DNA from: Flavobacteriaceae bacterium
GTDB lineage: Bacteria > Bacteroidota > Bacteroidia > Flavobacteriales > Flavobacteriaceae
Length of the DNA: 64,000 bases
Reading direction: 5' to 3'
Assembly: GCA_029248405.1 (NCBI GenBank)
Contig: JAQWJJ010000011.1
Coordinates: forward strand, 1-64,000
A model generated the notes under the pieces. That model was given only the letters and a program-made list of their open reading frames with translations. It searched no databases and was not told the DNA's origin. Positions 1 through 64,000 of the stretch are shown in pieces. The position numbers were made by a program, and so were the translations under genes. Position 1 is the stretch's first letter, and every line of letters begins with the position of its first letter.

Positions 1-96
1 GCACCACCACCTCCACCAAAAGCAATTAAAGTTATCAAAGGAGTTAATGATACTAAATCAAATATTCCACCGCCACCTCCAAAAAAATTGAATTAA
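1..96 (+). CDS. C-terminal end of a proline-rich protein (partial)
   Basis: Frame 1 is open from the first base to a TAA at 94-96, giving the last 31 residues of a protein that begins upstream of the window. The tail holds two runs of five prolines separated by a short Lys/Val/Asn-rich linker and ends in KKLN. Such proline stretches occur in periplasm-spanning or cell-surface proteins (TonB-like and BlaR/M56-like proteins of Bacteroidota are examples), but no catalytic domain is visible and the family cannot be named. A terminator follows about 130 bases downstream, consistent with this being the last gene of its transcript. Confidence 0.5.
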   Translation, partial: APPPPPKAIKVIKGVNDTKSNIPPPPPKKLN

Positions 97-225
97 ATTA
101 GACAGGGGAAATCAAAATCATATTAGTTCAATTTTTCATAATAAGAGTCATTATATGATGAGTGTCAATTAAGTCTCTTGGAGTTAGACATATGTTCGAT
201 ATTTCAATAGAGTTATCTACTACCA

Positions 226-253
226 ACCCTTTCAGAAATGAGAGGGTTTTTTT
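226..253 (+). terminator. Rho-independent terminator
   Basis: An 8-bp stem, ACCCTTTC with GAGAGGGT (one G-T pair), closes a 6-base loop and runs directly into seven Ts. It probably ends transcription of the gene whose tail lies at 1-96. Confidence 0.7.
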
Positions 254-599
254 ATGCAGTTTACTCAAGAATACAAGAGGTCTTTGGGCGGATTTTTACA
301 CTTACGTATGATTTCTGAGACAATTCCAAAAACGGCAAGGCATCCAAAGAATAAGCAGCCAGAAATAAAAATCGTTGTATTAATGGCGATGGCAGATAGC
401 GGGTCCTTTAAATACTTTTTGAGTATATTAATGGTGGCTTGTAATCTTAGCTATATCGCAAATAAGAAGTGTCTTGAACTAAGACTTGGGTCCTTTATTA
501 TTCTGATTTTTCTTTTTTCGGGACATGCCTAAAACAATAGTAAAATAAAAATAGACATAAACTATAAAAATTATTATCCCAATAATAAACATCCACTTA
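254..599. other. Stretch without a convincing gene
   Basis: The only open frame is 92 codons on the + strand (254-532). It starts on the base after the T-run of the terminator, has no promoter or ribosome site in front, and its product matches nothing I recognise apart from one hydrophobic segment near the C-terminus. I regard it as probably non-coding. The rest is AT-rich with no visible structure. Confidence 0.3.
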
Positions 600-788
600 T
601 TATTCATAATAATTGTTTTTATCGTCTCTTCTTCTTTGTCTCAATGCAATGGCAAAACCTAAAATAGTTACAGGCCATAGGCCAACATAAAGACCCTCTA
701 ATTCATTTCCAGTAAACCAAAGTGAAACTGAGTAGAGAAAACTCAGAAAAGCCAGTACAATTGGATAATATTTCTTTAAAAAATTCAT
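600..788 (-). CDS. Small two-helix membrane protein, unknown function
   Basis: A 62-residue product with two hydrophobic segments (about residues 8-26 and 31-49), a short extra-membrane turn carrying Gly, Asn and Glu, and a basic cytoplasmic tail (RQRRR) followed by acidic and Tyr residues. The positive charges at both ends suggest both termini face the cytoplasm. A near-consensus -7 box (TATCTTTA) lies about 25 bases upstream. No family recognised. Its credibility rests on composition and topology only. Confidence 0.45.
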   Translation of the reverse strand: MNFLKKYYPIVLAFLSFLYSVSLWFTGNELEGLYVGLWPVTILGFAIALRQRRRDDKNNYYE

Positions 789-857
789 ATTGCCAATGAT
801 TAATTTGGAATAAAGATATGCAATATATCGGTGACTAGAGCAGGATATCCTATTGGT

Positions 858-968
858 TTAAGTTTTTCTTTTTAATTGACTTCCTAAACCTGCACCAAAA
901 CATAGGCCTAATACACTCCAAAGACCAACATTATCAGTAGCATTGCCAACGGCTTTTAAAATGGCCAA
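858..968 (-). other. Possible remnant or mini-gene with a glycine-rich membrane segment
   Basis: On the minus strand a frame is open for 47 codons (858-1001) without any ATG; a TTG at 966-968 would give 36 residues. The product contains a glycine-rich hydrophobic stretch (VLGLCFGAGLG) followed by a basic end (QLKRKT), like the last helix of a small membrane protein. It could be a tiny gene with a rare start, or the tail of a decayed gene. The remainder of 789-1071 shows nothing else. Confidence 0.2.
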
Positions 969-1071
969 GTTATTTGCCTTGCCTATTGAAGAGCTTTTTA
1001 TTTATAGCGACGGGAATTAGGCGATGCTTTTGGTTGCTGTTGCTGGAATTGACTCCATAGTCACCAAGTCA

Positions 1072-1284
1072 TTACGGCAATTCAAACAAATCTTCTACCT
1101 GGCAGTCCAGCGTGCGCGATATTTTTAGGGCCAAAACAGTCGAAGGAACATAAACGCCGTTTTCAATGGCGTTTATGCTCTTTCGAGAAACCTCTGCTTT
1201 AATGGACATTTCTTGCTGGGTTAGCCCGGCTTCTTTCCTTAAGGTTTCGAGGTTGTTTAAAAGCTTCTCGTGGTGCTTGCCCAA
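1072..1284 (-). CDS. XRE-family (Cro/C1-type) DNA-binding regulator, short form
   Basis: The 70-residue protein is little more than one helix-turn-helix domain of the Cro/C1 type (about residues 12-66): LRKEAGLTQQEMS forms helix 1-2, VSRKSINAIENG the recognition helix and turn, and PSTVLALKISRTL the closing helices. It ends in the EDLFEL motif typical of the YozG-like short regulators. These proteins are usually encoded next to a membrane protein, and here the stop of the upstream membrane-protein gene is 2 bases away, so the two are co-transcribed. The target is unknown; autoregulation of the pair is an inference. Confidence 0.85.
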   Translation of the reverse strand: MGKHHEKLLNNLETLRKEAGLTQQEMSIKAEVSRKSINAIENGVYVPSTVLALKISRTLDCQVEDLFELP

Positions 1285-1286
1285 AT

Positions 1287-1682
1287 CTACTTTTTTTCGA
1301 ATTCTTCTACTGCATTGGTAAGCTCCTGGCCTGTGTTGGGGTACAAGTAGCCTGCGATGATTGTCCCAATGCCGATCAAGCCTACTAATGCGCCAACACC
1401 TTCAAGAATACGCCCAAAAGCAATGGCGCCAAGCAAGTAGAGGCCTATGCCCACAAAAAGTGTGATGACCCCATTTCTTCTATAATCTAAGGGTTCTTTT
1501 TTTCGTTCTTCGAAAATATTAAGTAACTCATCGACTTTCGCGCTGTCCTCTAAATGTTTTGCGATTTCTACAACTGTTTCACGTTTGCCTTTTGCATCAT
1601 GATATTGCCAGAAAAAAGCAGCAAGAGGGATGCTGATTCCTGCAAGAATTCCTGCTACGGGGATGATAATACCTGCGTCCAT
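1287..1682 (-). CDS. Membrane protein paired with the XRE regulator (DUF6249-like)
   Basis: A 131-residue protein with an N-terminal membrane segment (about residues 5-25), a charged cytoplasmic helical linker (WQYHDAKGKRETVVEIAKHLE, then a run rich in Glu and Lys), and two further hydrophobic segments (about 72-112) separated by a short loop, ending in an acidic tail. The layout and the YP N motif near the C-terminus resemble small Bacteroidota membrane proteins labelled DUF6249; that match is from memory and moderate. It is the first gene of a two-gene minus-strand unit with the XRE regulator. Such pairs often behave as stress or signal modules, but nothing in the sequence shows the signal. 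Confidence 0.65.
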   Translation of the reverse strand: MDAGIIIPVAGILAGISIPLAAFFWQYHDAKGKRETVVEIAKHLEDSAKVDELLNIFEERKKEPLDYRRNGVITLFVGIGLYLLGAIAFGRILEGVGALVGLIGIGTIIAGYLYPNTGQELTNAVEEFEKK

Positions 1683-1954
1683 TTTTTATTGGTTTAAAAG
1701 TGTAACTCAAACGTAACATAATTTTTATGAGTAGCAAAGGTTACACTGAAATAATTTTTTTTTTTTTGATGTGTTGTTTTATTCCATGATCGCGCAGTAG
1801 TGGCGTACTCGTTTGTCCATATTTCGGTTTAACGATTTTGGTGGTGATGTCATGGCAATGATGTGACCTTATAGGTGATGATGTAGTAGAGCAGTCAGGT
1901 GTGTCAGGGGCAATATTTTTTGCAGTATGCTGCCATTAAAACACATGATTACAG

Positions 1955-1966
1955 GGTCATATGACC
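1955..1966. promoter_or_regulatory. Perfect 12-bp palindrome, candidate operator
   Basis: GGTCATATGACC is a perfect inverted repeat in the gap upstream of the glycan locus, about 170 bases before its first start codon. A dimeric regulator could bind it; no regulator gene for sugars is adjacent, so this is only a candidate. Confidence 0.25.
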
Positions 1967-2091
1967 ATTTAATTCAGTTTTTCTTTAGGCGCTATTGTAG
2001 TGATGCTGTATACTTATTGTATAGTTTTTTTATTTCCACCACGAGATATTTTATAGTAATTTGAACCAATTAAATAATCGTCTATATGGAC

Positions 2092-2112
2092 AGCACCGAT
2101 ATGGTGCTTTTT
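2092..2112 (+). terminator. Terminator-like hairpin just before the glycan locus
   Basis: AGCACC and GGTGCT form a 6-bp stem around the 5-base loop GATAT, followed by five Ts. It ends about 20 bases before the start of the phosphorylase gene, so it may stop read-through from upstream or act as an attenuator in the leader. The stem is short, so its strength is uncertain. Confidence 0.4.
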
Positions 2113-2133
2113 GTTATCATCACATATCAATAA

Positions 2134-5100
2134 ATGAAAAATAAACTCAATATATTCATTGGTGAACAGCCAATGCAATCAAGATCTCATCAAGTAGAGG
2201 GCAAAGAAGTTACCTTAAATGGTGAGATGTTTTATAAAATTGAAAATGTCGATGGGATGCGTCCCTTCTTCATGAGCATTGTCAGTCATTCTGACCATTG
2301 GCTTTTTATCTCCAGTACAGGTGCCCTGTCTGCAGGCCGAAAGAATTCTAATTTTGCCTTGTTCCCATATTATACTGATGACAAAATTACGGAGTCTGGT
2401 GAGCATACTGGGAGCAAATCTTCATTTCTGGTAGACAAGGCCCAACGATCTTATCTTTGGGAACCATTTTCTGCGCGCTATTACGGGGTGTATCAGGTGA
2501 GTCGACACTTGTATAAGAATGCTTACGGCAACAAGATTGTTTTTGAAGAAGTCAATCATGATCTTGGTCTCAAATTCACTTATGAATGGAATTCTAGCGA
2601 GACCTATGGTTTTGTGCGTCAGTCAAGGCTGACGAATATTGGTCTGCAACCATTGTGTGTGCGTGCTTTGGATGGAATCCAAAACATATTGCCTTATGGT
2701 GTCCCTGAAGGCCTTCAGGGCAGTTCAAGTAATTTGGTAGATGCTTACAAGAAGTGTGAGCTAGAATCTGACGAAGGTGTCGGAATATATGCCTTGAGTG
2801 CGATCATCTCGGATAAGGCTGAGCCTAGCGAGGCCTTGAAGGCAAATGTTGTTTGGTCTCTAGGACTAGAACAACCAGTAATTTTACTTTCAGCAAGGCA
2901 GTTGGATGACTTCAGAAATGGTCGGGCTTTGGAGACTGAGCTTGATGTCAAAGCGGAGCGCGGTGCTTATTTTTTGAGTGCGGATCTAGAGTTGAAACCA
3001 GAACAAGAACAGAGTTGGATTATTGTTGCGAATGTGAGTCAATCAATCAGTGATGTGGTCAAGATCAAACAAGATCTCAGAGATCGTGATGCCCTCAAAT
3101 CATCCGTCGATCGAGACATTAAGGCTGGGACAGAGCAACTTATTGCATTGGTTGGGGCGAGTGATGGGCTTCAGATGACAGGAGACCGCAGACGCAACAT
3201 ACGGCATTTCGCCAATACCATGTTTAATGTGATGCGCGGTGGAATTTTTGATCACAATTATTCAATCGATAAAAAGGACTTTAGGGCGTATTTAGAAAAG
3301 GCCAATCACAAGGTTTATTTCAAAAAGACAGCCCTTATTGAGGCGCTCCCTGAGACCTTTGATTTATCCCATTTACAGCAAATTGTAGGGCAGGATGAAG
3401 ACCTCAATTTCAGACGTCTTTGTGCAGAGTATCTGCCGCTAAAGTTCAGTCGACGTCACGGAGATCCGAGCAGACCTTGGAATAAATTTTCAATCAATCT
3501 GCGCAATGAAGATGACGGCACCAAAATTCTGGATTATCAAGGCAATTGGCGTGATATTTTCCAGAATTGGGAGGCACTTGCTCATGCCTATCCGGAGTTC
3601 ATTGAAGGCATGATTTTTAAGTTTCTTAATGCCTCTACTTTTGACGGGTACAATCCATACCGCGTATTTAAGGATGGGTTTGAGTGGGAAACTATCGAGC
3701 CAGATAATCCATGGTCGTACATTGGTTATTGGGGGGATCACCAAATTATTTATTTGCTCAAATTCCTTGAGTTTATTGAGGCCTATTATCCAGAAAAGCT
3801 CAAAAGCTATTTTGCGCAAGACTTGTTTGTTTACGCTAATGTGCCTTACCGCATCAAGCCCTATCAGGACCTCCTTGAAGATCCCAAGAATACCATCGAT
3901 TTTGATCACGATCGTGAAGCAAAAATTCAATTCAAGAAAGAAGAAATTGGGGGAGATGGTGCACTGTTGCGTGAAGCACATGTGTTCATTTACAAAGTCA
4001 ATTTTATTGAAAAAATATTGGCGACTGTTTTGGCAAAAGTCGCCAACTTTATTCCAGAGGGTGGTATTTGGATGAATACCCAAAGGCCTGAGTGGAACGA
4101 TGCCAATAATGCACTAGTGGGCAATGGTGTTTCGATGGTGACGCTTTATTATTTACGTCGTTTTCTCAAGTTTTTTGCTGGAGTGCTGGATCAATCTGGG
4201 GTAGTAAATGTACCTATCTCAAAGGAGTTATATTCCTTTTTTGGCCGCGTTAAACAGACCTTCGAGCAACACGAGTCGCTATTGTCTGGGCCATTAACGG
4301 ACCAACAGCGCAAACAAGTTTTGGATGGTCTAGGTATGGCGGCGAGTGATTACCGTTTAGGAATATATGATCACGACTTTAGCGGAGAAAAGCAAGAATT
4401 AGCACTTGGTGATATTAGCGCATTTGTGGCGATAACCTTATCGTTTTTGGAGCACTCTATTGCGTCAAACAAACGCCCAGATCAACTTTATCACGCCTAC
4501 AATTTGATGACAGTTTCTCAGGACAATGGTATAAAAATTACGGCATTACCAGAGATGCTAGAAGGACAAGTGTCCGTGCTCAGCTCTGGATCCCTTTCGG
4601 TGCAAGAGGGTCTCGAGTTGCTTGATGCGCTCAAAGCAAGTGATTTGTTTCGAGAGGACCAATACAGCTATGTTCTGTATCCCAATAAATCACTTCCTCG
4701 TTTTTTGAAGAAAAATAATATTGCAACAGAAGTCGTTGAGACATCACCCTTGTTGCGCTCATTAGTTTCTGAGGGAAATACGGACGTGATCACACAGGAT
4801 GTAGCCGGAGTCCATCACTTTAACGGTAATTTTAATAATGTCAATAACCTCAAAAAGGCCCTTAATGAGCTGCCTGCAAAGTACCACCACCTAGTGGCTG
4901 AAGAAGCCGAGCAAATTTTGGAGGTCTACGAATCGATTTTTGATCACAAATCCTTTACAGGACGATCGGGAACATTTTTTGGTTATGAAGGCTTGGGATC
5001 AATTTATTGGCATATGGTTTCTAAATTGCGCCTCGCTGTATTTGAAGTAACCCAGAAAGCAATGGATGATCAAGTAGATCCGTCAATTATTGGTCGATTA

Positions 5101-5595
5101 TTCGATCATTATTTTGAAATTAATGCTGGTATTGGTGCCCATAAATCTCCTGAGCTTTATGGCGCATTCCCTACAGATCCATATTCCCATACTCCCGGCG
5201 GTAAAGGAGCTCAGCAGCCTGGTATGACCGGTCAAGTTAAGGAAGATTTACTCTGTCGTTTTGGAGAATTGGGCCTAAGGGTGCGCAATGGAGTTATTGC
5301 TTTTGATACTGCCATGTTGCATGATTCTGAATTTTTGACCCAAGAAACACAATTTGATTATGTCGATGTGGCGCAAGTCAAACTCAGCCTTGCGCTCAAA
5401 GCCGGCGCTCTAGCCTTTACAATATGTCAAGTGCCTGTGGTTTATGAAAAAGCTGAGCAACCTTCTGTTAATGTTCACTTTAGTGATGGTTCGTCTCAAA
5501 CATTTAAAGGAAATGCTTTAGATAGTGTGGTGACAGAAAAAATATTTAAGAGGACTAATGATGTGGCTCATATACGGGTCTTTATTGAGGCGTGA
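2134..5595 (+). CDS. GH94-like glucan phosphorylase, GH149/GH161 type
   Basis: An 1153-residue protein without signal peptide, hence cytoplasmic. The N-terminal part (about 20-320) is beta-rich, like the beta-sandwich of cellobiose-phosphorylase relatives. The C-terminal two thirds contain the alpha-barrel features: GGDGALLREAHVF (about 607-619) and GGIW...EWNDANNALVGNGVSM (about 643-669), which align with the GH94 signature (D/E)WNDGxN...GxGES. This makes D656 the candidate general acid. At over 1100 residues it is far longer than cellobiose phosphorylase (about 800) and fits GH149 or GH161 beta-1,3-glucan phosphorylases, which release glucose-1-phosphate from beta-1,3-glucooligosaccharides. 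The GH17 and GH30 neighbours support beta-1,3-glucan. The fold class is well supported; family number and substrate are inferred. Confidence 0.75.
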   Translation: MKNKLNIFIGEQPMQSRSHQVEGKEVTLNGEMFYKIENVDGMRPFFMSIVSHSDHWLFISSTGALSAGRKNSNFALFPYYTDDKITESGEHTGSKSSFLVDKAQRSYLWEPFSARYYGVYQVSRHLYKNAYGNKIVFEEVNHDLGLKFTYEWNSSETYGFVRQSRLTNIGLQPLCVRALDGIQNILPYGVPEGLQGSSSNLVDAYKKCELESDEGVGIYALSAIISDKAEPSEALKANVVWSLGLEQPVILLSARQLDDFRNGRALETELDVKAERGAYFLSADLELKPEQEQSWIIVANVSQSISDVVKIKQDLRDRDALKSSVDRDIKAGTEQLIALVGASDGLQMTGDRRRNIRHFANTMFNVMRGGIFDHNYSIDKKDFRAYLEKANHKVYFKKTALIEALPETFDLSHLQQIVGQDEDLNFRRLCAEYLPLKFSRRHGDPSRPWNKFSINLRNEDDGTKILDYQGNWRDIFQNWEALAHAYPEFIEGMIFKFLNASTFDGYNPYRVFKDGFEWETIEPDNPWSYIGYWGDHQIIYLLKFLEFIEAYYPEKLKSYFAQDLFVYANVPYRIKPYQDLLEDPKNTIDFDHDREAKIQFKKEEIGGDGALLREAHVFIYKVNFIEKILATVLAKVANFIPEGGIWMNTQRPEWNDANNALVGNGVSMVTLYYLRRFLKFFAGVLDQSGVVNVPISKELYSFFGRVKQTFEQHESLLSGPLTDQQRKQVLDGLGMAASDYRLGIYDHDFSGEKQELALGDISAFVAITLSFLEHSIASNKRPDQLYHAYNLMTVSQDNGIKITALPEMLEGQVSVLSSGSLSVQEGLELLDALKASDLFREDQYSYVLYPNKSLPRFLKKNNIATEVVETSPLLRSLVSEGNTDVITQDVAGVHHFNGNFNNVNNLKKALNELPAKYHHLVAEEAEQILEVYESIFDHKSFTGRSGTFFGYEGLGSIYWHMVSKLRLAVFEVTQKAMDDQVDPSIIGRLFDHYFEINAGIGAHKSPELYGAFPTDPYSHTPGGKGAQQPGMTGQVKEDLLCRFGELGLRVRNGVIAFDTAMLHDSEFLTQETQFDYVDVAQVKLSLALKAGALAFTICQVPVVYEKAEQPSVNVHFSDGSSQTFKGNALDSVVTEKIFKRTNDVAHIRVFIEA

Positions 5596-5617
5596 GATAA
5601 TAAATACAACACAACGA

Positions 5618-6940
5618 ATGATCAGCAGTGATAACTTTGGGTTAAAATTAATGGGTACAGTCCTTTTGACTTTTATCATTTTTGGTTGCGTAGAAAAATC
5701 AAAACCAACTATGATGTCAGAAGCCAAAACAGCAGCAGAGATTCTGGGACATCCAGATTACTTGGCCATGTCTTACGGGGGCTACCGAACTAAGTCTCGG
5801 GAGGACCAACCCAAAATCTATCAGATAAAGGAGGACCTGCTATTATTGCATGCTATGGGGGTAAGAATTGTACGCACCTATAATATGCAATTTGATCATG
5901 CCCCAAACGTGGTCAAGGCCATCCAAGAGCTCAAAAATGAGGATCCCGAATTTGAGATGTACGTCATGCTCGGCGCCTGGATTGATTGTGCCAATGCCTG
6001 GACAGACCAGCCTGATCACTCCAAGGAGAATGTCCAGGCCAATACCATCGAAATAGAGCGGGCCGCTGCTCTAGCAAGTGACTACCCAGACATCGTTAAA
6101 ATCATTGCCGTAGGAAACGAAGCGATGGTGCATTGGGCTTCGAGTTATTTTGTTGGACCCTCGGTCATTCTCAAATGGGTTAATCACCTGCAAGAGCTCA
6201 AGGCAAAAGGTGTATTAAGTCAAGATCTCTGGGTCACCAGTTCGGATAATTTTGCTTCATGGGGCGGCGGCGGTGAGGAATACCATCAACCCGACTTGAT
6301 CAAGTTGATCGCATCAGTGGATTATATTTCTATGCACACTTATGCCTTCCATGACACGCATTATAACGCGGCGTATTGGAAAAATGCTGGATCCTCCAAT
6401 CCGGAAGCGCAGGACCAAGAACCTTCGGCCATGAGTTCGGTTACAGGAAGAAAGAAAGTTTTGCAACCTTTTATGACTGCCGCTATTGACTTGACAATTG
6501 CGCAGGTCGAGCAGGTAAGGTCATTTGTCACGGGTTTAGGTATAGACAAACCCATTCATATTGGAGAAACTGGTTGGTCGAGCCAATCTGACGGATTTTT
6601 TGGTGCAGATGGGTCTCGCGCAGCAGATCAATTGAAGCAAGCCATGTATTATGAAACTTTGATGGGTTGGTGTCGCGAGCAAAACATGAGTTGCTTCTTC
6701 TTTGAGGCTTTTGATGAGCAATGGAAGAGCAGTGCCAATCCTTCAGATCCTGAAAACCATTTTGGTTTATTTGAACTCGATGGATCCGCTAAATATGTGC
6801 TATGGCCTTTAGTGGATCAAGGTATTTTTGAGGGCTTGTCTCGAGAAGGACAGCGCATTAAAAAGACATTTGACGGCCAGGTTGATCGACTGATAGAATC
6901 GGCGTTAATTCCGCAGAATGAAAAATTAATCAAGCATTAA
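5618..6940 (+). CDS. GH17 family beta-1,3-glucanase-like lipoprotein
   Basis: A 440-residue lipoprotein: the N-terminus has a hydrophobic segment ending in the lipobox IFGC (Cys about residue 24). The mature part is a GH17-type TIM barrel: YGGYR near the start, VRTYN on an early strand, VGNEAM with the acid/base E168, and HIGETGWSS with the nucleophile E317, then EAFDEQWK on the last strand. GH17 enzymes cut or rearrange beta-1,3-glucans. I chose the ATG at 5618 because the longer frame from 5558 would overlap the phosphorylase gene and spoil the signal peptide. It starts 22 bases after the phosphorylase stop and ends 3 bases before the next gene, so it is in the operon. Probably anchored on the cell surface or periplasmic side of the outer membrane. 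Confidence 0.88.
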   Translation: MISSDNFGLKLMGTVLLTFIIFGCVEKSKPTMMSEAKTAAEILGHPDYLAMSYGGYRTKSREDQPKIYQIKEDLLLLHAMGVRIVRTYNMQFDHAPNVVKAIQELKNEDPEFEMYVMLGAWIDCANAWTDQPDHSKENVQANTIEIERAAALASDYPDIVKIIAVGNEAMVHWASSYFVGPSVILKWVNHLQELKAKGVLSQDLWVTSSDNFASWGGGGEEYHQPDLIKLIASVDYISMHTYAFHDTHYNAAYWKNAGSSNPEAQDQEPSAMSSVTGRKKVLQPFMTAAIDLTIAQVEQVRSFVTGLGIDKPIHIGETGWSSQSDGFFGADGSRAADQLKQAMYYETLMGWCREQNMSCFFFEAFDEQWKSSANPSDPENHFGLFELDGSAKYVLWPLVDQGIFEGLSREGQRIKKTFDGQVDRLIESALIPQNEKLIKH

Positions 6941-6943
6941 CTG

Positions 6944-7999
6944 ATGATTCTGAAAAACCACCAATTGATTTTTGTTTTCTTGCTGTCTTTATTGATGACG
7001 GCTACTTCCTGTCAGGGCCAGGGCATGACAGATAAGGTGACATTAGTGCACAGAAACCTCAAACTCAATGGTGCCTCCTATTTCATCAAAGGCATTTGTT
7101 ATCATCCAGTACCTCGAGGCAAAACCAAACGCGACTTTGGCTCATTAGATCAGGATTTGAAACTCATGAATGAGGCGGGGATCAATACCATAAGAGTTTA
7201 TGAGCCGATTGCCCAGCGCAGCGTATTGGACAAAATTCATCAGGCAGGGCTTAAGGTGATCATGGGCTTTGGATATAATCAAGAGGGCTATTATGATTTG
7301 CAATCGGGAAGTTATTTGGATTATGTAAAGGAATTCAAAGACCACAATGCCATTCTTTTTTGGGAATTGGGTAATGAATATAACTATCACCCATAATGGT
7401 TTGATGGTGATATCGGCAATTGGTACCAGACGCTCAATAATGCCGCACAGGCCATTCATAGGATTGATTCCAACCACCCTGTATCAACCGCTCATGGTGA
7501 CGTGCCTGATGACCAAGCCTTGTCAGCTGCCCAAGACCTTGATCTTTGGGGGCTCAATGTCTATCGGTGGGATGAGCCTGAATCCGCAATTGAACAGTGG
7601 AAGGCCTCAAGCGACAAAGCATTTTACCTTTCTGAGGCTGGTGCAGACAGTTATATGAAAATCGCAAAGCATGGCTTCGCCCAAGGGGAAAATCAACGTG
7701 CGCAAGCCGTCGCTAACGGCCGAATCATATCGAAAGTCTTGCGCCCTGAATCTGAGTCCTCGGGCATTGTTATATTTTCCTTTGCTGATGGACTTTGGAA
7801 AGCTGGTGACCCAAGCCAGCAAGATGTAGGTGGCTGGGCACCAGAGAGCAGTGGTGTGCCTTATGACGGAACCGCGAACGAAGAATATTGGGGTATTGTA
7901 GACATTGATAGAAACAAAAAGGAGACTTTTGCCCTCATTAAAGTGTTGTTCCATCAACCTGACCCCGTTCAGGTTCAATCAGACCACCACCATGAATAG
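6944..7999 (+). pseudogene. TIM-barrel glycoside hydrolase lipoprotein interrupted by an in-frame TAA
   Basis: The reading frame encodes a lipoprotein of about 351 residues (signal ending TATSC) with a GH2/GH5-like TIM barrel: KGICYHPVPRG near the N-terminus, INTIRVYEP, ELGNEYNYHP with the likely acid/base E145, and YLSEAGADSY with the likely nucleophile E231. Codon 151 (7394-7396) is TAA, directly after EYNYHP; the same frame continues with WFDGDIGNWY and stays open to 7999. There is no frameshift. One base change (for example GAA to TAA) would explain it. Without read-through only a 150-residue fragment lacking the nucleophile is made. It may be a recent pseudogene, a polymorphism or a base-calling error. 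The last 8 bases overlap the GH30 start. Substrate unknown; the operon suggests beta-glucan. Confidence 0.85.
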
Positions 8000-9503
8000 C
8001 CAGAGATGCCTCTATATCCTATGCGCCGCTGTGCTTTTTTTGGCTAGTGGCTGTAACAAAAAAAGTGCTGTAATGACCGATATTTTTGAAACCTCAAGAA
8101 GTGGAAATAGTGTGACTCAATTGTATGATTTTGAGCGCCAAGACAGTCACGGGAAAATTGTTTTGAACCCGAAAGAACGGCGCCAGACCATAACAGGTTT
8201 TGGCGGGGCATTTACCGAGGCTTCGGCTCATTTGGTTAACCGCATGAGCACCCCACAACAACAGCGCATCATGAAGGCTTATTTTGGTAGAGAAGGGGCA
8301 AATTATTCTTTAGCCCGAACGCATATGAATTCTTGTGACTTTTCTTTGAGCCAGTATTCTTATTCACCGGTCGAAGGGGATACTTTATTAGAACATTTCA
8401 CTATTGAGCATGACCAAGCCGATCTGATCCCCATGATCAAAAGCGCTCAAGCCATTTCTGAAGATGGCTTTAGATTATTTGCGTCCCCATGGACAGCAGC
8501 ACCATGGATGAAAGACAATAATGACTGGGTTGGAGGCAAACTTCGTCAAGAATATTATGAAACTTGGGCTCTGTTTTTTTCTAAATATGCCGATGCTTAT
8601 GCGCAGCAGGGCATTGACCTCTGGGGGTTTACCGTAGAAAATGAGCCACATGGCAATGGAAACAATTGGGAAAGCATGCATTTTTCACCTCAAGAAATGA
8701 CAGACTTCGTTCAAAATTATCTTGGCCCTAGGTTAGCCGCCGAAGGCCAATCAGATCTTGTTATTTTGGGGTATGATCAGAACCGAGAGGGACTGAAGGA
8801 GTGGGTCGATGTGATGTATCGTGATGATGCGTCGGCGGCGTATTTTGACGGTACAGCGGTCCATTGGTATGAAAGCACCTATGACTTTTTCCCTGAGGCC
8901 TTGCAATATGCCCATGAAAAAGCACCCGATAAATTCCTCATTCAGACCGAGGCATGCATTGATTCTCAAGTGCCTGTTTGGCAAGATAATGATTGGTATT
9001 GGCGAAAAGAAGCTACAGACTGGGGATATGATTGGCGAGAAGCGTCCAAGAAATATTTGCACCCAAAATATGCACCCGCTAATCGCTATGCTCGAGATAT
9101 CATCGGTTGCCTCAATAATTGGGTTGATGGCTGGGTCGATTGGAATATGGTTCTTGACCGTCAAGGTGGGCCTAATTGGTTCAAGAATTGGTGTGTGGCA
9201 CCGGTGATCGTGGATCCAGATCAAGACGAGATATATTTCACGCCTTTATTTGACGTCATGACCCATTTCAGCAGGTTCATGCGTCCTGGAGCAGAAGTAA
9301 TTGGTGCCGTATCGAGTGATCCTGATCTTATGGTGACCGCAGCAGAAAATCCCGATGGTAATGTTGTAGTGGTCGTTTTTAATGAAGGCTTACAAGCCAA
9401 GTCCTTTGACTTAGAATTTGGTGGTAAAGTAAAAGAGATCAGCATCAGTCCACAAGCCATACAGACTATTATGATAACAAATACTAACGAACAAGTGATA
9501 TGA
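7992..9503 (+). CDS. GH30 family glucosidase/glucanase lipoprotein
   Basis: A 503-residue lipoprotein (signal ending LASGC). The mature protein has the GH30 pattern: QTITGFGGAFTEASAH at the start of the barrel, SLARTHMNSCDFS, SPWTAAPWMKDN, TVENEPHG with acid/base E218, and IQTEACID with nucleophile E320, followed by the small beta-sandwich side domain (about 425-503). GH30 members of laminarin loci remove beta-1,6 side branches; related enzymes act as beta-glucosidases or glucosylceramidases, so the exact linkage is inferred from context. The ATG at 7992 was preferred over 7905 because it gives a proper lipoprotein signal and an 8-base overlap (ATGAATAG) with the preceding frame. It overlaps the transporter by ATGA. 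Confidence 0.88.
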   Translation: MNSQRCLYILCAAVLFLASGCNKKSAVMTDIFETSRSGNSVTQLYDFERQDSHGKIVLNPKERRQTITGFGGAFTEASAHLVNRMSTPQQQRIMKAYFGREGANYSLARTHMNSCDFSLSQYSYSPVEGDTLLEHFTIEHDQADLIPMIKSAQAISEDGFRLFASPWTAAPWMKDNNDWVGGKLRQEYYETWALFFSKYADAYAQQGIDLWGFTVENEPHGNGNNWESMHFSPQEMTDFVQNYLGPRLAAEGQSDLVILGYDQNREGLKEWVDVMYRDDASAAYFDGTAVHWYESTYDFFPEALQYAHEKAPDKFLIQTEACIDSQVPVWQDNDWYWRKEATDWGYDWREASKKYLHPKYAPANRYARDIIGCLNNWVDGWVDWNMVLDRQGGPNWFKNWCVAPVIVDPDQDEIYFTPLFDVMTHFSRFMRPGAEVIGAVSSDPDLMVTAAENPDGNVVVVVFNEGLQAKSFDLEFGGKVKEISISPQAIQTIMITNTNEQVI

Positions 9504-10918
9504 ACAATTCAATCAAAGTGCCTATGGGCCAAAAAATTGCCTTTGGTATCGGAATGCTTGCTAACCAAATGTTCCCCGCTATTCTGGGGATCTTTATGGT
9601 GGTATTAATTGAAGATCTGAATTTTTCCGGATGGATGTGGTCTTTTGTATTCCTTTTCCCCAGAATATTTGATGCCATTACGGACCCGATAATGGGTTTT
9701 ATTTCGGACAACACCAAGTCCAAGTGGGGCAGACGACGCCAATATGTGATGATCGGTGGGATCATCATGGGGTTGGCTTATATTTTTATGTGGCAATTAT
9801 TCAAAGAAGATGACCTTCAATATAATTTCTGGTATTTCTTTCTGTGGTCATTGGTTTTTTACCTCGGTTTGACCATTTATAGTGTTCCTTATGTGGCCAT
9901 GGGTTATGAGATGAGTGATGATTTTCATGAACGCACTAATATTATGGCCATTGCTCAATGGATTGGCCAGTGGGCATGGGTGATTGCTCCATTATTTTGG
10001 ATCATTATGTACGATCAAGATTGGTTTCCTTCGGCTGATGTTGCCGTTCGAGAACTCGCCATTTGGGTCGCCATCCCCTGCACTATATTTGCTCTAGTTC
10101 CGGCGATTTTTATTGAGAGTAAATCCACTGAAAACGAAGATTTAGAGCCCCTCAACCGCGCTAATATTGGCCATAGTTTGGTCAAGATTTTCGTCAGTTT
10201 CTTGGAGGCGTTCAAAATTAAGGAATTCAGGAAATTGTGCGGTGCTACTTTTCTGATTTTCAATGCTTTTAATACTGTTGCGGCCCTTACATTTTTTGTC
10301 ATCGTTTACAAGCTGTTCAACGGTGACGCCGGTGCCAGTGGTATTTGGGTCTCGATGTTTGGCTGTATCGGGGCTCTAGGAACCACTTTTATTGTGATTC
10401 CGACAGTCGCTTGGATGTCTCGAAAGTTTGGGAAGAAAAAAGCGTTCATGATGGCGCAATCTATATCGCTTGTGGGTTATGTGATGCTTTATTTCTTGTT
10501 CATTCCAGGCAAACCTTGGATGTACATCATTGCTTTGCCATTTTTCTCTTTCGGGATCGGGAGCTTATTCACCATAATGATGTCTATGACTGCCGATGTC
10601 ATAGACTTAGATGAGGTCAATACAGGAAAGCGTAGAGAAGGCATTTTTGGCGCGATCTATTGGTGGATGGTCAAGGTTGGTTTTGGTATTGCAGGTGCCC
10701 TTAGTGGCGTAATCATTACTTATGTTGGCTTCAATAGCGACTTGGCAACGATCGACCAGCAGGGCGCTGTGGACAGCCTGCACGCTTTCTTTTGCTTCTT
10801 CCCGATGGGAGGTACTATTCTGGCAATGCTCGTGATGCGCAATTATGACATCACAGAAGAACGGGCCAAAGAAACCTCACGTCTCTTAGAAGTTAGTCGG
10901 GCACAAAAAAATAAGTAA
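9500..10918 (+). CDS. GPH-family (MFS) sugar:cation symporter
   Basis: A 472-residue inner-membrane protein with about 12 hydrophobic segments. The GPH (glycoside-pentoside-hexuronide) signature is clear after the second helix: PRIFDAITDPIMGFISDNT followed by KSKWGRRRQ, and the second-half loop MSRKFGKKKAF. The DxxTDPxMG motif belongs to the cation-coupled melibiose-carrier group. It overlaps the GH30 gene by ATGA, so translation is coupled. It probably carries glucose, laminaribiose or short glucooligosaccharides into the cytoplasm, where the phosphorylase could act on them. No SusC/SusD genes are near, so outer-membrane passage must use another porin. Substrate is inferred from neighbours. 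Confidence 0.85.
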   Translation: MNNSIKVPMGQKIAFGIGMLANQMFPAILGIFMVVLIEDLNFSGWMWSFVFLFPRIFDAITDPIMGFISDNTKSKWGRRRQYVMIGGIIMGLAYIFMWQLFKEDDLQYNFWYFFLWSLVFYLGLTIYSVPYVAMGYEMSDDFHERTNIMAIAQWIGQWAWVIAPLFWIIMYDQDWFPSADVAVRELAIWVAIPCTIFALVPAIFIESKSTENEDLEPLNRANIGHSLVKIFVSFLEAFKIKEFRKLCGATFLIFNAFNTVAALTFFVIVYKLFNGDAGASGIWVSMFGCIGALGTTFIVIPTVAWMSRKFGKKKAFMMAQSISLVGYVMLYFLFIPGKPWMYIIALPFFSFGIGSLFTIMMSMTADVIDLDEVNTGKRREGIFGAIYWWMVKVGFGIAGALSGVIITYVGFNSDLATIDQQGAVDSLHAFFCFFPMGGTILAMLVMRNYDITEERAKETSRLLEVSRAQKNK

Positions 10919-10943
10919 AAGTCATCAGTTAAATTATTGCAAT

Positions 10944-11828
10944 ATGTCTTATCGTAAAGAAAAAATAATGTCGTTGGCGGGTGGGTCCGTCAATCAAATG
11001 AATCAGGACCAATTAAAGAGCCAGAGCCGAAAGCTTTTGCAAGCAAAGATGCATGGGCTTTGTTTCAGTCCGTATGAAGGTGATCAAAAGCCTGGCGACG
11101 TGATCAGTGACGAGCAGATCCGCAGAAAACTTGAACTCATCAGACCCTACACCGATTGGGTCCGCACATTTTCTTGTACTCAAGGCAACGAGCGCATTGT
11201 TGTTTTGGCTAAAGAATATGGTTTTAAAACATTAGTTGGTGCATGGCTTGGAGATGATTTGGATAAGAACGAACTCGAGATCAATGGACTATTGGATCTT
11301 GCAGCGTCTGGTCATGTTGATGTTGCTGCGGTGGGCAATGAAGTGATGTACCGCGAAGAGCTAGAAGAAGAAGTGCTCATCGCCTATATCGAAAGAGTCA
11401 AGGAGGCCTTGCCTGAGGTTCCTGTAGGCTATGTTGATGCTTATTACGAATTCACAAATCGACCAAAAATTACTGATGCATGTGATGTGATTTTGGCCAA
11501 TTGTTATCCTTACTGGGAAGGTTGTGGTATTGATTATTCTTTACTTTACATGAAACAAATGTATCAGGAAGCACTGGTTGCGGGTAAGGGCAAAAAAGTC
11601 ATCATCACCGAAACGGGCTGGCCTAGTTCAGGTGATGCGCTTGGTGGTGCTGAGCCTGGATATGAAAATGCTTTAAAGTACTTTATCAATGCCCAGAATT
11701 GGTCCAAAGAAGACCAAATAGAAATGTTTTATTTTTCTGCTTTTGATGAGTCTTGGAAGGTGGACTCCGAGGGTTCAGTTGGCGCATTTTGGGGGCTTTG
11801 GGATGCCCAAGAAAACCTTAAATTTTAG
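10944..11828 (+). CDS. GH17 family protein without signal peptide
   Basis: A 294-residue GH17 TIM barrel: MHGLCFSPYEGDQ at the first strand, VRTFS, VAAVGNEVM with acid/base E133, and IITETGWPSSG with nucleophile E223, then FYFSAFDESWK near the end. No signal peptide or lipobox is visible, so it should be cytoplasmic, unlike the GH17 lipoprotein in the same locus. It may trim imported beta-1,3-oligosaccharides or act as a transglucosylase. It starts 25 bases after the transporter. A second Met at residue 9 is possible as start; both leave the domain intact. Confidence 0.85.
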   Translation: MSYRKEKIMSLAGGSVNQMNQDQLKSQSRKLLQAKMHGLCFSPYEGDQKPGDVISDEQIRRKLELIRPYTDWVRTFSCTQGNERIVVLAKEYGFKTLVGAWLGDDLDKNELEINGLLDLAASGHVDVAAVGNEVMYREELEEEVLIAYIERVKEALPEVPVGYVDAYYEFTNRPKITDACDVILANCYPYWEGCGIDYSLLYMKQMYQEALVAGKGKKVIITETGWPSSGDALGGAEPGYENALKYFINAQNWSKEDQIEMFYFSAFDESWKVDSEGSVGAFWGLWDAQENLKF

Positions 11829-11874
11829 GGATTGCAATCCCCATTAATTCTAATCACATTTAAAAAGAACTCAA

Positions 11875-12813
11875 TTGCGTTATACAGATTTTTTTTCTAT
11901 CGCTAAACAACCAGCGGTATGTTATTCAGGATACAGAGAAGGTCAATATCCTGGTGGACCAATACCGAGCGTTGCACAGATCAAAGAAGACTTAATTTTG
12001 GTCGCCCAAAATTGGCATTATATCCGATTGTACAGTATTGACGACCACACAAGAATGGTCCTGGATGTTATTGATTCTGAAGGCCTCGATCTCAAAGTAA
12101 TGCTCGGTGCCTATCTGGAGGCCGAACAAAACAATCCCAACTGTCCATGGGGTGGAGGTGTTCATGAGCCAGAGGTACTGATACAAAATAAAGCCAAGAA
12201 TTTAAAACAAGTTGAGGCCCTGATTGAAGTCGCTCATCAATATCCTCATATTGTATTCTCCTTGGCCGTTGGTAATGAGGCCGTTGTGGAGTGGACGGAT
12301 CATTTAGTGCCTGTGCCGCAATTAGTGTCCTACGTGCGCCTGGTCAAAAAACATTGTACGCAACCGGTGACGTCATGTGATAATTATGTGCCTTGGCTGG
12401 ACCAACTCAAGCCTTTGGTTAATGAAGTTGATTTTATCTCAATCCATACCTATCCTGTTTGGGAATACAAAACTATAGCGCAAGGAATGAGTAACACCAT
12501 TAAAGACTTCCAGGCCGTAAAGGATGCTTATCCTGACAAGCTGGTAGTCATTACAGAGGCTGGTTGGCCAACCCTGACCAATGGTGAGGGCATTCCGGTG
12601 GAAAACGTCGATGCCATGACGCAAAAAATCTATTATAACGCTTTGAGTCTTTGGGCCGCACAAGAAGAGGTGCTTGTTTTTCTTTTCGAGGCTTTTGATG
12701 AACCTTGGAAGGGCTCTTATGATCCTGCAGAGCCCGAAAAACATTGGGGCTTATATGATGTGCACCGGGTGCCTAAATTAGCCCTTGAAGAGGCGACCTA
12801 TAAAATCATTTGA
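11875..12813 (+). CDS. GH17 family protein with TTG start
   Basis: A 312-residue GH17 barrel: AVCYSGYREGQYPGG at the first strand, YIRLYSIDD, LAVGNEAVV with acid/base E135, VITEAGWPT with nucleophile E228 and FLFEAFDEPWKG at the end. No signal peptide, so probably cytoplasmic. The frame is closed by a stop at 11851 and contains no ATG before the domain begins, so the TTG at 11875 is the only reasonable start. It differs in sequence from the GH17 protein just upstream, so this is not a recent duplication. Last gene of the glycan locus. Confidence 0.83.
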   Translation: MRYTDFFSIAKQPAVCYSGYREGQYPGGPIPSVAQIKEDLILVAQNWHYIRLYSIDDHTRMVLDVIDSEGLDLKVMLGAYLEAEQNNPNCPWGGGVHEPEVLIQNKAKNLKQVEALIEVAHQYPHIVFSLAVGNEAVVEWTDHLVPVPQLVSYVRLVKKHCTQPVTSCDNYVPWLDQLKPLVNEVDFISIHTYPVWEYKTIAQGMSNTIKDFQAVKDAYPDKLVVITEAGWPTLTNGEGIPVENVDAMTQKIYYNALSLWAAQEEVLVFLFEAFDEPWKGSYDPAEPEKHWGLYDVHRVPKLALEEATYKII

Positions 12814-12880
12814 TCCTTGTGGCCTCTGACCCACGAGTGATATTTAGAGCACAGCGCTAAAGTGCTAACTAAAGTTAGTG

Positions 12881-12888
12881 TACCTTTG
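12881..12888 (+). promoter_or_regulatory. Promoter -7 box for era
   Basis: TACCTTTG matches the Bacteroidota -7 consensus TAnnTTTG and lies 15 bases before the era start codon, implying a very short leader. No clear TTG at -33. Confidence 0.65.
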
Positions 12889-12902
12889 CCAAAAATTTTC
12901 TT

Positions 12903-13784
12903 ATGGCACACAAGGCGGGATTTGTAAATATTATTGGTAACCCAAATGTTGGTAAAAGCACCTTAATGAATGCCTTTGTTGGAGAACGTTTATCCATCAT
13001 CACCAGTAAGGCACAAACAACGCGTCATCGCATCCTGGGTATTGTTAATGGGGATGAATTCCAAATGATCTTTAGCGATACACCTGGAATCATCAAACCT
13101 GCCTATGAGCTTCAATCCAATATGATGGAATTCGTCAAGTCGGCTTTTGATGATGCAGATGTTTTGATTTACATGGTCGAGCTAGGGGAAAAGGATCTTA
13201 AAGATGAAGCGTTTTTTGACCGCATCAAAAACAGCAAAATCCCTGTCCTTTTATTGCTCAATAAAATCGATTTGGGTAATGAAGACAAGCTCAATGAGGC
13301 CGTTATTTATTGGCAAGAAAAAGTACCAAATGCTGAGGTTATTGGAATCTCAGCTACTGAAAATTTTGGCGTGAAAGAAGTTTTTCAGCGGTTACTAGAA
13401 TTATTACCTGAATCACCTGCCTATTACCCCAAGGACCAACTAACAGATAAGCCAGAACGTTTTTTTGTCAATGAGAAAGTTCGCGAAAAAATTCTATTGC
13501 AGTACAAGAAGGAAATTCCGTATGCTGTTGAGATTGATACCGAAGAGTTTTTTGAAGAGGACAATATCATCCGCATCCGCTCCATTATTATGGTCGAGCG
13601 TGAGACGCAAAAAGGAATCCTTATTGGTCACAAGGGTAATGCCTTAAAATGGGTTGGTATTGAAGCCAGAAAGGATCTTGAAAAATTCTTTGGCAAACAC
13701 ATTCATATCGAGCTTGTGGTCAAAATCAACAAAAATTGGCGTAATGATGCCAAGCAATTACGCCGGTTTGGCTACCAAAATTAA
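12903..13784 (+). CDS. era: GTPase Era
   Basis: A 293-residue GTPase for 30S ribosome assembly and 16S rRNA 3'-end maturation. N-terminal GTPase: GNPNVGKS (P-loop, about 12-19), DTPG (about 61-64), NKID (about 121-124). The C-terminal KH domain carries GILIGHKGNALKWVG, the RNA-binding GxxG-type loop. Length is normal for Era. It has its own promoter and is followed after 74 bases by der. Confidence 0.97.
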   Translation: MAHKAGFVNIIGNPNVGKSTLMNAFVGERLSIITSKAQTTRHRILGIVNGDEFQMIFSDTPGIIKPAYELQSNMMEFVKSAFDDADVLIYMVELGEKDLKDEAFFDRIKNSKIPVLLLLNKIDLGNEDKLNEAVIYWQEKVPNAEVIGISATENFGVKEVFQRLLELLPESPAYYPKDQLTDKPERFFVNEKVREKILLQYKKEIPYAVEIDTEEFFEEDNIIRIRSIIMVERETQKGILIGHKGNALKWVGIEARKDLEKFFGKHIHIELVVKINKNWRNDAKQLRRFGYQN

Positions 13785-13858
13785 AAATTAAAAAAGTCTT
13801 CAAGGCGCTGCGCATTGACGTGGCGGAAACCATTACCTTTGTCATCTAGTTTAACACC

Positions 13859-15160
13859 ATGAGCATAGTCGCTATTGTCGGAAGACCCAATGTGGGCAAG
13901 TCTACTTTGTTTAATCGCATGATCCAACGCAGAGAAGCGATTGTCGATGCAGTGAGCGGGGTGACGCGTGACCGTCATTACGGAAAAAGTGATTGGAACG
14001 GCAAGGGCTTTTCACTGATTGATACCGGAGGGTATGTGGTGGGGAGTGATGATATTTTTGAAGCCGAAATAGACAAACAAGTTGAATTGGCCATTGATGA
14101 AGCAGATGCGATCATTTTTATGGTTGATGTCGAGCATGGCATTACCGGTATGGACCAAGAGGTGGCGGAATTATTGCGCAAGAGCCATAAGCCTTATTTT
14201 TTGGCCGTTAATAAAGTCGACAGTGCCAAGCGTGAGCAAGATGCCTTAGAATTTTATGGCTTAGGGGTTGATCGCTTTTTTACAATTTCTAGCATCAATG
14301 GCAGCGGTACAGGAGATCTTCTGGATGCAGTCATCAGTGCCTTGCCTGACGAGGAGGAGAAGGAAGAATCTGAATTACCAAGATTTGCGGTTATTGGTCG
14401 GCCTAATGCCGGAAAATCGTCCTTCATCAATGCACTGATAGATCAGGAAAGATTTGTAGTCACTGACATTGCCGGAACCACTCGAGACAGTATTGATACG
14501 CGCTATAATCGTTTTGGGTTTGAGTTCAACTTGGTTGATACTGCGGGGATCAGGAAAAAAAGTCGGGTTAAGGAAGATCTAGAATTTTATAGTGTGATGC
14601 GCAGTGTTCGCGCAATCGAACATTGTGATGTTGTCTTGCTTTTATTTGATGCCACTCGAGGGTTTGACGGCCAAGTACAGAATATTTTTTGGTTGGCCCA
14701 ACGCAATAATAAGGGTATTGTCATTTTGGCCAATAAATGGGATTTGGTAGAAAAAGACCATAAAACCACAAACGAGCTAGAGCAATACATCAGATCACAA
14801 TGTGAGCCGTTTGTTGATGTGCCTATTGTTTTTATGAGTGCTTTGTCCAAACAGCGAATTTTTAAGGCCATAGAAACGGCAGTGTCGGTTTATGAAAACC
14901 GAACCAAAAAAGTAAAAACAAGCGTGTTGAATGACACTATGCTTCCGATCATACAGGCAACACCACCTCCAGCAATTAAGGGGAAATACGTCAAAATTAA
15001 GTTTTGTACTCAATTGCCCACACCATATCCCAGTTTTGCATTTTTTGCCAATCTCCCGCAGTATGTCAAGGAGCCCTATAAACGATTTTTAGAAAATCAG
15101 TTGCGGTCACATTTTGATTTCAATGGGGTGCCGATCACAGTATACTTGAGAAAAAAATAA
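13859..15160 (+). CDS. der: Double-domain GTPase Der (EngA)
   Basis: A 433-residue 50S assembly GTPase with two tandem GTPase domains. The first has GRPNVGKST (about 7-15), DTGG and NKVD. The second (from about 175) has GRPNAGKSS, DTAG and NKWD. A C-terminal KH-like domain follows (about 350-433) with the usual basic end. Sits next to era on the same strand. Confidence 0.97.
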   Translation: MSIVAIVGRPNVGKSTLFNRMIQRREAIVDAVSGVTRDRHYGKSDWNGKGFSLIDTGGYVVGSDDIFEAEIDKQVELAIDEADAIIFMVDVEHGITGMDQEVAELLRKSHKPYFLAVNKVDSAKREQDALEFYGLGVDRFFTISSINGSGTGDLLDAVISALPDEEEKEESELPRFAVIGRPNAGKSSFINALIDQERFVVTDIAGTTRDSIDTRYNRFGFEFNLVDTAGIRKKSRVKEDLEFYSVMRSVRAIEHCDVVLLLFDATRGFDGQVQNIFWLAQRNNKGIVILANKWDLVEKDHKTTNELEQYIRSQCEPFVDVPIVFMSALSKQRIFKAIETAVSVYENRTKKVKTSVLNDTMLPIIQATPPPAIKGKYVKIKFCTQLPTPYPSFAFFANLPQYVKEPYKRFLENQLRSHFDFNGVPITVYLRKK

Positions 15161-15169
15161 CCAAATGCG

Positions 15170-15499
15170 CTAAAGTGCGTCTTTGATCTTGAGGAGTTCT
15201 GCTTTGACAGATTCTAGTTTTTGGATGATGTCAAAATGGCTACCAGTGTCATTTTTATGCGCTTTCAGATGTGTTTTTGCTCCGTCTAGGGTAAATCCTC
15301 TTTCTTTGACTAAGTGGTAAATTAATTTCAGATTTTTGACGTCGTCTTGACTAAATTTCCGGTTGCCTTTAGCATTTTTTTTTGGCCTTAAAACGTCAAA
15401 TTCTTTTTCCCAAAAACGGATCAATGAGGTGTTGACGTTCATCGCTTTTGCCAACTCGCCAATTCCATAATACCGCTTTTCAGGTAAATCTAGATGCAT
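15170..15499 (-). CDS. MerR-family transcriptional regulator
   Basis: A 109-residue protein with a MerR winged helix at the N-terminus: YYGIGELAKAMNVNTSLIRFWEKEF, then RKFSQDDVKNLKLIYHLV, then a helical part and a coiled-coil dimerisation tail (about 80-109). There is no effector domain and no Cys cluster, so it is a minimal MerR. The start ATG shares one base with the stop of the M23 peptidase gene (TAATG), so the pair is co-transcribed. Target genes unknown. Confidence 0.88.
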   Translation of the reverse strand: MHLDLPEKRYYGIGELAKAMNVNTSLIRFWEKEFDVLRPKKNAKGNRKFSQDDVKNLKLIYHLVKERGFTLDGAKTHLKAHKNDTGSHFDIIQKLESVKAELLKIKDAL

Positions 15500-16476
15500 T
15501 AATCCAATGATTGATTTTCTTGTTGCGAAAGGGCCAGTATTTTGGCGTATTCCTCTGGAGTCAAATTGCCGTAGTAAAAATTAATAGGATTGATGCGGCG
15601 CTTGTCTTTGAATATTTCGTAGTGCAGATGCGGGGCCTCACTTCGCCCAGTGCTTCCAACAAAACCAATGAGATCGCCTCGCTTGACGCGTTGACCGCGC
15701 TTTACATTGTATTTATACAAATGCGCATACAAGCTCACAAAGCCAAAACCATGATCTATCCGAATGTGTTTGCCGTAGCCTGAAGAACGGTTGTCCGCCC
15801 TTTTTACAACACCATTGCCCGAGGCGTATACGGGGGTTCCTCTGGGGGCGGTAAAGTCCATGCCATAATGGAACTTTCTGGCCTTGGTAAAAGGGTCTCT
15901 TCTGTACCCAAAACCTGAAGCCATTCTTGTGAGGTTTTCATTATTGACCGGTTGTATGGCAGGAATGGCTTCTAATAATTTTTGTTTTTCAGTCGCCATC
16001 CGCGCCACTTCATCAAGCGAACGCGATTGTACAACAATTTGTTTGGTGAGAATGTCTAACCGCTTACTGGTATTGATCAGGAGTTGAGAGTTGTCGAACC
16101 CTTCCAGGTCTTTGTAACGGTTAACACCCCCAAAACCGGCCTTGCGCTGTTCTTCTGGAATTGGATTTGATTCAAAATACACCCGATAAAGATTGTTGTC
16201 CCGCTCAGCAAGTTCTTCTAGAACACTTTCAGCTTGTTCCATTTTTTTGTTGAGCAAATCATATTGGAGCTCCATTTGTGCAAATTCCCGACGCAATTCT
16301 CTCTCCTTGGGTGTTTGTATATTAGGAATATTGATGTAGGCTAAAAGAAGCAGGAAACCGCTCAGGACGACCCCCAAGAGGGTCAAGAAAAATAGGCCGA
16401 TTTTCCGTCCGCGTTTGGGTTGGATTTTGCGGTAGGAAAGCGTCTCGCTATCGTAGTAATATTTTACCTTAGACAT
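15499..16476 (-). CDS. M23 (LytM-type) peptidoglycan endopeptidase, membrane-anchored
   Basis: A 325-residue protein. One membrane segment near the N-terminus (about 28-50) is followed by a coiled coil (about 60-95) and a C-terminal M23 domain. Zinc-site residues are present: H203 and D207 in KFHYGMDF, and H283-L-H285 in APHLHYEIF, so it should be catalytically active, unlike degenerate EnvC/NlpD forms. It probably cuts cross-links in peptidoglycan from the inner membrane, like other coiled-coil M23 proteins. The gene reads towards the MerR gene and is divergent from alaS. Confidence 0.9.
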   Translation of the reverse strand: MSKVKYYYDSETLSYRKIQPKRGRKIGLFFLTLLGVVLSGFLLLLAYINIPNIQTPKERELRREFAQMELQYDLLNKKMEQAESVLEELAERDNNLYRVYFESNPIPEEQRKAGFGGVNRYKDLEGFDNSQLLINTSKRLDILTKQIVVQSRSLDEVARMATEKQKLLEAIPAIQPVNNENLTRMASGFGYRRDPFTKARKFHYGMDFTAPRGTPVYASGNGVVKRADNRSSGYGKHIRIDHGFGFVSLYAHLYKYNVKRGQRVKRGDLIGFVGSTGRSEAPHLHYEIFKDKRRINPINFYYGNLTPEEYAKILALSQQENQSLD

Positions 16477-16490
16477 AATTTAAAAAGTCC

Positions 16491-16498
16491 TATTTTTG
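16491..16498 (+). promoter_or_regulatory. Candidate promoter -7 box for alaS
   Basis: TATTTTTG fits TAnnTTTG and reads towards alaS, about 100 bases upstream of its start codon. It lies beside the divergent box for the M23 gene. Confidence 0.4.
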
Positions 16499-16535
16499 CG
16501 TGTAAATAAGGTGATTCCATTGATTCAACGCCTCG

Positions 16536-16543
16536 CAAATATA
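16536..16543 (-). promoter_or_regulatory. Promoter -7 box for the M23 peptidase gene
   Basis: Minus-strand TATATTTG fits TAnnTTTG and lies about 60 bases before the M23 start codon. Confidence 0.55.
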
Positions 16544-16596
16544 AAAATTGTTTGCCAGACTCAGCTCAGTAGCCCTAATTCTCTTAATAAAGATAT

Positions 16597-19209
16597 ATGA
16601 CCGCTCAAGTAATTCGTCAGAAATTTTTAGATTTTTTCAAGTCCAAGGGACATGAGATTGTAGCCTCAGCGCCTATGGTGATCAAAGGTGACCCGACGCT
16701 GATGTTCACCAATGCCGGTATGAATCAGTTCAAGGAATATTTTTTGGGCAATAAAGCGGTAACACATCCGCGCGTGACCGATACACAAAAATGCCTCAGA
16801 GTGAGCGGAAAGCATAACGATTTAGAGGAAGTTGGTATCGACACTTATCACCATACGATGTTTGAGATGCTGGGCAACTGGAGCTTTGGCGATTATTTCA
16901 AAAAAGAGGCTATAGAATGGGCTTGGGAACTCTTGACAGAGGTTTATGGCATCGAGCAAAAATCCTTATACATCACCATTTTTGAAGGGGATGCTGAAGA
17001 AGGTTTGGCTCGTGATCAAGAGGCTTATGATTTGTGGAGGAATTTGGTGCAAGAGGACCATATCATTAATGGCAATAAAAAAGATAATTTCTGGGAAATG
17101 GGCGAGCAGGGGCCCTGTGGTCCGTGCAGTGAAATTCATGTAGACCTGAGGTCGGAGCAAGAAAAGCAAAGGGTTGCTGGTGCAGATCTGGTCAATAAAG
17201 ACCATCCATTGGTCATCGAAATCTGGAATTTGGTTTTCATGCAGTTCAACCGTAAAGCAGACCGTAGTTTAGAGAAATTACCGGCACAACATGTTGATAC
17301 TGGTATGGGATTTGAGCGTTTGTGCATGGTGCTTCAGGGCAAAACAAGTAATTATGATACGGATGTATTCTCACCCATCATCACTGAGATAGAGGCGATC
17401 ACTAGCCATAAATACGGAGATGACCACAAGACTGACGTGGCCATGCGGGTCATTGCAGATCATGTGCGCGCCGTTGCTTTTTCTATTGCAGACGGTCAGT
17501 TGCCCAGTAACTCAGGTGCTGGTTATGTCATTCGTCGTATTTTGCGCCGCGCCATTCGCTATGGTTACACCTTCCTCGATGTCAAGGAACCTTTTATGTT
17601 TCAATTGGCAGTGACCTTGACGAAAATGATGGGAAAGGCCTTTCCAGAGTTGGTGCGTGAACAGAACCTGATTAAGAATGTGATCCGTGAGGAAGAACTG
17701 TCTTTTTTGAGAACATTAGACCAGGGATTGATCCTTTTGGACCAGGTCATTGAATCTTGTAAGACAAAGACCGTTTCTGGGACCAAGGCTTTTGAGCTTT
17801 ATGACACCTATGGGTTTCCCATCGACTTGACGGCACTCATCTTGCGCGAACGTGGCTTGGATTTGGATCATGAAGGTTTCTTATCGGCCCTCGAGGAGCA
17901 AAAAACAAGATCAAGGGCAGCAACAAAAATCCAAACTGGCGATTGGACGCTTTTGACCGATGACCAAGAGCAAGATTTTGTAGGCTTTGATACTTTAGAG
18001 ACAGAAGTTCATATCGTCAAATACCGCAAAATTGAGCGCAAGAAAGACGGTGAACTATTTCAATTGGTATTCAACCAAACCCCATTTTATGCTGAGGGTG
18101 GTGGGCAAGTAGGCGACAAGGGATACTTGGAGGCCAAAAATGGAGAAGTGGTTTACATCATCGATACAAAAAAGGAAAATAACCTCATCATTCATTTTGC
18201 CAAAAGCTTACCTAAGGATTTAGACCAAAATTATCGGGCAGTCGTTGAGGCCCATCAACGCGCTTTTACCGCAGCAAACCACACTGCAACACATTTATTG
18301 CATCAAGCACTTCAAGACGTTTTGGGACCACACGTGGCGCAAAAAGGATCTATGGTTCATAGTGGTAATTTGCGTTTTGATTTTTCTCATTTTGCCAAAA
18401 TGACGGACCAAGAACTGCAACAGGTAGAGGACTTTGTCAACACCCGTATTCGAGATGGTTTGGCACTAGAAGAATACCGATCAATTCCTTATGATGAGGC
18501 GATTGATATGGGGGCGATGGCACTATTTGGCGAAAAGTACGGAGAGACCGTAAGGGCTATAAAATTTGGTCATTCCATTGAGTTATGTGGGGGTACCCAT
18601 GCAGACAATACCCGAGACATTTGGCACTTCATCATTACCTCAGAAGCTGCTGTTGCGAGTGGTATCAGAAGAATAGAGGCCATAACAGGCCAAGCTGCCA
18701 AAGACTTTTTTGAGCAGCGGACCACGGCTTATAAAGCCATTCAGAAACTATTGAACCAGGCAGTGGATCCAGCCTTGGCAATAGAAAAAATGCAGTCAGA
18801 AATTGCAGAACTCACCAAACAAAATCAGCAGTTAGTCAAGCAGAAAGCACAAGGGCTCAAAGGTGAATTGAAGGCGGCTGTTGTGCCCGTAAACGGGGTC
18901 AACTTTTTAGCGACCCATATAGACCTGGATCCTGCCAATCAAAAAGATTTGGCCTTTACATTAGGTCAAGAGATAGAGGATTTATTTTTAATTTTTGCGA
19001 GTCAAGAACCCGGCAAGGCTTTATTGACCTGCTACATTGCCAAAGATCTTGTCTCGGCCAGAAACTTGAATGCCGGGACCATTGTCCGTGAATTGGGTCG
19101 ATTCATTCAAGGCGGTGGCGGAGGTCAACCATTTTTTGCGACCGCTGGAGGAAAGCGGCCAGAAGGATTAGATCAAGCCCTTGAAGCGGCACGTGAATAC
19201 ATCATCTGA
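16597..19209 (+). CDS. alaS: Alanyl-tRNA synthetase
   Basis: An 870-residue class II synthetase charging tRNA-Ala. The aminoacylation domain begins [13 protein letters not shown] with motif [12 protein letters not shown] and the diagnostic [16 protein letters not shown]. The editing domain (about 560-700) carries the zinc ligands HTATH and CGGTHADN, and the C-terminal C-Ala domain ends with the glycine-rich [15 protein letters not shown]. Length is normal. Stop and the next start share one base (TGATG). Confidence 0.98.
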
Positions 19210-20156
19210 TGCGCTTTTTTACCCCATTATCGCCCAAGGAGTCAGAACAGAAGGTGGTACTTGACTCACGTATTTGTGGTCTTGGATCTTGCTTCGCTCA
19301 AACTATTGGGGATCGCTTAAATTACTATAAATGGCCAACGACCATCAATCCATTTGGGGTCGTATTTCATCCTTTGGCCATAGAATCACTTTTGGATAGG
19401 GCCGTAAATGAACGCTTTTTTGTCAAAGAGGACTTATACCAATCAGGAGATTTGTTCCATGCTTTAGCAGTAAACGCTTCATTTGCCCATCACTCATCAG
19501 CCGCCCTCATCAGGGCATTGAATGACCAGCTTCTTATTTTGAGAGCAGGCCTGGTCAGCGCGACACATATTCTATTGACCTTTGGGACTGCTTATTGTTT
19601 CAGATTAAAGACCACAGGTCAAGCGGTAGGCAATTGTCATAAATTACCCCAAGCACTTTTTGAGAAAGAGCTTTTGAGCGTTGAGCAGATCAATAACAGT
19701 ATGGCCCGCACACTATCGCTAATTCGCGCAATAAATCCGAAGGCACAAGTTATTCTGACCGTGTCCCCTGTGCGTCATCTTAAGGATGGTATGGTCGAAA
19801 ATAACCGAAGCAAATCACAATTGCTCACAGCGGTGCATCAGGTCGTTGGGCAATGGCCTCAAGCGCTGTACTTTCCGGCCTATGAATTAATGATGGATGT
19901 CTTGAGGGACTATCGGTTTTATAAAGCAGACATGATTCACCCGAGCGAGGAGGCTCAAGACTTTATTTGGGAGCATTTTTGCAACACCGTAGTTGATCCA
20001 CAAATGCAACCACTGCTGCAGGAGATTGCCACTATCCAGCAAGGATTAGCCCATAGGCCAATACATCCAGAGCGTGCTGCTCATCAAGATTTCAAAGTCA
20101 AGCTCGAAGAGCGCATCGCAAAATTACAGGAGCGTCATCCACACATCAAGTTTTAG
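19209..20156 (+). CDS. GSCFA domain protein
   Basis: A 315-residue cytoplasmic protein defined by GLGSCFAQTIGDRL (about 24-37), the signature of the GSCFA family, an SGNH-hydrolase-like group common in Bacteroidota and proteobacteria. The Ser in GSCFA would act as nucleophile; a likely catalytic His lies in DMIHPSEEAQDF (about 240-251). Substrate is not known; other members have been linked to acyl or acetyl esters on glycans, which is not shown here. Translation is coupled to alaS by a one-base overlap. It ends 20 bases from the end of the convergent metK gene. Confidence 0.85.
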   Translation: MRFFTPLSPKESEQKVVLDSRICGLGSCFAQTIGDRLNYYKWPTTINPFGVVFHPLAIESLLDRAVNERFFVKEDLYQSGDLFHALAVNASFAHHSSAALIRALNDQLLILRAGLVSATHILLTFGTAYCFRLKTTGQAVGNCHKLPQALFEKELLSVEQINNSMARTLSLIRAINPKAQVILTVSPVRHLKDGMVENNRSKSQLLTAVHQVVGQWPQALYFPAYELMMDVLRDYRFYKADMIHPSEEAQDFIWEHFCNTVVDPQMQPLLQEIATIQQGLAHRPIHPERAAHQDFKVKLEERIAKLQERHPHIKF

Positions 20157-20176
20157 ATTTTGAACCCGGATGGACT

Positions 20177-21436
20177 TTAGGCCAAGCCAAAAGTCTTTTG
20201 AATTTCATCCACATGGTCCAGCTTTTCCCAAGTAAACAATTCTACTTCCTTACTGATTGAAGTTTTGTCAGGGCGGTAAAATGTTTTGGTAATGACCTCT
20301 GGCGTACGCCCCATATGGCCATAAGCTGCCGTTTCTAAATAAATAGGCTGTCTGAGCTTAAGCCTTTTTTCAATGGCTGCTGGGCGCAAGTCAAATACCT
20401 CCAATAAGGCTCGTGCAATAGCACCATCGTTCATGTCGACTTTGGCCGTACCGTAGGTATTGACAAATATCCCAACCGGCTCTGCCACACCGATGGCATA
20501 ACTGACTTGTACTAAAATTTCGTCACATACTCCTGCGGCCACCATATTTTTGGCGATATGCCTAGTGGCATATGCTGCTGAGCGGTCTACCTTACTCGGA
20601 TCTTTACCTGAGAAAGCACCGCCACCATGCGCTCCTTTACCACCATAGGTATCCACGATAATTTTTCGCCCAGTCAGCCCAGTATCACCATGGGGACCGC
20701 CAATCACAAACTTTCCTGTGGGGTTAATGTGGTAGGTGATGTCCTGATCGAATAGTTGCTGCAGTTCTGGCTTGAGTTGTGCTTTGACCCTCGGGATCAA
20801 AAGGGTGATCAAGTCATTTTTTATTTTGGCTAACATTTTGGTTTCGTCAGGGTCAAAATCATCGTGTTGCGTCGAAATGACAATACTGTCAATGCGGACA
20901 GGAACATTGTTATCATCGTACTCAATAGTGACTTGACTCTTGGAGTCTGGCCTTAAGTAGTCTACAGCATCACTCTCGCGGCGCATGGCTGCCAATTCAA
21001 TTAATATTTTGTGTGACAAATCTAGTGCTAGCGGCATATAATTGTCGGTTTCCTTACTGGCATAGCCAAACATCATCCCCTGATCACCAGCACCCTGCTC
21101 CTCTTTGGTCTCGCGGTCGACGCCACGATTAATGTCGGCACTCTGTTCGTGGATGGCTGATAAAACACCACAAGAATTGCCGTCAAATTGATAATCTCCT
21201 TTGGTGTAACCAATCTGATTGATGACATCACGAGCAATTTTTTGTACATCGAGGTAGACCTCAGACTTTACCTCGCCAGCCAAAACCACTTGACCGGTAG
21301 TGACTAGCGTTTCGCATGCCACCTTAGATTCAGGATCGAAAGCCAAAAAATGATCAATTAGTGCATCACTGATTTGGTCTGCTACTTTGTCGGGATGTCC
21401 CTCAGAAACACTCTCTGATGTAAATAAATAAGCCAT
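20177..21436 (-). CDS. metK: S-adenosylmethionine synthetase
   Basis: A 419-residue enzyme making SAM from methionine and ATP. Characteristic segments are present: [20 protein letters not shown] at the N-terminus, [12 protein letters not shown] (the ATP/Met site), [13 protein letters not shown] (the P-loop-like segment) and [19 protein letters not shown]. Length is slightly above the usual 380-400. Single-gene unit with its own promoter and a riboswitch in the leader (listed separately), so SAM should repress its own synthesis. Confidence 0.98.
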
Positions 21437-21487
21437 AATGTTGGTATGTAAAGGTCGTCAAACTGAGTGCAAGCGAAGGAAGTGTAT

Positions 21488-21537
21488 ACTGCCTTTAGCA
21501 TTTTTTTTGGAGGTTGCAATCAGTCAAATCTGTCCTC
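21488..21537 (-). ncRNA. SAM-II-type riboswitch in the metK leader
   Basis: Read on the minus strand, the leader holds a compact H-type pseudoknot. P1 is GAGG (21537-21534) with CCTC (21513-21510). P2 is ACTG (21524-21521), inside the P1 loop, with CAGT (21491-21488). Between them lie the conserved segments GATTTGACTGATTGCAA and AAATGCTAAA, close to the SAM-II core of the Sargasso-sea metX aptamer, where the equivalent P2 bases are ACC and GG. The stem bases differ while pairing is kept, and the loop bases are nearly identical. It starts a few bases after the predicted transcription start and ends about 50 bases before metK. SAM binding should lower metK translation or transcription. SAM-V has a similar core and is the alternative class. 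Confidence 0.82.
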
Positions 21538-21549
21538 ATAATTGAAGGG

Positions 21550-21557
21550 CAAAGGTA
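21550..21557 (-). promoter_or_regulatory. metK: Promoter -7 box for metK
   Basis: Minus-strand TACCTTTG fits TAnnTTTG. It places the transcript start near 21543, immediately before the riboswitch. Confidence 0.65.
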
Positions 21558-21830
21558 GCCATTAAAACCTTTTTTTGAAAAATATTTCGGGTCAATTAGA
21601 TCTTCATGGATGATGTGTGGTGATTGATCCTTCACTTATCGTGTTGTGCGGTGTCCCAATGGACCGCTTCTAGGGGTGATGAAAGTTACTGATTTGACCT
21701 GGGGGTAAAAGATGGCTGTCGTATAATTATTTATGTAAGCATCTATAAATCAATATATTAAATAATTTAATGGGCTTTTGGACTTGTGTTGCTAAGATCA
21801 ATAGCCAAGCGCTGTGGTTTCGTAGCGGAG
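21558..21830. other. Intergenic region between the metK and ilvD promoters
   Basis: About 270 bases with an AT-rich segment (about 21722-21770). I looked for a branched-chain amino acid leader peptide and a terminator here and found neither. No credible gene. Confidence 0.5.
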
Positions 21831-21838
21831 TATTTTTG
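21831..21838 (+). promoter_or_regulatory. Promoter -7 box for the ilv operon
   Basis: TATTTTTG fits TAnnTTTG and lies 17 bases before the ilvD start, implying a leader of about ten bases, too short for attenuation. Confidence 0.6.
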
Positions 21839-21855
21839 TCAAAAATAAAAGACCA

Positions 21856-23541
21856 ATGGCCTCACATCCACTTAATCGCTACAGCAAAACGGTCACACAA
21901 GACCCAACGCAGCCTGCTGCCCAGGCCATGTTGTACGCCATTGGTTTTGCGCCAGAGGATTTTCATAAACCGCTTGTGGGCATCGCCAGCACGGGTTATG
22001 AAGGCAATCCCTGTAACATGCACCTCAATGATTTGGCCCTTCAAGTCAAGAAAGGTACTCTGGAGTCTGGCACCTTGGGCCTTATATTCAACACCATAGG
22101 GGTGAGTGATGGCATCTCAATGGGAACACCAGGGATGCGTTATTCATTGCCATCTCGTGATGTCATTGCCGACTCTATGGAGACGGTTGTTCAGGCCATG
22201 AGCTATGACGCCTTGGTGACTGTGGTCGGTTGTGACAAAAACATGCCAGGAGCACTTATGGCCATGATTCGCTTGAATCGCCCTTCTATTTTGGTTTATG
22301 GTGGTACCATCGACTCAGGTTGTCATAACGGCCAAAAGCTAGATGTGGTTTCGGCTTTTGAAGCTTGGGGCAGCAAGGTTGCAGGAACCATTACAGAAAA
22401 TGATTATCAGCAGGTTATTGAGAAGGCTTGTCCGGGTGCAGGTGCATGTGGCGGTATGTATACCGCCAATACTATGGCTAGTGCGATTGAAGCCTTAGGA
22501 ATGAGTTTGCCCTATAATTCGTCAAATCCTGCTTTAAGTCCAGAAAAACAAGAAGAATCGATTCGCGCTGGTGAGGCGATGCATGGGCTACTTGAAAAAG
22601 ATATAAAACCCAGTGACATCATCACCAAGGCCTCATTAGAAAATGCTGTGCGCCTGGTGACGGTGCTTGGTGGCTCAACGAATGCCGTTTTGCATTTTTT
22701 GGCCATTGCGCGTGCGGCTCAAATTGATTTTACCCTAGAAGATTTTCAACGCATTAGCGACACGACACCTTTTTTGGCCGACTTAAAACCTAGTGGTCAA
22801 TACCTCATGGAGGATGTTCATGCTATTGGGGGCATACCGTCCGTTTTGAAATATTTACATCAACAAGGACTGATTAACGGGGAATGTCTGACGGTAACAG
22901 GAAAAACCATGGCCGAAAACCTGGCATTGGCTCAAGAGCTGCCCATGGATCAACAAGTGATCAGACCAGTATCAGCGCCCCTCAAAGCAACAGGTCATTT
23001 GCAAATGCTCTATGGCAATCTTGCACCTGAGGGCAGTGTGGCCAAGATTACAGGAAAGGAAGGGCTCTATTTTAGTGGGCCAGCAAAAGTTTTTGACAGT
23101 GAATTTGAGGCCAATCAGGGCATCGGAAATGGCGCAGTCTTAAAAGGGGACGTTGTGGTCATCCGTTATGAAGGTCCAAAAGGCGGACCGGGTATGCCAG
23201 AAATGCTTAAGCCCACTGCCGCCATTATTGGTGCAGGTCTTGGAAAGGATGTGGCCTTGATCACAGACGGTCGGTTTTCTGGAGGGACACATGGATTTGT
23301 CGTAGGCCACATCACACCAGAAGCACAAGAGGGTGGTGTTTTGGCTTTGGTACAGAATGGCGACACCATCAGCCTTGATGCCGAGCAAAAAACGATTGAC
23401 TTATTGGTCTCAGAACAAGAATTGGCCGCGAGACGACAAAACTGGACGGCACCTGCACTCAAATTTAATCGAGGTGTCTTGTACAAATATGCCAAAACAG
23501 TCTCTACAGCGTCAAAAGGCTGTGTTACAGATGAATTCTAA
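21856..23541 (+). CDS. ilvD: Dihydroxy-acid dehydratase
   Basis: A 561-residue enzyme of isoleucine and valine synthesis that dehydrates 2,3-dihydroxy-acids. Iron-sulfur ligands are visible: GNPCNMH (about 53-59), GCDKNMPG (about 124-131) and [16 protein letters not shown] (about 195-210). The C-terminal GGPGMPEM and [14 protein letters not shown] segments are typical. First gene of an ilvD-B-N-C operon; ilvB begins inside its end. Confidence 0.97.
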
Positions 23542-25285
23542 TAAGCCCGAAATGCAAACGACGACAATAAAATCAGATACTTCAAAATTGCAAAACGCTC
23601 AGCGCATGACCGGTTCTGAGGCCATCGTGAGAAGCTTGATCGCAGAGGGTGTGGAAGTGATTTATGGTTATCCTGGTGGTGCCATAATGCCCGTTTATGA
23701 CGCCCTTTATCACTTTCAAGATGAGTTACATCATGTCCTGACACGTCATGAACAGGGCGCAACGCATGCGGCCCAGGGTTATGCCAGAATCTCAGGAAAA
23801 GTAGGTGTGGCTTTGGCCACATCTGGACCAGGAGCGACAAATCTCATCACCGGTATCGCAGACGCTCAAATCGATTCGACACCACTAGTATGCATCACCG
23901 GCCAAGTGCCGTCTGGACTCTTGGGTAGTGACGCTTTTCAGGAAACTGATATTGTTGGTATTTCAACACCAGTAACCAAATGGAACCACCAAGTCACTAA
24001 GGCTTCCGAGATTCCACAAGTGATTGCCAAGGCTTTCTATATTGCGCGGAGCGGACGACCAGGCCCTGTGCTTATTGACATCACCAAGGATGCGCAGTTT
24101 GACACCTTAGACTTCGTCTACCAGAAATGTACAGGAATAAGGAGTTATACGCCAGAACCGCAATTGAACTTGGCGTGCGTTAAAAGTGCTGCTGCATTGA
24201 TCAACCAAGCCAAAAAGCCACTGGTGGTTTGGGGTCAAGGTGTTATTTTATCTGGAGCGGAGGAAGTATTTAGATCTGTGATTGAAACTGCTGGATTGCC
24301 TGCAGCATGGACCATACTCGGTGCTTCGGCTATTGAGACAAGCCATCCCCTCAATGTCGGGATGGTCGGCATGCATGGGAACTATGCGCCCAATGTATTG
24401 ACCAACGAATGTGATGTGCTTATTGCTATAGGGATGCGTTTTGACGATCGTGTCACGGGGCATTTAGAAACGTACGCCAAGCAAGCTAAAGTCATTCATT
24501 TTGAAATTGATCCTGCAGAAATCAACAAAAACGTCACCGCCGATATAGCCGTTTTAGGTGACGCTAAAAAAACCCTCGAGGCCTTGCTTCCTCTGCTGAC
24601 CCAAAATACCCACGAGTCATGGCGTGGACGTTTTGCTGCTTTGCATGAAATAGAATATGATCAGATCATACAACGGGACCTGTTTCCAACGAAGGAAGGC
24701 CTCACCATGGGGGAAGTGATCCACAAAATCAATGTTTATTCAAAAGGAGAAGCTGCCATCGTGACTGATGTTGGTCAGCACCAAATGATCGCTTGTCGAT
24801 ATGCCCATTTCAACCAGACCAAAAGCAATATCACCTCGGGTGGTTTAGGGACTATGGGCTTTGCTTTGCCCGCAGCGATTGGGGCCAAGATGGGCGCTCC
24901 AGAGCGGGAGGTTGTAGCGGTCATTGGCGACGGTGGTTACCAGATGACCATCCAGGAGTTGGGCACAATTTTCCAGACTCAAGCGGCAGTCAAAATTGTC
25001 TTACTGAACAATAACTTTTTGGGTATGGTCCGTCAATGGCAACAGTTGTTTTTTGACAAGCGATATGCCTCTACCGAACTGATCAATCCTGATTTTGGGA
25101 TGATCGCAAGTGCCTATCATTTGCCCACCAAAAAGGTCGCTCAACGCGCTGACTTGGACGGGGCAATTGCTGAAATGATGGCGCACGATGGCCCATATTT
25201 TATGGAGGTTGTCGTGGAGCCAGAGGCCAATGTTTTTCCAATGATCCCCTCAGGTGCTTCGGTATCTGACATCAGATTATCTTAA
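23531..25285 (+). CDS. ilvB: Acetolactate synthase large subunit
   Basis: A 584-residue TPP enzyme condensing pyruvate with pyruvate or 2-oxobutyrate. The N-terminal TPP domain has [14 protein letters not shown] and [14 protein letters not shown] with the catalytic Glu preceding. The FAD-binding middle domain follows, and the C-terminal TPP domain has [14 protein letters not shown] to [11 protein letters not shown] (the GDG-NN motif). I chose the ATG at 23531, overlapping ilvD by 11 bases; an in-frame ATG at 23552 is equally possible. The frame extends upstream to 23333 but that part is out-of-register shadow of ilvD. Confidence 0.96.
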
Positions 25286-25289
25286 AATT

Positions 25290-25823
25290 ATGGAGACCAC
25301 AATCAAACGCTTTACCGTTTCAATTTACACCGAGGATAATGTGGGTTTGCTCAACAGGGTCAGTGCGATTTTTCAGCGCAGGCACATCAATATTGAGAGC
25401 ATCAGTTCTTCCGTATCAGAAATTGAGTCGGTCTCTCGATTCACCATATTAGTTTCTGTTACCGAAAGCAATATGCAGAAAATAATTGGCCAGATCGAGA
25501 AACAAGTTGAGGTCATTAGGGCATATTATCACACCGATGAGGAGACCATTTATCAGGAATCCTGTTTGTTCAAAATCAGCAGCGACCTGCTTTTTGATGA
25601 GCGGCAAATTCAGAATATTGTCAAGGAGAGTCATGCCCGTATTGTTACGGTTAATAGAGAGTTTTTTGTCCTCGAAAAATCTGGCAGACGCCACGAAGTC
25701 GATCAGTTATACCGCGAGCTCAAGCCCTTTGGCATCATGCAATTCGTTCGCTCAGGTCGCATTGCCGTCACCAAAGAAAAAATGAAAATAACACACCTGT
25801 TAGAGCAGTTCAATCAGGTATAA
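25290..25823 (+). CDS. ilvN: Acetolactate synthase small (regulatory) subunit
   Basis: A 177-residue ACT-domain protein: [31 protein letters not shown] is the ACT fold that binds valine and gives feedback inhibition of the large subunit; a second ACT-like half follows (about 85-165). The ATG at 25290 is preferred over 25254 because it begins just before the ACT fold and follows the ilvB stop by 4 bases. Confidence 0.94.
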
Positions 25824-25833
25824 CATCAATTTT

Positions 25834-27309
25834 ATGCAAAACTATTTCAACACTTTATCTTTAAGACAACAATTGGATCAACTGGGTCAGTGCCGGTTCA
25901 TGACCTCAGATGAGTTCGCCTCTGGTGTTGACGCTTTGAAAGAAAAGAAGGTCGTCATCTTGGGTTGTGGTGCTCAAGGTTTGAATCAGGGACTCAATAT
26001 GCGTGATTCTGGATTGCGCGTTTCTTACGCGCTGCGCCAGGAGGCGATAGAGCAAAAGCGGGCGTCCTATCTCAATGCTACTGAGCACGGATTTGAAGTG
26101 GGGACCTTCGAGACGTTGATTCCTCAAGCTGATGTGGTTTGTAATTTGACTCCAGATAAGCAGCACACGCCTGTGGTACAAAAAGTCATGCCTTTGATGA
26201 AACAAGGGGCGACTTTGTCCTATTCGCATGGCTTCAATATCGTAGAAGAAGGCATGGAGATAAGAGAGGATTTGACCGTCATCATGGTGGCGCCAAAGTG
26301 TCCAGGTTCTGAGGTTCGTGAAGAATATAAACGGGGTTTTGGTGTGCCCACATTAATCGCTGTGCATCCGCAGAACGATCCACAAGGTAAGGGTTGGGCT
26401 CAGGCCAAGGCTTATGCCTATGCTACAGGAGGACATCGGGCTGGCGTGCTCGCCTCGTCGTTTATTGCTGAAGTTAAAAGTGACTTAATGGGAGAGCAGA
26501 CCATCTTGTGCGGCGTGTTACAGACGGGTTCTATATTGTGCTTCGACCACATGGTGGCTCAGGGTGTTGCACCTGAATATGCCGCAAAACTTGTTCAATA
26601 TGGTTGGGAAGCACAAACAGAGGCCCTCAAACATGGTGGACTGACCCATATGATGAACCGCCTCTCAAATCAAGCCAAGATTCGTGCTTTTGAATTGGCC
26701 GAAAACTTGAAAAAATTGCTCAAGCCTTTGTTTGAAAAACATATGGATGACATCATCAGCGGATCATTCTCTGCCACAATGATGGAGGATTGGGCCGATG
26801 ATGATCAAGACTTGCTCACGTGGCGTGCTGCCACAGGAGAGACAGCATTTGAAAAAACGACTGCATCGCCTGACCCTATTCGAGAACAAGACTACTTTGA
26901 TCAAGGGGTGTTGCTGTCGGCGTTCATTAAGGCAGGGGTTGAATTGGCCTATGAAACAATGGTTTCGGCAGGGATCATTGCCCAGAGTGCATATTATGAA
27001 TCATTGCATGAGTTACCGCTCATTGCCAATACCGTGGCCAGAAAAAAGTTGTTCGAAATGAATAGGATCATTTCGGACACTGCAGAATACGGATGTTATC
27101 TGTTTGACCACGCAGCCAAACCTTTGTTGACAGATTTCATGAAAGACATTCAAAAATCCGATATTGGCCAGAGCCATTGTGGTCTTGAGGTGGATAACTT
27201 GCAATTGATTCAGGTGAATGAAGCTATCGCGGCCCATCCCATCGAGCGTGTCGGTAAAGACTTGCGTCAAGCCATGACCGATATGAAGGCCCTGAATACT
27301 AGATCATGA
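25834..27309 (+). CDS. ilvC: Ketol-acid reductoisomerase, class II (long form)
   Basis: A 491-residue enzyme converting acetohydroxy-acids to dihydroxy-acids with NADPH. The Rossmann fold has [21 protein letters not shown] (about 35-55), followed by [11 protein letters not shown] for the cofactor phosphate. Two C-terminal helical domains make it the long, class II form as in E. coli, unlike the short forms of about 330 residues. Last gene of the operon, with a strong terminator 40 bases downstream. Confidence 0.96.
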
Positions 27310-27350
27310 AGGCATTATGAGGTGCCTCAATGTCCAGTTATGAATGATGA

Positions 27351-27372
27351 ACCCCGATATCGGGGTTTTTTT
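27351..27372 (+). terminator. Terminator of the ilv operon
   Basis: CCCCGATATCGGGG is a perfect palindrome flanked by A and T, followed by seven Ts. Confidence 0.9.
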
Positions 27373-27581
27373 GTGGGTTTCAGATCTTAGGCCAAAGCCA
27401 GTCTTAATCTTGGAGTGAAAAACTTTCTTGTGAGTGGTCCTGCATGAACGAGTCATCACCTTTGCCAATAATTGTGGTCAAATCTTTTGACAATTGATGC
27501 GCGAATTTATACTTTGTAACCACTAACCAGTGCATTTTATGTACCACGGAAGATAAGTCATCAAACCATTGTGTAGGAGTC

Positions 27582-29126
27582 ATGCCCAAAGTTTACAAAG
27601 ACCATTTATTTGATTTGATTCAGTCTCTGTCGAAGTCGGAAAAACGACATTTCCGTCTTTATGCGGGCCGTTTAGAGGGAAATGATCAAGCCAAATTCAT
27701 GTTTCTTTTTGATCTTTTGGACAAGCAAATGCATTATGATGAGTCGCTTATCTTGGGGCATAAAGACATCACAAAAAAACAACTGCCGAACCTCAAGGGG
27801 CATCTCTATCGACAAATACTGATCAGTTTACGTCTTAATCCAATGCACCACAATGTGCGCGTACAGATTAGAGAGCAGCTCGATTTTGCGACGATCCTTT
27901 ATCATAAAGGACTCTATGGGCAAAGTCTCAAAATATTGGGCAGAGTCAAGCAGTTGGCTCTTGATCATGAAGAAAAAAACATGGCTTTTGAAGTCATTGA
28001 ACTAGAAAAAATCATCGAGAGCCAATACATCACACGAAGTATTGGGAATCGCTCAGATGCTTTAGTGCTGGCATCGGCGGAGTTGAGTCAGCAAAATGCT
28101 CTGGCCAGTGCATTGTCCAATCTATCGTTACAGCTTTATGGACTATTCCTCAAAAAAGGATACGTCAAGACCGATCAAGAATTTCGTGAGGTCTCTGATT
28201 TTTATGCGCAGAATTTGCCCAAGATAGCCTTCGGCCAAATGGGATTTAGGGAGAAGCTTTGGTATTACAACGCTGCATTGTGGTATCATTTCATCATTCA
28301 AGATTTCAAATCTTGTTATCGGTATGCCCTGAATTGGACCAACTTATTTTATGAACACCCTAAAATGATCGTTCTGAATCCTATCTTTTATTTGAGGGGT
28401 GCTCAATATTTGCTTGAGGCTTTATTTTACATTGGAGATGTACCACGATTCGAAAAGGCACTAATCGCCCTGGAGCAAACCATGTTGCAGAATCAATTTC
28501 CAAAGCGCGAAAATGTCCAGAGCCTCGCCTTTCTTTATGGATATGCCCACAAAATGAACCGCCATTTTATGACTGGGACATTCGAAGAGGGATTGGGGCT
28601 GATCAAACCTGTTTTAAAAGGAATTGATCGGTACCAAAACACCATAGACGAGCATCATGTAATGGTGTTTTATTATAAAATTGCCTGCCTGTATTTTGGC
28701 TGTAGAGATTATCGCCAATGCATGTACTATCTTAATAAAATCATCACTAACAAGTCTCTTGAAATGCGTGAGGATTTACTCTGCTTTTCGCGCATACTGA
28801 ATTTAGTGGCGCATTATGAAGCTGGTGAGGATTATCAGCTAGACCGATTGATCAAGAGTACTTATAAGTTTTTGATCAAAATGGAAGATCTGCACCAAGT
28901 TCAAAGAGAAATGATTGCCTTTATCCGTAATTTGGAGCATATTTACCCTCAAGACCTTAAGAAAGCCTTCCGTGATCTGCACGCCAAACTAAAGGTCTAT
29001 GAAAATGATCCCTATGAACGGCGGAGTTTTCTTTATCTGGACATACTTTCTTGGCTAAGAAGTAATATTGAAGGCAGAACTATTCCCGAAATAATTAAGG
29101 AGCGCCTGGCGCTCGCCCAAAATTAA
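27582..29126 (+). CDS. Conserved helical-repeat protein of unknown function
   Basis: A 514-residue, almost wholly alpha-helical cytoplasmic protein. It opens with DHLFDLIQSLSKSEKRHFRLYA, a start I associate with uncharacterised Bacteroidota proteins of about 500 residues. Internal helix pairs such as YHKGLYGQSLKILGRVKQLA and ACLYFGCRDYRQCMYYLNKII look like TPR repeats. No catalytic motif. A TTTTG and a TATACTTTG spaced by 18 bases lie about 70-95 bases upstream and may be its promoter. Nine bases separate it from the OsmC gene, so they are co-transcribed. Likely a scaffold, but this is inferred from the fold only. Confidence 0.8.
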   Translation: MPKVYKDHLFDLIQSLSKSEKRHFRLYAGRLEGNDQAKFMFLFDLLDKQMHYDESLILGHKDITKKQLPNLKGHLYRQILISLRLNPMHHNVRVQIREQLDFATILYHKGLYGQSLKILGRVKQLALDHEEKNMAFEVIELEKIIESQYITRSIGNRSDALVLASAELSQQNALASALSNLSLQLYGLFLKKGYVKTDQEFREVSDFYAQNLPKIAFGQMGFREKLWYYNAALWYHFIIQDFKSCYRYALNWTNLFYEHPKMIVLNPIFYLRGAQYLLEALFYIGDVPRFEKALIALEQTMLQNQFPKRENVQSLAFLYGYAHKMNRHFMTGTFEEGLGLIKPVLKGIDRYQNTIDEHHVMVFYYKIACLYFGCRDYRQCMYYLNKIITNKSLEMREDLLCFSRILNLVAHYEAGEDYQLDRLIKSTYKFLIKMEDLHQVQREMIAFIRNLEHIYPQDLKKAFRDLHAKLKVYENDPYERRSFLYLDILSWLRSNIEGRTIPEIIKERLALAQN

Positions 29127-29135
29127 TATGACACT

Positions 29136-29588
29136 ATGAAAGTTACACTCAATAGATTAAATGACGATTTTTTATTTGAAGGCCAAGGACCAAATGGTAT
29201 TCCTGTGGCCATAGACAATAAAGGCAATGATGAAATCAAGGGCGCCAGCCCCATGGAGTTACTGCTTATGGCCATAGGAGGTTGTAATGCCATTGACATT
29301 ATTTATGTGCTAAAAAAACAGCGCCAAACGGTAACATCTTATCGGGTTGATGTAGAAGGCACCCGCGGAAACTTGCACAAGGCACAACCCTTTAAGGCCG
29401 CTCATGTCTCCATTTATCTGGAAGGCCCCATTGTTCATGCCAAGGCGTTACGTGCGGCATCACTGAGCTTTGAGCAATACTGTTCCGTTTCCATGACTTT
29501 GGCTGGATCGGTAACCATTACCTATGACCTCTATGTCAATGGCATACATGTCACCCCAGAGTCGATTGCTGCTCAGGATCCTCAATAA
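29136..29588 (+). CDS. OsmC/Ohr family protein
   Basis: A 150-residue protein with the OsmC pattern: SPMELLLMAIGGCNAIDI with the first redox Cys (about residue 51) and EQYCSVSMTL with the second (about 112). These two cysteines reduce organic hydroperoxides in OsmC and Ohr. It belongs to the YhfA-like branch by length and the VSMTL motif; the actual substrate is not determined. Second gene of a three-gene unit. Confidence 0.88.
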   Translation: MKVTLNRLNDDFLFEGQGPNGIPVAIDNKGNDEIKGASPMELLLMAIGGCNAIDIIYVLKKQRQTVTSYRVDVEGTRGNLHKAQPFKAAHVSIYLEGPIVHAKALRAASLSFEQYCSVSMTLAGSVTITYDLYVNGIHVTPESIAAQDPQ

Positions 29589-29617
29589 CCACTCAAACCC
29601 ATTAAAGGGAGATCGAA

Positions 29618-30577
29618 ATGACCCTAAAGCAAGAACCACTGCCCAGCAAAACCCAGCTCATTGATGCCCAAAAGCAATTAGCGCTATGGGTGCATGACAC
29701 CCCTGTGTTGACCTCGACTTATATCAATGACCTTATCGGTGCAGAAGTTTTTTTTAAATGTGAGCAGTTGCAAAGGATGGGGGCGTTCAAAATGCGTGGC
29801 GCGGCTAAAGCCTTATTAGATCTGTCCATGGGGCAGCGGGCCATGGGAGTGGTGACGCATTCATCGGGTAATTTTGGGCAGGCCTTGGCCTTGGCCGCTA
29901 AGATGATGGACGTGACGGCCTACATCGTTATGCCCGACCAAACGCCTCAGGTCAAAAAATCTGCTGTTCGGGATTATGGTGCTCAAGTCACGGAATGTGC
30001 TTCTACGATCGACGCAAGAATTGCTGCAACCCAACTCATCGCCTCCAAGACAGGAGCAACCATCCTGCACCCTTCTAATGATTTGTCGGTCATTATTGGC
30101 CATGCAACAGCCGCCATGGAGTTGTTGGATTGTATTGATGGATTGGACCATATTGTAGCCCCTGTAGGTGGTGGTGGACTGCTGGCTGGCACGGCTTTGG
30201 CCTGTCATCATTTTGGTCATCAGTGCACATGTCTCGGCGCAGAGCCCATTGAAGTCAATGATGCTTTTCGCTCCTTACAGTCTGGAAAAATTGAAAGTAA
30301 TGCCCAAACTAATACCATTGCTGACGGTTTGAAAACACAATTAGGTGATGTTAATTTCCCCATCATTCAAGCCCTCGTTCAGCGCATTGATTGTGTCAGT
30401 GAAACCGAAATCATCCATGCGATGCGATTGATTTATGAACGCATGAAGCTGGTGGTAGAGCCCTCGAGTGCAGTAGCCTTGGCTGCTTTAGTCAAGCATC
30501 CTGAAAGGTTCCAAGGCAAGCGTGTAGGTGTGATCCTGTCTGGAGGCAATGTTGACTTGTCAGATTTGCCTTTTTAG
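29618..30577 (+). CDS. Threonine dehydratase / serine racemase-like PLP enzyme
   Basis: A 319-residue fold-type II PLP enzyme. The Schiff-base Lys is K58 in GAFKMRGA, SSGNFGQA binds the substrate carboxylate, APVGGGGLLAG binds the phosphate and SGGNVD closes the site. It has no C-terminal ACT domain, so it resembles catabolic threonine dehydratase or serine racemase rather than the allosteric biosynthetic IlvA. Its location one operon downstream of ilvDBNC suggests it could supply 2-oxobutyrate for isoleucine; serine racemisation or deamination is the alternative. Confidence 0.85.
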   Translation: MTLKQEPLPSKTQLIDAQKQLALWVHDTPVLTSTYINDLIGAEVFFKCEQLQRMGAFKMRGAAKALLDLSMGQRAMGVVTHSSGNFGQALALAAKMMDVTAYIVMPDQTPQVKKSAVRDYGAQVTECASTIDARIAATQLIASKTGATILHPSNDLSVIIGHATAAMELLDCIDGLDHIVAPVGGGGLLAGTALACHHFGHQCTCLGAEPIEVNDAFRSLQSGKIESNAQTNTIADGLKTQLGDVNFPIIQALVQRIDCVSETEIIHAMRLIYERMKLVVEPSSAVALAALVKHPERFQGKRVGVILSGGNVDLSDLPF

Positions 30578-30638
30578 TGGCATGCCCTGAGCAGGTTATT
30601 CATTGAGTTGAGGTCTTGAGCGGCATATATTATTGTAG

Positions 30639-30646
30639 TATATTTG
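30639..30646 (+). promoter_or_regulatory. Promoter -7 box for the PagL-like gene
   Basis: TATATTTG fits TAnnTTTG; a TTG at 30616-30618 lies 20 bases upstream as -33 element. The start codon follows after 16 bases. Confidence 0.65.
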
Positions 30647-30662
30647 GTGGCTCGAAAAATCT

Positions 30663-31772
30663 ATGAAGAAGTTTGTTTTCCTGATAGGGCTCGTATTGGT
30701 GAGTCAGGCAGCCCTTTGTCAAAAAAGAGAGCTCAAGCCTGTTGCTATTGAATTGGATTATTTTTATGGCAGTATTTTGGAACACAACTCAGATATTGCG
30801 CACCTGATTACTGGGCATGCATCAGGTTTCAACCTGGTGTTCAATCGCAAGACTTATGGGCACAATGAATGGGAAAGTCGGTACAATTATCCTGACTGGG
30901 GATTTACCTTCAATTATCAAGATCTAGGCAATGAGTATTTGGGCAAAAACTACGGACTTTATGGCCATTTCAACTGGTATTTTTGGAAGAGGCAACTGCG
31001 CCTGGGTATTGGTCAAGGTGTCGCACTTGCGGGCAATCCATACGACCCAGAAACCAATTACCAGAACACGGCTTATGGCAGTCGTTTCTTAAGCACAACT
31101 TTTATCAAGTTCAACCTCATTAAAGAAAACGTTTATAGGGGTCTAGGTTTTCGTTTGGGAACGGGTATCATTCATTACTCTAACGCGAATTTCAAGGCGC
31201 CAAACAACAGTACCAACACATTATACTTTTCTGCGGGCATGTCTTATCAAAGTCAGGAGGGTGTGATTGTAACGCGCCATTCTCATGGAGATTGGCCAAG
31301 TGAGTTTTATAAAGAGCCCATCAAAGTCAATGCGGTTTTTCGCACAGGACTCAATGAGGCAGATGTCATTGGCCTTGGTCAATACCCCTTTTATGTCTTT
31401 TCATTTTTTGCCGACAAACGGATCAATTACAAAAGTACCGTTCAGGTAGGTGTAGATTTTTTCTTTTCTGATTTTTTGATTCATTTGATCCGTTACCGAG
31501 AATCTGCCTTTCCGGGTGATGGTATAGAACCTGGTTTAGATTATCGCAGAATAGGTGTATTTTTAGGTCATGAATTTAGGTTCAGGCGTAACGCATTTGT
31601 ATCACAACTAGGGCGTTATTTTTACTGGCCATATGAATTTGAAAATAGAATTTATAATCGTTTGGGACTCAAACGCTATTTTTTCAACGACAAACTTTTT
31701 ACTGCCATAACCCTTAAGGCCCACTGGGCCAAAGCAGAAGCAGTTGAGTTTGGTATTGGTATCAGAATATGA
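30663..31772 (+). CDS. PagL-like lipid A 3-O-deacylase (acyloxyacyl hydrolase family)
   Basis: A 369-residue outer-membrane beta-barrel protein with a cleavable signal peptide (cleavage about after ALC or Q20). Aromatic-rich beta strands alternate through the sequence and it ends in a terminal strand (AVEFGIGIRI). The catalytic pair of PagL is visible in IIHYSNANF, H171 and S173, with N174 following. PagL removes a 3-linked acyl chain from lipid A in the outer membrane. It is roughly twice the length of Pseudomonas PagL, as in other Bacteroidota members. It overlaps the next gene by ATGA. Confidence 0.8.
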   Translation: MKKFVFLIGLVLVSQAALCQKRELKPVAIELDYFYGSILEHNSDIAHLITGHASGFNLVFNRKTYGHNEWESRYNYPDWGFTFNYQDLGNEYLGKNYGLYGHFNWYFWKRQLRLGIGQGVALAGNPYDPETNYQNTAYGSRFLSTTFIKFNLIKENVYRGLGFRLGTGIIHYSNANFKAPNNSTNTLYFSAGMSYQSQEGVIVTRHSHGDWPSEFYKEPIKVNAVFRTGLNEADVIGLGQYPFYVFSFFADKRINYKSTVQVGVDFFFSDFLIHLIRYRESAFPGDGIEPGLDYRRIGVFLGHEFRFRRNAFVSQLGRYFYWPYEFENRIYNRLGLKRYFFNDKLFTAITLKAHWAKAEAVEFGIGIRI

Positions 31773-32539
31773 GCATGGGACAAAACATAAAGATTGTAGG
31801 CGGGCTATTGGCCCTCATGTTATTTGGCTGTGACAGTCAAAATGCGTGGGATTGTGTTCAATCGGCAGGGCCCATTGTTCAAAAAGAATTTTCTGTAGAA
31901 CAATTCAAGAAAATCATCATTTGGAATAGGGTCCAGCTTATTTTTTCCTCTGGGACACAGCGGCGGGTTGTGGTCGAAACGGGTGAAAATTTGATGAACG
32001 AGATTTTAGTTCGAGTTGAAGACAGTATTTTAAAAGTCAGTGACCGCAATAGTTGTAATTTTACACGGGAATATGGCATCACCAAGGTTTATGTCACAGC
32101 ACCAGTGGATTCTTTAGAGATCCGATCTAGTTCGGGCTTGCCGGTGATCGGCCAAGGGCCAATCACTTTCAAGAAATTGACCCTGGTTTCTGAAGACCGT
32201 GAACAGGATGGTGAATTTCATGTTGATGGCGATTTCATTATAGATGAATTGGATGTCACCCAGTTGATCATTTTCGCAAATGGTACATCAAAGTTCTTTT
32301 TGAAGGGCCGTACCAATAGCGCCAACATTGGTCTTTACGACGGCGATACCCGGGTAGAAGCACCGGAGCTTGAAATCAGGAATCTTTATTTGTTCCACCG
32401 CAGTACCAATAAAATGATTGTTGCGCCGACCAATCGCATTCAGGGCAGTATTGTTGGTATTGGCGATGTTATTTGTCTGACCAGACCGCCTTTGGAGTTT
32501 GTCGAGGAAACTTTTACCGGGCAGCTCATTTTTCAATAG
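31769..32539 (+). CDS. Head-GIN (DUF2807) domain lipoprotein
   Basis: A 256-residue lipoprotein (lipobox LMLFGC) whose mature part is a repetitive beta-helix-like domain: the FKKIIIWNRVQLIFSSG opening, VVVETGENLMNEILVRVED, then repeated short strands with SLEIRSSSG and ANIGLYDGD. This is the putative auto-transporter adhesin head GIN domain widespread in Bacteroidota; function unknown. The ATGA overlap with the PagL-like gene suggests both act on the envelope. Confidence 0.82.
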   Translation: MSMGQNIKIVGGLLALMLFGCDSQNAWDCVQSAGPIVQKEFSVEQFKKIIIWNRVQLIFSSGTQRRVVVETGENLMNEILVRVEDSILKVSDRNSCNFTREYGITKVYVTAPVDSLEIRSSSGLPVIGQGPITFKKLTLVSEDREQDGEFHVDGDFIIDELDVTQLIIFANGTSKFFLKGRTNSANIGLYDGDTRVEAPELEIRNLYLFHRSTNKMIVAPTNRIQGSIVGIGDVICLTRPPLEFVEETFTGQLIFQ

Positions 32540-32674
32540 TTACTCTGTTCTTTTGCCAGATCAAATTTGATGTGCGACTTGGTTTTCAAGGGGCTATCTT
32601 GTGTGCAAATAATTGGAGAAACATTTTATTAATCTTGTGAGAACCCTTACTTTAGCTTTAGAAATTGAACAACA

Positions 32675-32740
32675 ATGCACTATCTCATCCAGAAGTTTTA
32701 CTTTTTTTATTTTACAAAATTTCCCTGGGCTTGTGTTTAG
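32675..32740 (+). CDS. Phe/Tyr-rich leader peptide of the pheA operon
   Basis: A 21-codon frame, ATG to TAG, contains five Phe, three Tyr and one Trp codon; the core reads KFYFFYFTKFPW. This is the composition of attenuation leader peptides such as PheL. It lies 76 bases before prephenate dehydratase and is followed by a terminator hairpin with a competing antiterminator (listed separately). Its role is to sense charged tRNA-Phe and tRNA-Tyr through ribosome stalling, not to make a functional protein. Confidence 0.85.
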   Translation: MHYLIQKFYFFYFTKFPWACV

Positions 32741-32790
32741 TGACCGAAACATATTTTAATTAGCCCGGAAGTGTTTTCCGGGTTTTTTTT
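32725..32790 (+). promoter_or_regulatory. Transcription attenuator of the pheA operon
   Basis: Two exclusive structures are visible. The terminator is CCCGGAA (32764-32770) with TTCCGGG (32776-32782), loop of 5, then eight Ts. The antiterminator is CTGGGCT (32725-32731, inside the last leader codons) with AGCCCGG (32762-32768), 7 pairs with one G-T. A further CCAG (32689-32692) can pair with CTGG and would free the terminator. Ribosome stalling at Phe/Tyr codons leaves CTGGGCT free for the antiterminator; translation to the stop covers it and allows termination. Confidence 0.85.
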
Positions 32791-32815
32791 ATGAACCAAT
32801 TAGAATGAAAAGTCC

Positions 32816-33688
32816 ATGACAATCGCGATCCCTGGTATAGAAAGTTCATTCCACGATTTGGCTGTTCGCGCCCTGTTTCCAGAAAGGCCGGTGAACTTGC
32901 TTTTTAGATCTTCTTTTGATGCGGTGACCCAGGCCATCACAGAGGGTAACGCTGATTTTGGTGTTCTGGCGATAGAGAATTCTATTGCAGGATCGATTCT
33001 GACCAACTACAATCTTATTGAGAGTGGAGCATTTGAAATTTATGATGAAGTATTCCTCAATATTCAGATGTTTCTGATGGCCTTGCCCTCGGCGGAGTTA
33101 TCGGATATAACAGAGGTCCATTCTCATCCTGTAGCACTGCTCCAATGTCGTGATTATCTGCGCTGCTTTGAAAGGCCCTTGAAGGTCATAGAAGGTCGTG
33201 ATACCGCAACAGAGGCCCAGCGCATTGTTATGGAACAACTTAACGGGGTTGCTGCCATTGCCGGTGAAGAAGTGGCCGAGCGCTATGGGCTCAAAATATT
33301 AGACCAACACATCCAAGACATCAAAAACAACCAAACCAGATTTGTTTTGATCGGGCCTTCGGGACTCAGTACGCAAAAAGAACTCAACAAGGCCAGCATC
33401 AAGTTTCAACTCGGACATGAAATTGGGTCATTGAGTAAAGCCTTGTCAGTTCTGAGTGACCATGACATTAATTTGACCAAAATACAATCATTACCTGTTC
33501 TAGGTGCTTCTTGGCGTTATGCTTTTTTTGTTGACGTCACGTTTAAAAATGTCCTTGACTTTGAAAAAGCCATAGAAGCATTAAAGCCACATCTGAAAAA
33601 TTTCAAACAACTGGGCGTATATGCCACTAATCATAAAAATACCCCCAGTAGATTAATACATGACTCAAATGACACATACCAACACTAA
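32816..33688 (+). CDS. pheA: Prephenate dehydratase
   Basis: A 290-residue enzyme making phenylpyruvate from prephenate. The catalytic domain (1-180) has the AIENSIAGSI motif and NNQTRFVLIG with the catalytic Thr-Arg-Phe; the C-terminal ACT domain (about 195-275) starts FQLGHEIGSLSKALSVLSDHDINLTKIQS and binds phenylalanine as inhibitor (the ESR-type site is here KIQS). There is no chorismate mutase domain in this protein; it is on the next gene. The start ATG lies 25 bases after the attenuator T-run, so the gene is under attenuation control. Confidence 0.94.
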   Translation: MTIAIPGIESSFHDLAVRALFPERPVNLLFRSSFDAVTQAITEGNADFGVLAIENSIAGSILTNYNLIESGAFEIYDEVFLNIQMFLMALPSAELSDITEVHSHPVALLQCRDYLRCFERPLKVIEGRDTATEAQRIVMEQLNGVAAIAGEEVAERYGLKILDQHIQDIKNNQTRFVLIGPSGLSTQKELNKASIKFQLGHEIGSLSKALSVLSDHDINLTKIQSLPVLGASWRYAFFVDVTFKNVLDFEKAIEALKPHLKNFKQLGVYATNHKNTPSRLIHDSNDTYQH

Positions 33689-34757
33689 GGCACGGACTTG
33701 GCTCGATAATATGGGACTTCAACATCCTCTAGTCATCGCAGGGCCATGCAGTGCAGAGACAGAAGAGCAGCTCCTGACTATTGCGCACGGACTCAAAAAA
33801 ACCAAAACCACCATTTTGCGGGCAGGATTATGGAAACCAAGGACCAGGCCAGGGAATTTTGAGGGGGTGGGCGCTCTTGGATTACCATGGCTGAAGCGCG
33901 CAAAGGAAGAAACAGGGCTATTGACCACAACTGAGGTGGCGCATCCGCATCACGTCGAATTAGCACTCCAACATGATGTCGATATTTTATGGATCGGCGC
34001 CCGAACGACCGTCTCACCTTTTATTGTGCAAGATCTTGCCGATGCCCTTCAAGGAACGGACAAGATAGTTTTGGTTAAGAACCCCGTCAACCCGGATTTA
34101 GCCCTTTGGATGGGGGCCATTGAGCGATTTGAAAAATCTGGAATCTCTCAATTGGGCGCGATCCACCGTGGTTTTTCTTCGTACGAAAAACACAAATACC
34201 GTAATACACCCGAGTGGCAAATTGCTATTGATTTTCAATCGCGTTGTGCGGATGTGCCATTGATTGTGGACCCCTCTCATATGGGGGGCAGAAGGGACCT
34301 TATTTTTGACTTGTCTCAGACTGCTCTGGATTTGAATTATGATGGATTAATGATTGAATCTCATCACCAGCCGGATTTGGCCTGGAGTGATGCTGCCCAA
34401 CAAGTCACCCCAGGGGCTTTGCATGAAATCATTACCGCTTTGCGCATCAGAAAGCCCCAGGGCGATGCTCAAGAGTTTCAAATTCAGCTAGATGCGTTGC
34501 GTACTCAAATTGATCTTTCAGACCGACAGATCATTGAAACCTTGGGCCGTCGCATGAAAATAGCCAGTCAGATTGGTCAATTAAAGCAAGATAATAATGT
34601 GGCTATACTGCAGTCGGATCGTTGGTATGCCATCTTAGAGCAGATGATTCATGAAGGGACACAATTGGGCCTTAGTGAAGAATTTGTTCAAAAGCTTTTT
34701 AAAGCGATCCACCAAGAATCCATCAATCAACAGAAATCTATAGGGTTGCAAAAGTGA
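33660..34757 (+). CDS. DAHP synthase fused to chorismate mutase
   Basis: A 365-residue bifunctional enzyme. The N-terminal domain (about 12-265) is a type I-beta DAHP synthase: AGPCSAE, LRAGLWKPRTRPGNFEGVG, and IVDPSHMGGRR with metal ligands. The C-terminal domain (about 275-360) is an AroQ chorismate mutase: LDALRTQIDLSDRQIIETLGRRMKIA. It thus catalyses the entry step of aromatic synthesis and the branch to prephenate. The first 29 bases overlap pheA. The architecture is the one known from Bacteroidota and some Gram-positives, where the mutase domain gives prephenate-mediated feedback. Confidence 0.95.
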   Translation: MTQMTHTNTKARTWLDNMGLQHPLVIAGPCSAETEEQLLTIAHGLKKTKTTILRAGLWKPRTRPGNFEGVGALGLPWLKRAKEETGLLTTTEVAHPHHVELALQHDVDILWIGARTTVSPFIVQDLADALQGTDKIVLVKNPVNPDLALWMGAIERFEKSGISQLGAIHRGFSSYEKHKYRNTPEWQIAIDFQSRCADVPLIVDPSHMGGRRDLIFDLSQTALDLNYDGLMIESHHQPDLAWSDAAQQVTPGALHEIITALRIRKPQGDAQEFQIQLDALRTQIDLSDRQIIETLGRRMKIASQIGQLKQDNNVAILQSDRWYAILEQMIHEGTQLGLSEEFVQKLFKAIHQESINQQKSIGLQK

Positions 34758-34818
34758 TCAGGGCAAAACTTGCGGCGTCGCTTTGGTGCAAGATGCTGTA
34801 AATATTGTTTTTAGGCGC

Positions 34819-34826
34819 TATGTTTG
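34819..34826 (+). promoter_or_regulatory. Promoter -7 box for rsgA
   Basis: TATGTTTG fits TAnnTTTG. It lies downstream of an upstream in-frame ATG-like start at 34805 and 27 bases before the ATG at 34853, which supports the latter as the true start. Confidence 0.5.
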
Positions 34827-34852
34827 ATCGAAATTTCGGATTTTTGCGATAC

Positions 34853-35803
34853 ATGAAAGGGACTGTTTATAAATCTACGGGGAGTTGGTATAGCGTTAAG
34901 GCGGAATCTGGAGCGTTCTATGCCTGTAGGATCAAAGGTAAATTTCGACTTGAAGGCATCAAAAGTACCAATCCAATTGCAACGGGTGATCATGTGACTT
35001 TTAGTATTGACCAACAAGGAGATCAGGCCCAAGGAGTGATTACTGCCATAGCGCCCAGGGACAATTATATCATCCGGAAATCAGTCAATTTATCCAAGCA
35101 AACCCATATCATTGCCGCAAATATTGATGTCGCATTTTTATTGATCACGCCAAATAATCCAGTAACAACGACTGCATTTATCGATCGCTTTTTGGTCACG
35201 GCTGAAGCCTATCACATCAAATGTGTATTGCTGTTTAACAAAACCGATGATTATGACAACGATTCTTTGGATGAGGTGAAATACTTGGCCGCACTGTATC
35301 GCTCTATTGGTTATGAATGCCTCGGTATCTCTGCCAAAACAGGAAAAAATATTGATCAAGTAAAAGCTCTGATGAAAAATAAAGTCTCGATGTTCTCAGG
35401 ACATAGTGGCGTGGGAAAGTCAACTTTGGTCAACGCCTTAGCGCCCAACTTGGCGCTGCGTACGTCAGAAATATCCTTGCAGCATGCCCAGGGCCAACAC
35501 ACCACGACATTTGCTGAAATGTTTGATTTACCTTTTGGTGCACAAATCATAGACACGCCGGGAATCAAGGGTTTTGGCTTAGTGGCGATTGACAACCACG
35601 AGCTTTCCGCGTACTTCCCTGAGTTTTTCGCCTTAAAGGATCAATGTAAGTTTAATAATTGTCTGCATGTCAATGAACCAAATTGTGCCATCAAAAATGC
35701 GCTTGAAAAAGACGAACTTGCTTGGTCTCGGTACAAAAGTTATTTGCAAATAATGGAGGGCGACGATCAAGTGTACCGCAAAGACCAGCATCAAGAAATA
35801 TGA
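34853..35803 (+). CDS. rsgA: Ribosome small-subunit GTPase RsgA
   Basis: A 316-residue circularly permuted GTPase for late 30S assembly. An OB fold comes first (about 1-75), then the GTPase motifs in permuted order: NKTD (G4) precedes GHSGVGKSTLVNAL (G1) and DTPG (G3). The C-terminal zinc site CKFNNCLHVNEPNC is complete. The ATG at 34853 was chosen over an upstream in-frame start because the promoter lies in between and the OB fold begins there. It overlaps dtd by ATGA. Confidence 0.95.
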   Translation: MKGTVYKSTGSWYSVKAESGAFYACRIKGKFRLEGIKSTNPIATGDHVTFSIDQQGDQAQGVITAIAPRDNYIIRKSVNLSKQTHIIAANIDVAFLLITPNNPVTTTAFIDRFLVTAEAYHIKCVLLFNKTDDYDNDSLDEVKYLAALYRSIGYECLGISAKTGKNIDQVKALMKNKVSMFSGHSGVGKSTLVNALAPNLALRTSEISLQHAQGQHTTTFAEMFDLPFGAQIIDTPGIKGFGLVAIDNHELSAYFPEFFALKDQCKFNNCLHVNEPNCAIKNALEKDELAWSRYKSYLQIMEGDDQVYRKDQHQEI

Positions 35804-36252
35804 AGGCGATTATCCAAAGAGTGAGGAGCGCTTCTGTTGTGGTGGATGGGCAAAACATCGCCAAAATTGGCCATGGACTTTTGGTATTGCTTGGGGTGAC
35901 CCATCAGGATACTCAAGATGATGTGGAGTGGTTGAGTAAAAAAATCAGCCAGATGCGTATTTTTTCGGATCTTAAAGGTCAAATGAATGCTTCGGTACAA
36001 GATATTGACGGAGGACTCCTAGTGGTCAGTCAGTTCACCTTAATGGCGAGCACTAATAAAGGGAACAGACCTTCTTTTTTAGATGCAGCGCGACCAGAAT
36101 GGGCAATGGAGCTTTATGAGCGCTTTGTAAAGCAACTCAGTCTCGAGGCCAAACGCCGGGTAGAGACAGGAGTCTTCGGTGCTGATATGGCAGTAGAGTT
36201 GATTAATGATGGTCCAGTAACCATTATTTTAGACAGTAAAGTTAAAGTGTAA
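35800..36252 (+). CDS. dtd: D-aminoacyl-tRNA deacylase
   Basis: A 150-residue enzyme that removes D-amino acids from tRNA. Both DTD signatures are present: VVSQFTLMA (about 74-82) and, near the C-terminus, NDGPVTIIL (the GPxT motif). Length is the family standard. The ATG at 35800, inside the rsgA stop, was preferred to the longer frame from 35722, which would add 26 residues of rsgA shadow. Confidence 0.95.
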   Translation: MKAIIQRVRSASVVVDGQNIAKIGHGLLVLLGVTHQDTQDDVEWLSKKISQMRIFSDLKGQMNASVQDIDGGLLVVSQFTLMASTNKGNRPSFLDAARPEWAMELYERFVKQLSLEAKRRVETGVFGADMAVELINDGPVTIILDSKVKV

Positions 36253-36255
36253 ATT

Positions 36256-36582
36256 ATGGAAATTAAGAAGGCACAAGAGGCAGTAGATCATTGGATCAAA
36301 ACCCATGGTGTGCGTTATTTTAACGAGCTCACCAATATGGCTCAGCTCACAGAAGAAGTAGGTGAGGTGGCCAGAATAATTGCGCGTCGTTACGGTGAGC
36401 AGAGCGAAAAACCAAGTGATGCAGATAAGGACTTGGGCGAAGAATTGGCCGATGTGGTCTTTGTGGTCTTGTGTTTGGCCAATCAAACGGGCATAGATCT
36501 TCAAAAGGCCTTTGACAAAAAGCTCGAGTTAAAAACTAAGCGGGATCATGAACGACATCATCAAAATAAAAAACTGACCTAA
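36256..36582 (+). CDS. MazG-like nucleotide pyrophosphohydrolase
   Basis: A 108-residue single-domain MazG-type all-alpha NTP pyrophosphatase. The metal-binding pattern is visible: LTEEVGEVARIIAR (EExxE) and GEELADVVFVVLCLA (ExxD). Such proteins hydrolyse non-canonical or excess (d)NTPs. It sits 3 bases after dtd, so the two quality-control enzymes are made together. Confidence 0.88.
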   Translation: MEIKKAQEAVDHWIKTHGVRYFNELTNMAQLTEEVGEVARIIARRYGEQSEKPSDADKDLGEELADVVFVVLCLANQTGIDLQKAFDKKLELKTKRDHERHHQNKKLT

Positions 36583-36583
36583 A

Positions 36584-36817
36584 GTGTTTCAAAAAATTAT
36601 TAGACATAAGGGTTTTTGGTCCTCTGTTGTGGGGCTTGGTCTCTCCTTTGGCCTCCTATTTTTGTTGATTCAGTGGCTGCGCTTCGACTACTCCTTTGTG
36701 TTCATGGCGGATCCATTACGATTCGTTTTAGGTTGGATTGGCGGGTCATTTGCCTACGGTTTTTTCGTGAGCTATGGTAAGTTTTTTAGGGTCATCCAAC
36801 GCAACAAAGCAGGATGA
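36584..36817 (+). CDS. Small two-helix membrane protein, GTG start
   Basis: A 77-residue product starting at GTG one base after the preceding stop. Two hydrophobic segments (about 12-30 and 45-64) flank a short loop; the C-terminus is basic (KFFRVIQRNKAG). No family recognised. Its position, overlapping aroA by 4 bases, and its tight packing support it as a real gene. Confidence 0.65.
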   Translation: MFQKIIRHKGFWSSVVGLGLSFGLLFLLIQWLRFDYSFVFMADPLRFVLGWIGGSFAYGFFVSYGKFFRVIQRNKAG

Positions 36818-38052
36818 TGAGGGTCAATCTGGAAGAAGTGGTGGTGCCATCAAAAGACATCGAACTCCTGATTTTGGGTTCTAAGAGCGAGACCAATAGG
36901 CTCTTGATTCTTCAGGCCATGCATTCAGGAATCACCTTGAGCAATAGTGCTCATTGTGATGATTCTCAAGCGATGACAGAGGCGTTGCGCCTTGGTACAG
37001 GGCTTATTGATATTGGTCATGCGGGTACTGCAATGAGATTTTTAACCGCTTATTTTGCCGGTCAGTCGGGCGCATCTGTTGTGTTAACAGGTAGTGAGCG
37101 CATGCAAAATCGACCTATTGGGGTGTTGGTAGATGCGCTAAGATCTATCGGTGCGGACATCAATTATCAAGGCAAAGAAGGTTATCCGCCTCTTCTTATT
37201 AAGGGCAAAACACTAGACAAAAATGCTGTAGAGATTTCGGGGCGCATCAGCAGTCAATATCTTACCGCATTGATGCTCTTGGGTACGAAGTTAAAAAATG
37301 GACTGATTATTAAGGTTATTGAAGGCTTGACGAGTTTACCTTATCTGAAGATGACCAAGAGCTTGATCGAGCGCGTTGGTGGTCATGTGGAGCTGTCTGC
37401 AACCCGTATAGTGGTCCATTCGTTGACCTCTGTAGGGCCTCGAGAAATAGCTATTGACTCCGATTGGAGTTCGGCATCCTATTGGTATAGTTTCGTTGCT
37501 TTATCGGCAGAGTCAAAGATCCGTTTGGGTGACTATTCTTTAAAAAGTATTCAGGGGGATTCAGATGTCGCAAGAATCTACGAAATGTTAGGCGTCTCCA
37601 CAATTTATCAGCCAGACCAAAGAAGTGTCGAGTTGATGAAAACGGCGCAGCACAAAGTTGACCATCTCGAATTAGATTTATCCGGGACACCCGATTTGGC
37701 GCAAACGATTGCGGTGACTTGTGCTGGACTGGGCATTTCCTGTCATTTGACGGGTTTGCACACGCTCAAAATCAAAGAAACCGATCGATTGTTGGCCCTC
37801 AAGCAGGAGTTGGAAAAGTTTGGCGCTCAGGTTGACATCACTGATGACGCCATGCAACTAAAGGCGCAAGGGGGTCTCGTGGCACACGACCAAATCGAAA
37901 CTTATGACGACCACCGCATGGCCATGGCATTTGCTCCACTGGTCCAAAAGATGTCCTTGTCCATCAATGAGGCTCAAGTGGTGACCAAGTCTTATCCTGA
38001 GTTTTGGCAAGATCTTTCTCGTGCTGGAGTCAAGATGACATTCGAGAATTAA
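36814..38052 (+). CDS. aroA: 3-phosphoshikimate 1-carboxyvinyltransferase (EPSP synthase)
   Basis: A 412-residue shikimate-pathway enzyme joining PEP to shikimate-3-phosphate. Motifs: GSKSETNRLLILQAM (N-terminal Lys), GHAGTAMRFLTAYFAG (PEP binding), SSQYLTALMLLGT, LKIKETDRLLALKQEL and the C-terminal YDDHRMAMAFAPL. The usual LGNAGTA is here IGHAGTA; His in place of Asn is a minor variation. Start may be either of two adjacent ATGs (36814 or 36817). Confidence 0.95.
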   Translation: MMRVNLEEVVVPSKDIELLILGSKSETNRLLILQAMHSGITLSNSAHCDDSQAMTEALRLGTGLIDIGHAGTAMRFLTAYFAGQSGASVVLTGSERMQNRPIGVLVDALRSIGADINYQGKEGYPPLLIKGKTLDKNAVEISGRISSQYLTALMLLGTKLKNGLIIKVIEGLTSLPYLKMTKSLIERVGGHVELSATRIVVHSLTSVGPREIAIDSDWSSASYWYSFVALSAESKIRLGDYSLKSIQGDSDVARIYEMLGVSTIYQPDQRSVELMKTAQHKVDHLELDLSGTPDLAQTIAVTCAGLGISCHLTGLHTLKIKETDRLLALKQELEKFGAQVDITDDAMQLKAQGGLVAHDQIETYDDHRMAMAFAPLVQKMSLSINEAQVVTKSYPEFWQDLSRAGVKMTFEN

Positions 38053-38089
38053 TATCCCTTTTTCCTTGACATCGCCCTTGTTGAGGTTG

Positions 38090-38097
38090 TATATTTG
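38090..38097 (+). promoter_or_regulatory. Promoter -7 box for queA
   Basis: TATATTTG fits TAnnTTTG, with a TTG at 38066-38068 about 21 bases upstream. It lies 26 bases before the start codon. Confidence 0.65.
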
Positions 38098-38123
38098 CAG
38101 CCTTTGTAATCAATACGACCATT

Positions 38124-39179
38124 ATGGGAATGAAACTCTCCAATTTCAGTTTTAATCTACCTGAAGAACTTCTTGCAGAATATCCTGCACCAAACCGTGA
38201 CGAAGCCCGTCTGATGGTTTTGGACCGAAAAAATCAAACCATTGAGCATAAAATGTTCAAAGACCTCATCGACTATTTTAACGAAGATGACGTCATGGTG
38301 TTGAACAATACCAAAGTATTTCCTGCGCGACTTTATGGAAATAAAGAGAAAACTGGTGCGCGGATTGAAGTTTTTTTGTTGCGCGAACTGAATTCTGAGA
38401 CCCGCCTTTGGGATGTACTTGTGGATCCGGCAAGGAAAATACGGATCGGAAATAAACTTTATTTTGGCGAAGACGATTCTTTAGTGGCTGAAGTGATCGA
38501 CAATACGACTTCGAGAGGCCGTACCCTGAGATTCCTGTTTGATGGCTCGTATGAAGAATTTCGCAATAAACTTACGGAGCTTGGTGAAACACCATTGCCA
38601 AAGTATATCAAGCGTGAGGTAGAACCTGAAGACGCTGAACGTTACCAGACGATATTCGCTAAAAATGAAGGGGCGGTAGCGGCTCCAACGGCAGGACTGC
38701 ACTTTTCAAAACACTTGATGAAGCGTCTTGAAATTAAAGGGGTTAATTTTGCTGAGGTCACTTTGCACGTGGGACTTGGGACTTTCAGTCCTGTAGAAGT
38801 GGAAGACCTTTCAAAGCATAAGATGGATAGTGAAGAAATCGCCATCAAGGGAGATGCTGTGCAAACGATCAATACTGGAATCACCGAAAAACGTAGGATT
38901 TGTGCTGTAGGGACTACGGTCATGAGGGTACTAGAAAGTTCAGTTTCCTCCAGCGGAACGCTTAATCCATACGAAGGTTGGACCAATAAATTTATTTTTC
39001 CACCATATGATTTTAGTATTGCCAATTGTATGGTGACCAATTTCCACACCCCTAAATCAACTTTGATGATGATGGTCTCTGCTTTTGCAGGACACGACTT
39101 TGTCAAAAAAGCATATGCTGAAGCGATCAAAGAAAATTATCGTTTTTATTCTTATGGTGACGCGATGTTGATCATCTAA
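38124..39179 (+). CDS. queA: S-adenosylmethionine:tRNA ribosyltransferase-isomerase
   Basis: A 351-residue enzyme adding the cyclopentene precursor from SAM to preQ1-tRNA in queuosine synthesis. Typical segments: [50 protein letters not shown] and [21 protein letters not shown]. Full length. Own promoter and terminator. Confidence 0.96.
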
Positions 39180-39201
39180 GCGGTCGATTAACGAACATTT
39201 G

Positions 39202-39231
39202 AAACCTATGTCGAGAGCCATAGGTTTTTTT
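39202..39231 (+). terminator. Terminator of queA
   Basis: AAACCTATG and CATAGGTTT form a 9-bp stem around an 8-base loop, followed by seven Ts. Confidence 0.85.
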
Positions 39232-39279
39232 GTGTCTGGCAAACAAATATTTCTTAACTTGTTTCTTTATAGAATTTAT

Positions 39280-40944
39280 ATGACACATTTGCGCCTGATC
39301 TATTTTACTGCTGTATTGCTTTTTGGCATCAGTGCGCTGGCGCAAGATGTTGATCGGACGCCCGCAAGTTGGGCGCATGATTTGGGAGCGCCAGAATCAA
39401 TTCACATGTCTCTCCTGGAGATGAGTCATGTGGTTGCTGAAGACCAATTGAACGACCAGGATAAGAACAGACCCTGGCGGTATGGTATCGAACGCCCACT
39501 AGTATTGAATAATTTTGAAAGTGGTACTTGGACTGATTTACCGGATGGTCAAAGGGTTTGGCGCCTGGTTATTTCTTCTCCAAATGCATTGAATATCAGC
39601 ATCAATTTCTCAGAAATATATCTGCCTGATGGCGGGCATTTTCAAGTTTATAACACTGACCGATCGGATTGGTCCAAAGTGCACACCTCCAGTAATAGGG
39701 AAATTCAAAAGATGGGGACTTGGTTCATTCAAGGAGATGAGGTCGTCTTAGAGTATGTCGAGGCACCTAACACTTATGAATTGCCGCATATCGCAACAAA
39801 AAGCATCATTCATGGTTACCGGATGGGTGCGCTACATCAGTTGCTAGGTGCCGGCACGCAAGAACGTGCACCAGAAGATTCAGGAGATTGTAATTATGAC
39901 GTGAATTGTCCAGTTGACAATGATTTTGATGGCCATAAAGAGAAACTGAAAAAGGCCGTTGCCTTACTCAATCTCGGGAATGGTTATTTGTGTTCTTCGG
40001 TTTTGCTCAATAATACCAAACAAGACAAGAGTCCATATATCCTGACTGCAAATCACTGTTTGCAAAATTCTGACCCTGCTTTTTGGTCTTTGCGATTCAA
40101 TTGGATAAGTCCAGATCCCGTTTGTGGTGATGCACAGCCAAGCACCGACCTCAATACAAATTTCACCATGAATGGTGCCGCACTTCTGTCCCATCATGTG
40201 GGGTCAGATTTTGCCTTAGTAGAGTTGTATGAGGCAATTCCAGATTCATGGGATGTTTCTTTTGCGGGCTGGGATCGAAGTGACGAACTGCCAGATTATC
40301 AGGTGGGTATCCATCACCCTAGGGGAGACCTAATGAAAATAAGTGTCGATATGGATCCTGCGGGACAAGATTTGGCAAACGATACAGAGGTTTGGTTGAT
40401 CAAGGGCCAAGACGTTGGTGACGGCAATGGTTGGGACCTAGGAACTACAGAGAGTGGCTCGTCTGGATCACCCTTATTCAATCACAATGGTCTAGTCATT
40501 GGTCAATTGTATGGCGGTATGTCTGCTTGCGAAGGGACTCAGACCAATGGTAGATATGACTTATATGGTCGATTCGCTGCGGCCTGGGATCATGGACCAA
40601 CGCAAAATAACCGCTTGTCTGGTTGGCTCGATCCCGAGCAGACCGGTCAGCTTTCGATTGGCACCCTAGAAAACTCTCTGACCATTGGGGATTTTGAATT
40701 AGACGGACAAATTGCGTTATACCCCAATCCGGCCAAAAGCCATGTGACGATCCGCAATACTCAATATCCGAGTCTGAGTGGTATTTTGTTTACCCTGACG
40801 GGTCAAAAGCTCGCGGTGTTTAATCTGTCCGCTACCGAAAATCACTTGATGCTTGATCGTTTTGCCAATGGCATTTACCTGCTTTATTTAGTGGATCAAG
40901 CCACTGGAAATACCATGGCCAAAAAACTCCATATTCAGCGATAA
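39280..40944 (+). CDS. Secreted trypsin-like protease with T9SS sorting domain
   Basis: A 554-residue extracellular protease. A signal peptide (about 1-21, cut after ALAQ) is followed by an N-terminal propeptide (about 25-210) and a trypsin/lysyl-endopeptidase domain: TANHC with H259, GSDFALVEL with D310 and SGSSGSP with S395, the full catalytic triad. Cys-rich segments (CNYDVNCP and CEG) suggest disulfides. The C-terminus (about 475-554) is a T9SS type A sorting domain starting IALYPNPA and ending KKLHIQR, so it is exported across the outer membrane. The ATG at 39280 was chosen because it gives a clean signal peptide; the frame opens earlier at 39199, inside the queA terminator. Confidence 0.88.
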   Translation: MTHLRLIYFTAVLLFGISALAQDVDRTPASWAHDLGAPESIHMSLLEMSHVVAEDQLNDQDKNRPWRYGIERPLVLNNFESGTWTDLPDGQRVWRLVISSPNALNISINFSEIYLPDGGHFQVYNTDRSDWSKVHTSSNREIQKMGTWFIQGDEVVLEYVEAPNTYELPHIATKSIIHGYRMGALHQLLGAGTQERAPEDSGDCNYDVNCPVDNDFDGHKEKLKKAVALLNLGNGYLCSSVLLNNTKQDKSPYILTANHCLQNSDPAFWSLRFNWISPDPVCGDAQPSTDLNTNFTMNGAALLSHHVGSDFALVELYEAIPDSWDVSFAGWDRSDELPDYQVGIHHPRGDLMKISVDMDPAGQDLANDTEVWLIKGQDVGDGNGWDLGTTESGSSGSPLFNHNGLVIGQLYGGMSACEGTQTNGRYDLYGRFAAAWDHGPTQNNRLSGWLDPEQTGQLSIGTLENSLTIGDFELDGQIALYPNPAKSHVTIRNTQYPSLSGILFTLTGQKLAVFNLSATENHLMLDRFANGIYLLYLVDQATGNTMAKKLHIQR

Positions 40945-40998
40945 CCCACCGCCAAATCCTCTAGTTAATATTTCTGCTTTAGTGCGCTTCTAAAGTTG

Positions 40999-41006
40999 TA
41001 TTTTTG
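40999..41006 (+). promoter_or_regulatory. Promoter -7 box for rlmN
   Basis: TATTTTTG fits TAnnTTTG and lies only 5 bases before the ATG, so the transcript would be nearly leaderless. Confidence 0.5.
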
Positions 41007-41011
41007 CGTTA

Positions 41012-42055
41012 ATGTCAGCAGCAAAAATTGATATCAGAGCGTTGAGCAAGGATGAATTACGTGAATTCTTCACCAAAAGTGGTGATCAGGCATTCCGTGG
41101 AAATCAAGTTTATGAGTGGTTATGGCATAAAGGAGCGCATAGCTTTGATGTGATGACCAACTTGCCCCTGCCTACGCGAGAGCTTTTACAAGAGCACTTT
41201 GCCATTAATCATATTGCTGTGGACGTGATGCAAAAAAGTAATGATGGGACCATCAAAAATGCCGTTCGCTTGCACGATGGTCTTATAGTAGAATCTGTGT
41301 TGATCCCAACAAAAACAAGGACCACGGCATGTGTCTCTTCTCAAGTTGGGTGTAGTTTGGATTGTAGTTTTTGTGCTACTGCGCAACTCAAGCGCATGCG
41401 CAACCTCAATCCGGACGAAATAGTTGATCAGGTTCGTGCAATTGATCAAGAAAGCAAGACTTATTTTAGCCGCCCCCTCTCGAACATTGTCTTTATGGGG
41501 ATGGGAGAGCCATTAATGAATTATAAGAATGTCTTACTGGCTATTGACAAGATCACGAGTGCTGACGGACTAGGGATGTCTCCAAAGAGGATCACTGTTT
41601 CTACTTCTGGGGTGCCTAAAATGATCAAAAAACTTGCAGATGACCAGGTGAAATTTCATCTGGCCGTATCGCTTCATTCCGCAATTCAAGAGACTAGAGC
41701 ATCCATCATGCCATTTGCCAAGACATTCATTTTGGAAGATCTTGCTGAAGCACTTATTTATTGGTATGAAAAGACCAAACGCCGTGTGACCTATGAATAT
41801 ATTGTATGGAAGGACATTAATGATGGCCCCCAAGACATTAAGGCACTTGTTGATTTCTGCAGTCATGTGCCCTGTAAGGTGAATTTGATCGAGTATAATC
41901 CAATCGATCAAGGAGGCAGATTTAATCAGGCAGATGCTGCGCAAATCCAATATTATATTGATGCTTTAGAACACCGACGCATACCTGTAACTGTTCGGCG
42001 CAGTCGTGGTAAGGATATCGACGCCGCATGCGGTCAGTTGGCCAACAAGCACTGA
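41012..42055 (+). CDS. rlmN: 23S rRNA/tRNA adenine-2 methyltransferase RlmN
   Basis: A 347-residue radical-SAM methyltransferase of A2503 in 23S rRNA and A37 in some tRNAs. The iron-sulfur site is C114, C118 and C121 (CSLDCSFC), followed by GMGEPLMN (SAM binding) and ISVSTSG-like segments. The C-terminal catalytic Cys is C340 in DAACGQL. Full length. Confidence 0.96.
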   Translation: MSAAKIDIRALSKDELREFFTKSGDQAFRGNQVYEWLWHKGAHSFDVMTNLPLPTRELLQEHFAINHIAVDVMQKSNDGTIKNAVRLHDGLIVESVLIPTKTRTTACVSSQVGCSLDCSFCATAQLKRMRNLNPDEIVDQVRAIDQESKTYFSRPLSNIVFMGMGEPLMNYKNVLLAIDKITSADGLGMSPKRITVSTSGVPKMIKKLADDQVKFHLAVSLHSAIQETRASIMPFAKTFILEDLAEALIYWYEKTKRRVTYEYIVWKDINDGPQDIKALVDFCSHVPCKVNLIEYNPIDQGGRFNQADAAQIQYYIDALEHRRIPVTVRRSRGKDIDAACGQLANKH

Positions 42056-42064
42056 CCCCAAAAT

Positions 42065-42113
42065 ATTTTGAAACAAAAAAGGCACCCATTGGGTGCCTTT
42101 TTTGTTTCAAAAT
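42065..42113. terminator. Bidirectional terminator, 24-bp perfect inverted repeat
   Basis: A perfect inverted repeat of 24 bp with a single central base: the core is GGCACCCATTGGGTGCC, flanked by A6 on the left and T6 on the right and by further paired sequence. It separates the convergent rlmN and T9SS-protein genes and works on both strands. Confidence 0.92.
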
Positions 42114-42124
42114 AAGTATCAAAC

Positions 42125-42952
42125 TTATCTCTTTACAATTTGGAATGACTTCGTTTGTCCTTCGATACTCACTGTTGCGATGTAAACACCAGTTTCTAAA
42201 GAAGCCAAAGAAATGATCTCATTTGTTCCGCTCAGTTGACGGCTCATGATTTCTTGTCCAAGAACATTGTGCAACACAACTTGCTCAAGAGCTGTAGCAG
42301 CTTTTAAAGAAAGATTGTTTGATGCATCAACTAAGTATTGGAATCCGTCAAAAGCAGTATCGTCAAATCCTAAAGATCCTTGATCTCCAGCAGCAATTGC
42401 AGTGTCAGGAGTTGCTTCGAAAGCATAGTCTTTGACTACCATAAGGTTGTCACCGTTGACATCAGTGTCCAGACGAACCCACCCGTAGTGTGTTGATCCA
42501 GTTGTTAAATTTAAGAATTTAACCCCAAGGTACCCATCAGTAACATCGCCACACCATTGGCTGTTAGAGTAAGCACATCCGTAGTAGTTCAAGTCACCAC
42601 GAGCACCTGTAGCCGTATATCCAGTCGCGGCATCAATGACATCACCTTCTGCCAAGACAAATGGATATTGATAACCACCTGAAGTGAATCCAGCAAGAGC
42701 ACCACCTGAACTTGGGAAGACGATTGCTGCATTTCCACCAGCTAATCCATCAGGATTGTTGATGCTAAGATTTTCAAAAGTGTCATTTGTAAAGTCAAGA
42801 CTAAAAATGTCACCAACATTCAATACAGCATCTGGATCAACATCGGTGTAAACCACCTGTCCATTGGCATCTGCTGCAGCCATTACTGCTGCAGACATAG
42901 CACCGTACTGAGCGAGTCTTTTGGTTAAATTTTTCGAAGTAATTTTTTTCAT
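42125..42952 (-). CDS. Secreted T9SS-sorted surface protein
   Basis: A 275-residue exported protein. The N-terminus is a long signal-like region (about 1-32, basic start then AMSAAVMAAADANG). The middle (about 50-190) is beta-rich, with GYLGVKFLNL and HYGWVRLDTD, a pattern seen in extracellular proteins of unknown role in many bacteria, and three Cys that may form a disulfide (YYGCAYSNSQWCGD). The C-terminus (about 205-275) is a T9SS type A sorting domain ending in TKSFQIVKR. Possibly a structural or adhesive surface protein; no enzyme motif. Confidence 0.8.
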   Translation of the reverse strand: MKKITSKNLTKRLAQYGAMSAAVMAAADANGQVVYTDVDPDAVLNVGDIFSLDFTNDTFENLSINNPDGLAGGNAAIVFPSSGGALAGFTSGGYQYPFVLAEGDVIDAATGYTATGARGDLNYYGCAYSNSQWCGDVTDGYLGVKFLNLTTGSTHYGWVRLDTDVNGDNLMVVKDYAFEATPDTAIAAGDQGSLGFDDTAFDGFQYLVDASNNLSLKAATALEQVVLHNVLGQEIMSRQLSGTNEIISLASLETGVYIATVSIEGQTKSFQIVKR

Positions 42953-43044
42953 AATAATAGGATTTAAGTTTAAACTTTTGCAGTTTTACTATGCAATAGA
43001 GGTAAATATAAGAAATTATTGTTATTCTACATCTGAACGAGATC

Positions 43045-43209
43045 ATGAAACACCATAAACTGAATAGAGCAGCCTTTGATCCTGACAATATTAGCCCAGA
43101 AGGATCTCTGGGTTTATTGGCATTGGGTGATATCGGGTTCGAGGCTTGGCGCAAGGCTAAGGGCCATATCCGTAACAACGAAAATTTGATTGATGCCGCA
43201 AAAAAATAA
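43045..43209 (+). CDS. Small protein coupled to the phosphodiesterase-sulfotransferase gene
   Basis: A 54-residue frame, ATG to TAA. The product begins MKHHKLNRAAFDPDNISPEGS, continues LGLLALGDIGFEAWRKAKG and ends in a charged tail. The hydrophobic centre plus a Trp/Arg edge suggests an amphipathic helix. It overlaps the next start by 17 bases in another frame, consistent with translational coupling. The composition is unlike random sequence, but I have no family for it. Confidence 0.6.
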   Translation: MKHHKLNRAAFDPDNISPEGSLGLLALGDIGFEAWRKAKGHIRNNENLIDAAKK

Positions 43210-45739
43210 ACTTTTACTTATCGGTTGGGATGCCGCAGATTGGGACATTATTTGGCCCTTGGTCAATGCAGGTAAAATGCCTGCTTTGAAGTCCTTAATC
43301 GCTCGCGGCACGCATGGGAACATCAGTACGATGAATCCCCCGTATTCACCTATGCTCTGGACTTCCGTCGCGACAGGAAAAACACCAGATAAACATGGTG
43401 TGTTGGGTTTTATTGAGGTGACGCCAGAGGGTCAATCGGTGCGGCCTGTGACGACCTTATCTCGTAAAACGCGCGCCCTGTGGAATATTTTTCACAATCA
43501 AGGCATGCGCAGTAACCTTGTCGGATGGTGGCCAAGTTTTCCAGCAGAGCCCATTAACGGGTATGTGATTTCCGACCGTTTCCAGAAGACCCACATGGAT
43601 CCAAGATTGCAAACACCGATGAGTCCTAAGTCCATCCATCCCTGGGACAAGCATGAGGATTTTAGAGGACTCCGAATGTTTCCCTTCGAAATTACCAAAG
43701 CGCATTTGTTGCCATTTGTGCCTCAAGCGGATATAGTAGATCAAGACAAGCACAAGGGCCTTAATGCCATTGCTAAAATAGTCTCAGAAAACTCATCGTT
43801 ACACAATGCCGCAACTAGATTGTTACGGACCACCGAATGGGATTTCATGGCGGTATATTACGATATGATTGATCATTTCTGTCATAGCTTCATGAAGTAT
43901 CATCCGCCCAAACATCCGGGTGTTGATCCGCAAAATCATGACATTTTTAAGGAGGCCGTTACGGGGGCTTATCTCTTTCAAGATATGATGCTCGAGCGCA
44001 CGTTAAAGCTAGTCGATGACCAAACCACCATTATTGTGATGTCTGACCATGGTTTTGAGTCGGGAGACAAACGGATTCTTAATATGCCCAAGGTCCAAGC
44101 TGCGCCCTCTTTAGAGCATCGCCAATTTGGTATGTTTGTGGCGTGTGGTCCTAACATCAAGAAAAATGAAAAGGTTTACGGCTTAGGCATCATTGATATT
44201 GGTCCAACGGTTCTCCACCATTTTGGCCTGCCTGTGGGCAAGGATATGGATGGCCATGTGAATTTAGATATTTTTGAAAATCCAAAGCCGGTTCAATACA
44301 TCGACAGTTGGGATGCGGTCTCAGGAGATTTTGGAGAACTCGACAATACTCAGGAGACAGACGCCTTTTCGGACCAGCAAACCATGGAGCAATTGATTGA
44401 GCTTGGGTATGTTGAAAAACTTGATGAAAAGTTTGAAGTGGCGATCCGAAATACCCGAATAGATCTCAAACATAACTTGGCCAGGGTCCATATGGGTAAA
44501 AAAGATTTAGCTGCAGCAAAGGAGATCCTGTTGGCGCTTCTAGATGAGCCTCAGGCCAAAGATTATGCGCCATTCTATATGGACTTGATCGGCATCAGCC
44601 TGAAAGAGCGAAATTTTGAGGCAGCTTTAGAATATTTGCAGTGTGTCAAAACTTCAGGTACCGAAGTCAAATATAATTTGGATTTGACTGAGGCACAAAT
44701 TCTCTCAGATATTGGACGGCCAAGAGAAGCATTAGTATTGATTGAGCACCTGCTTCAAACAGATCAAACAGGTCCTGTTTGGTATCGTTACGGCTTACTT
44801 CATTATCAATTAGGGGCATTGGCTCAGGCCAAAGAAGCCTTTGAGAACGCCATCGAGAGAGATTCCCAAATACCCGGGTATCATGCCGCATTGGCAGAAG
44901 TATATTTGCAGTTAGACGATTATGAAGAGGCTGCTGAATACGCCTTGACCAGTGTCGAACTTGTGAAATATTTTCCTAAGGGACATCTCCTTTTGGGTCA
45001 GGCACTAGAGAAATTGGGTGACCTTGAAAATGCTAAAGTCGCCTTCGAGATGGCGGCAAAGCTGAAGCCAAAAGAATTTCCCCAGGCGCAGCAATCCATT
45101 GAAAACCTCGAGCAAAGAATTGATCTTGGTATTGAATATGAAGATAAGGTGACCAATAAGCACTACGACAATCAAATTGTTGTGGTTTCTGGATTGCCCC
45201 GTTCAGGCACCTCTTTGATGATGCAGATGATGGATAAAGCCGGTATTGTGGCGCTGACTGATGAGCTCAGAGAGGCCGATGTGTCCAATCCAAAAGGGTA
45301 CTATGAGTACGAGCCTGTAAAAGCCTTGTATAAAGACAATTCTTGGCTGGATAAAGCCCAGAACAAGTCGGTCAAAATTGTGGCGCCTTTGCTCAAGTAT
45401 TTGGACAACAAGCACCGGTACAAAATCATTTTTATGAAACGAGATTTGGACGAAGTCGTCCAGTCACAACAGAAAATGCTCGGCAAAAGTGAAGCAACTT
45501 TTCCGATCAAAATTTATAATCAATTTCAACGCTTGTTGGCCTCTGTAGCCGCTTGGCAAAAATTGGCACCAGGTATAGAGATACTGTATCTCGATTACAA
45601 AGATGTGGTGGCCCAACCTGATAAAATCGCAGAACAAATCCAGGAATTTGTTGGGGTGCCACTAGATCAGGAAGCGATGACACAGGTAGTGGATCCAACC
45701 TTATACCGAAATAAAAATAAAAATAGTCCTCAGGCTTGA
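43193..45739 (+). CDS. Fusion: type I phosphodiesterase, TPR repeats and sulfotransferase
   Basis: An 848-residue protein without signal peptide. The N-terminal domain (about 1-385) is an alkaline-phosphatase-superfamily phosphodiesterase: IGWDAADW (metal Asp), PPYSPMLWTSVATGKTPDKHGVLGF around the nucleophile, YYDMIDHFCH and VMSDHGFE for metal binding. The middle (about 415-645) has TPR-like helix pairs such as LHYQLGALAQAKEAFENAIERD and LLGQALEKLGDLENAKVAFEMAA. The C-terminal domain (about 655-848) is a sulfotransferase with the PAPS 5'-phosphosulfate loop SGLPRSGTS (about 664-672) and FMKRDLDEVVQSQQ for the 3'-phosphate. Both enzyme halves look intact. It could add sulfate to one substrate and cleave phosphate or sulfate diesters of another; the substrate is unknown. 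Start is the ATG at 43193; a TTG precedes it. Confidence 0.82.
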   Translation: MPQKNKLLLIGWDAADWDIIWPLVNAGKMPALKSLIARGTHGNISTMNPPYSPMLWTSVATGKTPDKHGVLGFIEVTPEGQSVRPVTTLSRKTRALWNIFHNQGMRSNLVGWWPSFPAEPINGYVISDRFQKTHMDPRLQTPMSPKSIHPWDKHEDFRGLRMFPFEITKAHLLPFVPQADIVDQDKHKGLNAIAKIVSENSSLHNAATRLLRTTEWDFMAVYYDMIDHFCHSFMKYHPPKHPGVDPQNHDIFKEAVTGAYLFQDMMLERTLKLVDDQTTIIVMSDHGFESGDKRILNMPKVQAAPSLEHRQFGMFVACGPNIKKNEKVYGLGIIDIGPTVLHHFGLPVGKDMDGHVNLDIFENPKPVQYIDSWDAVSGDFGELDNTQETDAFSDQQTMEQLIELGYVEKLDEKFEVAIRNTRIDLKHNLARVHMGKKDLAAAKEILLALLDEPQAKDYAPFYMDLIGISLKERNFEAALEYLQCVKTSGTEVKYNLDLTEAQILSDIGRPREALVLIEHLLQTDQTGPVWYRYGLLHYQLGALAQAKEAFENAIERDSQIPGYHAALAEVYLQLDDYEEAAEYALTSVELVKYFPKGHLLLGQALEKLGDLENAKVAFEMAAKLKPKEFPQAQQSIENLEQRIDLGIEYEDKVTNKHYDNQIVVVSGLPRSGTSLMMQMMDKAGIVALTDELREADVSNPKGYYEYEPVKALYKDNSWLDKAQNKSVKIVAPLLKYLDNKHRYKIIFMKRDLDEVVQSQQKMLGKSEATFPIKIYNQFQRLLASVAAWQKLAPGIEILYLDYKDVVAQPDKIAEQIQEFVGVPLDQEAMTQVVDPTLYRNKNKNSPQA

Positions 45740-45758
45740 GCCTCGTGACAATTGCGCA

Positions 45759-46736
45759 ATGAAAGTGACCGCTCAAATAAAGGCACCGATTGAAGAAGAA
45801 ATGGAACTTTTCGAAAAAAAGTTTTATGATTCTATGTCGTCTCAAGTGGCGCTTTTGAACAGAATCACTCACTTTGTGGTCAACCGCAAAGGGAAACAGA
45901 TGCGGCCCATGTTTGTGTTTTTGGTGGCCAAGATGTGTCATGATGGAAAAGTGAATGAGCGGACTTATCGCGGCGCTGCTGTTATTGAATTGATCCATAC
46001 AGCAACTTTGGTTCACGATGATGTTGTCGACGACAGTAATCAAAGGAGAGGTTTTTTTTCTATTAATGCTTTATGGAAAAATAAGATTGCCGTTTTGGTT
46101 GGAGATTACCTGCTCTCTAAAGGACTTTTGCTGTCCATTGATCATGACGATTTTGATTTGCTTAAAATCATCTCGAAGGCAGTTCGCGCCATGAGCGAAG
46201 GTGAATTGCTTCAAATTGAAAAGGCGAGAAAACTAGACATAACAGAGGATGTTTACCTAGAAATAATCCGTCAAAAAACGGCTACTTTGATCGCCGCTTG
46301 CTGTGCTATGGGGGCACAAAGTGTCAATGCGAGTGAACAAGAGGTCGCAAGATTGACAGATTTTGGTCAAGCCATTGGCATGGCTTTTCAAATCAAGGAT
46401 GATTTGTTTGATTATGGCAGTGCGCGTATCGGCAAGCCACTAGGAATTGATATCAAGGAACGGAAATTGACACTACCGCTCATTCATGCGCTCAACCAGG
46501 GCAGTCCAACGGAAGTACGCTGGTTAATGGACGCTCTGAAAAATTACAATACTGATCGTAAAAGAGTGCAACAGGTCATCCAAAAAGTTCGAGATCTCGG
46601 GGGCATTGCCTACGCAGAGCAGAAAATGAAGTTCTATCAGTCTCAGGCGATAAAGGCCCTAGATCATTATCCAGACAGTCCCTACAAAGCATCATTGTTG
46701 CTGATGATTGATTATGTTATTGACCGACAAAAATAA
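45759..46736 (+). CDS. Polyprenyl (octaprenyl-type) diphosphate synthase
   Basis: A 325-residue trans-prenyltransferase. The first Asp-rich motif is LVHDDVVDDSNQRRG (about 86-100) and the second is QIKDDLFDYG (about 211-220). With bulky side chains absent ahead of the first motif, a long-chain product (such as octaprenyl diphosphate for menaquinone) is likely. Starts 19 bases after the preceding gene. Confidence 0.93.
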   Translation: MKVTAQIKAPIEEEMELFEKKFYDSMSSQVALLNRITHFVVNRKGKQMRPMFVFLVAKMCHDGKVNERTYRGAAVIELIHTATLVHDDVVDDSNQRRGFFSINALWKNKIAVLVGDYLLSKGLLLSIDHDDFDLLKIISKAVRAMSEGELLQIEKARKLDITEDVYLEIIRQKTATLIAACCAMGAQSVNASEQEVARLTDFGQAIGMAFQIKDDLFDYGSARIGKPLGIDIKERKLTLPLIHALNQGSPTEVRWLMDALKNYNTDRKRVQQVIQKVRDLGGIAYAEQKMKFYQSQAIKALDHYPDSPYKASLLLMIDYVIDRQK

Positions 46737-46813
46737 GTGCGGCTTAGTTTTGCTCTTCCCCCCATCGGTTTAGTTGGCTGAATTATGTTATTTTTACTTT
46801 TTAATTATTTTTC

Positions 46814-48778
46814 ATGATCTCAAGATCCACTATTGATCAAGTTTTTGAGACCGCCCGTGTTGAGGAGGTCATTGGTGATTTCGTTCAATTAAAAAAATCT
46901 GGGGCTAATTACAAAGGGTTGAGTCCTTTTACCGATGAACGCTCGCCTAGTTTCATGGTTTCTCCGGTCAAGCAAATCTGGAAAGATTTCAGTAGCGGTA
47001 AGGGCGGCAATGCTGTGGCTTTCCTCATGGAGCATGAACATTTTAATTACCCGGAAGCCATAAAATACCTGGCCAAAAAGTACAATATTGAGATCGAAGA
47101 AACAGAACAGTCGCCTGAAGAAAAGGAGATGGCTGATGCGCGTGAAAGCCTTTATTTGGTCAATGATTTTGCTCGGGATTATTTCAAAAATACTTTGACG
47201 CAAACCGAATCCGGCAAAGCCATTGGACTGAGTTATTTTAAAGAACGCGGATTTACAGCCGAGACCATTGAAAAGTTTCAGTTGGGTTATGGTCTAGATC
47301 AATGGGACGCGTTTACTGGCGAGGCTTTGAAGCAAGGTTACAAGTTGAGCTATTTGGAGCAAACAGGGCTCACTATTGTCAAAGGCGACAAGCAATTTGA
47401 TCGTTTTAAGGGACGTGTTCTTTTTCCTATTCATAGTTTGAGCGGTCGTGTATTGGGTTTTGGAGGTCGTATTTTGACTTCGGATAAAAAGGCGGCCAAG
47501 TATGTCAACTCGCCAGAGAGTGAGGTGTACCATAAGAGCAAGGTGCTTTATGGTATTCATTTTGCCAAGCAAGCTATTGCCAAAGAAAATCAATGTTATT
47601 TGGTCGAAGGCTATACCGATGTCATTCAAATGCACCAGAGAGGCTTGAGCAATGTTGTGGCCTCCAGCGGAACAGCATTAACACCAGAGCAAATCAGGCT
47701 AGTCAATCGATTGACGCCCAATATGACTTTGCTTTTTGATGGAGACGCCGCCGGACTAAGGGCGTCCTTAAGAGGAGTCGATCTTATTTTGGAGCAAGGG
47801 ATGAATGTGCGCATATGTGCTTTTCCGCAAGGGGAAGATCCCGATAGTTTTGCGCGTGGTCATACACTAGAACAGCTTAAGGACTTTCTTGACAACAATA
47901 CCAAGGATTTCATCAGTTTTAAGGCCTCCCTATTGGCAGAAGAGGCCGCGAATGATCCTATCAAAAAATCTGAGACCATCAGAGATATGGTGACCAGTAT
48001 TTCAAAAATTCCAGACCACATCAAGCAGGAGGTTTATCTCAAGGAGTGCGCCCGTATTATGGACATCAGCCAGGAGGTATTGTTCAGTACTTTGGCGCAA
48101 ATTTTGAAAAAAAACAGGGCGACTCCTCCAGTTCAAAAGTTAGAGAGGGCGCCAAGTCTCGAGGTTATCGCCAATAATCAGACACAGACCGCCAAGGTTG
48201 ATGTGCAATTTGAACTTGAACGAAAAATTATAGAGATGTTGCTCCTCTACGGCACCACGGAGCAAGATTTTAAGGAATCCATCATGGAGTCAGAGGCTGA
48301 TGGTGTCATCAGCTATAAAGAGGAGCAGATCCGGTCTTTGGTTTATCAGAAAATTTACTTGGACCTTCAAGAAGATGAAATTGAATTTACGCACACCGAA
48401 TTTCAAGAACTCTACTACAAAATCATTGAAGCTTATCATCAGAATGCTGGGATTAGAATTGAGGCTTTTATCCAGGAGTTGCCTCAGAATCTGTCTGAGA
48501 TGGTGACACATATTCTTATGGATGAAGAAAAATATCAGCTCCATCAATGGGGCAGCAAGGATATTTTTGTCAAGGATAAAGAAACAAACATCAGTCGGGT
48601 GGTGACTGAGACGATACTGAATTTGAGGCGTTTTCTGGTAACCGAAAAAATAAACGAGCTCAACATGCTTTATGATCCCAAGACTGAAGGGGTTTCAGAT
48701 GCGGATACTTTGAAAGCAGTGATGGATTATATTGGGTTGAAAAAAGTATTATCCGATAAGTTGAATCGTGTACTTTGA
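46814..48778 (+). CDS. dnaG: DNA primase DnaG without zinc ligands
   Basis: A 654-residue primase. The Toprim core is complete: VEGYTDVIQMHQRG with the catalytic Glu, and LLFDGDAAGLRA with two Asp. The C-terminal part is helical and would contact the helicase. The N-terminal domain keeps the fold motifs (YKGLSPF, SPSF, GNAVAFLMEHE) but the CHC2 zinc ligands are replaced: the usual CPFH reads SPFT and the CxxC reads DFSS. This variant, which I associate with other Bacteroidota primases, should bind DNA without zinc. Convergent with the response-regulator gene. Confidence 0.95.
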   Translation: MISRSTIDQVFETARVEEVIGDFVQLKKSGANYKGLSPFTDERSPSFMVSPVKQIWKDFSSGKGGNAVAFLMEHEHFNYPEAIKYLAKKYNIEIEETEQSPEEKEMADARESLYLVNDFARDYFKNTLTQTESGKAIGLSYFKERGFTAETIEKFQLGYGLDQWDAFTGEALKQGYKLSYLEQTGLTIVKGDKQFDRFKGRVLFPIHSLSGRVLGFGGRILTSDKKAAKYVNSPESEVYHKSKVLYGIHFAKQAIAKENQCYLVEGYTDVIQMHQRGLSNVVASSGTALTPEQIRLVNRLTPNMTLLFDGDAAGLRASLRGVDLILEQGMNVRICAFPQGEDPDSFARGHTLEQLKDFLDNNTKDFISFKASLLAEEAANDPIKKSETIRDMVTSISKIPDHIKQEVYLKECARIMDISQEVLFSTLAQILKKNRATPPVQKLERAPSLEVIANNQTQTAKVDVQFELERKIIEMLLLYGTTEQDFKESIMESEADGVISYKEEQIRSLVYQKIYLDLQEDEIEFTHTEFQELYYKIIEAYHQNAGIRIEAFIQELPQNLSEMVTHILMDEEKYQLHQWGSKDIFVKDKETNISRVVTETILNLRRFLVTEKINELNMLYDPKTEGVSDADTLKAVMDYIGLKKVLSDKLNRVL

Positions 48779-48789
48779 GTGGGACACCT

Positions 48790-49422
48790 TTAGCTCATTC
48801 GGAACATACGTGCTTGGTTAATCAAATCAGCGATATTATCCACTTTTAATTTCTTGAGCAATCTGGTTTTGTAAGTGCTCACTGTTTTCTCGTTGATGTC
48901 TAAGGCATGGGCGATGTCTTTATTTCGCTTGCCATTAGAAAGTAAATTCAAGACCTCAATTTCTCGGGAAGACAATTTTTTGTAGCGATTAATAGCGCTG
49001 GACTCTCCAACATTGCGTTGGGTGAAGGTCTCATTGAGCTCTTCATTGAGGAAGATGCCGCCGCGAGACAACTGTTTTAACGCTTTGATAAAAATCTTGG
49101 TGGAGGCCGATTTGGGCACATAGCCAGCAGCACCCGATTTGATGCTTCTTAGGGCATAGATTTCTTCAGGTAAATGTGAAAAAACAAGAATTCTAGTTTG
49201 CGGATACTTCGCTTTAATATTGCGCAAGGCACTGATGCCATTGACCTGGGGTAATTCTAGTTCCATCACCACAATATCAGGTTGGCCTGACTCTAATTGG
49301 CGCCATAACTCATCACCATTCTGAGCCTTTCCACAGATTTCAAAGTCTTTGGACTTCTTGAGCATACACATTACTCCTTTACGGATGACGGGATGATGGT
49401 CTGCAATGAGTACTTTTTTCAT
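48790..49422 (-). CDS. LuxR/NarL-type response regulator with degenerate receiver
   Basis: A 210-residue regulator counted from the ATG at 49422; an ATG at 49458 would add 12 residues. Residues 1-120 are a receiver domain, 145-205 a LuxR helix-turn-helix (KLSSREIEVLNLLSNGKRNKDIAHALDINEKTVSTYKTRLLKKL). In the receiver the acidic pair in IADDHP is here IADHHP, and the phospho-acceptor Asp of VVxDxxxP is Glu (VVMELELP). The conserved Lys (VPKSA) and Ser (VFSH) remain. It should not be phosphorylated in the usual way and may be permanently active. No partner kinase is adjacent. Target unknown. Confidence 0.88.
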   Translation of the reverse strand: MKKVLIADHHPVIRKGVMCMLKKSKDFEICGKAQNGDELWRQLESGQPDIVVMELELPQVNGISALRNIKAKYPQTRILVFSHLPEEIYALRSIKSGAAGYVPKSASTKIFIKALKQLSRGGIFLNEELNETFTQRNVGESSAINRYKKLSSREIEVLNLLSNGKRNKDIAHALDINEKTVSTYKTRLLKKLKVDNIADLINQARMFRMS

Positions 49423-49481
49423 CTGTTCAGATTCAGTGTTGGGGCGTGTTTTGCACAATTTATGCCCTAAGATGAGGCAAT

Positions 49482-49489
49482 CAAATGTA
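49482..49489 (-). promoter_or_regulatory. Promoter -7 box for the response regulator
   Basis: Minus-strand TACATTTG fits TAnnTTTG, 24-60 bases before the two possible start codons. Confidence 0.55.
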
Positions 49490-49555
49490 GTAAAAAACTC
49501 TTAGCAAGGGTTTTAAATACAAAAAAACTCGATGAGCTGCTCTGTATTTAGAGGG

Positions 49556-50350
49556 CTATCGCATGTTTTTTGGGATGCAGCAAACAGGTATGGGCCGCAT
49601 CTTGTGTTGGTTGTTTCTGTTTAATTTTTTAAAGATTTCCAACGTGGTTTTTTGGCGTTCATCCATTGCACTCGTGTCTGGATCTTCATGTTGTTCCAAT
49701 AGCTTCATGGCCCACTCCAGCTCGTCGTAACTCGCTCCTAGTTGGTCTTGATCCGTGCGGCTATCGCCAAACAGACCATCTGTGGGCGCTGCCGTTAAAA
49801 TATCTTCGTTGATGCCTAAGTGATGGCCCAAGAGGTAAACTTCGCTTTTGAGTAAGTCGGCAATAGGGCTCAAATCAACACCGCCGTCACCGTATTTGGT
49901 GTAAAACCCTACCCCAAAATCTTCAACTTTATTTCCTGTCCCCGCGACGAGGGCTTGATGGACTCCTGCCAGATAATAAAGGGTAGTCATGCGCAGACGC
50001 GCACGGGCATTAGCCAAACTGAGTTGAACCAAATCATCTGAATGGTGCTGCGGGACACTAGCTTTGAAAGCCTCAAAAACAGTTGTGAGGTCAACTTTGT
50101 GCTCACTGACATGAGTACAATTTTTTTTGAGCCATGCAATGTGTTTTTGTGCGCGCGTAACCTGCGCGGGGTCCTGGTGAATCGGCAATGCGACGCACAT
50201 TGTAGGCAAGCCTGTAAGGCTGCATAGTTTGGAAGTGACTGCTGAGTCAATACCACCACTGACCCCCACAACAAAACCATTCATTCCTGCGTTATCTGCA
50301 TATGATTTTAACCATTCAACAATGTGCTTTGCGATGTTTTCTGCCTCCAT
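49556..50350 (-). CDS. nadE: NH3-dependent NAD+ synthetase
   Basis: A 264-residue enzyme making NAD from deamido-NAD, ATP and ammonia. The PP-loop is VVGVSGGIDSAVTSK (about 27-41), and GTGNKVEDFGVGFYTKYGDGGVDLSPIADLLKSEV is the typical active-site segment. No glutaminase domain, so free ammonia is used. Divergent from gldB. Confidence 0.95.
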   Translation of the reverse strand: MEAENIAKHIVEWLKSYADNAGMNGFVVGVSGGIDSAVTSKLCSLTGLPTMCVALPIHQDPAQVTRAQKHIAWLKKNCTHVSEHKVDLTTVFEAFKASVPQHHSDDLVQLSLANARARLRMTTLYYLAGVHQALVAGTGNKVEDFGVGFYTKYGDGGVDLSPIADLLKSEVYLLGHHLGINEDILTAAPTDGLFGDSRTDQDQLGASYDELEWAMKLLEQHEDPDTSAMDERQKTTLEIFKKLNRNNQHKMRPIPVCCIPKNMR

Positions 50351-50378
50351 TTAGTGTGAATTTACGTCAGATAAGTAA

Positions 50379-50386
50379 TACCTTTG
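50379..50386 (+). promoter_or_regulatory. Promoter -7 box for gldB-gldC
   Basis: TACCTTTG fits TAnnTTTG and lies 41-59 bases before the possible gldB start codons. Confidence 0.65.
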
Positions 50387-50391
50387 TAGCA

Positions 50392-50399
50392 CAAAAATA
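50392..50399 (-). promoter_or_regulatory. Promoter -7 box for nadE
   Basis: Minus-strand TATTTTTG fits TAnnTTTG and lies 42 bases before nadE. It is only 5 bases from the divergent gldB box, so the two promoters overlap. Confidence 0.6.
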
Positions 50400-50426
50400 A
50401 GCAAACTAATCGTAATTATATTGGCC

Positions 50427-51419
50427 ATGACCCAGATGAAATATATGAGGGGAGACTTCTTTTTTCGACTGATTTCGGTGTTGTTTTTGAGTTTTCTGAT
50501 GCTCTCATGCAATGGTAAATCCAAAGAAGAGCAACTCATCGATGATTTACCGATTTCTGTTCAAGTCGAGCGCTTCGATAAGGCTTTTGCTTTGGCAGAG
50601 GTCTCTGATCTTGATGAGCTGAAGCGGCGCTATCCCTTGTTTTTTCCCACGCAATATCCCGACAGTGTATGGCGCGCAAAAATTGTAGATACCTTGCAAA
50701 ATGAGCTGGATCATGAAGTTGGAGTCGTCTTTGAAGACGATGCCGTTTTGAATGAGTCGATTAGCGATTTATTTCGCCATATCAGCTATTATACCCCGGG
50801 CTTTGAAGTGCCCAATGTGGTCACGACCACCTCTGATGTAGATTATCGCACCCGTGTCATTGCAAATCGCCGTTGGTTGATCATTATGTTGGATACTTAT
50901 CTGGGCAGTGATCATAAATTTTATGAGGGCATACCGCGATACATCGCCAAAAACTTAAGGCCAGAAATGATCGTGTCTGATGTGGCGACCGCATACGCCC
51001 GCAAGATGGTAGCGGTGCCTCAGGATCGAACTTTTTTGGCGCAAATCATTTATTATGGTAAAATGCTGTATTTAAAAGATTTGTGGTTGCCAGAGGTCAT
51101 GAACGCGGATAAAATTGGTTATCTCCCAGGGGAGTTACAATGGGCGGAAGATAATGAAATTGATATATGGCAGTACTTTGTGAGTCGCGAGTATTTATTC
51201 AGCACAAATTCGAGATTGACCAGTCGTTTTATTGACTCAGCACCTTACTCGAAGTTTGAATTGGAGCTTGACCAAGAGTCTCCTGGCATGATCGGTCAGT
51301 GGTTAGGGTGGCAAATCGTGAGATCTTACACCGACAATAATTCAGTTTCTGTCGACCAATTGATGGCTTTGACTGCCGAAGAAATTTTCAATAAATCCCT
51401 CTATAAACCTAATAAATAA
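50427..51419 (+). CDS. gldB: Gliding-motility lipoprotein GldB
   Basis: A lipoprotein of about 330 residues with the signal FLSFLMLSC. Family features include VQVERFDKAFF-like opening (here ISVQVERFDKAF), LKRRYPLFFPT, DTYLGSDHKFYEGIPRYIAKNLRPE and the C-terminal IGQWLGWQIVRSY. GldB is required for gliding and T9SS function in Flavobacterium johnsoniae; its role is not known in detail. The frame opens with TTG at 50421; ATGs at 50427, 50436 and 50445 are all possible starts and all keep the signal. The stop shares one base with gldC. Confidence 0.88.
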   Translation: MTQMKYMRGDFFFRLISVLFLSFLMLSCNGKSKEEQLIDDLPISVQVERFDKAFALAEVSDLDELKRRYPLFFPTQYPDSVWRAKIVDTLQNELDHEVGVVFEDDAVLNESISDLFRHISYYTPGFEVPNVVTTTSDVDYRTRVIANRRWLIIMLDTYLGSDHKFYEGIPRYIAKNLRPEMIVSDVATAYARKMVAVPQDRTFLAQIIYYGKMLYLKDLWLPEVMNADKIGYLPGELQWAEDNEIDIWQYFVSREYLFSTNSRLTSRFIDSAPYSKFELELDQESPGMIGQWLGWQIVRSYTDNNSVSVDQLMALTAEEIFNKSLYKPNK

Positions 51420-51760
51420 TGGCTTCACACGAATCTAAAATCACGATAAACGTTTCATTGGATGACAATAAAATCCCAGAGGAGATGACCTGGTCTGCTC
51501 CAGATGGTGGAGTCAATGATCAGGAAACTAAGGCTGTATTGCTCTCAGTCTGGGATGATAAGGCTCAAGAAGCATTAAGGATTGATCTTTGGACCAAGAC
51601 CATGCCGCTCGATGAAATGAAAGTGTTTTTTCACCAAACTTTGTCGGCCATGGCCGACACCTACGAGCGTGCCACGAATGATGACAAAATGAGTGCTACA
51701 ATGAGGGATTTCTGTGATTATTTTGCAGAAAAATTAGCGCTAAAACCACCGAAAAAATAA
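51419..51760 (+). CDS. gldC: Gliding-motility protein GldC
   Basis: A 113-residue cytoplasmic protein: SKITINVSLDDNKIPEEMTWSAPDGGV at the N-terminus, then ALRIDLWTKTMPLDEMKVFFHQTL and MRDFCDYFAEKLAL. This is the GldC pattern, and its place directly after gldB, overlapping by one base, confirms it. GldC stabilises gliding; no enzyme activity is known. Confidence 0.93.
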   Translation: MASHESKITINVSLDDNKIPEEMTWSAPDGGVNDQETKAVLLSVWDDKAQEALRIDLWTKTMPLDEMKVFFHQTLSAMADTYERATNDDKMSATMRDFCDYFAEKLALKPPKK

Positions 51761-51761
51761 T

Positions 51762-52367
51762 TTAATTCCGATGCATCTCTTGATTAATCTGCTCGATGCA
51801 CTCTAATAATTCTTCTCGGCCTGTGTAGTTGGAAGAGGAGGTCACAAAATAACTCGGCATCTCTTCCCAGGTTTCTAATAATTTAGCTTCATACTGAGCG
51901 ACATTGCGTTTTAAGGCCTGAGGCTTTAATTTGTCCGCTTTGGTAAACACAATGTGAAAAGGTATTTGCTGGTGTCCGAGGTAGGTCATGAATTCTAAAT
52001 CTATGGGCTGCGCTTCATGTCTAATGTCGACTAGGACAAAGCCCAAGACAAGCTGTTTTCGAGACTCAAAATAGGCTGTAATGAATTTTTGAAATGTCTT
52101 TTTGCTCTTTTTTGAAACACGGGCGTAACCGTAACCCGGAAGATCGACTAAGTGCCAATTTTTATTGATCAGAAAATGATTGATCAGCTGTGTTTTTCCT
52201 GGGCGTCCGCTAGTTTTGGCCAATCCTTTGCGCTGCATAAGCATGTTGATCAATGAAGATTTTCCGACATTAGAACGGCCTATAAACGCGTATTCGGGCA
52301 AAGCTTGGTTGGGGCATTTTTTGACATCGCTATTGCTCATGACAAATTCTGCAGAAGTAATTTTCAT
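51762..52367 (-). CDS. engB: Ribosome-assembly GTPase EngB (YsxC/YihA)
   Basis: A 201-residue single GTPase domain for 50S assembly: GRSNVGKSSLIN (G1, about 28-39), DLPGYG (G3), TKADK (G4) and the SSS segment (G5). Converges with gldC (1-base gap between stops) and follows the hydrolase gene by 9 bases, likely in one transcript. Confidence 0.96.
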   Translation of the reverse strand: MKITSAEFVMSNSDVKKCPNQALPEYAFIGRSNVGKSSLINMLMQRKGLAKTSGRPGKTQLINHFLINKNWHLVDLPGYGYARVSKKSKKTFQKFITAYFESRKQLVLGFVLVDIRHEAQPIDLEFMTYLGHQQIPFHIVFTKADKLKPQALKRNVAQYEAKLLETWEEMPSYFVTSSSNYTGREELLECIEQINQEMHRN

Positions 52368-52376
52368 GAGAGGGAA

Positions 52377-53141
52377 TTAAAATTGACGCTTAGCCAACCA
52401 CTGATGGAGAATTTCGTTAAAAGTGTCAGGATGTTCCATCATGGCGGCATGGCCACACTGGTCGATCCAGAACAGCTCGGAGTCGGGCAGAAGACTATTG
52501 AATTCATCGGCTACCTCAGGAGGTGTCACAGAATCATTGCGGCCCCAAATGATACAAGTTGGATTCGTCATTTTAGGCAGATCCTTTGCCATATTATGTC
52601 TGATGGCACTTTTGGCAATGGCTAGTGTCCTAATGAGTTTATTCCGATCGTTGACACTGGCATAAACTTCGTCGACGATCTCTTTGGTGGCTATTTTTGG
52701 ATCGTAAAAGACATTTTCGGCCTTTTCACGGATATAATCATAATCACCTCGCTTAGGATAAGATTCACCCATTGAATTTTCATAAAGACCTGAGCTTCCG
52801 GTAATAACAAGTGCTTTTACTTTTTCGGGAAATAGTTTGGTCATCAGTAGACCGATATGTCCTCCCAAAGAATTGCCCACGAGTATTGCCTGGTCAATCT
52901 CTTTATGCTTCATGAATTTCGACACATAAAGTGCGATATTCTTGACCGTGGTCTTCAATACAGGCAAATCATAAATAGGCAACTCAGGGATCAAGACCTT
53001 GTATCCTTTTTCAGGAAAGTAATTGACGACACCGTCAAAATTACTCAGGCCTCCCATTAAACCATGTAAAATGATGATTGGCGTGCCTTCGCCCATTTCG
53101 AGGTAAGAAAATGATTTTTCTTTTTTAAGGAAATATCCCAT
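52377..53141 (-). CDS. Alpha/beta hydrolase
   Basis: A 254-residue cytoplasmic alpha/beta hydrolase: HGLMGGLSNF near the N-terminus (oxyanion hole), GNSLGGHIG with the nucleophile Ser (about 90), IWGRNDSVTPP with the acid Asp and QCGHAAMMEHP with the catalytic His. The triad is complete. Similar to 2-hydroxymuconate or MenH-like hydrolases, but the substrate cannot be told. First gene of a minus-strand pair with engB. Confidence 0.88.
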   Translation of the reverse strand: MGYFLKKEKSFSYLEMGEGTPIIILHGLMGGLSNFDGVVNYFPEKGYKVLIPELPIYDLPVLKTTVKNIALYVSKFMKHKEIDQAILVGNSLGGHIGLLMTKLFPEKVKALVITGSSGLYENSMGESYPKRGDYDYIREKAENVFYDPKIATKEIVDEVYASVNDRNKLIRTLAIAKSAIRHNMAKDLPKMTNPTCIIWGRNDSVTPPEVADEFNSLLPDSELFWIDQCGHAAMMEHPDTFNEILHQWLAKRQF

Positions 53142-53163
53142 AGTGGTGATTGACTATCCGAAG

Positions 53164-53171
53164 CAAAAGTA
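53164..53171 (-). promoter_or_regulatory. Promoter -7 box for the hydrolase-engB unit
   Basis: Minus-strand TACTTTTG fits TAnnTTTG, 22 bases before the hydrolase start. Confidence 0.55.
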
Positions 53172-53307
53172 CATAAAAATTAATGAAACCGATAAGGTGA
53201 ATTGCGCCAGTACAATTATGGCTGGGCGGGGGGCTCGATGCTCGTTCAGGTTTTGAAAAATATTGTCAGGGAGCCCTTCTGCACGAGTGGAAAAACTTAT
53301 TAACAAA

Positions 53308-53337
53308 GTGGTAATATGTGGTAAAATGTGGTATTTT
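53308..53337 (+). promoter_or_regulatory. MraZ operator: three 10-bp direct repeats
   Basis: GTGGTAATAT, GTGGTAAAAT and GTGGTATTTT follow one another with an exact 10-bp period, six bases before the -7 box of the dcw promoter. MraZ proteins of other bacteria bind direct repeats with the same period upstream of their own gene (for example AAAGTG repeats in Mycoplasma; the first repeat here is preceded by AAA). Binding would cover the -33 region and repress the cluster. Confidence 0.75.
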
Positions 53338-53343
53338 TCTTCA

Positions 53344-53351
53344 TATATTTG
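53344..53351 (+). promoter_or_regulatory. Promoter -7 box for the dcw cluster
   Basis: TATATTTG fits TAnnTTTG, 21 bases before the mraZ start and directly after the repeat operator. Confidence 0.65.
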
Positions 53352-53372
53352 ATCAATCATCTGATACCTATT

Positions 53373-53846
53373 ATGTTGAATATCATTGGAACATATCATT
53401 GTAAGGCCGATAATAAAGGCCGCATCATGATGCCTGCAGACTTAAAAAAGCAACTGGCGCCTGTCGTGTCAGATGGCTTTGTGGTCAAGCGTGCTGTGTT
53501 TCAGCCTTGCTTGGAGCTTTATCCTCTCAAGCAATGGAATGATTTGATGAAAAAGGTTGGTCAGCTGAATCAATTCAATAGAAAGAACAACGATTTTATT
53601 CGGCGTTTTACGGCTGGTGTACGTGTCCTCGAACTTGACGCGACCGGGCGTTTAAACATCCCTAGTGATCTCATGGGTATTGCCTCATTGGACAAGCATA
53701 TCGTGCTGACGGCTTCTGTCGGTATCGTAGAAATCTGGAATGCAGCACAATACGAAAAAGCCATTTCTGACGCTGCAAACGATTTTGCTGATTTGGCTGA
53801 AGAGGTCATGGGGCAAAACAATAGCATGGCCGATGAGTTATCATGA
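53373..53846 (+). CDS. mraZ: Transcriptional regulator MraZ
   Basis: A 157-residue protein with two tandem SpoVT/AbrB-like halves: IGTYHCKADNKGRIMMPADLK (first) and RVLELDATGRLNIPSDLM (second). MraZ forms a ring and represses the division cluster from repeats upstream, which are present here. The ATG at 53373 was chosen because the earlier frame (from 53328) begins inside the operator. It overlaps rsmH by 14 bases. Confidence 0.95.
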   Translation: MLNIIGTYHCKADNKGRIMMPADLKKQLAPVVSDGFVVKRAVFQPCLELYPLKQWNDLMKKVGQLNQFNRKNNDFIRRFTAGVRVLELDATGRLNIPSDLMGIASLDKHIVLTASVGIVEIWNAAQYEKAISDAANDFADLAEEVMGQNNSMADELS

Positions 53847-54732
53847 TCCCGTATTACTTAATGAAACAGTAGGTGGCTTAGCGGTCAAGCCAGATGGGAT
53901 TTATGTCGACGTTACTTTTGGCGGTGGTGGCCATGCCAAGATGGTGCTTGATGCGCTTGGTCCTGAAGGGCGCTTGATCGCATTTGATCAAGATCAAGAC
54001 GCCCTGCGCAATGCTTTTGACGATGAGCGCTTTTTGTTGATCCATGAAAACTTCCGTCATCTCAAGCGTTTTTTAAAGTTTCATGGGGTGACCAAAGTCG
54101 ATGGCATTTTGGCTGATTTTGGAGTGTCGTCACATCAGTTTGACCGGCCTGAAAGAGGTTTTTCGACAAGGTTTGATGGTCAATTGGATATGCGCATGAA
54201 TCAGAATGACAGCCGTTCCGCTTATGAGATTGTCAATAATTACGAAGAGGTTGAGCTCGCTCGTGTCTTAAAAGAATACGGGGAGTTGCGGGCTGCTCCT
54301 GGGATGGCGCGCCTCATTGTTGCTGCACGAAGTGAGACACCTATTGCCACCACAGAAGATTTGAAGCACGCGGTTAGGCGATTTTTACCAAAGGCCAAAG
54401 AGCATAAGGTTTTGGCCCAAATTTTCCAAGCGATACGCCTCGAGGTCAATGACGAGTTGACCGTTTTGAAAGAATTTTTGTTGCAAACACAAGACCTTTT
54501 GGTCGCCGGTGGGCGCCTGAGTGTCATTTCTTACCATTCACTAGAGGATCGCCTGGTCAAAAGATTCATGCGTGATGGGTTGTTTGAAGGTGAGCCTGAG
54601 CGGGATGTGTTTGGGCGCACATTCGTGCCTTTTAAGCCTTTAGGGAAACTCATTGTGCCCACCGATCAGGAGATTAGAAATAACAATAGAGCACGCAGTG
54701 CAAAGTTGAGAATTGCAGAACGACGATCATGA
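53833..54732 (+). CDS. rsmH: 16S rRNA cytosine-1402 N4-methyltransferase RsmH
   Basis: A 299-residue SAM-dependent methyltransferase (MraW). It begins YHDPVLLNETV, has DVTFGGGGHAKMVLD (SAM binding), LADFGVSSHQFD, RGFSTRFDGQLDMRM and the C-terminal ISYHSLEDRLVKRF. The ATG at 53833 fits the family start; the frame from 53740 is mraZ shadow. Overlaps ftsL by ATGA. Confidence 0.96.
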   Translation: MSYHDPVLLNETVGGLAVKPDGIYVDVTFGGGGHAKMVLDALGPEGRLIAFDQDQDALRNAFDDERFLLIHENFRHLKRFLKFHGVTKVDGILADFGVSSHQFDRPERGFSTRFDGQLDMRMNQNDSRSAYEIVNNYEEVELARVLKEYGELRAAPGMARLIVAARSETPIATTEDLKHAVRRFLPKAKEHKVLAQIFQAIRLEVNDELTVLKEFLLQTQDLLVAGGRLSVISYHSLEDRLVKRFMRDGLFEGEPERDVFGRTFVPFKPLGKLIVPTDQEIRNNNRARSAKLRIAERRS

Positions 54733-55052
54733 AAGAAGGTTTTTTCAATATCATCAAAGGAACTTTTCTGGTCAATGACGATGCCCTGAAGAATTGGCAA
54801 TTCATCATTTTTCTTTCCATACTGACCCTGGCAATGATTGCCAGTGGGCATCAAGCTGACAAGAAGGTCCATCGCATCGCGCAACTCAGTAATGAGGTTA
54901 AAGACTTAAAAAGTCAATATGTTGATGTGCGCATGCAATTGATGACTGCCAAAATGGAGACCAAAATCATTGCTGCAATGGCAAAAAAAGGACTGTTCAT
55001 TTCGCAGGTCCCACCTCAGAAAATAGTGGTCGTATCAAATCCAGCCAACTGA
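54729..55052 (+). CDS. FtsL-like division protein
   Basis: A 107-residue bitopic membrane protein: a short cytoplasmic N-terminus, one membrane helix (about 24-42), then a coiled coil (about 50-85, VHRIAQLSNEVKDLKSQY). Size, topology and place between rsmH and ftsI match FtsL, which forms the divisome scaffold with FtsB and FtsQ. The sequence itself is poorly conserved, so the name rests on position and layout. One-base overlap with ftsI. Confidence 0.8.
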   Translation: MKEGFFNIIKGTFLVNDDALKNWQFIIFLSILTLAMIASGHQADKKVHRIAQLSNEVKDLKSQYVDVRMQLMTAKMETKIIAAMAKKGLFISQVPPQKIVVVSNPAN

Positions 55053-57040
55053 TGAGTCTAGAGCGCAACATTCTAAAGAGATTTTACCTTGTGACAGGGG
55101 GTATGCTTCTTTTGTCTGGTTGCATCGTTTTCAAGTTGACCCAAATTCAATTTGTTGAAGGAGAGCATTATCGTGCTTTGGCCGCCTCTAATAGCACAAA
55201 GAATGATACCATAGCGGCCAATCGAGGAAATATTTATGCGAACGATGGGAGCCTGCTGGCAACCTCAGTACCCAAATACGACATCAGATTTGATTCAAAA
55301 ACTGTCGGAAGCGAGGATTTTACTCAATTGATGCCTGATTTGGCACAAGCGCTTAGCAACAAATTGGGCAAAACACCATCATACTATCAAAGGCGTTTGC
55401 AAAAAGCACGGAGCGAGGGCAATCGTTATTTGCTTCTGGCTCGTGGATTAAGTTATTCTGATTACAATGAGGTCAGAAAAATGCCCCTGCTCAATAAGGG
55501 ACCTTATCGTGGTGGACTTATTGTAGAGCAAAAAACTGTTAGAGAGCACCCGCTGGGTAAAATTGCTGAGCGATTGGTCGGTAATGAACGCAGTGGCGCT
55601 CCTGGACGCTATGATATTGGATTGGAAGGCGCTTATGATCTTTACCTTCGGGGCAACGACGGTCATCGATTGAAACAAAAAATTGCCAAGGGACAATGGA
55701 AACCAGTTTCGGACGAAAATGAATTAGAGCCACAAGATGGCTTTGATGTTTTTACTACCATTGACATCAACATTCAGGATATTGCACATCATGCATTGCT
55801 CAAACAACTCGAGTATTATGAGGCGGAGCATGGTACTGTGGTGGTTATGGATGTGGCCTCTGGGGCCATTAAAGCTGTGGCTAACCTGGGCCGAACCTCC
55901 AAGGGAACATATTACGAAAAATTGAACTATGCTGTTGGCGAAAGCCACGAGCCTGGAAGTACCTTTAAGGTCATTGCTCTTGCAGCGGCCTTGGAGGATC
56001 GCGTGATAGATACTGCAACTATTGTAGATACCCGGCTTGGGAGTAAAGCATTTTATGGCCGCATGATCACCGATACCAAGGGTCATGGTAAAATTTCTGC
56101 AGCAAAGGCTTTGGAGGTGTCTTCTAATATTGGCTTGGCAAGTTTGATCGATGATGCCTACGAGAGCAACCCCGATCAGTTTTTGAATTTTCTGGAGCAA
56201 TGGGGACTAGACACGCCGCTTGGCTTGCCAATTACTGGTGAAGGATTGCCAGAAATTCCAAGACCAGGAGATGATAAATGGAGCAAAAATGCTCTTCCGT
56301 CTATGGCCTATGGCTATAATCTTAGGTTGACTCCTTTGCAAATACTGACGTTTTACAATGCGATTGCCAATGATGGCGTGATGGTCAAACCACAATTTGT
56401 TGAGCGCATTGTCAGCAATAACAAAGAGATCGCACGGTTTCCTTCTGAGGTGATCAACCCTAAAATTTTGTCAGACCAAAACTTAGGTGCGCTCCGCACA
56501 ATATTGCGCAATATTGTCCTGAGAGGAACCGGAAAAAGTTTGTCTTCCGAATATTTCTCTATGGCCGGAAAGACGGGCACTGCCCGTACAGAATATTGGA
56601 TGGCGGATTGGTCCGAAAACCGTCGTTACATTTCGTCTTTTGCTGGTTATTTTCCTGCAGATCAGCCCAAATATTCTTGTATCGTTGTCATCCATAAGCC
56701 CAGCACAAAGAAGGGGTACTATGGGGCAGACGTGACAGGTCCAGTCTTTAAGCGCATTGCGCAAAAAATTTATACCGATAGCCCATTGCGTGATACCATT
56801 GTTTTGGGACCTGAAATGACACCGCAGCTGGCGGATCAAGTGTCAAGCCCCTCATTAATTCACGAAGAAGCTTCTGGTGTTCCTGATGTCACAGGGTGGC
56901 CTGCAATGGATGCTTTGGCAGTATTAGAAAATTTGGGGTTAAAAGTTATGCTCAAAGGTGAGGGTAAAGTCGTGGATCAGTCATTAACAAAAGGATCTCC
57001 TATAGTTCAAGGAGATTTAATCATCATTACATTATCATGA
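55052..57040 (+). CDS. ftsI: Septal penicillin-binding protein (FtsI/PBP3 type) with PASTA domain
   Basis: A 662-residue transpeptidase. One N-terminal membrane helix (about 12-30), a dimerisation domain (about 50-215), and a transpeptidase domain with SxxK at EPGSTFK (about 300), SxN at SSNIG and KTG at AGKTGTAR. The C-terminus (about 610-662) is a PASTA domain starting GVPDVTGWPAMDALAVLENLG. Cross-links septal peptidoglycan with FtsW. Overlaps murE by ATGA. Confidence 0.94.
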   Translation: MSLERNILKRFYLVTGGMLLLSGCIVFKLTQIQFVEGEHYRALAASNSTKNDTIAANRGNIYANDGSLLATSVPKYDIRFDSKTVGSEDFTQLMPDLAQALSNKLGKTPSYYQRRLQKARSEGNRYLLLARGLSYSDYNEVRKMPLLNKGPYRGGLIVEQKTVREHPLGKIAERLVGNERSGAPGRYDIGLEGAYDLYLRGNDGHRLKQKIAKGQWKPVSDENELEPQDGFDVFTTIDINIQDIAHHALLKQLEYYEAEHGTVVVMDVASGAIKAVANLGRTSKGTYYEKLNYAVGESHEPGSTFKVIALAAALEDRVIDTATIVDTRLGSKAFYGRMITDTKGHGKISAAKALEVSSNIGLASLIDDAYESNPDQFLNFLEQWGLDTPLGLPITGEGLPEIPRPGDDKWSKNALPSMAYGYNLRLTPLQILTFYNAIANDGVMVKPQFVERIVSNNKEIARFPSEVINPKILSDQNLGALRTILRNIVLRGTGKSLSSEYFSMAGKTGTARTEYWMADWSENRRYISSFAGYFPADQPKYSCIVVIHKPSTKKGYYGADVTGPVFKRIAQKIYTDSPLRDTIVLGPEMTPQLADQVSSPSLIHEEASGVPDVTGWPAMDALAVLENLGLKVMLKGEGKVVDQSLTKGSPIVQGDLIIITLS

Positions 57041-58491
57041 AATCGCTCAAGGATCTTCTTTATCGGGTGCCTATTCAGGGTGTGGTTGGTGCCACAGGGA
57101 TCACGGTTGCTGAGATTTGCTTTGATTCGAGAAAAGTCGATTTGAACGATGTGTTTGTCGCAGTACGGGGCACCATGGTCGATGGCCATCACTACATCAA
57201 ACAGGCCTGCGATCAGGGCGCAATTGCCATAATTTGTGAGGAGCTCCCTCAGCACATCATCAATGGCATTACCTATGTTACGGTAACCGACGCCACTCAG
57301 GCCATGGCTTATATGGCAGATAATTTTTACGACCATCCTTCTGCAGCACTCACCCTTGTTGGAGTGACTGGGACTAACGGAAAAACAACAGTTGCGACCC
57401 TCTTGTATGACTTGTTCACGAAGTTGGGGCATCAAACTGGTTTGCTGTCTACTGTTGTCAATAGAATTGGGGCTATTGAGCGACCTGCAACCCACACTAC
57501 GCCGGATTCGCTTACGATCAATAAGCTTTTGAGAACAATGCTCGATCATGATGTGACGCACTGTTTCATGGAAGCCAGTTCTCATGGGATTGATCAAAAT
57601 AGAACGCTTGGGCTCACATTTGCCGGGGGAATTTTCACCAATCTCTCTCATGATCATTTGGATTATCATCATGATTTTAAATCCTATCGAGACGTCAAAA
57701 AAAGACTCTTTGATCAACTGCCTCAATCGGCATTCGCTTTGGTAAATCTTGATGATAAAAATGGCGCGGTCATGTTGCAAAATACCAAAGCGTCAAAGGT
57801 GACTTATGCCCAAAAATCCTTGGCGGATTACAAAGTGAATGTCTTAGAGCGCCAGCTCAGCGGTCAATTGATCAAAATCAATCAGCAAGAAGTTTGGGTC
57901 AAGTTGATCGGTGCCTTTAATGCCTATAACCTCTTGGCTATTTATGCCTGCGCAGATTTACTCAAGCAGCCTGGTGGAGAAACATTAAGGGTGTTGAGTA
58001 CTTTAGAAAGTGTCTCAGGCCGATTTCAATATTTTATATCGTCAACAGGGGTCACGGCGATAGTCGATTATGCCCATACTCCCGATGCGTTAGACAATGT
58101 TTTGTCTACAATAAATGACCTCAGAACGGGTAATGAATCTTTGATCACTGTGGTGGGTTGTGGCGGTGATCGTGATCCTGAAAAAAGACCCAAAATGGGC
58201 ACTATTGCTGCGTCGTGGTCGAGTAAGGTAATCTTCACTAATGATAATCCGCGTAACGAAGATCCACAACTTATTCTTCAGGCGATAGAGGCCGGTGTTG
58301 CGGCACAAGATTTTAAGAAATATGTGGTCATTGCAGACCGCGCTCAAGCCATAAAAACAGCGGTTCAAATGGCGGCGCCCAAGGATATTATTTTGATCGC
58401 TGGGAAGGGTCATGAGACTTATCAAGAAATAAAGGGGCAGCGATTTGATTTTAATGATCTGGAAATAGTCACTGATTTACTCACAAACTGA
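57037..58491 (+). CDS. murE: UDP-MurNAc-tripeptide synthetase MurE
   Basis: A 484-residue Mur ligase adding the third amino acid to UDP-MurNAc-dipeptide. ATP site [15 protein letters not shown] (about 108-122), central domain with SSHGIDQNR and C-terminal domain with DNPRNEDP; the DNPR motif selects meso-diaminopimelate rather than lysine. So the organism should have DAP-type peptidoglycan. Confidence 0.96.
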
Positions 58492-58501
58492 AACGAAACT
58501 G

Positions 58502-59734
58502 ATGCTCTATTATCTCTTTGATTACTTAGACCGAATGTATGACCTGCCTGGTGCCGGATTATTCCAATTCATCACCTTTCGTGCCGCTATGACGGCAATC
58601 TTATCGCTTTTTATTGCGACTTATTTCGGTCGGCGCATCATTGCTTTTTTACAACGCAAGCAAGTCGGTGAATCGATCCGTGATTTGGGACTAGATGGCC
58701 AAACTGAAAAGGCGGGAACGCCTACTATGGGAGGTATCATCATCATCTTAGCCACGATAATACCAGTATTACTTTTTGCTCAATTGGATAATATTTATGT
58801 CTTATTACTCATCGTAACCACGCTTTGGATGGGTGTGATCGGGTTCATTGACGACTACATCAAAAAATTCAAACAAGATAAAGATGGGCTGCCCGGCCGG
58901 TTCAAAATTATTGGTCAGATTGGCCTGGGGCTCATCGTGGGCGCGACCATGTATTTACATTCAGATGTTACAGTGCGACGGCCAATACCAAATGGATCAA
59001 AAATTGAGCAATCCAATGCCGCAAAGCCTTCCTCAATGTTTTATCCAGCAGAAAAAACACTTTTAACAACAATGCCATTTGTCAAGGACAATGAAATTAA
59101 TTATGAAAAGTTGGTCACTTGGATGGGGTCAGATTGGCAATCATATGCTTGGTTGATTTTCATTCCGATTGTTATTTTTATCATCACTGCAGTCTCCAAT
59201 GGCGCGAACCTTACTGATGGCATCGATGGTTTGGCCGCAGGGACCTCTGCCATCATTGGAGTGGCCTTGGCTATTTTGGCCTGGATTTCTGGGAATGTTA
59301 TTTTCTCAGACTATCTCAACATCATGTACATCCCCAACATTGGTGAGCTGTCCATCTTCATCATGGCTTTTGTCGGCGCACTGATCGGGTTTTTATGGTA
59401 CAATGCGTATCCAGCACAAGTCTTTATGGGCGATACGGGTAGCCTTACTATCGGCGGAATTATCGCGGTCATCGCCATTGCCATCCGCAAGGAATGGTTG
59501 ATTCCTATTCTGTGTGGTGTCTTTTTGATGGAAAATTTGTCGGTTGTTTTACAAGTAGGTTGGTTCAAATACACCAAAAAAAAATCAGGTGTCGGTCAGC
59601 GCATTTTTAAAATGGCGCCCTTGCACCACCATTATCAGGTCAAAGGCTATCATGAGAGTAAGATCGTGACTAGATTTTGGATTGTTGGAATTGTTTTGGC
59701 AGTACTCACTATAGTCACCCTAAAAATTCGATAA
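58502..59734 (+). CDS. mraY: Phospho-MurNAc-pentapeptide transferase MraY
   Basis: A 410-residue inner-membrane enzyme making lipid I. About ten membrane helices; motifs [19 protein letters not shown] (catalytic DD), [12 protein letters not shown] (nucleotide/Mg) and the [19 protein letters not shown] end. A long periplasmic/cytoplasmic insertion near residues 155-215 is larger than in E. coli MraY (360 residues) and is common in Bacteroidota. One-base overlap with murD. Confidence 0.96.
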
Positions 59735-61074
59735 TGGGCAAGCAAAATCTAGTCGTATTGGGTTCTGGTGAGAGTGGCTGTGGTGCAGCATTACTCGGCA
59801 TCAAAAAAGGGTACGCTGTATTTGTGTCGGATCATAAGCCGCTGAGTGCCAAAGCGGAGAAGTTCATGTTGGAGCACGGGATTGATCATGAGCACGGTGG
59901 CCATACTATGGCCAGAATTTTGACAGCTGATGTTGTCGTGAAAAGTCCTGGAATTCCAGACCATCTCACACTGATCAAAGAGATTGTTGCCTCCGGGATT
60001 CCAGTCATTTCCGAAATTGAGTGGGGCTTTAGATTTACCCAAAAACCCATCATTGCGATTACCGGGAGTAATGGAAAGACCACAACGACTGCTATGATCC
60101 ATAAATTACTGTCTGATGCTGGTATTTCAGCAGGTTTAGGCGGTAATATTGGAAAGAGTTTTGCGGCCCAAGTCATGGGAGATGAGCCAGATTACTATGT
60201 TTTAGAAATCAGCAGCTTCCAGCTCGATGGCATGGTGGAGTTCAGACCGCATATTGCAGTGATCACCAATATTACACCAGATCATCTCGACCGCTACAAT
60301 AATAATTTTGATGCCTATATCGCCTCAAAGATGAGCATTTCGGCGCGCCAAAACAGCCAAGATCAATTGATCTATGACTGTGATGACCCTGTGCTGGCGC
60401 GAGAAGTGGCTAAGCGTAATTTTCGTGCCGAGTTACTGCCCTATTCCAATGAAGGGGTGCTGAAGCATGGCACTTATATCGACCACCAAACTTTAATGAT
60501 TCAAACCAACAAAAACACCATTAATATGCCAACTCTTGATCTTCAATTAGCAGGAATCCACAATACAAAAAACGCTATGGCTGCGGCTACCGTGGGCACC
60601 TTGCTCAATATCCGAAAGGAAACCATTAGGCAGTCTTTGGAGCACTTTCAAGGTGTGGAGCATCGCTTGGAGCACGTGCTTAAAATCAATAATGTCTCGT
60701 ATATTAATGACTCCAAGGCGACTAATGTCAATGCCACGTTTTACGCTTTAGAAAGCATGTCTGGACCGACTGTTTGGATTGTCGGTGGTCAGGATAAAGG
60801 CAATGATTATTCCAGTTTGTTGCCCTTGGTTAATGAAAAGGTTAAGGCTATTGTTTGTTTGGGTATTGACAACGATAAAATCATCCAGGCCTTTGGTAAT
60901 GTAGTGGACATGTTGGTGGAAACCTCTCGAATGGAAGATGCCGTGCAGGTCGCTTATAGGTTGGCAGATAGGGGAGAGCAAGTGTTGTTGTCTCCTGCAT
61001 GTGCCAGTTTTGATTTGTTCCAGGATTATGAAGATCGAGGACGCCAATTTAAGCAAGCTGTTCGCCAACTCTAA
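59734..61074 (+). CDS. murD: UDP-MurNAc-L-alanine:D-glutamate ligase MurD
   Basis: A 446-residue Mur ligase. N-terminal Rossmann-like LVVLGSGESGCGAALLG, central ATP site AITGSNGKTTTTAMIH and the C-terminal YINDSKATNVNATFYALES segment. The ATG at 59734 overlaps the mraY stop by one base; the longer frame from 59677 is mraY shadow. Confidence 0.96.
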   Translation: MGKQNLVVLGSGESGCGAALLGIKKGYAVFVSDHKPLSAKAEKFMLEHGIDHEHGGHTMARILTADVVVKSPGIPDHLTLIKEIVASGIPVISEIEWGFRFTQKPIIAITGSNGKTTTTAMIHKLLSDAGISAGLGGNIGKSFAAQVMGDEPDYYVLEISSFQLDGMVEFRPHIAVITNITPDHLDRYNNNFDAYIASKMSISARQNSQDQLIYDCDDPVLAREVAKRNFRAELLPYSNEGVLKHGTYIDHQTLMIQTNKNTINMPTLDLQLAGIHNTKNAMAAATVGTLLNIRKETIRQSLEHFQGVEHRLEHVLKINNVSYINDSKATNVNATFYALESMSGPTVWIVGGQDKGNDYSSLLPLVNEKVKAIVCLGIDNDKIIQAFGNVVDMLVETSRMEDAVQVAYRLADRGEQVLLSPACASFDLFQDYEDRGRQFKQAVRQL

Positions 61075-62270
61075 TGAAGTCTATATTCCAACATATCAAG
61101 GGAGATCGCGCTATATGGGCTGTTATAGCCTTGTTGGCCGTATTTTCTTTTTTGCCGGTGTACAGCGCTAGCAGTAATCTGGCCTATCTCTATGGAGATG
61201 GCAACACCTTAGGCTTTTTGATCAAGCATCTGGCGCATTTAATGTTGGGATTTGTCATTTTATACGGTGTACACCGCATCCCTTTTCATTATTTTAAGGG
61301 ACTCTCATTGATTGTTTTGCCTATTGTGATTGTTTTGTTGGTGGTCACTATGGCGCAGGGCACAACGATCGATGGTGCGAATGCTAGTCGCTGGATTAGA
61401 GTGCCAATTGTTGGTGTAAGTTTTCAGACCTCTGCTGCCGCCTCGGTGGTGTTGATGGTATTTGTGGCGCGCTATTTATCGAGAATTAAGGATAAGGCTG
61501 TGGCGTTTAAGGAGACGTTATTGCCCTTATGGTTGCCTGTATTTGGGGTTTTGATTTTGATTTTACCTGCGAACTTTTCTACGGCGGCTTTGATATTTGC
61601 CATGGTCTTGGTTCTTGTATTTGTTGGGGGATATCCCTTAAGATATCTCGGTGTAATTGTGGGGATTGGATTGACTTTTTTGACCATTTTTGTTTTGTCC
61701 GCTAAGGCTTTTCCTGGTGTATTTCCCAATAGAGTAGATACCTGGATGAGCAGAATCGAAACGTTCTGGCAACCCACAGAGGACAAGAAAAATGATTATC
61801 AAATAGAAAAGGCAAAAATAGCTATTGCCTCTGGAGGCTTAGTAGGATTGGGCCCTGGTAAGAGCGTGCAAAAGAACTTTTTGCCACAATCGTCATCAGA
61901 CTTTATTTATGCGATTATTGTAGAGGAGTATGGTCTTTCTGGCGCGTTGGTATTGCTGATGCTTTATTTATTTCTGCTTTTCCGACTGGTAGTGTTGGTC
62001 TATAAGACACAAAACTTTTTTGGGCGATTACTGGTCATTGGGCTTGGTATGCCCATTATATTTCAGGCGTTCATCAATATGGCAGTGGCGGTAGCTCTTT
62101 TTCCGGTGACTGGCCAAACTTTGCCTTTGATCAGCGCTGGAGGTTCTTCCATCTGGATGACTTGCCTTGCACTGGGGATCATTTTGAGCGTTAGTGCACA
62201 TCATTCGATGGTCCCTGAAGAGACCCAAGACGAACAAAATCCTTTAGACATACTCAGTGAAACCATATAA
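61074..62270 (+). CDS. ftsW: Lipid II polymerase FtsW
   Basis: A 398-residue SEDS membrane protein with about ten helices. SEDS landmarks: VYSASSNLAY near the N-terminus, GANASRWIRVP, and the C-terminal PVTGQTLPLISAGGSSIWMTC, with the catalytic Asp probably in NRVDTWMSRI. Polymerises septal glycan with FtsI encoded upstream. Overlaps murG by 14 bases. Confidence 0.94.
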   Translation: MKSIFQHIKGDRAIWAVIALLAVFSFLPVYSASSNLAYLYGDGNTLGFLIKHLAHLMLGFVILYGVHRIPFHYFKGLSLIVLPIVIVLLVVTMAQGTTIDGANASRWIRVPIVGVSFQTSAAASVVLMVFVARYLSRIKDKAVAFKETLLPLWLPVFGVLILILPANFSTAALIFAMVLVLVFVGGYPLRYLGVIVGIGLTFLTIFVLSAKAFPGVFPNRVDTWMSRIETFWQPTEDKKNDYQIEKAKIAIASGGLVGLGPGKSVQKNFLPQSSSDFIYAIIVEEYGLSGALVLLMLYLFLLFRLVVLVYKTQNFFGRLLVIGLGMPIIFQAFINMAVAVALFPVTGQTLPLISAGGSSIWMTCLALGIILSVSAHHSMVPEETQDEQNPLDILSETI

Positions 62271-63351
62271 ATTCATCATATCGGGAGGGGGTACAGGCGG
62301 TCATATCTATCCCGCTATTGCCATTGCCAATGAGTTGAAGCAGCGTTTTCCTGATGCCCACTTTTTGTTTGTGGGGGCAAAGGACCGCATGGAGATGGAT
62401 AAAGTCCCACAAGCGGGTTACTCTATCAAGGGATTGTGGATCAGTGGTTTTCAGCGTGGGCAATTGTTCAAAAACCTCTTGATACCGCTGAAATTAATCG
62501 CAAGCCTTGTGAAGTCTTTTGTGATTTTGCGCGCCTTCAAACCAGATGTGGTTATCGGTACTGGTGGATATGCCAGCGCGCCTTTATTGCGCACAGCCGC
62601 TTGGATCGGGGTGCCTTGTTTGATTCAAGAGCAAAATGGATATGCCGGTGTCACCAATAAATTATTGCGACAGCACGTCCAAAAGATTTGTGTGGCATAT
62701 GGTCAAATGGAGCGTTTCTTTCCGGCAGATAAATTAGTCTTTACAGGGAATCCAGTGCGCAAAGATTTGTTAGCAGACTTGCCAAATCGCCAAGTAGCGT
62801 TAGATTATTTTAACATCAACAGCAATTCCAGTAAGGTGTTGCTGGTCCTTGGCGGCAGTTTGGGTGCCCGTCGAATCAATGAATTGATCGCCTCGAGATT
62901 GTCCTATTTTGCCGACAATAATTTGACGCTGATTTGGCAATGTGGTAGTGCTTATTTCGCAGACAATAAGTCGCGTTCAGCACCAGAAGTCATCATTTTG
63001 CCCTTTATCGAGGATATGTCTATGGCTTATGCAGCCGCTGATTTTGTCATCTCTCGTTCGGGAGCACTTTCTGTATCAGAACTGTGCCTTGTTGCTAAGC
63101 CTGTTGTATTTGTGCCGTCGCCTAATGTTGCGGAGGATCACCAAACCAAAAATGCTATGGCCTTGGTCGATGAACATGCGGCCATCATGATACCTGAATC
63201 CGAATTGGACCAGTCTTTTGAAGGGGTCTTTGACCAGTTGCTCAATGATTTGACGCTACAACGGAAATTGACGGACGGGTTAAGGCGTTGTGCAAGACCC
63301 ATGGCCACCTCAGTTATTGCAGATGAAGTAGTAAAATTGATCAAAAACTGA
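62257..63351 (+). CDS. murG: UDP-GlcNAc:lipid I transferase MurG, GTG start
   Basis: A 364-residue GT28 glycosyltransferase making lipid II on the inner face of the membrane. N-terminal ISGGGTGGHIYPAIAIA, VIGTGGYASAPLLR and IQEQNGYAG bind lipid I; the C-terminal half has VLGGSLGARRINE and SRSGALSVSELCL for UDP-GlcNAc. The start is GTG at 62257, inside the ftsW end. Confidence 0.96.
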   Translation: MKPYKFIISGGGTGGHIYPAIAIANELKQRFPDAHFLFVGAKDRMEMDKVPQAGYSIKGLWISGFQRGQLFKNLLIPLKLIASLVKSFVILRAFKPDVVIGTGGYASAPLLRTAAWIGVPCLIQEQNGYAGVTNKLLRQHVQKICVAYGQMERFFPADKLVFTGNPVRKDLLADLPNRQVALDYFNINSNSSKVLLVLGGSLGARRINELIASRLSYFADNNLTLIWQCGSAYFADNKSRSAPEVIILPFIEDMSMAYAAADFVISRSGALSVSELCLVAKPVVFVPSPNVAEDHQTKNAMALVDEHAAIMIPESELDQSFEGVFDQLLNDLTLQRKLTDGLRRCARPMATSVIADEVVKLIKN

Positions 63352-63352
63352 T

Positions 63353-64000
63353 ATGATGGTCAACAGTCCTAAATCATATTTTTTCCTGGGTATCGGAGGT
63401 ATCGGTATGAGTGCATTGGCCAGATATGTTCTGGCTCAAGGCCATAAGGTTTTGGGTTATGACAAGGTCCCTTCGGTTATTACAGAAAGCCTCATCAATT
63501 CAGGCGCTGTCATTACCTTTGATTCAGTATTGAGTCCTGAACTTTTGTCTGCGATGGACCCAAAGGGTACATTGGTCATCTGGACCCCTGCCATCAAGAG
63601 CGACCATCCTTGGAAGCAATATTTTGATCAAGAAGGATTCTGCATGGAAAAGCGGGCGGTCTTTTTGGCCCGCATTACAGCACATACACGCTGTTTGGCT
63701 ATCGCTGGGACTCATGGGAAAACCACCACATCAAGCATTTTGGCCCATATTCTAGCAGCAGCCAGGAGTTCCGTCACGGCCTTTTTGGGTGGCATCGCCC
63801 AAAACTATCAGTCTAATTTTGTGTCACAAGGCAATGATTTTACTGTAGTCGAGGCAGATGAATTTGACCGTTCCTTTTTGCACTTGACCCCTAGTGTGGC
63901 GTGCATTACAAGTATGGATCCGGACCACCTGGACATTTATCGAACGTCTGCATCATTCCAAGAAGCCTTTATTGCATTCTCAGATTTAGTGCCTCCGGAG
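63353..64000 (+). CDS. murC: UDP-MurNAc:L-alanine ligase MurC (5' part)
   Basis: The first 216 codons of a Mur ligase, cut by the window end. N-terminal YFFLGIGGIGMSALARYV binds UDP-MurNAc, IAGTHGKTTTSSILAHIL is the ATP loop and VEADEFDRSFLHLTP is typical of MurC. Two ATGs in tandem (63353, 63356). In this phylum ftsQ, ftsA and ftsZ are expected downstream. Confidence 0.95.
   Translation, partial: MMVNSPKSYFFLGIGGIGMSALARYVLAQGHKVLGYDKVPSVITESLINSGAVITFDSVLSPELLSAMDPKGTLVIWTPAIKSDHPWKQYFDQEGFCMEKRAVFLARITAHTRCLAIAGTHGKTTTSSILAHILAAARSSVTAFLGGIAQNYQSNFVSQGNDFTVVEADEFDRSFLHLTPSVACITSMDPDHLDIYRTSASFQEAFIAFSDLVPPE

Follow-up and report, generated by a model that had tools for sequence, protein, structure and literature searches.

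The region that separates a DUF2807 gene, ending at position 32539, from the prephenate dehydratase gene pheA in the genome of a Flavobacteriaceae bacterium raises the question of whether the entry into aromatic amino acid synthesis is placed there under the control of tRNA charging, through a leader peptide and an attenuator, as an initial annotation of this DNA had proposed. The stretch analysed here, referred to as the window, is 64,000 nucleotides long and comes from a genome of 1.92 Mb in 22 contigs; all the features of the locus described below are on its forward strand. pheA (32816..33688) encodes a prephenate dehydratase with an ACT domain (Pfam PF00800, 3.6e-48; PF01842, 2.2e-6) and is followed by a gene for a bifunctional DAHP synthase/type II chorismate mutase (33660..34757; PF00793, 2.2e-37; PF01817, 3.9e-22), which accounts for the sole CM_2 match detected in the genome. 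Since the two frames overlap, they are presumably carried by the same transcript.

A leader peptide ORF, MHYLIQKFYFFYFTKFPWACV, was read directly with its stop codon at 32675..32740 (ATG 32675, TAG 32740), and its 21 codons, among them five Phe, three Tyr and one Trp, agree to the base with the frame initially annotated. The control codons TTT TAC TTT TTT TAT TTT (Phe-Tyr-Phe-Phe-Tyr-Phe) occupy 32696..32713, and 11 nt separate the end of this aromatic run from the segment called strand 2 below. Nearly all of 40 loci compared share this spacing, the run being separated from strand 2 by 7-12 nt, mostly 11. A ribosome whose A site holds the final aromatic codon would cover about 10 nt beyond that codon; with a gap of 11 nt, strand 2 would thus start just outside a ribosome stalled on the run and be covered by a ribosome at the stop codon. 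No Shine-Dalgarno-like sequence precedes the leader ATG in the window, an absence that is usual in Bacteroidota. When the intergenic region was put through 2000 dinucleotide shuffles, a short ORF with at least nine aromatic codons appeared in 23 of them, and such an ORF together with a terminator in 2. Considering this last figure, and that a scan of both strands found no other F/Y/W-rich leader with a terminator elsewhere in the 64 kb, chance is a poor explanation.

Between the leader and pheA lies an intrinsic terminator spanning 32762-32790, whose stem pairs CCCGGAA (32764-32770) with TTCCGGG (32776-32782) ahead of eight Ts (32783-32790); as previously described, it ends 25 bases short of pheA, and by itself it reaches a z-score of -4.5 and an energy of -13.5 kcal/mol. 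Its 5' arm belongs to strand 3, AGCCCGGAA (32762..32770), which is common to the terminator and the antiterminator, and its 3' arm with the eight Ts forms strand 4 (32776..32790). The 7-pair antiterminator in which CTGGGCT (32725-32731) competes for AGCCCGG (32762-32768) was also recovered, one of its pairs being a G-U. Two parts are additional to the initial annotation. In the fold of 32723-32775, an inner 7-pair stem between TGTGTTT (32732-32738) and AAACATA (32747..32753) lengthens the antiterminator, which then counts 14 pairs and -14.9 kcal/mol against the energy of the terminator given above; CTGGGCT and TGTGTTT, the outer and inner arms, together make up strand 2 (32725..32738). The other part is internal to the leader, the 5' portion of which (strand 1, 32677..32699) is able to pair with the leader end and strand 2 (about 32716-32736), in a stem that is weak by itself in the window (z about -1).

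The sole promoter-like site found is upstream of the leader. A sigma-70 promoter scan of the region returned nothing, as expected for Bacteroidota, and the motif TAnnTTTG, located at -12 to -5 for the sigma-A of Flavobacterium psychrophilum (PMC9723704), was used instead. A -7 box of this type, TACTTTAG, is present at 32648..32655, and its position relative to the consensus would place the transcript start near 32660 and leave about 15 nt untranslated ahead of the leader. Boxes of the form TAnnTT[TA]G stand at a near-fixed distance upstream of 35 of the 47 leaders retrieved by an automatic search of related loci, for 3.0 expected by shuffling. A start of transcription downstream of the terminator, which the initial annotation had named, along with a lack of conservation, as grounds for refuting its reading, was tested and is contradicted by the upstream position of the motif and by the 25 bases left before pheA, which offer little room for a second promoter.

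The sequence features at hand are those of what is very probably a classical four-strand, ribosome-mediated transcription attenuator sensing charged tRNA-Phe and tRNA-Tyr, and the interpretation as a Phe/Tyr attenuator ahead of pheA and the DAHP synthase gene is supported by conservation, covariation and the upstream promoter motif. From the leader, the strands, their spacing and the operon we infer ribosome stalling, read-through and tRNA specificities as follows. Transcription would begin shortly before the leader ATG. When tRNAs for Phe and Tyr are charged, the ribosome would reach the stop codon and cover strand 2, leaving strand 3 to pair with strand 4, and RNA polymerase would halt at the U-run ahead of pheA. 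Under shortage of Phe or Tyr, the ribosome would stall at codons 8-13, covering strand 1; strand 2, some 11 nt further on, would stay free and pair with strand 3 into the 14-pair antiterminator, allowing read-through into pheA and the DAHP synthase/chorismate mutase gene.

Conservation of the leader and hairpins in relatives was examined at pheA loci of 60 related genomes, supplemented with loci on public contigs. The automatic search returned a leader and a terminator for 47 of the 53 pheA loci, mostly within the Flavobacteriaceae and their order and some of them from mutually close relatives, and both leader and hairpins are conserved with covariation. These F/Y-rich leaders are 17-34 codons long and, in the 40 loci compared, F and Y represent 24% and 13% of the residues; Tyr occurs in 40/40 leaders and Trp in 25/40. 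Apart from the aromatic run, leaders of relatives such as MKTNNYTYYNWFYFFFSEKSETLYV, MNTFFTYFNFWFFYFAGKTRVVL and MTKRFFFNGFYFYFFFERGTGLL have little in common. The element is missing in the relatives G020, G030, G040, G047 and G053 and in each of the four f27 genomes. Two loci display peculiarities of their own: in Dokdonia sp. (L044), about 200 bases with repeated GGGAATGAGATTCCCG-like hairpins are located between the attenuator terminator and pheA, and a contig titled Candidatus Rokubacteria (OMJU01000164.1, L043) carries a Flavobacteriaceae pheA, its title being probably wrong.

Pairing between strands was evaluated by exchanging partners among species, an approach that leaves shared ancestry in, so that all the numbers on pairing given in this paragraph are inflated to some degree. 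For strands 2 and 3, the leader end was scored against strand 3 in each species, with the score maximised equally for own and swapped partners; own partners reached 822 and swapped ones 595.5 +/- 21.3, with a maximum of 683 in 20000 swaps. Strands 2, 3 and 4 also vary together at individual columns: at the first GC column, 17 loci have G-C-G and 22 have C-G-C, and another column occurs as C-G-C, A-T-A and G-C-G, these counts being biased towards pairing by a strand 2 register picked for best fit. Without selection for pairing, it is difficult to see how base types could have switched repeatedly in the three strands at the same time. For the inner antiterminator stem, conservation is modest (mean z -1.02 +/- 0.16, 40 loci). 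A three-strand design devoid of the 1:2 stem had been suggested by a comparison of strand 1 with the GC core of strand 2 only (471 vs 462 +/- 11.5, p 0.24), and was overturned by tests on the whole leader: its self-fold has a z-score of -1.72 +/- 0.20 against codon shuffles (40 loci), and the energy of the strand 1:2 duplex is -515.5 for own partners vs -416.1 +/- 14.9 for swapped ones, equalled in 0 of 5000 swaps. The 1:2 stem, which uses the leader end beyond the core, is conserved across 39-40 loci. Judged from these comparisons, the pairings 1:2, 2:3 and 3:4 are all maintained by compensation despite sequence change.

The initial annotation also considered Phe attenuators to be known mainly from enteric bacteria, a view that does not hold, as the type occurs widely in the Bacteroidia and had been described in part in 2021 (PMC9723704). 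In a sample of this class, an F/Y-rich leader was seen by inspection before 26 of 38 pheA genes and 19 of 40 passed a strict automatic rule, the two named species included, with a pairing score of 422 for own vs 329 +/- 14 for swapped partners. Most of the sampled families possess the element, which also precedes pheA in Bacteroides finegoldii (MKSFTYAYYFFFYFYFSNKVEREFVCIK) and Parabacteroides distasonis (MNRFSFTYYFYYFYFSRVRAGVCM). The upstream gene differs in these genera, encoding a TPR protein in Bacteroides and an HTH regulator in Parabacteroides, and the element stays before pheA. The records of these two species (NZ_OY725947.1 and NZ_OY725761.1; L139 and L140) are labelled as plasmids and look like chromosome pieces, carrying recJ, recQ, dnaG or the pheA operon. 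Among 149 genomes of the class that were sampled, only 40 gave a match to prephenate dehydratase itself, owing either to real loss or to the sensitivity of the search.

In three further families, at least one unit precedes 32 of 35 pheA genes, and about ten of these 35 have two units in series, a count in which the third unit of G194 is spurious and from which the second unit of G114, seen on inspection, is absent. Tandem pairs of Phe/Tyr attenuators upstream of pheA (L149, L150, L151, L161, L164, L167, L168, L171, L177, L118 and L114) are found in several genera, which belong to three families or more. The genome G059 (contig C25, L060:64-480) even harbours three leader and terminator units in series before pheA, and its leaders MKHITENKAFSFEAFFFNRKTQA, MNNLVSTFRFFGFFFFRKEGAMS and MNQNTQQNFSFFGFFFFKWKSEAVD contain Phe and zero Tyr codons, in an operon without tyrA.

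This last case bears on the amino acids that are sensed. The same mechanism could respond to Phe only, with Tyr codons as neutral fillers, or to all three aromatic amino acids through Trp codons, a possible reading that we hold for rather doubtful. It is favoured by the three Tyr-free leaders of G059 and by the Trp codons of 25/40 leaders, located inside the run in many Flavobacteriaceae. Against it, Tyr codons are present in each of the 40 leaders tested, they are kept also where tyrA is lacking, and in the window the Trp codon is part of strand 2. Sensing of Trp is unlikely in the window, the sole TGG of which belongs to strand 2 and probably reflects pairing, in a genus where no TrpA was found above cut-off in eight genomes. 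The idea of Tyr codons as a read-out of a tyrA gene in the same operon gave mixed results: most relatives have an operon made of pheA, an aminotransferase gene, tyrA and the DAHP synthase gene, the clade of the window has pheA and the DAHP synthase gene only, and this clade and several relatives keep Tyr codons without tyrA; only G059, with neither, fits. Prephenate dehydrogenase TyrA (PF02153) was detected in 0/8 genomes of the genus and in all the control genomes, an absence that is provisional, as is that of TrpA, because most of the eight genomes are incomplete. An aromatic amino acid hydroxylase (NF010657, 771.7 bits for a cut-off of 346) is encoded in the genome of the window, and its family is present in six of the eight genomes. 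The genus therefore probably makes Tyr from Phe and imports Trp; if these absences hold, Phe, and Tyr from Phe, are the aromatic products of the operon, and the dependence of both supplies on it fits the Phe/Tyr codons.

Two other explanations call the attenuator itself into question. The ORF might encode a functional small peptide, active in membranes or signalling, with an incidental terminator, and its conserved position and the possible membrane activity of an aromatic-rich peptide would agree with this; however, only aromatic identity and spacing are kept across loci, the start, the end and the order of F, Y and W varying freely, and the last leader codons serve RNA pairing, which makes this alternative highly improbable. 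Least credible, and largely refuted, is the view that the hairpin merely serves as the 3' terminator of the DUF2807 gene and that the ORF arose incidentally from the T-rich composition of the intergenic region. In its favour, the hairpin has the form of an ordinary intrinsic terminator, and T-rich shuffles yield an equally aromatic ORF in about 1% of trials; against it, the hairpin is retained ahead of pheA in Bacteroides and Parabacteroides, where another gene lies upstream, and the leader, the 11-nt ruler and the antiterminator are conserved with compensation.

The Phe/Tyr attenuator can be compared with several known systems. Like the enteric pheL-pheA attenuator (RF01859), it combines a Phe-rich leader, the 1:2, 2:3 and 3:4 pairings and a terminator before pheA; unlike it, it mixes Phe and Tyr codons, has the DAHP synthase gene in its operon and lacks a Shine-Dalgarno-like sequence before the leader. 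The element of the window matches no Rfam family at threshold, and relaxed thresholds gave only weak, mixed matches. RF01859 Phe_leader (threshold 55 bits) has no match in the window and sub-threshold ones in two relatives (31.8 and 28.4 bits), and RF01692 Bacteroid-trp has none in the window at gathering; the latter (PMC2864571) is a cis-regulatory candidate of the same phylum, tied by its name to trp genes, thus to another operon. The sole Rfam match of the window at threshold is a SAM-II riboswitch (21485-21543, reverse strand, 64.2 bits). A literature search revealed nothing closer than PMC9723704, which describes, for pheA and other genes of F. psychrophilum, structured 5' regions that are conserved in other Flavobacteriaceae and have no Rfam hits, and which presents strong indications that amino-acid operons are attenuated through leader peptides. 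Compared by description only, the pheA element of F. psychrophilum shares with ours the gene, the family and the lack of an Rfam hit, and the two are likely the same; the passage concerned does not name the peptide or the amino acids for pheA, a spread beyond the Flavobacteriaceae or tandem copies. The tandem attenuators of Salmonella mgtCBR (PMC3641672) likewise involve two short leader ORFs in series, whereas the Bacteroidia arrays repeat one Phe/Tyr signal two or three times.

The new elements are thus the three-strand covariation, the class-wide spread and, in some lineages, the tandem arrays of two or three attenuators, and the interest of the attenuator lies mainly in these last two. We consider it reasonably probable that they represent an uncatalogued, class-wide family of Bacteroidia Phe/Tyr attenuators that would control the aromatic entry enzyme, be read by non-Shine-Dalgarno ribosomes and, multiplied into series of two or three, raise the dynamic range of repression. 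Such a family would extend textbook Phe attenuation to a major phylum with a different translation initiation, and would place the first step of the aromatic pathway, beyond the Phe branch alone, under tRNA charging. It would also represent a clear RNA family that Rfam lacks, shared by flavobacteria and the gut genera Bacteroides and Parabacteroides, and its natural tandem arrays may provide a way to ask how serial attenuators add up.
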